A stretch of DNA of 24,671 nt from a virus: the IMG/VR virus record IMGVR_UViG_3300044858_004046, positions 1 to 24,671 of that record; one strand, written 5' to 3'. The first letter of the stretch is position 1; each line of letters starts with the position of its first letter. Below the pieces are notes generated by a model. That model was not told the DNA's origin and searched no databases. It was given only the letters and a program-made list of their open reading frames with translations. Positions 1 through 24,671 of the stretch are shown one piece after another. The translations under genes were made by a program, and so were the position numbers.

Positions 1-1
1 C

Positions 2-121
2 TACAGGGCGCAGGCGCGGTGCTATCCGGATGACCGACGGGCTGTGTTCGCGCGGTTCATCGCCGAGCGCTATGGATTGCCCATCACCGCCGAGGCGGCG
101 GAAAAACTGTTGAGGGAGTGA
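2..121 (+). CDS. 3' end of a small phage protein gene (5' partial)
   Basis: An open frame enters from the left window edge and ends at a TGA at 119-121; only the last 39 residues are visible. They are basic and helical-looking, with no motif I can tie firmly to a family. The gene lies 2 bp before the holin ATG on the same strand, so it belongs to the tail/lysis end of the late operon. Small charged phage proteins of unknown function (of the DUF7696 kind) are one possibility, but the similarity is only an impression. The true start and length lie outside the window. Confidence 0.55.
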   Translation, partial: YRAQARCYPDDRRAVFARFIAERYGLPITAEAAEKLLRE

Positions 122-123
122 TC

Positions 124-321
124 ATGCAAGGTCGAGTCAGCGGATTCATCACTTATTCAGCATCCGGAGCGGCCATCCTAGGCGGCCTGACGCTCAATGA
201 CTGGGCTGCCGTCATCGGCAGCGTGGTCGCCATCGCCGCTTTCGCCCACAACGTCATGCACAAGCGGGAGCTGCGCAAGATCGCCCGGGCCAATTGCACG
301 TTGCCGATCGAGGAAGACTGA
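124..321 (+). CDS. Putative holin (HP1-type small membrane protein)
   Basis: A 65-residue protein with one clear hydrophobic segment (about residues 17-43, rich in Ala, Ile, Val and Gly) followed by a basic tail (HKRELRKIAR). It sits immediately upstream of an endolysin gene, where holins usually lie. The ATG at 124 is preferred over the GTG at 118 because GGGAG lies 5 bp upstream. Holins accumulate in the inner membrane and time lysis; with an SAR endolysin a small-hole (pin)holin would suffice. The layout (hydrophobic stretch ending in short charged residues) resembles HP1-family holins. The call rests on size, topology and position, not on a diagnostic motif. Confidence 0.65.
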   Translation: MQGRVSGFITYSASGAAILGGLTLNDWAAVIGSVVAIAAFAHNVMHKRELRKIARANCTLPIEED

Positions 322-323
322 CC

Positions 324-818
324 ATGTCAAAAATACGGATCGCCATTGCCGCCCTGTCGTTGTCCGCCGCCGGACTGGTCGGCATCGTGGCCCATGAGGA
401 CTACACCGCCCGCGCCGTCATCCCGGTGCCGGGCGACGTGCCGACCATCGGATTCGGCTCGACATCAGGCGTTCGGCTGGGCGACACGATCACGCCCCCG
501 GTGGCGCTGGCTCGCGCCATGGCGGATGTCACCAAATACGAGGGCGCGCTGCGCCAGTGCGTCACGGCGCCGCTGTACCAGCACGAGTACGACGCCTATT
601 TGAGCCTGGCGTACAACGTTGGGCCCGGTGCGTTCTGCCGGTCGACGCTGGTGCGCAAGCTCAATGGCCACGACTATCCGGGCGCCTGCCGAGAGATCCT
701 GCGCTGGACCTATTACCAGGGCCGAGACTGCAATCTGCCCGCCAATGCCCGCCTGTGCGGCGGCCTGGCCAAGCGCCGGCAGGGCGAGTACCGGCAATGC
801 CTCGGCGATCAGCTATGA
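324..818 (+). CDS. SAR-type endolysin, lysozyme family GH24
   Basis: A 164-residue lysozyme-like protein. After the N-terminal segment comes the GH24 active-site arrangement: Glu25 in AHEDY, Asp38 in GDVPTIGFGST, Thr47, and then the family signature LAYNVGPGAFCRST. The first about 22 residues form a weakly hydrophobic Ala/Gly/Ser-rich segment (IAIAALSLSAAGLVGIVA) directly before the catalytic Glu, as in signal-arrest-release endolysins of phage 21 type. The enzyme would therefore be exported by Sec, tethered inactive, and released when the membrane is depolarised. Several Cys residues could form regulatory disulfides. It hydrolyses peptidoglycan glycan strands. Its stop overlaps the next ATG (ATGA), so the lysis genes are translationally linked. 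Confidence 0.9.
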   Translation: MSKIRIAIAALSLSAAGLVGIVAHEDYTARAVIPVPGDVPTIGFGSTSGVRLGDTITPPVALARAMADVTKYEGALRQCVTAPLYQHEYDAYLSLAYNVGPGAFCRSTLVRKLNGHDYPGACREILRWTYYQGRDCNLPANARLCGGLAKRRQGEYRQCLGDQL

Positions 819-1411
819 GCAAGGGTCGGCCATGGATTGCATATACGATGATCGCCGCTGCCCTTGTCGCCTGCGTCGCGTATGCGGGCTGGTTGATCTG
901 GCGGCCGATGGAGGTGATGGAGCCGCCCACACCGGAGATGCGCCAGGCCGACGGCAGCCTGATGCTCGAGCGCCGACCAGACCCGACGGCACGGCCGCGG
1001 CAGCAGACCCCGCGCGGGACGACCGTAGAGCGGATCGCCCGAGTGACCGTCCAGCCTGATGCCGCCCCCGAGTCCGGGCCACCCTGCCCGCCGGTGACGG
1101 TGGACATGACCCTGATCCGCGATGCCGGCGGCGGCCGGCGCGTCCTGGCCAGCTCGCCCGATGGTCAGGTCGTGGGCGGCCTCGACGTCCCGGTCGAGCC
1201 GATGGTGATCCAGCCTACCCAGAAGCTATGGGCCTCCGGCGTATCCTGGGAGCCGATGCAGCAGACCTTGGGCATATGGGTGGAGCGAGACCTGCAAATG
1301 CCGCTTGTGGATATGGCGGCCAGGGTCGGCGTGGATATCAATCAGGTGCGCGTTGATACGTCTGCACGCCCAGAATTTGAGGCGCGGATTCGGGTGGGAT
1401 TAGCCTGGTAA
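815..1411 (+). CDS. Membrane-anchored lysis-operon protein of unknown function
   Basis: A 198-residue protein overlapping the endolysin stop by 4 bp. Residues about 9-28 form a single transmembrane segment ending in Trp-rich residues (GWLIWRP). A Pro-rich, charged linker follows (about 30-90), then a folded-looking C-terminal part with WVERDL and a final beta-strand-like GLAW end. The anchor plus periplasmic domain, placed after the endolysin, would suit a spanin-like or envelope role. However, I see neither a long coiled coil typical of Rz nor a lipobox. No strong ribosome site is visible, so coupling to the endolysin is likely. Function not recognised. Confidence 0.7.
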   Translation: MSKGRPWIAYTMIAAALVACVAYAGWLIWRPMEVMEPPTPEMRQADGSLMLERRPDPTARPRQQTPRGTTVERIARVTVQPDAAPESGPPCPPVTVDMTLIRDAGGGRRVLASSPDGQVVGGLDVPVEPMVIQPTQKLWASGVSWEPMQQTLGIWVERDLQMPLVDMAARVGVDINQVRVDTSARPEFEARIRVGLAW

Positions 1412-1622
1412 AAGCGTCTAATACTACGGTATCGATATAGGCGCGGAGCGGCTTTAATGGGTCTATTAAAACAGTTTTGTTTTAGACGTGTACAATTATT
1501 TTATTTATAATAAACAACGCGTTACGTTAGATAATATAAATATTGGGCCATTATATTATGTCCTTTTATAAACAATATGTTACAGGTGCATTTATAGATT
1601 TCAATTGGACAAACGCTAAAAC
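1412..1622. other. AT-rich gap between lysis genes and integrase: candidate attP and terminator
   Basis: About 210 bp, markedly more AT-rich than the flanks, between two converging gene sets. A small hairpin at 1461-1487 (outer GTCTA/TAGAC, inner AAAAC/GTTTT) is followed by T-rich sequence and may end the lysis transcript. AT-rich DNA beside int is where a phage attachment site is expected, but I cannot identify a core without the host junctions. Short open frames here are not convincing. Confidence 0.4.
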
Positions 1623-1883
1623 TCACGCCGTTCGTTGCTTGAATTCGCGCTTTATCCAGGCCTCGGATATGGTTTTCATAATGTCGTCGCCCCATTCGTT
1701 CATGGCAAAGTTGGCGGCCATGCAAACAACCCTTACGTTACCTTGAACATACCCTAGTGCGGGGATGATCCTGTCTATGCTCGGCCCATATGACGCCCTT
1801 CGATGCTGCTTGTCTTTTTCGGTATTGAGCTTAAGCCCAGTGACTGCACATCGCCATTTTGCTGCTTTCGCCATCTCGACCAC
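1623..1883 (-). CDS. HNH-like endonuclease fragment or small nuclease
   Basis: An 86-residue product with a pattern common in HNH-type homing or phage endonucleases: CAVTG, then PSIDRI, GYVQGNVRVVC, and a following Asn/Trp-containing helix (AANFAMNEWGDD). The segment reads as a near-complete zinc/HNH core, but it lacks the N-terminal DNA-binding part usual in longer relatives. The frame is closed by a stop 9 bp upstream of the GTG at 1883; an ATG at 1874 is an alternative start. It follows the integrase on the same strand, at the end of the leftward operon. It may be a degraded homing endonuclease or a short functional one. Confidence 0.5.
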   Translation of the reverse strand: MVEMAKAAKWRCAVTGLKLNTEKDKQHRRASYGPSIDRIIPALGYVQGNVRVVCMAANFAMNEWGDDIMKTISEAWIKREFKQRTA

Positions 1884-1907
1884 ATCGGTAAATCATGATT
1901 GTCTTTT

Positions 1908-2891
1908 CTAGGCCTTCCCATTTCCCACCTTCTTAAAACTATTGGCTGTCACGACCGGGATTTCCCGATCCCGCAGATAGCGCTTGGTCATCTTCGGATC
2001 GGCATGACCAAGGAGCGCGGTGGGGTCGATCCCTTGCCGTTTTGCCTCGGTGCCGGCCATCGCGCGCAGGTCACGAAGCTGCGCATTCTCCACGCCCGCC
2101 TTACTGCATGCCAAGTCCCACTGCTGCCGGATGGTGGTGATCTTCAAGGGCCGGCCGCCCCGCTGGCTGAATAGGGTGAGCGTGGCCACGCCGTGGCGTT
2201 CGGCGGCCTTGGTGCGCTCGACCACGGCGCGCAGATCGGGCGACCAGGCCACGATTAACCTGGCCCCGGTCTTCTGCTGAGTGAAGCTAATCCCTTCGTC
2301 GATCAGTTGAGATCGCTTGATCCCGATGACGTCCGACACCCGCTGTCCGGTCAGCCGGGCGAGGTCCATCACGCATTGCAGCCGGGGGCTGGCATGAGCA
2401 TAGATGGCATCGTATTCCGCGCCGCTGATGAGTCGATCACGCTTGCCGGACGGCAGCGGCTTGATCCCGATGCATGGGTTGAAGTCGATCAGCTCCTCCT
2501 CGAGTCCGTAGGCCATGATCTGGCGCAGCAGGGACAGCAGATGGTTACCGGTGGCCGGCCGGTCCAGATAGGCGCGCCGAAGCTGGGCGACGTGCTTCGG
2601 CATCACTTCATGCGGCGCGAACTCGGCGAAGATCGTCTCCAGGGTCTTGGCTGTTTCTCGGTAGGATTTCTTGGTGCCCTCGGCGACCCTCGTGGTGATG
2701 CTTGGCATGGCCTGCCGGATCATGGCGACCATACCGCCCGAGGGCGCGGAAACCAGGCGCGCGTATTCGGCCAGGGCCTCGCGTAGCTCTGGTCCTAGAT
2801 TGGTCCATTTCCCGTTTTTGACGTACCAGTAACTACCGTGTCGCTGGTAGACGCAGGCGGGGAGATGTCGGTCGGTTTTGCGGGGGCGCAT
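1908..2891 (-). CDS. int: Phage integrase (tyrosine recombinase)
   Basis: A 327-residue tyrosine recombinase that would integrate and excise the phage at att sites. It has an N-terminal arm-binding region, a SAM-like core-binding domain (about residues 55-135) and a catalytic domain. Visible catalytic motifs are Arg in TGQRVSDV, Lys in QQKTGARL, Arg in LRDLRAMAGT, His in LLGHADPKM and Tyr in KRYLRD. The usual His of the HxLR box is Arg here, a variant I believe occurs among phage integrases. The ATG at 2891 is chosen rather than the upstream extension because it gives the typical N-terminus and a modest overlap with the preceding DUF4224-type gene. It lies near the distal end of the leftward early operon. 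Confidence 0.93.
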   Translation of the reverse strand: MRPRKTDRHLPACVYQRHGSYWYVKNGKWTNLGPELREALAEYARLVSAPSGGMVAMIRQAMPSITTRVAEGTKKSYRETAKTLETIFAEFAPHEVMPKHVAQLRRAYLDRPATGNHLLSLLRQIMAYGLEEELIDFNPCIGIKPLPSGKRDRLISGAEYDAIYAHASPRLQCVMDLARLTGQRVSDVIGIKRSQLIDEGISFTQQKTGARLIVAWSPDLRAVVERTKAAERHGVATLTLFSQRGGRPLKITTIRQQWDLACSKAGVENAQLRDLRAMAGTEAKRQGIDPTALLGHADPKMTKRYLRDREIPVVTANSFKKVGNGKA

Positions 2892-3030
2892 GGATATCAG
2901 CCTCGAAGACGACAATGCTACCATCCGGCCGGCGCCGGTAGGGGATGCCCAGCGCGTCCAGGACCCTAGCCTGGGCCGGAGACTTTTGCTTTCCAGTCAG
3001 CTCGCGGAGGATGTCTGGCGAGAGGATCAC
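2833..3030 (-). CDS. DUF4224-type small protein overlapping int
   Basis: A 65-residue protein beginning LSPDILRELTGKQKSPAQAR and continuing with an LGIPYRRRPDGS stretch, the pattern of DUF4224 proteins found just upstream of phage integrases. The start is GTG at 3030: the frame is closed 12 bp upstream by the stop of the clamp-like gene, and GAGGTG lies 5 bp before the GTG. Its 3' part overlaps the first 59 bp of int in another frame. A role as an excisionase or integrase accessory factor has been suggested from such a position, but that is inference. The Pro/Arg-rich C-terminus lies in the overlap. Confidence 0.75.
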   Translation of the reverse strand: MILSPDILRELTGKQKSPAQARVLDALGIPYRRRPDGSIVVFEADIHAPPQNRPTSPRLRLPATR

Positions 3031-3039
3031 ATCATCACC

Positions 3040-3717
3040 TCAGGCCTCGTCGAGCTCGAACGCCCCCGGTGCCGGCAACCAGTTCGGCAACCACTCGGCG
3101 TCGCCGCGGGTCTTCATGATCCCGCCCAGTATCTCGATTTCGCCGATGCCGCCCAGCAGGAAGAGCAGCGGTGAATCGCTGTCTCGGGTGAAGAACCGGA
3201 TCGACGGCGCCTTTGAGCCGACTTTGATCTTGAGTGCGTCGGCAAGGAAGTTCGTGTTCACGGCGCCGGTGATGCCCTCGTGATAGCCGAGGGTGTCGAC
3301 TACCGTCTCGATGCGTGGAAAATTGCCATCGATGATCGAGTTTCCCGGCTGGATGAACAGAGGATTGGTAACAGCATCGTTCCACAGCACCTGGCCGTTG
3401 CTCATTACGTCGAAGGTGACCGTGCTGGCCGCGTGCTTGATGGCGTCCTTGACGACATGGACGACGACTTCCTTCTCGACGTAGCCTTCCTGGTCCCGGA
3501 TGACGATGAACCGGTGGCCATCTGTCGCGGCGATCATGACCGAGCCATCCTCCAGTGGGCGGATGTTGACGCCCATGAGGTAGTAGCGGACGTCGTCGGA
3601 GGCGAGGAAGGGAAATGCCGCCTTGATGGCAATGGAGCTCACTCTGGCGACCATATGCGGCGCGGCCGCTACGCCGCTTTCCTGGTCGAGTAGGTTTTGT
3701 TGTGGCATATCGTTCAT
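3040..3717 (-). CDS. Two-domain DNA sliding clamp homologue (DnaN-like)
   Basis: A 225-residue protein matching domains II and III of the bacterial beta clamp. Clear clamp motifs are DVRYYLMGV (42-50), AATDGHRF (63-70) and IIDGNFPRIETVV (128-140), each equivalent to the well-known E. coli positions. The remainder (about 150-205) fits domain III. Domain I is absent: the family is normally about 366 residues with three domains. It would act as a processivity ring for a polymerase or as a platform or decoy for host clamp-binding proteins. The N-terminal tail contains QQNLLDQ, loosely like a clamp-binding peptide. It lies directly downstream of ssb, with AGAGGA before the ATG. Confidence 0.8.
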   Translation of the reverse strand: MNDMPQQNLLDQESGVAAAPHMVARVSSIAIKAAFPFLASDDVRYYLMGVNIRPLEDGSVMIAATDGHRFIVIRDQEGYVEKEVVVHVVKDAIKHAASTVTFDVMSNGQVLWNDAVTNPLFIQPGNSIIDGNFPRIETVVDTLGYHEGITGAVNTNFLADALKIKVGSKAPSIRFFTRDSDSPLLFLLGGIGEIEILGGIMKTRGDAEWLPNWLPAPGAFELDEA

Positions 3718-3735
3718 GTCAACGGGGTCCTCTGG

Positions 3736-4194
3736 TCAGGAAATCAGTGCCATCACACCGCGCAGGCGGTCGAATGGAATGTCGTCATCGATGCCGGCTC
3801 CGGCTCCGGCTGCGGGCGGTGATTTGTCGCCCTGGTCCGCGTCTTCGGCCCGGCCGCCGGCCGGCTTTCCGCCCAGCATCTGCATCCGGTCGCCGCGCAC
3901 CTCGGTGGTGTAACGGTCGTTTCCGTCCTTGTCCTGCCACTTGCGGGTGCGCAGGCTGCCTTCGACATAGATCTGGCTGCCCTTCTTCAGGTACTGGCCG
4001 CACACCTCGGCGGTCTTGCCGAAGAAGGCAATGCTGTGCCACTCGGTCTGCTCCTGCTTGTCGCCGTTGCGGTCCTTGTAGACCTCGGCGGTGGCGACGC
4101 GCAGATTGGCTACCGCGTCGCCGGAGGGCAGGTAGCGCATGTCCGGGTCGCGGCCAAGGTGGCCGATGAGGATGACTTTATTGATTGATGCCAT
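3736..4194 (-). CDS. ssb: Single-stranded DNA-binding protein with extended C-terminus
   Basis: A 152-residue SSB. The OB fold occupies about residues 1-110, opening [20 protein letters not shown] with [13 protein letters not shown] and [11 protein letters not shown], all typical of bacterial SSB. A flexible Gly/Ala/Pro linker follows. The acidic interaction tip DDDIPF (136-141) is present but not terminal: 11 more residues ([11 protein letters not shown]) follow. In the family the free terminal Phe binds partner proteins. The ATG at 4194 is chosen because it gives the canonical N-terminus; longer frames upstream run into the neighbouring gene, which it overlaps by 17 bp. It would coat ssDNA during phage replication and recombination. 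Confidence 0.93.
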
Positions 4195-4447
4195 TGGTTT
4201 TTCTCCCAAGTGTTTGGCGATGGGCGTACATGCTGGATACGATGCCGAACGGGCCGCCAGCCAGAAAGGCGGCGACCTCGCTCGGGCTTGCTCCGGGCAT
4301 GAGGCGATAGAGAGCCAGGTGGCCAGCGCCAATGGCGAAACTGGTCAGAAAGGCGGATTTGTAGTGGCCCTGGTTGACGTTCTGGCTTTGGAAGCCAAGG
4401 GCAAACACCGAGACGTAGACGCTGGCGAATAGGAGTAGCTCGGTCAT
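4178..4447 (-). CDS. Small phage membrane protein
   Basis: An 89-residue protein with two or three hydrophobic segments: residues 2-18 ([16 protein letters not shown]), about 31-50 ([19 protein letters not shown]) and about 58-74 ([16 protein letters not shown]). Between them is the polar SQNVNQGHY loop. The architecture recalls conserved small membrane proteins of Pseudomonas-type phages, but no function is known to me. Its ATG overlaps the stop of the integron integrase (ATGA), and no Shine-Dalgarno sequence is visible (TCTCCTC precedes the ATG). Its translation therefore now appears to depend on coupling to intI. Confidence 0.7.
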
Positions 4448-5460
4448 GAGGAGATCCGATCCAGCGGGCTCGCCACCCCACGCCCACCGCGATTAAGCAC
4501 GTGGGTATAGATCATCGTCGTCTTCACATCCGAGTGGCCAAGCAGCTCCTGCACCGTCCGGATGTCGTAATTCATTTCGAGTAGATGTGTGGCGAACGAG
4601 TGGCGCAAACAGTGCGGATGCACCGGCTTCGCAATGCCCGCCGCGAACGCCGCCGCCTTCACCGCCCGCTGAATATTCCGCTCGCCCCAATGATGCCGGC
4701 GAACCGCCCCGGAACGCGGATCGCGCGAGTAGGTCGGCGCGGCGAAAACATACTGCCACGCCCACTCCATCGGTGCCTTCGGATACTTCCGCCTCAACGC
4801 ATCCGGCAACTCCACATCCGCGTGCCCGGAAGCTAGGTCGACGTCATGCCAACGGCGCCGAGCGACCAGATGTTCCCGCAACGGCTGCACCAACTTCGAC
4901 GGCAACATCGTCACCCGATCCTTACCCCCTTTGCCGTCCCGGATCGTTACCGATAACGAAGCCAGATCCAGATCTTTCACCCGCAGCCGCAGGCACTCCA
5001 GCAGCCGCATCCCGGTCCCATACAGCAGCTGCACGATCAGCCCATTCGTATCCGGCTTCAAATGCCGGATAAGTGAAGCTGCCTCAGCCTGGGTTAACAC
5101 CGTCGGCAAATGCTTGCTCGGCTTCGCCCGGGTGATGTTGTCCAGCCAAGGCAAGTCCACGTCCAGGACGTCGCGGTACAAAAACAGCAAGGCCGCCAGC
5201 GCCTGATTCTGAGTGCTCGCCGCCACGGTTCTCTCTGTCGCCAAGTGAGACAAGAACGACTCGATCTCGGGCGCCCCCATATCCTTCGGATGGCGTTTCC
5301 CATGGAAGAAGATGAACCGCTTCACCCAGTGGATATAGGCCTGCTCGGTGCGTAAGGCGTAATGCTTGGTTCTGAGCAAGGCACGGATTTGCGCCAGCAA
5401 ACGCGGCGGTTGTTGAACGACAGGCGTTGCTGTCGTGTTGTGACTGTCAGTAACTAGCAT
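4444..5460 (-). CDS. intI: Integron integrase
   Basis: A full-length 338-residue tyrosine recombinase with every hallmark of integron integrases. The catalytic set is Arg152 (GTGMRLLE), Lys180 ([10 protein letters not shown]), His283 and Arg286 ([15 protein letters not shown]), His309 (ELLGHSD) and Tyr318 (MIYTHVL). The IntI-specific insert lies at about 217-262 ([28 protein letters not shown]). The C-terminus [12 protein letters not shown] is also IntI-like. Known members recombine folded single-stranded attC sites with double-stranded attI. AGGAGG precedes the ATG by about 8 bp. No LexA-box pattern is seen upstream. It is co-oriented with the phage early genes. It looks intact and functional; which IntI class it belongs to cannot be told here. 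Confidence 0.95.
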
Positions 5461-5527
5461 TGCCGTGCCTCCTGACGTTATTGAGGTGGTTTAGGCGACA
5501 TCAGGTGTCGTCGAATTTAAGTTAAGC
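5461..5527 (+). other. attI: Candidate attI site and intI upstream region
   Basis: The 60 bp upstream of intI end in GTTAAGC (5521-5527), a perfect GTTRRRY core in the position of an attI crossover point, oriented away from intI. A short inverted repeat lies just before it (GCGACA/TGTCGT around 5494-5510). The same stretch must contain the intI ribosome site (AGGAGG, reverse strand). I see no convincing promoter and no CTG-N10-CAG LexA box. Confidence 0.6.
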
Positions 5528-5894
5528 CAAGATAGCCGTGCGTAAATGGAATCACCCGAGTCTTGGAAAACCGGTAGCACATAAATCGAATAAGTGAATG
5601 GAACGAAAGGGTAATATTCGAGCGTTTAAAAACGTGATATAGAGCGAAACAAGTAAGCGGTGTCGCTTAATTGAAATCATTCAAGCGACACCGCTTACTT
5701 GTTTCGCGCAATAAACTGTTTTTGTTGCTGTTTTTTTGCGGAAATTAGCAAATTGGGAGTAATCGCAGAGTGAAAACAAAAGAACCAGCGGATCGCATGC
5801 ACGGCCATCTCAGCCTAACGCCTCGTTCGAGCGGACACGCGATTGGCGTTTTCACCCGCGCGAGCGTTTGCACGCGCGCCGCTCAACTCGAACG
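5522..5894 (+). mobile_element. Integron cassette without an obvious gene
   Basis: The 373-bp interval from the attI core to the G of the attC R' box has the size and boundaries of one integrated cassette. It is AT-richer than the flanks. No open frame longer than about 43 codons is seen on either strand. Its main content is a 25-bp perfect inverted repeat (5644-5707). It could be a gene-less cassette carrying an RNA, a promoter or a terminator, or a decayed one. Confidence 0.5.
5644..5707. repeat. Perfect 25-bp inverted repeat with 14-nt loop
   Basis: Arms at 5644-5668 and 5683-5707 are exactly complementary over 25 bp; the loop is 5669-5682. Each arm also holds a small palindrome (AAGCG-ACAC-CGCTT type), so a four-way cruciform is possible. 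No U-tract follows within 10 nt on either side, though T-runs occur at 5720-5738, so a simple intrinsic terminator is not certain. It has none of the R/L boxes of an attC site. Confidence 0.9.
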
Positions 5895-5898
5895 TTAG
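5770..5898 (+). CDS. Possible 42-residue ORF running through attC
   Basis: A GTG-started frame (MKTKEPADRMHGHLSLTPRS at the start) ends at the TAG inside the attC R' box. GGGAG lies 10 bp upstream of the GTG. More than half of it is encoded by attC itself, ending in AAQLER. Frames overlapping attC are common by chance in cassettes. This is the only rightward candidate gene in the cassette and may well not be real. Confidence 0.2.
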   Translation: MKTKEPADRMHGHLSLTPRSSGHAIGVFTRASVCTRAAQLER

Positions 5899-5900
5899 CA
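5813..5900 (+). other. attC: attC recombination site (59-base element)
   Basis: R'' box GCCTAAC (5813-5819, fits RYYYAAC) and R' box GTTAGCA (5894-5900; GTTRRRY except for the sixth base). Between them are the expected imperfect arms CGTTCGAGCGG (5823-5833) and CCGCTC-AA-CTCGAACG, with unpaired extra bases, and a variable central part. The whole closely follows the familiar aadA-type attC pattern. The polarity (R' at the right) places the cassette between it and intI. The non-consensus end of R' suggests that the bases after the crossover belong to phage DNA rather than to a following cassette. Confidence 0.8.
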
Positions 5901-6073
5901 GGCACACCATTCGGCTCTGCCTGCGCTTCCTTTTGCCCCAGCCACCCGAGGAATGCTGACTCGGTATGCGAGTCCTGGTAGTAACGGGGAGCACGCGTCA
6001 GTCGCTGAATCGGGAAGCAGCCAGCTTTCAGTGCCCATTCCTCAAATGCCTTCTGTTCTTCGTCGATGTTCAT
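5852..6073 (-). CDS. Small phage protein whose 3' end runs into the attC site
   Basis: A 73-residue frame starting at ATG 6073, which overlaps the previous stop (ATGA). The conserved-looking part is FEEWALKAGC near the start and TESAFLGWLGQKEA, a C-terminal pattern often seen in small phage proteins (tyrosine-rich stretch, then TE-A-GW). The last about 16 residues (from PANVRVERR on) are encoded by the attC site. The natural C-terminus was therefore probably replaced by the integron insertion. Function unknown; it is part of the leftward early operon. Confidence 0.6.
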   Translation of the reverse strand: MNIDEEQKAFEEWALKAGCFPIQRLTRAPRYYQDSHTESAFLGWLGQKEAQAEPNGVPANVRVERRACKRSRG

Positions 6074-6378
6074 TCTTCTTCCCCTGTCGATAGCCCGCGG
6101 GCTTGTCGAGCGGTTTTCCACTTTTCGAAAGGCAGCCCATACACATCATGGGCATGGCCGGGAGCGTTCCCGTCGTCTCGGTCGTTTTCGCCGAGTTGTT
6201 CCAACAGTGCCGACATGAGCGCCTTCAGTTCCGTGTTTTCTTCTGTCAGCCGCTCAACCTCTGCCGTCCTGTCAATGCCGGCTAGGCAGTTGCCGCAGGT
6301 TCCGGGGCCGTGCTCAGTGAACATGTCGCCGCATCCGCACGTCGCCAGCGCGAGCAACCGTTTTCTGTCGAGTTCCAT
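6070..6378 (-). CDS. Small phage protein with zinc-ribbon-like Cys cluster and coiled coil
   Basis: A 102-residue protein. Residues 14-31 hold four Cys (CGCGDMFTEHGPGTCGNC), a likely metal-binding knuckle. Residues about 37-64 (AEVERLTEENTELKALMSAL) form a strongly predicted coiled coil. The C-terminal part (YGLPFEKWKTARQA) is basic. A purine-rich site (GGAAACAGG) precedes the ATG. It is translationally linked to the next gene by ATGA. Such small Cys/coil proteins are common in early phage operons; no specific function can be assigned. Confidence 0.7.
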   Translation of the reverse strand: MELDRKRLLALATCGCGDMFTEHGPGTCGNCLAGIDRTAEVERLTEENTELKALMSALLEQLGENDRDDGNAPGHAHDVYGLPFEKWKTARQARGLSTGEEE

Positions 6379-6423
6379 CCTGTTTCCTTTCCAGGCAGCA
6401 GGCCGGTGAATTCAAACGTTGCA

Positions 6424-7533
6424 TCAGACCACCTTCCAGGCCACCGTCCGCGCTGCCTCGCCCTGGATGCGCACCAGCAATGCCCGCTCCGCATGCCCGG
6501 CCTGCACGGCGCTGATCGCGCGGCTGTTGGCCTCGATGGTGTCGTCTGTGTCCAGGGCCTCCAGCTCGATCTGGTCGGTGCTGTCGATCAGCAGTATGGC
6601 CAGGGCGCCGCCCGATGCCTGTGCGGTGGCGGCACGGGTGGACAGGGCGTGGATCAGGTCGTCCAGGGCGGCCGGGACTTCTTCCAGTTGGTCGACCTGG
6701 AGCTTCCTGGCGACGTTCTCCAGCACCATGCGGGTGCCGGCTAGGTCGTTGCGGAGCTGGTGGTCGCGCTGCCGGCGCTCTTCGATCAGCTTCTTGGCCT
6801 CGTCGACGGTGGCTACGCCCAGCAGGCCGAGCAGGATCCCGCCCGCGTCGCCACCGGCCGGGCCAATCTTCTTCTTCATGAATTCCGGGATTTCCTGGGT
6901 GGCCGGTGCTGTCGGCGCCGCCGTGTCCTTCTTGGCCCGGTTGACTTTCTCGTCCCACACCTCGGCCTGGGCCGGCGTCATGTAGTGTTTCAGGACCCGG
7001 GCGCGGTCCTCGTCATAGCCCTGGCGCTCGACGATGCGGCCATCGGCACGGTGCAGCGCCAGATAGGAATCCATCGATTTCGCCGCCACCTTGGCCAGGT
7101 CGGCCAGGGCGTGGGTGGTGATGGGGCCGTGTTTCGCCACCAGCGCGGCGATGCGGTCGCCCTGGGTCTCTTTTTTCTCTTTCATGGGTGTCTCTTTTTT
7201 CTCTTTGCTGGGTTTTGAAGCCGGCTTGGCCGGTGCGGCGGGTTGGGCAATATTTGCCGGCCGTGTCGGCGGCTTTCTGCCGGCGGCGGCCTGGACGCGA
7301 TAGCCGATTACCGGCGTCACAATCCCGGTCGGCCAGTAGACGTTGTGGTCCAGGTCGCCCTTGATCTGCCGATAGGTGCAGATGCGGCGCTCGCCCAGTA
7401 AGGTCTGCACGCCGGCGGCGAACTGCCGGGCCGTCAGCGTGCTGGCCTCGCGCAGCGCCGCTTCGCCGATGGGCGCCTGGGCGGTGGCCTTGGCCAGCGC
7501 GGCCAGAATGACGCCGGTGTGGGAATCGGTCAT
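6424..7533 (-). CDS. Phage early protein with two winged-helix-like regions
   Basis: A 369-residue protein of modular build. Residues 1-60 (LREASTLTARQFAAGVQTLL, then RRICTYRQIKGD) look like a winged helix. A Lys/Pro-rich linker contains a tandem KEKKET repeat, encoded by two exact 17-bp copies at 7166-7182 and 7190-7206. A second helix-turn-helix-like region follows (about 122-175, RIAALVAKHGPITTHALADL), then a helical part with KKLIEERRQRDHQLRNDL, and a mixed C-terminus. Tandem winged helices occur in DUF1627-like lambdoid early proteins, but the match is weak. An internal ATG at 7185 could give a shorter product. It probably binds DNA; its role is unknown. Confidence 0.75.
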   Translation of the reverse strand: MTDSHTGVILAALAKATAQAPIGEAALREASTLTARQFAAGVQTLLGERRICTYRQIKGDLDHNVYWPTGIVTPVIGYRVQAAAGRKPPTRPANIAQPAAPAKPASKPSKEKKETPMKEKKETQGDRIAALVAKHGPITTHALADLAKVAAKSMDSYLALHRADGRIVERQGYDEDRARVLKHYMTPAQAEVWDEKVNRAKKDTAAPTAPATQEIPEFMKKKIGPAGGDAGGILLGLLGVATVDEAKKLIEERRQRDHQLRNDLAGTRMVLENVARKLQVDQLEEVPAALDDLIHALSTRAATAQASGGALAILLIDSTDQIELEALDTDDTIEANSRAISAVQAGHAERALLVRIQGEAARTVAWKVV

Positions 7534-7724
7534 GCCTGCCCCCGGTAAGCGGTGATGGCCACGCGGTTTTTCTCGGCCAACCAGCCGGCCATGGCGATGA
7601 CCTCCCAGGCGCGACGGGCGGGCTTCGGCACCCGTGCGACCACGCCGGCGCCATGCAGCCGGGCGACAACGCGGGCCGGGTCGGCTCGGCCGGTGACGTG
7701 CAGACCGCGGGCAAAGTCAGTCAT
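7530..7724 (-). CDS. Small basic phage protein
   Basis: A 64-residue protein starting at ATG 7724, chosen because GAGG lies about 7 bp upstream and the frame upstream is shared with the previous gene. It contains RVVARLHGAGVVARVPKPAR followed by AWEVIAMAGWLAEKN, which could be a compact helix-turn-helix or wing, but I do not recognise a family. Its stop overlaps the next ATG (ATGA) and it overlaps the upstream small membrane protein by 8 bp. It is one of the tightly packed early genes. Confidence 0.6.
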   Translation of the reverse strand: MTDFARGLHVTGRADPARVVARLHGAGVVARVPKPARRAWEVIAMAGWLAEKNRVAITAYRGQA

Positions 7725-7818
7725 CGCCGCGCCTCGGTTCACTGGTTTCGACCACGATCAGGATGGCAATAGCGATACCGCAGGCGGCGAAGAACGTAAT
7801 CCAGGCGCCAAAGCTCAT
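7717..7818 (-). CDS. 33-residue single-span membrane peptide
   Basis: ATG at 7818 preceded by GGAGGTGTC, a strong ribosome site. The product MSFGAWITFFAACGIAIAIL continues with a short acidic/basic tail (VVETSEPRRGDD), so it is one transmembrane helix with a charged C-terminus. It overlaps genes on both sides on the same strand. Miniature membrane proteins of this kind are usual in phage early regions; the function is unknown. Confidence 0.6.
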   Translation of the reverse strand: MSFGAWITFFAACGIAIAILIVVETSEPRRGDD

Positions 7819-7981
7819 GACACCTCCGCACCGGCCGGACGGACAGGGCGATCGGGGCATAGCCGGCGGCGATCGCGCAGCGCCGGCCGATGCCGCAGGC
7901 GTCTGCACTCGATGCCGCGACCACACTGGCGCGCAGGCGCTGCCGGTGGGCCGTGGCCAGGGTGACTATATAGGCGTGCAT
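7739..7981 (-). CDS. Small phage protein of unknown function
   Basis: An 80-residue frame with an excellent ribosome site (GGAGGTG, 6 bp before ATG 7981). The first half (MHAYIVTLATAHRQRLRASV and on to ALSVRPVRR) resembles small phage proteins that end soon after an SVRP motif. The last about 25 residues (Arg/Tyr-rich) overlap the next gene and look like read-through in another gene's shadow. A small frame error near 7825 may have extended the protein, or the tail is simply not conserved. Part of the leftward operon. Confidence 0.6.
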   Translation of the reverse strand: MHAYIVTLATAHRQRLRASVVAASSADACGIGRRCAIAAGYAPIALSVRPVRRCHELWRLDYVLRRLRYRYCHPDRGRNQ

Positions 7982-8268
7982 GATTTCACCTCCAGGGCAT
8001 GGGCGAGGGCGTCGTAGGCGTCAGCCGCATGGCCTTTGCGGGCCATCTCCAGGGCATGCCAGGCGGCGCGCTCTATGACGCGCAGGCGGGCGATCTGGCC
8101 AGTGAGGATTTCCACTTCGCCCGCCGTGATGTCGGCGGCGCGCTCGACCGGCTCCCGGCCCAGGGCGGTCCGGGCCGCGTCGCGCACCTCGGGGGTGACG
8201 GCGTGGCCGAATTGCTCGGGGTCGAGCAGTCGGCGCACGAAGGCGATGATGTTCGGGTCCGGCGCCAT
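7966..8268 (-). CDS. Small phage early protein, helical
   Basis: A 100-residue, mostly helical protein (IAFVRRLLDPEQFGHAVTPE, then ITAGEVEILTGQIARLRVIE). The ATG at 8268 overlaps the stop of the first operon gene (ATGA), and AGGTGG lies about 8 bp upstream. The 3' end overlaps the next gene by 16 bp. There is no membrane segment and no metal-binding motif. I do not recognise the family. Confidence 0.7.
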   Translation of the reverse strand: MAPDPNIIAFVRRLLDPEQFGHAVTPEVRDAARTALGREPVERAADITAGEVEILTGQIARLRVIERAAWHALEMARKGHAADAYDALAHALEVKSCTPI

Positions 8269-8825
8269 CAGGCCGCCACCTGGTGTTCGACGATGGCCAG
8301 CTCGCCGTCCGGCGTCATGGCGCGGGTGGCCGTGCGCGACTCGCCGAGTTGATCCTCCAGGGTGGCGGCATAGTCGCGCTCGAAGTCGACCATGCGCTCG
8401 GCATCGATGCGGGCATTATCGGCCTGCTCGAATTGCTCGCTAGGCACCAGGCCAAAGGCGGCGGCGATCTCCCGGCGCGCGGCCTCGTAGCCGTCCTGAC
8501 GGCCTTTTGCATAACCGATAAGCTCGATCTTGGTAGCGGGCCGGACGGCAAGGATGTCCCGGGTGATACCGTCGATCTCGGCCAGGCGCGCCTGCACCCA
8601 GGCGTCTCGGATCGTGTCCAGATCGGCCGCCAGCCATCGCTCGCACTGGCGCAGGGCTTCCTGTTCGTCGTCGACCAGGCCGCCGACTCGGACAAGGCCA
8701 TGGTCGTCGATGCTGACGGCCCAGTGCCACCCTTTCCAGGTGCTTTGGCTGATGTAGCCATGCCGTCCATCTTGGCGGAAGGTGGCTTCAACGAGATTGG
8801 CCGTATAGGCCAAGGTGATGTCCAT
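8268..8825 (-). CDS. First gene of the leftward early operon, unknown function
   Basis: A 185-residue acidic protein. The ATG at 8825 is preferred to the one at 8837 because GGAG lies 6 bp upstream. The N-terminal part (GYISQSTWKGWHWAVSIDDH) looks like a small beta fold. The remainder is helical with many Glu/Arg (ERWLAADLDTIRDAWVQARL, FERDYAATLEDQLGES). It is the first gene after the candidate pL promoter, the place where lambda carries N, but it is not Arg-rich at its N-terminus and shows no antiterminator signature. Expression should be controlled by the operators at 8867-8906. Confidence 0.75.
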   Translation of the reverse strand: MDITLAYTANLVEATFRQDGRHGYISQSTWKGWHWAVSIDDHGLVRVGGLVDDEQEALRQCERWLAADLDTIRDAWVQARLAEIDGITRDILAVRPATKIELIGYAKGRQDGYEAARREIAAAFGLVPSEQFEQADNARIDAERMVDFERDYAATLEDQLGESRTATRAMTPDGELAIVEHQVAA

Positions 8826-8864
8826 CGTGGTCTCCATGGCCGCGTGAGGGGCGGCGATGGAGGG

Positions 8865-8893
8865 ATAATAGAATATCTATTACGCATAGGCAA
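8865..8893 (-). promoter_or_regulatory. Leftward early promoter (pL-like)
   Basis: On the minus strand: -35 TTGCCT (8888-8893), 17-bp spacer, -10 TATTAT (8865-8870), about 40 bp before the first leftward gene. One operator overlaps the -10 and the other the -35, so repressor binding would block it. It should drive the whole leftward operon, including ssb, the clamp homologue, int and intI. Confidence 0.7.
8867..8881. promoter_or_regulatory. Operator site 1 (left pair)
   Basis: AATAGA-ATA-TCTATT, a perfect 6-bp dyad with a 3-bp centre. It overlaps the -10 of the leftward promoter. The same dyad recurs at 8892, 10349 and 10384, so it is a repressor/Cro operator. Confidence 0.8.
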
Positions 8894-8906
8894 TAGAATT
8901 TCTATT
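8892..8906. promoter_or_regulatory. Operator site 2 (left pair)
   Basis: AATAGA-ATT-TCTATT, the same dyad as site 1, centred 25 bp from it. It overlaps the -35 of the leftward promoter and could also cover the upstream part of a rightward promoter (-10-like TATACT at 8919-8924) for the secreted-protein operon. Confidence 0.8.
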
Positions 8907-8967
8907 TGATCGAAAAAATATACTGGAGTGGAATACCAGAAATACCGCATATCACAGGGAGACAAAA

Positions 8968-9168
8968 ATGAAGCCGAGCACTTTGCTAGTCATGATGGCC
9001 ATGTTGCTGTGCAACCAGGCGATAGCTAGCAATACGCCGTGTTCCGGGAAGAAGGGCGGAATATCGTTCTGTCAGAACGGAAAATTCATCTGCAACGACG
9101 GCAGCATCAGCGGCTCAAAAAAGGTGTGTCCAGTTGGTTTGTACGGAACCGGCGAGAAGAAGAAATGA
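8968..9168 (+). CDS. Small secreted cysteine-rich peptide
   Basis: A 66-residue protein with a clear Sec signal peptide: MKPSTLLVMMAMLLCNQAIA, then a likely cleavage before SNTPCS. The mature part is about 46 residues with four Cys (CSGKKGGISFCQNGKFIC, KKVC) and many Lys/Gly, suggesting a disulfide-stabilised periplasmic or secreted peptide. A good ribosome site (AGGGAG) lies 7 bp upstream. The stop overlaps the next ATG by 4 bp, so it is coupled to the exported nuclease. No known function. It lies in the immunity region, where lysogenic-conversion genes are often found. Confidence 0.75.
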   Translation: MKPSTLLVMMAMLLCNQAIASNTPCSGKKGGISFCQNGKFICNDGSISGSKKVCPVGLYGTGEKKK

Positions 9169-9659
9169 GGCGCGGCCCGCTGATTGCAGTCTGCCTTATC
9201 GGATTCGGCCTGGCGACAGCGGCCGAGTTGTCCGGTCGCGTGGTGGGAGTCACTGACGGCGACACGCTCACCTTACTTTCACCAGGCAACATGGAGGAAA
9301 AAATCCGCCTCGCCGGAATTGACGCCCCCGAGCAGACGCAACCATTTGGGCAGACATCAAAACAACATCTTTCGGATATGGTATACGGCCGCCAGGTAGT
9401 GGTGGATTGGGCGAATCGCGACCGGTACGGCCGAATCGTCGGGAAGGTCTTAGTCAGCGGCCAGGATGCCTGCATCGACCAGGTGAATTCTGGTCTGGCT
9501 TGGCACTACGTGAAGTACGCAGGAACGCAATCTCCAGCAGACCGAACTACCTATGCCGCGGCCGAGGCCGCGGCGCGTGCCATCAGGGCCGGACTCTGGT
9601 CTGATTCGGAACCAGTGGCGCCATGGGACTGGCGCCGTAAAAAATCGGAAAAGAAATGA
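9165..9659 (+). CDS. Exported thermonuclease-like protein (staphylococcal nuclease fold)
   Basis: A 164-residue protein starting at ATG 9165 (ATGA overlap). Residues about 1-20 are a signal peptide (RRGPLIAVCLIGFGLATAAE). The SNase domain follows: GVTDGDTLTLL, then IRLAGIDAPEQTQPFGQTSK, and RYGRIVGKVLV. These correspond to the Asp/Arg/Glu catalytic neighbourhood and conserved core of Micrococcus-type nucleases. The family cleaves DNA and RNA using Ca2+. Export would place it in the periplasm, where it could degrade incoming DNA or scavenge nucleotides. It sits between a secreted peptide and a small membrane protein gene, all ATGA-linked, inside the phage immunity region. Confidence 0.88.
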   Translation: MRRGPLIAVCLIGFGLATAAELSGRVVGVTDGDTLTLLSPGNMEEKIRLAGIDAPEQTQPFGQTSKQHLSDMVYGRQVVVDWANRDRYGRIVGKVLVSGQDACIDQVNSGLAWHYVKYAGTQSPADRTTYAAAEAAARAIRAGLWSDSEPVAPWDWRRKKSEKK

Positions 9660-9823
9660 AGCTTGATACGTCACGGGAGCAGCGGGCAATGAACAGGCTC
9701 GCAAAACGGCTGGACGGCGCCGGTACCAGCATGCAACAGGCAGGCCAAAACATGATGAAGGTGGGTTGTTCGATCATGCTGATGGGGATGATCGGCCTAT
9801 TGTTATTGGCGGCCGTCCTATAA
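9656..9823 (+). CDS. 55-residue C-tail-anchored membrane protein
   Basis: ATG at 9656 overlaps the nuclease stop (ATGA) and the frame ends with TAA at 9821-9823. The N-terminal about 35 residues are polar and helical (MNRLAKRLDGAGTSMQQAG). Residues about 37-55 form one hydrophobic segment (CSIMLMGMIGLLLLAAVL) at the very end. Its end overlaps the 3' end of the convergent repressor gene by 6 bp. Overlap coupling implies co-translation with the exported nuclease; an anchoring or immunity role would be a guess. Confidence 0.6.
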   Translation: MKLDTSREQRAMNRLAKRLDGAGTSMQQAGQNMMKVGCSIMLMGMIGLLLLAAVL

Positions 9824-10315
9824 GTTACCGTCACCGGCGGCGGCTTCCCCGTCCTGTTCAGTAAACGCATCGACAATCTGAAAGACGGCAGCCTTCCGTG
9901 TGGCTGACAACTTATGGGCATTGCGGGCAATGCTGGCGGCCTGTGGATCAAGTAATGCGATCTGCTCGAACAAGGCTTCTAACTCCCCGGCCTGATTTTG
10001 TTGGTGTTGTTTTTGTGGTTTGTCAACCCATGTTACGGTTAAGGTCGGGTTGATTTCATAAGGCTGCACGCCAAAGGCGCGCGCGAGGTTGATCGCGGCG
10101 TCAGTTCCTATCGGGGAGTATTCCCTGAGCCATTGCAGAAAAGCGCCCTGGCTGACACCCAGCTTTTCTTCGGCGAATTGTTCCTGAGTCACCCCTGGGT
10201 TAGCGGACCGATACTCTTCCCATAACCGCCGTATGTTTTCGGCGGCCGCCAATTCGTCAGCTGTCAGCGGGCGTTTCTTGTATTTGCCTTGGCCTTGGCC
10301 TTGGGATTCGTTCAT
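9818..10315 (-). CDS. Phage repressor, XRE-type (CI-like)
   Basis: A 165-residue DNA-binding protein. The helix-turn-helix lies at about 44-78 (TQEQFAEEKLGVSQGAFLQW, then DAAINLARAFGVQPYEINP), a standard XRE/lambda repressor layout. The C-terminal part is short (about 65 residues) and lacks the Ser/Lys peptidase motifs of LexA-like repressors. Induction by RecA-stimulated self-cleavage is therefore not evident. It is divergent from the Cro-like gene, with operators between them and at the left promoter. The upstream region has no strong ribosome site, but a 3-codon ORF (ATGCACGCATGA) ends on the start codon. It should maintain lysogeny by silencing pL and pR. Confidence 0.85.
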   Translation of the reverse strand: MNESQGQGQGKYKKRPLTADELAAAENIRRLWEEYRSANPGVTQEQFAEEKLGVSQGAFLQWLREYSPIGTDAAINLARAFGVQPYEINPTLTVTWVDKPQKQHQQNQAGELEALFEQIALLDPQAASIARNAHKLSATRKAAVFQIVDAFTEQDGEAAAGDGNL

Positions 10316-10348
10316 GCGTGCATTCTGAATACCGTATTCCCAGGGTCA

Positions 10349-10363
10349 AATAGAGTATCTATT
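10349..10363. promoter_or_regulatory. Operator site 3 (right pair)
   Basis: AATAGA-GTA-TCTATT, identical in its half-sites to the left pair. It overlaps the likely -10 of the repressor promoter and lies just upstream of the pR -35, so occupancy could repress the repressor's own gene. Confidence 0.8.
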
Positions 10364-10380
10364 GGATTTGCTTGCACTAA
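10352..10380 (-). promoter_or_regulatory. Possible repressor-maintenance promoter (pRM-like)
   Basis: On the minus strand: TTAGTG (10375-10380), 17-bp spacer, TACTCT (10352-10357), about 37 bp before the repressor ATG. The poor -35 is typical of promoters that need activation. This is only a motif match. Confidence 0.35.
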
Positions 10381-10400
10381 AAAAATAGACCGTCTATTCT
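10372..10400 (+). promoter_or_regulatory. Rightward early promoter (pR-like)
   Basis: -35 TTGCAC (10372-10377), 17-bp spacer, -10 TATTCT (10395-10400), with operator 4 over the -10. Predicted start of transcription is about 10407, only 3-4 nt before the Cro ATG, so the mRNA would be essentially leaderless. Confidence 0.7.
10384..10398. promoter_or_regulatory. Operator site 4 (right pair)
   Basis: AATAGA-CCG-TCTATT, same half-sites as the other three, centred 35 bp from site 3. It covers the -10 of pR, so binding here should shut off cro and the replication genes. Confidence 0.8.
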
Positions 10401-10410
10401 TGCCGGCATC

Positions 10411-10710
10411 ATGAGTGCCCTTGCCCAATACCTCGACCTGATTAACGAGACGCAAAAAGCCTTTGCGGCACGCTATGGCTTGACCCAGGGCGCTGTCAGT
10501 CAGTGGGCAGCAAGAGGAGTTCCAGCCGAGCGCGTCCTGCCTGTATGCGCGCAAGAGGACTGGAGGATTACGCCACATTTACTACGCCCAGACCTGTACC
10601 CGAATCCATCGGACGGATTGCCTGGACTGCGTTGCCCATGCCACGACGAGGCCGCCCACGACGAGCGGCAACCCACCGACCACGAAATGCAGGGAGACGC
10701 CCATGCCTGA
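10411..10710 (+). CDS. Cro-like repressor (YdaS/Cro helix-turn-helix family)
   Basis: A 99-residue protein with an N-terminal Cro-like helix-turn-helix: AAR-type helix, then YGLTQGAVSQWAARGVPAER, and the typical continuation DWRITPHLLRPDLYPNPSDG seen in Cro/YdaS-type proteins of lambdoid phages. The C-terminal about 30 residues are His/Asp-rich and probably disordered. It is the first rightward gene from pR, with no Shine-Dalgarno sequence and probably almost no 5' leader. It would bind the AATAGA-N3-TCTATT operators to favour lytic growth. Its 3' end overlaps the next rightward frame by 8 bp. Confidence 0.85.
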   Translation: MSALAQYLDLINETQKAFAARYGLTQGAVSQWAARGVPAERVLPVCAQEDWRITPHLLRPDLYPNPSDGLPGLRCPCHDEAAHDERQPTDHEMQGDAHA

Positions 10711-11002
10711 GAAGAGCCTTGAATCATTGCCGGCCTGGGACGGGATCGATCGGATCAATGACTGGCTGACGGGTCTCGGCTTCGAGGTATCGCCGAGTTC
10801 TTCACCAGTCCAGCGACGTGATGAAGCATTTCTGAACGCATTGCGTTCGGCGCTTCTTGATCGAACAGCCGTTCCATCCGTTCGATGTTTTGCGCGAATA
10901 CAGCACCGTCCATCTGTCTTGCGGCGGCGGTGGCAATCATGGCGAGCGCGTCTTGCGTCGCTTGCCGGTGCTGTTCGAGCCTGGCTGTCAGCTCGGCCAT
11001 GA
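10703..11002 (+). CDS. Possible small protein downstream of cro, largely antisense to the next gene
   Basis: A 99-codon frame with a good ribosome site (GGGAG, 6 bp before the ATG) overlapping the cro end by 8 bp, as expected for the second gene of the pR operon. The first about 50 residues (SLESLPAWDGIDRINDWLTG and on) look like a real protein. The rest is Arg/Trp/Ser-rich and reads like the shadow of the leftward gene on the other strand. Either it is truncated by sequence change or the two genes truly overlap tail to tail. No family recognised. Confidence 0.4.
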   Translation: MPEKSLESLPAWDGIDRINDWLTGLGFEVSPSSSPVQRRDEAFLNALRSALLDRTAVPSVRCFARIQHRPSVLRRRWQSWRARLASLAGAVRAWLSARP

Positions 11003-11057
11003 TCTGCGCGAAGAATTCGCTTTTCATGATCAGGGCTTCGAAGTCCTTTTGTTCCAT
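10755..11057 (-). CDS. Small helical phage protein on the opposite strand to the pR operon
   Basis: A 100-residue protein with a strong ribosome site (AGGAGA before ATG 11057). The composition is that of a genuine helical protein: KDFEALIMKSEFFAQIMAEL, RLEQHRQATQDALAMIATAA, ERMERLFDQEAP. The C-terminal about 18 residues are low-complexity and overlap the rightward frame. It is the only leftward gene between the repressor and the tail genes, and its mRNA would be antisense to the cro-distal transcript. Function unknown; amphipathic helices suggest an oligomer. Confidence 0.7.
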   Translation of the reverse strand: MEQKDFEALIMKSEFFAQIMAELTARLEQHRQATQDALAMIATAAARQMDGAVFAQNIERMERLFDQEAPNAMRSEMLHHVAGLVKNSAIPRSRDPSASH

Positions 11058-11131
11058 GGGGGTCTCCTGTGATTAGGGTTGCTGAGTGGAATCTCGACTC
11101 TATCACGGGGCCGACCCCCGCCTTTTCGCGA

Positions 11132-11163
11132 GGTAGAGCGCCTTTGCTCTGCCTATTTTTTTT
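11132..11163 (+). terminator. Intrinsic terminator (tR1-like position)
   Basis: Stem GGTAGAGC / GCTCTGCC (8 bp with one G-T wobble), 6-nt loop, followed by TATTTTTTTT. It lies about 720 bp downstream of pR and before the CII-like gene, so the replication genes would be expressed from pR only if it is bypassed. Confidence 0.8.
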
Positions 11164-11372
11164 GCCCTTTCGACTACAGGATAACCAGCGCTCCGGCCTG
11201 GGTAACGCCGTAGGCGCAACCTTCTCCTCCCTCGGCGGCCCAAACCCCGCCGCCTTTGCCGGCCCGCGATTTTCTCCCGCTTGGATCACCGGCTTTTTTA
11301 TTCCCCGGCTGGCAGGCCCGGCATGTCTGCTCACAAGTCTTCTCCTTGTTTTTCCCAAGGCCGGTTTGGCCT

Positions 11373-11400
11373 CCCGGCCACCGCCTGGCCGGGTTCTTTT
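11373..11400 (+). terminator. Second intrinsic terminator before the CII-like gene
   Basis: Perfect 8-bp stem CCCGGCCA / TGGCCGGG with a 5-nt loop, followed by TTCTTTT. It ends 56 bp before the next ATG. Together with the upstream terminator it makes a double stop in the leader. Confidence 0.75.
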
Positions 11401-11456
11401 GCCTGCATCGTAATTGCCGCTCCGGCCGGCATCCACAACAAACGAGGGGAACTGTT

Positions 11457-11958
11457 ATGACACTGAGAAAAGACGAGATGGACCAACTGTCGGCGCTGTA
11501 CCACGTGGTGACGAAGTACCCAGGCGGGGTGCCGGCGATGGCGGCGCGCTTGCCTGGGAAAAATAACGACGAGCCCCTGGCTTCGTCGACGCTGTACGCC
11601 ATCCTGCGCGGCGACGAGAAGCTGACGGTGGAGCGCCAGGACATGATTCTGCATTTCGCCCGCCAGGCGAAGGTCGTCGGCTGGACACAGCCCTTGCACG
11701 CGAAGGCGTGCCGAGCATGGCTGCATCCTGATCGAGGCGCCGGAGTTCCATGGCGCGCCGGATGCCTTGTCGGCGGCCATGCTCCATGCTGTCAAGGAGT
11801 TCGGCGACCTGGCGTCGGAGGCGGCGAGCGATGTGGCCGACGGCACGATCACGGCCCGGGAACTGCACGATATCGAGCGTCATGGTTACGAGGCGATCGC
11901 GGCCATCACCGCGTTCGTGGAGTTGTGCCGGGAGGTCAACGCGCGCGGGGAGCGGTGA
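11457..11958 (+). pseudogene. CII-like phage regulator (Phage_CP76 type), frameshifted
   Basis: The N-terminal half (MTLRKDEMDQLSALYHVVTK, STLYAILRGDEKLTVERQDM) and the C-terminal half (MLHAVKEFGDLASEAASDVA, RELHDIERHGYEAIAAITAF) are the two parts of one CP76/CII-type regulatory protein. They lie in different frames. Skipping one base near 11718 joins them smoothly (KACRA, then GCILIEAPEF). Without correction the first frame stays open to 12137 and fuses to the next small gene. No slippery heptamer is visible at the joint, so a mutation or sequencing error is likelier than programmed frameshifting. The family acts as a transcription activator or regulator in the lysis-lysogeny decision. Confidence 0.75.
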
Positions 11959-11960
11959 TC

Positions 11961-12137
11961 ATGCCGACCCAGCAGGATCTGCATCACCAGGCGGAGCGTT
12001 GCAGGCGTATGCAATCGCGTGATGATCAGCGGCAGGCGGCGAAGTTATTGTTCGCCATGCTGCTGGAGTCGTTTCAGGCCAAGCTGCCGGAGCGGGATAG
12101 TAAGCGCTGGATTCAGGCTCAGGCGACAGGCCAATGA
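11961..12137 (+). CDS. 58-residue helical protein upstream of the primase-helicase
   Basis: ATG at 11961, two bases after the stop of the regulator; the stop overlaps the primase ATG (ATGA). The product is polar and helical (DLHHQAERCRRMQSRDDQRQ, AAKLLFAMLLESFQAKLPER), with no membrane segment. Short charged helical proteins in this place are common among phages of this type; the role is unknown, perhaps a replication accessory. It shares its frame with the read-through of the frameshifted upstream gene. Confidence 0.6.
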   Translation: MPTQQDLHHQAERCRRMQSRDDQRQAAKLLFAMLLESFQAKLPERDSKRWIQAQATGQ

Positions 12138-14581
12138 TCAAGCTGCCATTCAAGCGCGTCAACGACGCGGCCCTGGCGTGCCTGGTGAGCCTGCTCTCGG
12201 AGTGGTTGCCCGACGGCAAGCTGGATGGCTATGAGTTCAAGGCGCTGAATCCACGCCGCGCAGACGGGCACAAGGGATCGTTTTCGATCAACACCACGAA
12301 CGGGGTCTGGGCGGATTTCGCCACGGATGACAAGGGATCGGACCCGATCAGCTTGTATGCCTATATCTTCACCTCGGGCGACCAGGGCCAGGCTTGCCGT
12401 GAATTGGCGGATCGGTTCGGGATCGATGTTCCGGGCGGCGCCGAAAGAAAGTCGCCACGGGCCGCCGTTCAGCGAAACCCGCCGCCGGTCGAGATCAAAC
12501 CGGCGAAACCGCGCACGCCCTGGACGCCGGCCGGCCCGGCACCGGCGGATGCGCCCGAGCCGCCGAAGGCGCACGTCAAGCGCGGCCTGCCAGAACGGGT
12601 GTGGACTTACCTCGATTCCGCTGGCCAGGTGCTGGGCTATGTCTACCGCTTCCGCACCAGCGATGGCGGCAAGGAGGTGCTGCCCCTGGTGTGGGCCCGT
12701 AACGAGGCGAGCGGCAAGACCGAATGGCATTGGATGACCTGGGCCGAGCCTCGGCCGCTGTATGGCCTGGACAGGCTGGCGGCCAGGCCCGATGCGACCG
12801 TGCTACTGGTGGAGGGTGAGAAGTGCGCCGACGTGGGCTCGGCCGAGCTGCCGGACCTGGTGGTGGTGTCCTGGCCGGGCGGCGGCAAAGCGGTGGCCAA
12901 GATCGATTGGGCGCCGCTGCATGGCCGCAAGGTGATTCTGTGGCCGGACTGCGATGCTCAGCGGGTGCCGTTGACGCGGGAGGAGAAGGACGCCGGGATG
13001 GCGCCGGAGGCCAAGCCCTTGCTCGATGCCCAGGACCAGCCGGGCGTGAAGGCCATGGACCGGATTGAGGCGGTGCTGGAGGGCAAGGCAAAGCTCTGGC
13101 GGGTCTCGATCCCGGCGCCGGGTGAAAAGCCCTCGGGCTGGGATATCGCCGATGCCGTCGACGAGGGCCTGCGCGGCGAGGCGTTGGCGGGGTTTATTCG
13201 CGCCAATAGTCTCGCGCTCGCGCCAGCGGTCGCGGGGTCGGTCGGTCCTGCAAGCACTTCGACGCAACGACCGGCTGGCGCGGCCGACGCCATCGAAGGC
13301 CCGAAAACCCCGGGCTGGATGGACGGGATGGTCTGGAAAGAGCGCGGCAAGCTCGAGGACTGTCGCGAGAACGTTTTTTTGCTGCTGACCCAGCACCCGG
13401 CCTGGGCCGGGGTGATTGCCTGGGACGATTTCGCCCGGCGCTGCGTCAAGCGCAAGCCGACGCCATGGGGCTCGCCGGCGGGGGAGTGGACGTCGGAAGA
13501 CGATTTCGAGCTGGGCCTGTGGATGGCCCAGCGCTGCCGTCTGCTGGTGAAGGGCGAGGGCACTATCACCAATGGCGTGGCCATGACTGCCGCCCGTAAC
13601 AAGTTTCATCCGGTGCGCGAGCACCTGGAGGGCCTGCAGGCCTGGGACGGTATCCCGCGACTGGATCATTGGCTGGTTGATTGCCTGGGGGCGAAGGCGG
13701 GCAGCAACGATTATCTGCGCATCGCCGGCCGGCTGTTCTTCCTGGGGCTGGTGGCGCGGGTGATGTGCCCCGGCATCAAGTGGGATTACATGCTGGTGCT
13801 GGAGGGTCCGCAGGGTAAGGGCAAGTCAACGGCGCTGCGCATCATCGGCGCCGACTGGTTCGCCGATACGCCGCTGCGCCTGGGCGACAAGGACGCCTAC
13901 ATGGCCCTGGACGGCGTCTGGCTGTATGAGGTCGGCGAGATGGATTCATTCAACCGCGCCGAGACCACGGCGGTGAAGGCGTTCGTGACGACCCAGACGG
14001 ACCATTATCGCGAGCCGTATGCCCGGCGCACCATCGATCGCGCGCGCCAAGTAGCCTTCGCCGGCACCACCAACCAGGGCGAGTATTTCAAGGACACCAC
14101 GGGCAACCGCCGGTTTTTTCCGGTGCGACTGGTGGGCACGCTGGACCTGGACAAGCTGGCTGAGTGGCGCGACCAGTTGCTGGCCGAGGCGCTGGCGGTG
14201 TTCCGGTCCGGGGCGCGGCTGTATCCGACCCGCGAGGAGGAGGCGCTCTATATCCGTCCGGAGCAGGAAGAGCGCGAGATCGTCGATCCGTGGATCTACA
14301 AGCTCCAGGACTACCTGGCCGAGCCGGAACAGCAGTTCACCAATGAGTACACATCGCTCGATCTACTGGTCGGCGCCATTGGCGTGGAGGTGGAGAAGAT
14401 CGATAACAACCGGGGCGCGGCGACGCGGCTCGGTAACCTGATGGCGAAGCTGGGTTGGCGCAAGGATCGCCGCTCGACTGGCCGTCGGGAGTGGGTCTAT
14501 GTGCGCCCATGGGCCGTAGAGTCGGCGCCCGCGCCAGCAGTCAGTCACGGGGCAGGGGGGGGCAACGGTGCGCCTTTCTGA
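12134..14581 (+). CDS. Replicative primase-helicase (Toprim plus VirE-type ATPase)
   Basis: An 815-residue replication protein. N-terminal region (about 30-100): KGSFSINTTNGVWADFATDD, the pattern of phage primases that read DNA without a classical zinc finger. A Toprim domain follows with VLLVEGEKCADV (Glu227, Glu229) and LWPDCDAQ (Asp272, Asp274). The VirE/VapE-type P-loop helicase lies at about 500-720: Walker A GPQGKGKST (558-566), YEVGEMDSF (Walker B-like, about 598-606), then an arginine-rich segment YARRTIDRARQVAFAGTTNQ. It should synthesise primers and unwind the phage origin. The sequence directly downstream is packed with repeats, which fits a nearby origin. Confidence 0.9.
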   Translation: MIKLPFKRVNDAALACLVSLLSEWLPDGKLDGYEFKALNPRRADGHKGSFSINTTNGVWADFATDDKGSDPISLYAYIFTSGDQGQACRELADRFGIDVPGGAERKSPRAAVQRNPPPVEIKPAKPRTPWTPAGPAPADAPEPPKAHVKRGLPERVWTYLDSAGQVLGYVYRFRTSDGGKEVLPLVWARNEASGKTEWHWMTWAEPRPLYGLDRLAARPDATVLLVEGEKCADVGSAELPDLVVVSWPGGGKAVAKIDWAPLHGRKVILWPDCDAQRVPLTREEKDAGMAPEAKPLLDAQDQPGVKAMDRIEAVLEGKAKLWRVSIPAPGEKPSGWDIADAVDEGLRGEALAGFIRANSLALAPAVAGSVGPASTSTQRPAGAADAIEGPKTPGWMDGMVWKERGKLEDCRENVFLLLTQHPAWAGVIAWDDFARRCVKRKPTPWGSPAGEWTSEDDFELGLWMAQRCRLLVKGEGTITNGVAMTAARNKFHPVREHLEGLQAWDGIPRLDHWLVDCLGAKAGSNDYLRIAGRLFFLGLVARVMCPGIKWDYMLVLEGPQGKGKSTALRIIGADWFADTPLRLGDKDAYMALDGVWLYEVGEMDSFNRAETTAVKAFVTTQTDHYREPYARRTIDRARQVAFAGTTNQGEYFKDTTGNRRFFPVRLVGTLDLDKLAEWRDQLLAEALAVFRSGARLYPTREEEALYIRPEQEEREIVDPWIYKLQDYLAEPEQQFTNEYTSLDLLVGAIGVEVEKIDNNRGAATRLGNLMAKLGWRKDRRSTGRREWVYVRPWAVESAPAPAVSHGAGGGNGAPF

Positions 14582-14702
14582 CCGGCATGTTTCCGCCTTC
14601 ATTTTCGCCCAGGGATCGGTGCGCTTTTGCGTGTCCGGAAAAGGGTCGGAGATGAAGGTCGAATCCGTCCAACCTTCTCAAGCAACCAAGGTTGGACAGC
14701 CA

Positions 14703-14921
14703 GGCTGGACGGCTGGAAGCCGCGCCGATACTGGCTTCGTCCAACCGTCCAACCATGTCCAACCGACATGCGCAGGCACACACACGCGCACGCCCGCGTA
14801 TAGGCGTGCGTGGCCTTGGTTTTTACCCCTGAGTTTTCCTACAAAAGTTTGTCAATTTCCCTTGGACGAGGTTAGACGGTTGGACGAAGCCAGTATTGGC
14901 GCGGCTTCCAGCCGTCCAGCC
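14703..14921. repeat. 52-bp inverted repeat enclosing 115 bp
   Basis: Left arm 14703-14754 and right arm 14870-14921 are complementary at 50 of 52 positions; both differences are transitions. The arms begin GGCTGGACGG and contain iterons. The enclosed segment carries a smaller hairpin (14787-14810). The almost perfect conservation of arms this long implies recent duplication or selection for a cruciform. Confidence 0.9.
14787..14824 (+). terminator. Possible intrinsic terminator inside the palindrome
   Basis: Stem CGCACGCC / GGCGTGCG (8 bp, 8-nt loop, 14787-14810), followed after 9 nt by TTTTT. It could end the primase transcript. The distance to the T-run is longer than usual, so it may instead be a structural hairpin of the origin. 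Confidence 0.4.
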
Positions 14922-14956
14922 TTGGCGTCTAACTGTGTTTTCGGAGGTTGGACGGT

Positions 14957-15232
14957 ATGAACGACTACGGAATCGATATCCACGCCCTGCGCCGGCACTT
15001 CGTGGCGGTGCGGGATTGGATGCTGGCGTGCGGTGAGTGGACGGCAGATGAGGGAGACGAGATTGGCCAGGCGATCAAGCTGGCCATCGATCCGCCCGAC
15101 CTGGGCTATCTGGCTTGGTGGGCTGAGTGGCTGTCAGGCTGGGCCGATGTGGTCAAGGCGGATGCCGCCGGCCTTGATGCGATGTATCAGGCCGCCCTGG
15201 TGCGTGCCCGGGCCGATAAGGGGGAGGCATGA
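14957..15232 (+). CDS. Small phage protein opening the late operon
   Basis: A 91-residue acidic protein (DYGIDIHALRRHFVAVRDWM, then Trp-rich YLAWWAEWLSGWADV). The ATG at 14957 is chosen because GGAGG lies 9 bp upstream; the TTG at 14948 lies within an iteron. Its stop overlaps the next ATG (ATGA). The pattern is helical and aromatic-rich, with no recognised family. Its position right after the repeat block suggests it may be the first gene under control of that block. Confidence 0.65.
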   Translation: MNDYGIDIHALRRHFVAVRDWMLACGEWTADEGDEIGQAIKLAIDPPDLGYLAWWAEWLSGWADVVKADAAGLDAMYQAALVRARADKGEA

Positions 15233-15987
15233 TCAAACTCGAAATGAAGTGGGATGAGTCCAAAGGGTCGCGCCAGCAGATCGAGATCGCGGCTCAACGG
15301 GCGCTGCTGAAAACCGCTCAGGCTATCCAGGCGGCAGAACAGACCGAGATGGGGCGGGTGTTCGACCGCCCGACACGCTGGACGCTCGGGGCCATGAAGG
15401 TCCGAGTGGACAGCAAGTTCGCTGTCACGGTCGGCATTCTCGATCCGGATGGATTCTACAAGCGCGCTCAGAACTATCTGTCGACGCAGGTCGATGGTGG
15501 GACTCGGCGCCTGAAGGCGATGGAGGTCGCCCTGCAGCGCCGCGGCATCATGCCGACCGGATGGGTGGCTGTGCCTGGATCAGGCGCGGAACAGGACCAG
15601 TACGGCAACGTGGCGGTCGGGCAACTCAGGCAAATTCTGTCCTGGTTCGATGCGGCCGAGCGCTGGGCTGGGTCGACCCAGAACATGGGCGAGAAGGGCA
15701 GGGCGAAGCGGCGCAAGGGTACGCGCTCAAAGCGCGGCTTCGAGTACTTCCATGTCTACCCCGGCAGGTCGCACCAGGGCCACAGGCAAGCGCTGCACCC
15801 AGGCATCTACAAGCGCACGTCGTTTGTGTTCGGAAAGGCCATCAAGCCCGTGCTGCTCTTCGTCCGGGCGGCTGGGTACAAGCCACGGTTTGGATTCGAG
15901 CAGGTGGCCATCGATACCTATGAGCGCGAATTCCCGGCCCAGTTCGATGCGGCAATGCAGCGCGACCCAGGGGCCTCCGATGCCTGA
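15229..15987 (+). CDS. Phage morphogenesis-type protein (possible minor tail/head protein)
   Basis: A 252-residue basic protein. The N-terminal part has a long helix (RQQIEIAAQRALLKTAQAIQ), and the middle is Arg/Lys-rich (RAKRRKGTRSKRGFEYFHVY). The C-terminal stretch (VLLFVRAAGYKPRFGFEQVA, then EREFPAQFDAAMQ) recalls the ending of phage minor tail or head-closure proteins. This place before the terminase genes is unusual for such a protein. The identification rests on general resemblance only. Confidence 0.5.
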   Translation: MIKLEMKWDESKGSRQQIEIAAQRALLKTAQAIQAAEQTEMGRVFDRPTRWTLGAMKVRVDSKFAVTVGILDPDGFYKRAQNYLSTQVDGGTRRLKAMEVALQRRGIMPTGWVAVPGSGAEQDQYGNVAVGQLRQILSWFDAAERWAGSTQNMGEKGRAKRRKGTRSKRGFEYFHVYPGRSHQGHRQALHPGIYKRTSFVFGKAIKPVLLFVRAAGYKPRFGFEQVAIDTYEREFPAQFDAAMQRDPGASDA

Positions 15988-16094
15988 CCGCGCCCACCCC
16001 ACCCCCCCCCCTTCGGGTCCTTCCAAAAAGCCCCCAATGCGGGTTATTCGAACCACGTCTTTTCAGGGTTTGTGGAGGTTGCTAAGGGGGTTGT
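15988..16094. other. Gap before terminase: candidate cos region
   Basis: A 107-bp gap directly upstream of the small terminase gene, the place of cos in lambda-type phages. It contains a run of ten C (16002-16011) followed by TTCGGGTCCTTCC, and an inverted motif GGGTTATTCGAACC (16044-16057). AGGGGG before the next ATG is the ribosome site. Whether packaging cuts here cannot be judged from sequence alone. Confidence 0.3.
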
Positions 16095-16622
16095 ATGGTT
16101 GACCTGATGGCCAGGTGTAAGCAAGCGGAATTCGGTGAACTGGTTGGGGTCAGCCAGCAAGCCATTTCGGACCTGTTCTCCAGGCGCGTGCTCTCCGAGG
16201 ATGGCACGGCGGGGCAATGGCTCCGTGAGTACTGCGGGCACCTACGCGAGATGGCCGCCGGCCGGGCTGCCGCCGGCGACCTGGATCTTGCAACCGAACG
16301 GGCGATGCTGGCCCGATCCCAGCGCCATGGCCAGGACATCAAGAACAACGTGGCCATGGGCACCTACGCTCCTATCGATCTGCTGTCCGATGTGCTGGCC
16401 AATGCCGCCCAGGCGGTGGTAGACCGGCTGGAGCAGATCCCGGCTGACCTGCGCCGAGTATGTCCCGACCTTCCGCAGGCGGCGCGTGACGCGGTGATGG
16501 CCGAGATCGCCTCGGCCCGAAACGAGATGGCGCGCAAGACCGCCTCCCTGGTTGCCGATGCCCTGGACCCCACGGACCTGCAGGAAGATGATGAGCCGAC
16601 GGTCGAGGAGGTCGACGCTTGA
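16095..16622 (+). CDS. Terminase small subunit (Nu1-like)
   Basis: A 175-residue protein close in size to lambda Nu1 (181). It opens with a winged helix-turn-helix, CKQAEFGELVGVSQQAISDL followed by FSRRVL, then a helical oligomerisation part (about 55-150) and an acidic tail (LQEDDEPTVEEVDA) that in the family contacts the large subunit. AGGGGG lies 6 bp before the ATG. It would recognise the packaging site and load the motor onto concatemers. Its stop overlaps the TTG start of the large subunit. Confidence 0.85.
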   Translation: MVDLMARCKQAEFGELVGVSQQAISDLFSRRVLSEDGTAGQWLREYCGHLREMAAGRAAAGDLDLATERAMLARSQRHGQDIKNNVAMGTYAPIDLLSDVLANAAQAVVDRLEQIPADLRRVCPDLPQAARDAVMAEIASARNEMARKTASLVADALDPTDLQEDDEPTVEEVDA

Positions 16623-18718
16623 TCCCGCATACCCTCCCGATCGCTACGCGCGCCGCCGTCGTCCGCGCCGTCCGCGCCGGACTGGCACCGCTGCGCGCCG
16701 ATCCGCCCATGCCCCTGTCCACCTGGGCTGAGCAGCACTTCGAGATGGATGAAGAATCCAGCCACCGCCGGGGCCTGTGGGCGGCCTGGCCGATCCAGAT
16801 CGGCTGGATGGACGCATTCAGCAACGACGATATCTTCGAGGTCGACGTCGAGAAGGCCAAGCGGGTCGGCTACACCAAGAGCGTGGTGGCCTTCGCCGAA
16901 TACAACGCCAGCCATCGGCGCCGGAAGCTGGCCATCTGGCAGCCGACCGACGATGACCGGGACTCATTCGTCAAGAGCGAGGTCGCGCCCGCTTTCGACA
17001 TCTGCAAGGCCTTGGCGGCAGTACGACGTCACGATCGTGACGCCAACACCGTCCGCTTCGTGCGCTTCCGCGGCAGCGTCCAGCACTACCTGGGCGCCAA
17101 GGCCGCGCGGAATTTCCGCCGAATCACGGTGGCCGTCTCGGTCCTGGACGAGGTCGACGCCATGGATACCGTGGTGGAAAAGACCATCGATCCCTACACC
17201 GGCGCCGTCGGCCGCTTGGAGGGGGCCCCGTTTCCGAAAGTGGTCCTGGGCACCACGCCCAGGCACAAGCTCACCAGCCACATCCGCCGGCGCGTGGACG
17301 CCGCCGAAGCGGTCATGGAATACCTTATCCCTTGCCCGCACTGCGGCCATCGCCATGCCCTTGGCTACGGCCGTCTGCGCGACGAGGCCGACGAAACCGG
17401 AATGCAGTGGGAGGAGGACGAGCCTCTGGCCACCGTTAGGCACGTCTGCCCGCACTGCCGCCAGTCCATCACGCAGGCCGACTACCTGGCCGTGTGGGAA
17501 GACGGCCGCTGGATCAGCCGCTGCGGACAGTACCACTACGACCACGTGGCCAAGGTTTGGCAGGACGGCGAAGGCATGCCCAGGCCGGCGCCGCGCCACG
17601 TCGCCTTCGTGCGCGCCTGGACCGCCTACAGCCCCCAGCGCGCCTGGCCTGACATCCTGCGCGAGTTCCTCGAGGCCAGAAAGGCCAAGAAGGCCGGCGA
17701 CAACGGCCCCATGCAGGGCTTCGTCAACGAGACCTTGGCCGAGGTCTGGGAAGAGGAGTACGAACACACCGACGCCAGCGTCCTGGTCAAGCGCGCCCAG
17801 ACCGACCTCGACATTCCTCTGCATGTAGTCCCGTCCGGCGCCTGCAAGCTGTTGATGTTCGTCGACACCCAGGCCGACCGCTGGGAAGCCGTCACCTGGG
17901 CCATCGGCCGTGGCGAAGAGATGTGGCCTATCGACTACCGCGTCATCTACGGCACCCCCGCCGACCAGGCCGAATGGGCCGACAAGCTCGACCCCCTGAT
18001 CCGCACCGTATACCGCCACACCCACGGCCACGAAATGACCCTCGACGCCATCGGCATCGACACCGGCGGCACCAACTGGACCCACCAGGCCTACAACTAC
18101 TGCCGGCTGCGGGCCCACCAGAAGGTCTACGCCTGCAAGGGCGACCCCGCCCTGGGCAAGCCCATCAAAATGAAGCCAAGCCAGGTTGACGTGAACGCCT
18201 ACGGGCGCGTCATCAAGCACGGCGTCAAGCTCTGGCGGATCTGCGTCGACACCGCCAAGGACCTGCTCCATGGCCGCCTGGAACAGGTCAAGCGTCCAGG
18301 CCCCGGCTACATCCACCTCAACCGCCACTTGCCCCAGGAGTTCTACGACCAGCTCACCGCCGAGCACCGCATCCGGGTCCGCCAGGCCCACGGCTGGGCC
18401 GAGCGCTGGGTCTGCCCCAGCGGCCACCGAAACGAGGTGCTTGACTGCACGGTCGGGTGCCTGTTCCTGATCCAGGTGCTCGGCCTGCACAACACACCGG
18501 CCAGCGTCTGGGAGCGCTGGGAAGCCAACCTCACCCCAGACCTGTTTGCCACACCGCCTGAAACAACAGCGCCAGAAAGCGAAACAACAGCCCAAGAAAG
18601 CGAAACGCAGACCCATGAAACCGTGCCTACGTCTGCACCGAGCGCACCCGTGCCATTGCCACCGCGCCGATCACCAAGCCTGTCCCGCCGCACCGGCGGC
18701 GTTTCGCGCCGGACCTGA
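16619..18718 (+). CDS. Terminase large subunit (lambda gpA family)
   Basis: A 699-residue packaging ATPase/nuclease matching lambda gpA along its length: VRAGLAPLRADP at the N-terminus, STWAEQHFEMDEES, the deviant Walker A AKRVGYTKSVVAF, LDEVDAMD (Walker B-like), a zinc knuckle CPHCGHRHAL with HVCPHCRQSI, WTAYSPQRAW, and the nuclease part with FVDTQADRWE and GIDTGGTNWTH. The TTG start (TTGA overlap) is accepted because residues before the first ATG (16709) still align with gpA. The C-terminal about 60 residues are Thr/Glu/Pro-rich and look disordered. It cuts DNA at cos-like sites and pumps it into the prohead. Confidence 0.93.
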   Translation: MIPHTLPIATRAAVVRAVRAGLAPLRADPPMPLSTWAEQHFEMDEESSHRRGLWAAWPIQIGWMDAFSNDDIFEVDVEKAKRVGYTKSVVAFAEYNASHRRRKLAIWQPTDDDRDSFVKSEVAPAFDICKALAAVRRHDRDANTVRFVRFRGSVQHYLGAKAARNFRRITVAVSVLDEVDAMDTVVEKTIDPYTGAVGRLEGAPFPKVVLGTTPRHKLTSHIRRRVDAAEAVMEYLIPCPHCGHRHALGYGRLRDEADETGMQWEEDEPLATVRHVCPHCRQSITQADYLAVWEDGRWISRCGQYHYDHVAKVWQDGEGMPRPAPRHVAFVRAWTAYSPQRAWPDILREFLEARKAKKAGDNGPMQGFVNETLAEVWEEEYEHTDASVLVKRAQTDLDIPLHVVPSGACKLLMFVDTQADRWEAVTWAIGRGEEMWPIDYRVIYGTPADQAEWADKLDPLIRTVYRHTHGHEMTLDAIGIDTGGTNWTHQAYNYCRLRAHQKVYACKGDPALGKPIKMKPSQVDVNAYGRVIKHGVKLWRICVDTAKDLLHGRLEQVKRPGPGYIHLNRHLPQEFYDQLTAEHRIRVRQAHGWAERWVCPSGHRNEVLDCTVGCLFLIQVLGLHNTPASVWERWEANLTPDLFATPPETTAPESETTAQESETQTHETVPTSAPSAPVPLPPRRSPSLSRRTGGVSRRT

Positions 18719-18719
18719 C

Positions 18720-18983
18720 ATGACCCTGCGCGAGCTGATGCAATTCGTGGTCGAGTGCGCCGAGCAGACCGGGCACAGCCTAAGCGCCGACTGCGCCGAA
18801 CAGATTGAGAGACAGATCGCCAAGACATTCCCGGCCGAGAAGGTCTACATTCCGCGGCCTGACGCATCGAAAAAAATTGCCATCGCCGAGGCAGCGAAAC
18901 GCCTACCCACCGATGTAGTGGCAAGCAGGTATGGCGTCACGCGATCCTGGGTCCACAAGGTCGTCAGAAAAAAAGTGGACTGA
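18720..18983 (+). CDS. Mor-like helix-turn-helix protein
   Basis: An 87-residue protein starting at ATG 18720, one base after the large terminase stop. The middle QIERQIAKTFPAEKVYIPRP matches the dimerisation/linker part of Mor/C-type activators, and the end DVVASRYGVTRSWVHKVVRK is a helix-turn-helix. In Mu-like phages such proteins activate middle or late transcription. Here the gene lies within the late operon, so feedback or modulation is more likely than the main switch. The first half (ELMQFVVECAEQTGHSL) is helical. Confidence 0.75.
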   Translation: MTLRELMQFVVECAEQTGHSLSADCAEQIERQIAKTFPAEKVYIPRPDASKKIAIAEAAKRLPTDVVASRYGVTRSWVHKVVRKKVD

Positions 18984-19025
18984 CTCGGCCCTACGAGTCC
19001 ACAACCGCTTGCCATGCTTCGCCCC

Positions 19026-19586
19026 ATGGCATCCATCCAAACCACCGAACCCACAGAACTGCGCGCCGGCGATACCTGGACCTGGCGCCGGGACGACCTG
19101 TCCGACTACCCGGCGGGCGATGGTTGGACGCTCACTTACTACTTCCGCACCGCCACCCACTATTTCAACGTCGTCGCCGCGGCCGATGGCGATGCTTATC
19201 TCGCCACCGTGGCCAAGGCCATCACAGCCACCTACGGCGCCGGTGCCTATGACTGGGTCGCTGTGGTCGGAAACGCCACCGAGCGCCATGAGGTCGACCG
19301 CGGCAAGACCACTGTCCTGCCCGACTACAGCGCCGCCGTCGCCATCGATGGCCGCACCTTTGCCCGTACCCTGCTCGACTATGTCGAAGCCGAGCTGCTC
19401 AGCCGCGGCAGCTCAGGCCGCCTGGACGTGGTCACCAGCGCCCTGGCCGACCGCAGCCTGACCCGCGACGCCGGCGGCCTGACCACGCTGCGCAACCAGC
19501 TCAAGGTCGAAGTGCAGCGCGAAGAGGCCGCCGAGCGGCGCCGGCAAGGTCTGCCCAGTCGCAACCGCATGCACTTCGTGGGCTGA
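19026..19586 (+). CDS. Head-tail joining-type protein between terminase and portal
   Basis: A 186-residue protein in the place of lambda gpW, but much longer than gpW (68). The N-terminal part (TTEPTELRAGDTWTWRRDDL, YYFRTATHYFNVVAA) is beta-rich. The C-terminal part (DYVEAELLSRG, then LRNQLKVEVQREEAAERRRQ) is a charged helix, with the final RNRMHFVG reminiscent of the end of gpW. The ATG at 19026 (MASIQTT) is preferred; another in-frame ATG is at 19014 and neither has a clear ribosome site. It probably completes the head vertex. Confidence 0.65.
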   Translation: MASIQTTEPTELRAGDTWTWRRDDLSDYPAGDGWTLTYYFRTATHYFNVVAAADGDAYLATVAKAITATYGAGAYDWVAVVGNATERHEVDRGKTTVLPDYSAAVAIDGRTFARTLLDYVEAELLSRGSSGRLDVVTSALADRSLTRDAGGLTTLRNQLKVEVQREEAAERRRQGLPSRNRMHFVG

Positions 19587-19588
19587 CC

Positions 19589-21199
19589 ATGACGACCACG
19601 CCAATCCTCGCCGACGTAACCCTGGGCCCGGTGCGCGTCCGCCAGGCCGGCCAGCCGATGCCCGCGCCGCGCCGCCTGAACACTTGGGCCGCCGTGCGCT
19701 CCGAGGCGGTCAAGCCGCCCCATGTGCTCGCCCACCACCGCGCCCGGGTCCGGGCCGAGTATGCCGGTGGCACCATCCAGCGCCACAACGCCAACTGGAT
19801 CGCCAGCCACAGCAACGCCAACCAGGCCTTGCGCTACACCCTGACCACCATGCGCGCCCGCTCGCGCTCCCTGGAACGCGACGACCCGCTGGTCAAACGC
19901 TTCCTGGCCCTGGTCGAGACCAACGTGGTCGGTGCCCAGGGCGTCAGCCTGCAAAGCCGGGTCGGCAATATCGGCCCGGATGGCCGCACCGTCATGGACG
20001 CCGCCGCCAATCGCATCTTCGAGCGCGAGTACGCCCTGTTCTCCCGCCGCGGCGAATACGATGTCACCGGCCAACTCGGCCGCGCCGCCTATGAGCGCCT
20101 GCTCATCCGCACCATCGCCCGCGACGGTGAAGTCCTGGAAAAGATCGTCTCCGACCCAACCAGCCGCTGGGGCTTCCGCCTGCAGATGATCGAAGCCGAC
20201 TGGCTCGACGAGACCCTGAACGAAGACCGGCCCGACGGCAGCCGCATCATCATGGGCGTCGAGCTCTCCCCGGCAGGACGCCCAGTGGCCTACTGGCTGC
20301 GCGATCGCCACCCCGGCGACAGCCTCGGCCGCGCCGGCTACAGCCGCACCCGCTACAGCGCCGACGTGGTGCGCCACTACTTCGTGCCGATGCGGCCCGA
20401 GCAAGTGCGCGGCGTGCCCTGGATCCACGCCGCCATGACCCGCCTGTACCAGATGGGCGAGTACAACGAGGCCGCCATCATCGCCGCCCGCATCGGCGCC
20501 GAGAAGGTCATGATGCTAAAGGAGACCGAGCCGGGCGCCGCCGCCGCCATGACCGATGGCGAGGAAAACGACGGCACCTTCGTCTGGCGCTCCAGCAAGG
20601 GCGCCGTCGACATCCTGCCCGCCGGCACCGAGCCCGCGTCCTGGGTGCCAAACTACCCGGACGCCAACTACGGCCCGTTCGTCCTGGCCGGTGTGCGCGG
20701 CATCGCCTCCGGCCTCAACGTCGCCTACGAGAGCCTGAGCAACGACCGCCAGGGCGTCACCTGGACCAGCATCCGCCACGCCGTACTGGACGACCGGGAT
20801 TCCTGGACCTTGATCCAGGACTGGCTGATTGACAGCAAGTCGCGCGACACCTACAGCGCGTTCCTGAGCTACGGCTTCCTGTCTCCAGCCCGCCCCTTCG
20901 ATTACCTGCCCGCCAGCAAGATCGACAAGTTCAACGCGCCCAGCTTCCAGGGCCGCCGATGGGATTGGGTCAATCCTAAGGACGATGTCGAAGCCAAGCT
21001 CCAGCAGATCAAGGGCTGCCTCACCAGCCACCGCCGCGTCCTGGCCGAGCGCGGCATCGACCTGGAAGACCTGCTCATCGAGCGCCAGCAAGACCGCGCG
21101 CTGGCCGCCAAGTATGGCGTCGACCTCGATGCCGCCGTCCAGGCTCCGAACTACAACCAAGCGCCGCCCGCGCCCGTCAATGGAGAAATTCCGGCATGA
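19589..21199 (+). CDS. Portal protein (lambda gpB family)
   Basis: A 536-residue protein, the same size as lambda gpB (533). Family features in order: the opening RRLNTWAAVRSEAVKPPHVL, ALRYTLTTMRARSRSLERDD, FLALVETNVVGAQGVSLQSR, LQMIEADWLDETLN, VPWIHAAMTRLYQMGEYNEA and SNDRQGVTWTSIRHAVLDDR. It forms the dodecameric ring at one head vertex through which DNA is packaged and the tail attaches. The stop overlaps the protease-capsid ATG by 4 bp. Confidence 0.93.
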   Translation: MTTTPILADVTLGPVRVRQAGQPMPAPRRLNTWAAVRSEAVKPPHVLAHHRARVRAEYAGGTIQRHNANWIASHSNANQALRYTLTTMRARSRSLERDDPLVKRFLALVETNVVGAQGVSLQSRVGNIGPDGRTVMDAAANRIFEREYALFSRRGEYDVTGQLGRAAYERLLIRTIARDGEVLEKIVSDPTSRWGFRLQMIEADWLDETLNEDRPDGSRIIMGVELSPAGRPVAYWLRDRHPGDSLGRAGYSRTRYSADVVRHYFVPMRPEQVRGVPWIHAAMTRLYQMGEYNEAAIIAARIGAEKVMMLKETEPGAAAAMTDGEENDGTFVWRSSKGAVDILPAGTEPASWVPNYPDANYGPFVLAGVRGIASGLNVAYESLSNDRQGVTWTSIRHAVLDDRDSWTLIQDWLIDSKSRDTYSAFLSYGFLSPARPFDYLPASKIDKFNAPSFQGRRWDWVNPKDDVEAKLQQIKGCLTSHRRVLAERGIDLEDLLIERQQDRALAAKYGVDLDAAVQAPNYNQAPPAPVNGEIPA

Positions 21200-23232
21200 G
21201 CCAAAAAATCCGCATCCGCGCCATGCAGGCCAACCAGGTCGAGATCGAGATCGACGGTGTCATCGGCTACTGGGACGACGGCGACGCGGTCGATGCCGAC
21301 TACTTCATCGACGCCCTCAATTGGTACGCCGCCATGGGCACGCCGCTGTTGATCTGCATCAACTCCATCGGCGGCAGCTATATCCAGGGCCTGCGCATCG
21401 CCGAGGCCATCAAGTCTTACCCGCACGCCATCACCACCCGGGTCGAAGACCGCGCTTATTCCATCGCCTCGCTGATCGCCATGAGCGGCAAGCGCCGCGA
21501 GATCGCCGCCAATGCCAGCGGCATCATGATCCACAAGCCCTGGGCTGAGGACGTATCGGGCACCGCCGAGCAGTTGCGCGAAGTCGCCGACATGCTCGAC
21601 GAGATCACCGCCATCTTCGCCGACGACTACCTCCGCCTCACTGGCGTCGATGTCAAGGCCTACCTGGACGGGACCGACCACCACTTCGCCCCGCAGGACT
21701 GCCTGGACCAGGGTTTCGTCGACGCAATCGTCACGGACCCCGAGATCATCCGCGGCGAACTCGCACCGCCGCCGGCCCGTACCCGGCCGGTAGAGCAGAT
21801 CGCCGCCAGCCTGCGCGCCTGCATCCAGGCCCGCCACAACCTGAATCACACCATTGCAGCGGACCCGAAACCGGGCGAAGTCCGCACCAAGCAAACCCCG
21901 CCCGAACCCGCAATCACTAGGAGCACCACCATGGCTGATCCCGCCACCACCGCCCCTGCCCCCGCCGCTCCGGTGGATGTGCAGGCCATCCAAGCCAAGG
22001 CCCTGGCCGACATCCAGGCCCGTAACCGCGATCTGATCGACACCGGTAAGGCCTACGCCAAGTTCGGCGGCGAAGCCTTGGCCATGCAGGCCGTCGCCGA
22101 GGGCTGGGAAAAAGACCAGCTCAACGCCGCCCTGATGAAGGCCATGGCCGCCGGCCCGGCCCACGCCACCTATGGCGCCGGGGCTCGGGCCCAGGACAAC
22201 CTGGACGCCCAGACCAACGGTTTCAAACACTTCGGCGAATTTGCCCACCACGTGCGCAACGCCGCCCTCGGCAATGGTCGCGTCGACGAGCGCCTGGTAC
22301 GCGCCGCCGCCACCAGCTACGCCAACGAAGGCAGCGGCGGCGACGGCGGTTTCGCCGTCCCGCCCCAGTTCGCCCAAGCCATCGCCGCCCTGGCCATGGA
22401 AGAAGACTCCCTGCTGGCCATGACCGACTCCACCCCGGTCACCGGCAACAGCATGTCCTTCCCCAAAGACGAGACCACGCCCTGGGGCTCCACCGGCGTC
22501 ATCGCGAACTGGGAAGGCGAGGGCGATACCAACACCGAGCGCAAGCCGGTGCTCAGTCTCGACCACCTGCGCCTGAAAAAGCTGGTGTGCATGGTCAAGG
22601 CCACCGACGAGCTGCTGGCCGATACCCAGGCCATGGCCGCCTACCTGCGCAACAAGATGGGCCAGGCCGTGCGTTGGAAGTCCAACGACGCCATCATCAA
22701 CGGCACCGGCGTCGGCCAGCCCCTGGGCATCCTGCGCGGCGGCTCCGTGGTGGAGGTCGCCAAGGAAACCAGCCAGGCCGCCGACTCCATCGTCGCCGCC
22801 AACATCGCCAAGATGTACGCCCGGGTGTTCAAGGCCGGCGGCCCGGTGGTATGGCTGCACAACCCGGACGCCTTCCCCCAGATCATCACCCTGTCGCTCA
22901 ACAGCAACCCGATCTGGGTGCCGAACAACCAGGGCTTCCAGGGCGCGCCCAACGGCTTCCTGCTCGGCCGGCCCCTGATCGAAACCGACGCCTGTGACAC
23001 CGTCGGCGATGTCGGCGACCTGATCCTGGCCAACATGGGCGGCTACCGCTCCATCACCAAGGCCGGCGGCGAATCCTTCAGCGAGTCCATGCACCTGCAC
23101 TTCGACCAGGACATCGTCGCCTACAAGCTGGTGTTCCGCATGGATGGCCAGCCCTCCCTGTCCGCCGCCGTGACGCCGCCCAACAGCGCCGCCACCCGCA
23201 GCCACTTCGCCACCCTGGCCGCACGCGCCTAA
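21196..23232 (+). CDS. ClpP-type prohead protease fused to HK97-fold major capsid protein
   Basis: A 678-residue fusion. Residues about 1-195 are an S14/ClpP-like protease with an intact triad: Ser89 in DRAYSIASLIAMSG, His113 in IMIHKP, Asp161 in GTDHHFAPQD. INSIGGSYIQGLRIAEAI supplies the ClpP-type oxyanion region. Residues about 246-360 are a Pro/Ala-rich and helical scaffold-like delta region. From about 375 to the end is an HK97-family capsid domain (VPPQFAQAIAAL, NWEGEGDTNTERKPVLSLDH, GTGVGQPLGILRGG). The protease would cleave the scaffold part and itself away during head maturation. An internal start with its own ribosome site lies at 21931. Confidence 0.93.
   Translation: MSQKIRIRAMQANQVEIEIDGVIGYWDDGDAVDADYFIDALNWYAAMGTPLLICINSIGGSYIQGLRIAEAIKSYPHAITTRVEDRAYSIASLIAMSGKRREIAANASGIMIHKPWAEDVSGTAEQLREVADMLDEITAIFADDYLRLTGVDVKAYLDGTDHHFAPQDCLDQGFVDAIVTDPEIIRGELAPPPARTRPVEQIAASLRACIQARHNLNHTIAADPKPGEVRTKQTPPEPAITRSTTMADPATTAPAPAAPVDVQAIQAKALADIQARNRDLIDTGKAYAKFGGEALAMQAVAEGWEKDQLNAALMKAMAAGPAHATYGAGARAQDNLDAQTNGFKHFGEFAHHVRNAALGNGRVDERLVRAAATSYANEGSGGDGGFAVPPQFAQAIAALAMEEDSLLAMTDSTPVTGNSMSFPKDETTPWGSTGVIANWEGEGDTNTERKPVLSLDHLRLKKLVCMVKATDELLADTQAMAAYLRNKMGQAVRWKSNDAIINGTGVGQPLGILRGGSVVEVAKETSQAADSIVAANIAKMYARVFKAGGPVVWLHNPDAFPQIITLSLNSNPIWVPNNQGFQGAPNGFLLGRPLIETDACDTVGDVGDLILANMGGYRSITKAGGESFSESMHLHFDQDIVAYKLVFRMDGQPSLSAAVTPPNSAATRSHFATLAARA
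21918..21933 (+). promoter_or_regulatory. Internal ribosome-binding site and start inside the protease-capsid gene
   Basis: TAGGAG (21918-21923) lies 7 bp before an in-frame ATG (21931), in the linker between the protease and the capsid part. Spacing and sequence are as good as any gene start in the late operon. Confidence 0.7.
21931..23232 (+). CDS. Nested capsid-precursor product from internal start
   Basis: The same frame as the fusion, starting at residue 246 of it (MADPATTAPAPAAPVDVQAI). The 433-residue product would be an ordinary HK97-type capsid precursor: an N-terminal scaffold-like delta region (helices around KALADIQARNRDLIDTG and QLNAALMKAMAA), then the capsid fold. It would allow many capsid subunits per protease, as needed for a shell. 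The arrangement parallels lambda C/Nu3, where an internal start within the protease gene yields the scaffold. Evidence is the ribosome site and domain boundary only. Confidence 0.65.
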   Translation: MADPATTAPAPAAPVDVQAIQAKALADIQARNRDLIDTGKAYAKFGGEALAMQAVAEGWEKDQLNAALMKAMAAGPAHATYGAGARAQDNLDAQTNGFKHFGEFAHHVRNAALGNGRVDERLVRAAATSYANEGSGGDGGFAVPPQFAQAIAALAMEEDSLLAMTDSTPVTGNSMSFPKDETTPWGSTGVIANWEGEGDTNTERKPVLSLDHLRLKKLVCMVKATDELLADTQAMAAYLRNKMGQAVRWKSNDAIINGTGVGQPLGILRGGSVVEVAKETSQAADSIVAANIAKMYARVFKAGGPVVWLHNPDAFPQIITLSLNSNPIWVPNNQGFQGAPNGFLLGRPLIETDACDTVGDVGDLILANMGGYRSITKAGGESFSESMHLHFDQDIVAYKLVFRMDGQPSLSAAVTPPNSAATRSHFATLAARA

Positions 23233-23238
23233 CCCTAC

Positions 23239-23258
23239 GGGCCGGCCCGGGCCGGCCC
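23239..23258. repeat. 20-bp perfect palindrome after the capsid gene
   Basis: A perfect dyad made of two GGGCCGGCCC units between the capsid stop and the next ribosome site (GAAAGGA). It forms a very stable hairpin without a T-run. It could protect or partly terminate the capsid mRNA, adjusting the ratio to downstream genes. Confidence 0.7.
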
Positions 23259-23277
23259 ATGACCGAAAGGACACACC

Positions 23278-23775
23278 ATGCACCCCAACGTCCCCCTGAC
23301 CGATGTCGCCAAGCTGGTGATGGGCTCCCCCATCATCGGCGCCCTGGCCACCACCAACGGCGACTGCGATTACGTCAGCCTGAAGGGCTATGACCGCGCC
23401 ACCATCATCATCCTGGTCGACAACGCCGCCACCGTCACCGGTGCCGCCATCACCCTCAAGCAGGCCACCGCCGTGGCCGGCACCGACGAGAAGGCCCTGG
23501 CATTCAGCTCCATGCGGGCCAACGTCGACTGCGCCGCCGGCGATACCCTGACCGATACCGCCGTCACCAGCAACACCTTCACCACCGACACCACGGACAA
23601 CAAGAATCTTATGTACGTGATCGAGGTGGCGGCCTCTGACCTGGACGTGGCCAACGGTTTCGACTGTATCCGCGTCGACAGCCTGCTCATGGCCAACGCC
23701 GTCGGCGCGGTCATGTATGCCCTGCACGGCGCCCGCCACGCCAGCCCGCAGGCCATCTCCGCCATCGTTGACTGA
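23278..23775 (+). CDS. Putative capsid decoration/head structural protein
   Basis: A 165-residue protein, beta-rich and full of Thr/Ala/Asp (RATIIILVDNAATVTGAAIT, SSMRANVDCAAGDTLTDTAV), with no membrane segment. It follows the capsid gene directly, where decoration or head-stabilising proteins lie, and has a good ribosome site. Two segments (YVIEVAASDLDV and CIRVDSLLMANAVGAVMYAL) look like strands of a compact head protein. I place it by context; no diagnostic motif is known to me. Confidence 0.6.
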   Translation: MHPNVPLTDVAKLVMGSPIIGALATTNGDCDYVSLKGYDRATIIILVDNAATVTGAAITLKQATAVAGTDEKALAFSSMRANVDCAAGDTLTDTAVTSNTFTTDTTDNKNLMYVIEVAASDLDVANGFDCIRVDSLLMANAVGAVMYALHGARHASPQAISAIVD

Positions 23776-23777
23776 GC

Positions 23778-24068
23778 ATGGACTTCGGCCCGGACCTTGC
23801 CGCCCTGTATGCCGAGTTCGGCACCGACATCAGTGTCGCTGTCGACGGGGCAACGCAGACCGCGCGCGGTTACTTCACCGCGCCGGGCGCCGCGGCGCTG
23901 TCCGGTGCCGGGATCAGCAACGACTACACCATCGAGCTGTCGGCGCTCAGCCTGCCCAGTATCCGGGCCGGCGCCACGGTCACCATCTCGGGCACCAGCT
24001 ATAAGGTGCGCGAGATCTGGCCGATAGACGACGGCTCGGTCCGCCGCCTCACACTGCGCAAGGTCTGA
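23778..24068 (+). CDS. Head-tail joining protein (lambda FII-like)
   Basis: A 96-residue beta-rich protein: YAEFGTDISVAVDGATQTAR, then RAGATVTISGTSYKVREIWP and a final RRLTLRKV. Size, strand pattern and position between head and tail genes fit the FII/phage-attachment family, which seals the head and provides the tail docking surface. It starts 2 bp after the previous stop, so translation is probably coupled. Confidence 0.65.
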   Translation: MDFGPDLAALYAEFGTDISVAVDGATQTARGYFTAPGAAALSGAGISNDYTIELSALSLPSIRAGATVTISGTSYKVREIWPIDDGSVRRLTLRKV

Positions 24069-24069
24069 C

Positions 24070-24504
24070 ATGACCAGCAAAGCCGAACAGATCGCCCAGG
24101 CCATCATCACCCGGCTGACCGTGCCGCCCCTGACCGGCATGACGGCGGCGGAGGTATTGCGCGACCCGCTCGATGCCCTGGACTCGGCCGACTACCCGCT
24201 GCTGTGCGTCGAGCTTGGCGATGAGTCGCCGCCGACCCGGCCGGTCACCGGGGCGAAACAGCGCAGCGTGCTGGTGCACGTCAGCGTCCTGGCCAATGGC
24301 GCCACGCCCCTGGTGGCCGCCGACCCGATCGCCACCGAGGCCGCCGGCCGGATCCTCGCCGCCCCGGAACTAGGCGGCCTGGCCATCGATACCCTCGAGG
24401 GCGCGACCGAGCGGATCAAGGACGAGCTGGGCGAGGGCAGCGCCAAGATCACGATGACCTTCCAGGTCGTGTACCGAACCACCGAAACCTCCAAGGAGTC
24501 ATGA
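24070..24504 (+). CDS. Tail terminator-like protein (lambda gpU-like)
   Basis: A 144-residue protein starting 1 bp after the previous stop. Features: SKAEQIAQAIITRLTVPPLT at the start, LDSADYPLLCVELGDES, and alternating strands (SVLVHVSVLANGA, KITMTFQVVYRT). The layout (helix, then mixed fold ending in a strand with VVYRT) matches tail-terminator proteins of gpU type, which cap the tail tube and set its length. The stop overlaps the next ATG (ATGA). Confidence 0.6.
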   Translation: MTSKAEQIAQAIITRLTVPPLTGMTAAEVLRDPLDALDSADYPLLCVELGDESPPTRPVTGAKQRSVLVHVSVLANGATPLVAADPIATEAAGRILAAPELGGLAIDTLEGATERIKDELGEGSAKITMTFQVVYRTTETSKES

Positions 24505-24671
24505 TGGCCAAAGCCTCACCCATCCCCGCGGCCGATGAATACGACGGCCAGGGCGGCAGTTATGAGATCGACCCGACTACCGGCGTGCGTCACCTGGTGG
24601 CGCAAACCCAAGCACCTGACCGGGGCAGCCCCCCGCCCGGTGTTGCGGGGGGGGCGTGGGGACCCCCCGCC
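24501..24671 (+). CDS. Start of a small tail-region protein (3' partial)
   Basis: ATG at 24501 (or 24504) overlapping the previous stop, with AAGGAG about 5 bp upstream. The 57 visible codons give MMAKASPIPAADEYDGQGGS and then a Pro/Gly-rich stretch; the frame is open at the window end. The last about 40 bases (C- and G-runs) can fold strongly. In this position lambda-like phages carry the major tail protein, but the visible residues do not settle that. Confidence 0.5.
   Translation, partial: MMAKASPIPAADEYDGQGGSYEIDPTTGVRHLVAQTQAPDRGSPPPGVAGGAWGPPA

Follow-up and report, generated by a model that had tools for sequence, protein, structure and literature searches.

Replication of phage P4 requires two separate regions. 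The P4 initiator, alpha, is a primase-helicase, its type-1 repeats are octamers (GGTGAACA) found in both orientations, and crr, a 120-bp direct repeat, lies just 3′ of alpha. The origins of SaPIs and of E. coli PICIs lie directly 3′ of rep and contain two iteron sets, and the rep-ori segment replicates a plasmid (PMC6092414, PMC7581432). In SCCmec, the initiator helicases Cch and Cch2 bind direct repeats just downstream of their own genes, which for Cch2 amount to only three 5-nt iterons (PMC7581432). The pRN1 origin is one 100-nt stem-loop 3′ of orf904, free of iterons (PMC4234260).

A related arrangement is found in an IMG/VR virus record of 24,671 bp with undefined physical ends, the whole of which is referred to here as the window. 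As in the SaPI/PICI pri-rep-ori module, a homologous helicase with a C-terminal DNA-binding domain is encoded, the candidate origin lies directly 3′ of its gene, and two iteron sets flank a central segment. Unlike SaPI/PICI, the system of the window occurs in phages that themselves encode terminase, portal and capsid; its octamers lie in both orientations at fixed spacings; its centre is dominated by an alternating purine–pyrimidine tract and is not simply AT-rich; and a covarying hairpin is found at the helicase stop codon. P4 shares with the window a primase-helicase initiator and octamer repeats in both orientations, but the window octamer is not GGTGAACA, the window holds a single array in place of separate ori and crr, and P4 is without a long alternating tract (longest 7–8 nt). 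In pRN1, as here, the origin or origin candidate lies 3′ of a primase-helicase-winged helix gene and a stem-loop is conserved in structure; the window differs in having iterons and a different small hairpin. Cch and Cch2 resemble the arrangement proposed here in that an initiator helicase has repeats directly downstream of its gene, but they belong to different helicase families.

The helicase gene and the octamer array of the window

The window encodes integrases, a RusA-like protein, a repressor-like protein and a primase-helicase, followed by small terminase, large terminase, portal and protease-capsid genes. Judged by these genes, it is a temperate tailed phage, and its own terminase, portal, protease and capsid genes set it apart from a helper-dependent PICI satellite. 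Within this single phage record, the RusA-like gene is flanked by two integrase-family genes (1908–2924 and 4444–5460, both on the minus strand). The GC skew turns from positive to negative at about position 16000, near the terminase genes.

The primase-helicase (12134–14581, plus strand; 815 aa) is the proposed origin-binding initiator and comprises an N-terminal DnaG/TOPRIM-like primase, a VapE/PriRep-type AAA+ helicase and a C-terminal winged helix. It matches PF05272 (1e-69) and phrog_15962 (DNA primase), and its nearest solved structure is that of SaPI PriRep1 with dsDNA (PDB 7pds; 4e-42 by sequence, 1e-29 by fold); the full-length model matched DnaG-like primase folds. The winged helix, the putative iteron reader, spans codons 719–792 (14288–14509, plus strand), and the AlphaFold model of the C-terminal part (pLDDT 93) predicts a recognition helix at residues 760–772 and wing strands at about 776–779 and 787–790. 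By homology and predicted fold, the protein is a helicase of the PriRep/VapE type, presumably self-loading, with a C-terminal DNA-binding winged helix.

The first-pass annotation described seven exact copies of GTCCAACC in mixed orientation at 14667–14953, directly 3′ of the helicase gene, together with 52-bp arms matching at 50 positions, a central hairpin and a last octamer abutting the start region of the next gene; all of these were confirmed. The array spans 86–372 nt past the helicase stop codon. Exact copies lie on the plus strand at 14667–14674 and, as an inner left cluster, at 14739–14746, 14747–14754 and 14757–14764, and on the minus strand at 14690–14697, at 14878–14885 in the inner right cluster and at 14946–14953. 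Octamers with one mismatch occur at 14703–14710 (minus strand) and 14914–14921 (plus strand), both GTCCAGCC, and at 14870–14877 (minus strand; GTCTAACC) in the inner right cluster. The array thus presents two sets of short iterons. A single extra copy of GTCCAACC lies elsewhere in the window, at 19122; shuffles of the window contained a mean of 0.84 copies, and none of 100 reached eight.

The cores of the 50/52 arms, at about 14703–14754 (plus strand) and 14870–14921 (minus strand), sit within a wider inverted repeat with 86-nt arms (14684–14769 and 14855–14940; 84% complementary), and the array strand folds to a far lower energy than its shuffles (z −14). The central hairpin pairs 14787–14794 with 14803–14810. 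The next gene encodes a small protein (14957–15232, plus strand; phrog_29193, unknown) and precedes the packaging and head genes; its ribosome-site region (GGAGGTTGGACggtATG, 14943–14959) overlaps with the last octamer. Rfam returned no match at gathering scores and otherwise a chance-level mir-662 match alone, and a literature search for the octamer gave unrelated hits only.

The array has a GC content of 0.54 in its centre versus 0.67 in its flanks, the centre being part alternating tract and part AT-richer stretch. The tract, GCACACACACGCGCACGC, is a strictly alternating purine–pyrimidine run of a modest 18 nt (14776–14793), yet the sole run of at least 13 nt in the window. The AT-richer stretch (14814–14862), a candidate melting site, lies between this tract and the right cluster; the lowest GC content of any 20 bp within the gap is 0.25. 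A further hairpin (CC-AGGGAUCG ... CGGAAAA-GG; 14602–14651, plus strand) lies just past the helicase stop codon, its stem extending over about 14598–14656, with a folding energy of −26.8 kcal/mol (z −4.0).

Arrays, alternating tracts and hairpins beside related helicases

A gene-blind scan of viral contigs for GTCCAACCGTCCAACC yielded 86 stretches. Five or more octamers fell within 400 bp at 55 loci; in 44 of these a VapE helicase gene had its 3′ end beside the array, and six of the remaining 11 were truncated by the locus edge. The 24 loci with two copies mostly had no helicase (20/24), as expected of chance matches. Helicase loci were also gathered by scans starting from the helicase, and a de novo octamer search of the 700 bp 3′ of each gene found five or more exact copies at 89 of 146 non-redundant helicases (one of which, at locus L159 with AGCAGCGG, resembles a coding repeat and not an array), compared with 3 of 1351 control tiles; these tiles come from the same loci and are mostly coding while the arrays are intergenic, so non-coding DNA could explain part of this contrast and of that for alternating runs. 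Exactly four copies were found at 18 of the 146 helicases and fewer than four at 39. Many loci are metagenomic and their sequences are related, so that locus counts, other than the tree-based ones, do not represent independent events, and the thresholds used here and below (five copies, 16 nt, the residue grouping) were fixed during exploration.

Octamers vary by lineage and include GTCCAACC, TTCCATACC, TTCCTAACC, GTCCCACC, GTCCTACC, GTCTAACC and TTCCCAACC, among others. In the common layout, outer copies are followed after 35–37 bp by an inner left cluster, a gap of about 75–130 bp, an inner right cluster of reversed orientation and, after another 35–37 bp, further outer copies; the spacings of 35–37 bp between opposed copies and of 8–11 bp inside clusters are recurrent. 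In one named relative, Pseudomonas phage Haddon, the repeats are found 383–613 bp past the helicase. Over 117 arrays, the median of the best arm match is 39 of 52 columns, with the window a tied extreme at 50; it is the arrangement of octamers that relatives conserve, and not the near-perfect arms. The N-terminal primase parts differ among users of GTCCAACC (TOPRIM, zinc ribbon or PriCT-2), and the octamer cluster is absent at loci whose match to the window protein is limited to its N-terminal part. Where known, the hosts are mostly Betaproteobacteria, and the array is common in phage contigs.

Several loci depart from this pattern or extend it. At L053, a GTCCAACC array with an AT-rich centre (2570–2851) lies beside a gene (2866–4761, minus strand) for a DUF927/HTH_56 (Cch-type) helicase of a non-VapE family, an apparent convergence on the same octamer as VapE. 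Two further GTCCAACC arrays in AT-rich contigs (L046, 1297–1571; L014, 670–952) adjoin frames without a Pfam or PHROG match, of which the one at L014 is possibly not a genuine gene. L007 (3341–3453) has fifteen octamers arranged head to tail, all in the same orientation and with no helicase nearby; these probably represent a tandem repeat of unrelated kind. At L197, the closest bacterial relative, the core of the inverted repeat is hidden by a stretch of N about 120–220 bp past the helicase stop codon, owing either to masking or to a gap in the assembly at the palindrome. The Gram-positive phage Paenibacillus phage Bob (L277) has nine TGCAACA iterons, then an AT-rich stretch and an alternating tract of 19 nt, within 0–240 bp past its VapE gene, similar elements in a different order.

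An alternating run of at least 16 nt is present in 92 of 117 arrays versus 23 of 2809 control tiles, and in 106 of 110 arrays the longest run falls inside the gap. Across 1.4 Mb, 62 of the 68 alternating runs of at least 20 nt lie 0–700 bp 3′ of a helicase. Mean GC content in the family is 0.47 to the right of the tract versus 0.62 to its left. The tracts are mixtures of CG, CA, TG and TA and not one repeat, so it appears that the alternating pattern, rather than the sequence, is kept. Z-DNA is the obvious guess for such a tract, and flexible pyrimidine–purine steps are an equal alternative. In a simple B-to-Z energy model, onset superhelicity failed to separate arrays from controls; at sigma −0.06 the medians were −12.4 kcal/mol for arrays and −7.7 kcal/mol for controls, with 31 of 117 arrays beyond the control 1% level. 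As so few arrays pass that level and the window's own array was unremarkable among window tiles, Z-DNA is not claimed for the window. Searches of titles and abstracts returned nothing relevant on Z-DNA at phage iteron origins.

In many members with GTCC-type octamers, a hairpin of the form CC-AGGGATCG ... CGGAAAA-GG with a covarying outer stem lies between the helicase stop codon and the array. Its covariation score is 0.429, compared with 0.144 for shuffles and at most 0.104 for slid alignments; the alignment was gathered through the conserved motif, which builds in the invariant pairs but not the covarying ones (columns 4–7 with 68–71, and 18 with 58). A covariance model run over about 1.74 Mb yielded 37 matches, every one of them 3′ of the helicase and on its strand. 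The great majority lie no more than about 45 nt from the last codon, often overlapping the stop codon; four, including those at L117, L202 and L204, are further off, with no nearer match in their loci. In 11 whole genomes, the model matched only prophage copies corresponding to helicase loci already known. An invariant AGGGAU/GAAAA internal loop is seen in the window hairpin (14602–14651) and in relatives such as L065, L057, L124 and L255. The hairpin has no Rfam match at threshold. Frequent G–U pairs hint that it acts as RNA, and one guess is a signal, in the form of RNA or a single strand, that links the expression of the helicase, or priming, to the origin.

Covariation between the octamer and the wing

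Among 440 C-terminal columns, those most informative of octamer class are 787, 785 and 779, all located in the wing of the winged helix (codons at 14492–14494, 14486–14488 and 14468–14470, respectively; plus strand). Arg or Lys at residue 779 accompanies GTCC octamers and Glu or Asp accompanies TTCC octamers with 82/82 agreement, a split that rests on few evolutionary changes, only two being placed on the tree. In a larger set, Arg785 is present in 48/48 GTCC members, and Glu or Asp779 with Arg786 in all TTCC members.

Residue 787 distinguishes TTCCTAACC from TTCCATACC. Tyr is found with TTCCTAACC in 19/19 cases and with TTCCATACC in 0/42 (non-Tyr in 42/42), a total agreement of 61/61 under a Tyr versus non-Tyr grouping that was chosen post hoc, with the data already seen. 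Grouping Phe against the rest instead gives agreement in 57/61. When the winged helix is left out of tree building, TTCCATACC and TTCCTAACC interchange in 13 independent switches, and residue 787 switches along each time. Concordant pairs number 13/13 by the author's pairing on the best tree and 6/6 on well-supported branches (p 0.031); under the Phe grouping, 5.7 of 6 pairs agree on average and none is opposite. Residue 787 carries 0.85 of 0.89 bits and the next column 0.35. Compared pairwise, winged-helix identity differs with octamer sharing only below 50% AAA+ identity.

A probable replication origin and its alternatives

What the sequence analysis shows is the array with its dyad layout, the conservation of its place 3′ of the helicase gene, a predicted winged-helix fold, and covariation of octamer and winged helix. 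Together with the SaPI/PICI precedent, these findings indicate that the array is very probably a phage iteron origin of replication, with the neighbouring self-loading helicase as the protein that binds it. An iteron origin predicts helicase-linked arrays in most relatives and covariation between winged helix and octamer; both were found, and the origin is strongly supported for this reason. By analogy, we infer direct binding of the octamers by the helicase through its C-terminal winged helix. One helicase ring would assemble on each iteron cluster, flanking the central gap of ~105 bp (14765–14869), and the two rings would strain and open this gap; replication would then start at the array, the fused primase priming synthesis once host factors load. 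A more specific proposal, which must be considered tentative and is rather doubtful as a whole, holds that the alternating element, under selection for pattern and not for sequence, is a supercoil-responsive (Z-DNA-forming) or easily kinked opening device between the helicase-loading sites and that the wing reads the octamer by a residue–base code rewritable by single substitutions.

Some observations do not favour an origin. Arrays adjoining non-VapE neighbours (DUF927/HTH_56 at L053; no family match at L014 and L046) count against it, as do the helicases with four or fewer exact octamer copies. The GC skew of the window, which peaks near 16 kb with no minimum at the array, is likewise unsupportive, although this measure is unreliable in mosaic phages.

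The first-pass annotation had offered three options, namely an iteron or palindrome origin, a binding array for an unknown regulator of the late operon, and a MITE-like insertion. The first of these is strongly favoured. An unknown regulator is not needed, as the adjacent helicase is the best candidate binder. In a regulatory reading, the helicase or another phage protein would act on the array to control the late or helicase operon, and the start of replication would lie elsewhere. In the window, the start of the next gene coincides in part with the last octamer, and in 20 of 36 GTCCAACC arrays the final octamer is no more than 9 nt from a start codon, but the other 16 have no such overlap and a search of the gap for a sigma-70 promoter found none. 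The symmetric pair of clusters around a conserved central tract and the solved relatives also fit an origin better, and pure regulation is unlikely. The 20 arrays with an octamer near the start codon keep a side role in late-operon control in play, and a combined origin and regulatory function is possible.

Placement of the array 1.1 kb upstream of Nu1-like small and gpA-like large terminase genes would suit a cos or packaging site. Against this, the octamers covary with the helicase, the gap beside the small terminase (15988–16094) is free to hold cos, and the cos end annotated in Variovorax phage VarioGold, which is distantly related and has no more than a weak set of repeats at its helicase, is situated about 2 kb further downstream; a packaging site is thus most improbable. 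A MITE-like or other mobile inverted-repeat insertion, to which near-perfect arms around a central hairpin might point, has almost no probability, since the record holds one copy of the element, BLAST against 50,697 phage records returned no match, and the same array recurs at the same helicase gene end in many phages with diverged arms.

On the sequence comparisons, the array is neither a MITE nor an isolated curiosity. The alternating tract and the stop-codon hairpin would be conserved origin-linked elements, of which no description was found in the literature searched. VapE is often annotated merely as virulence-associated, and a large group of phage VapE genes is here tied to an adjacent, recognisable candidate origin. 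The covariation between the octamer and residue 787 offers a recognition code of a self-loading helicase that can be tested directly.
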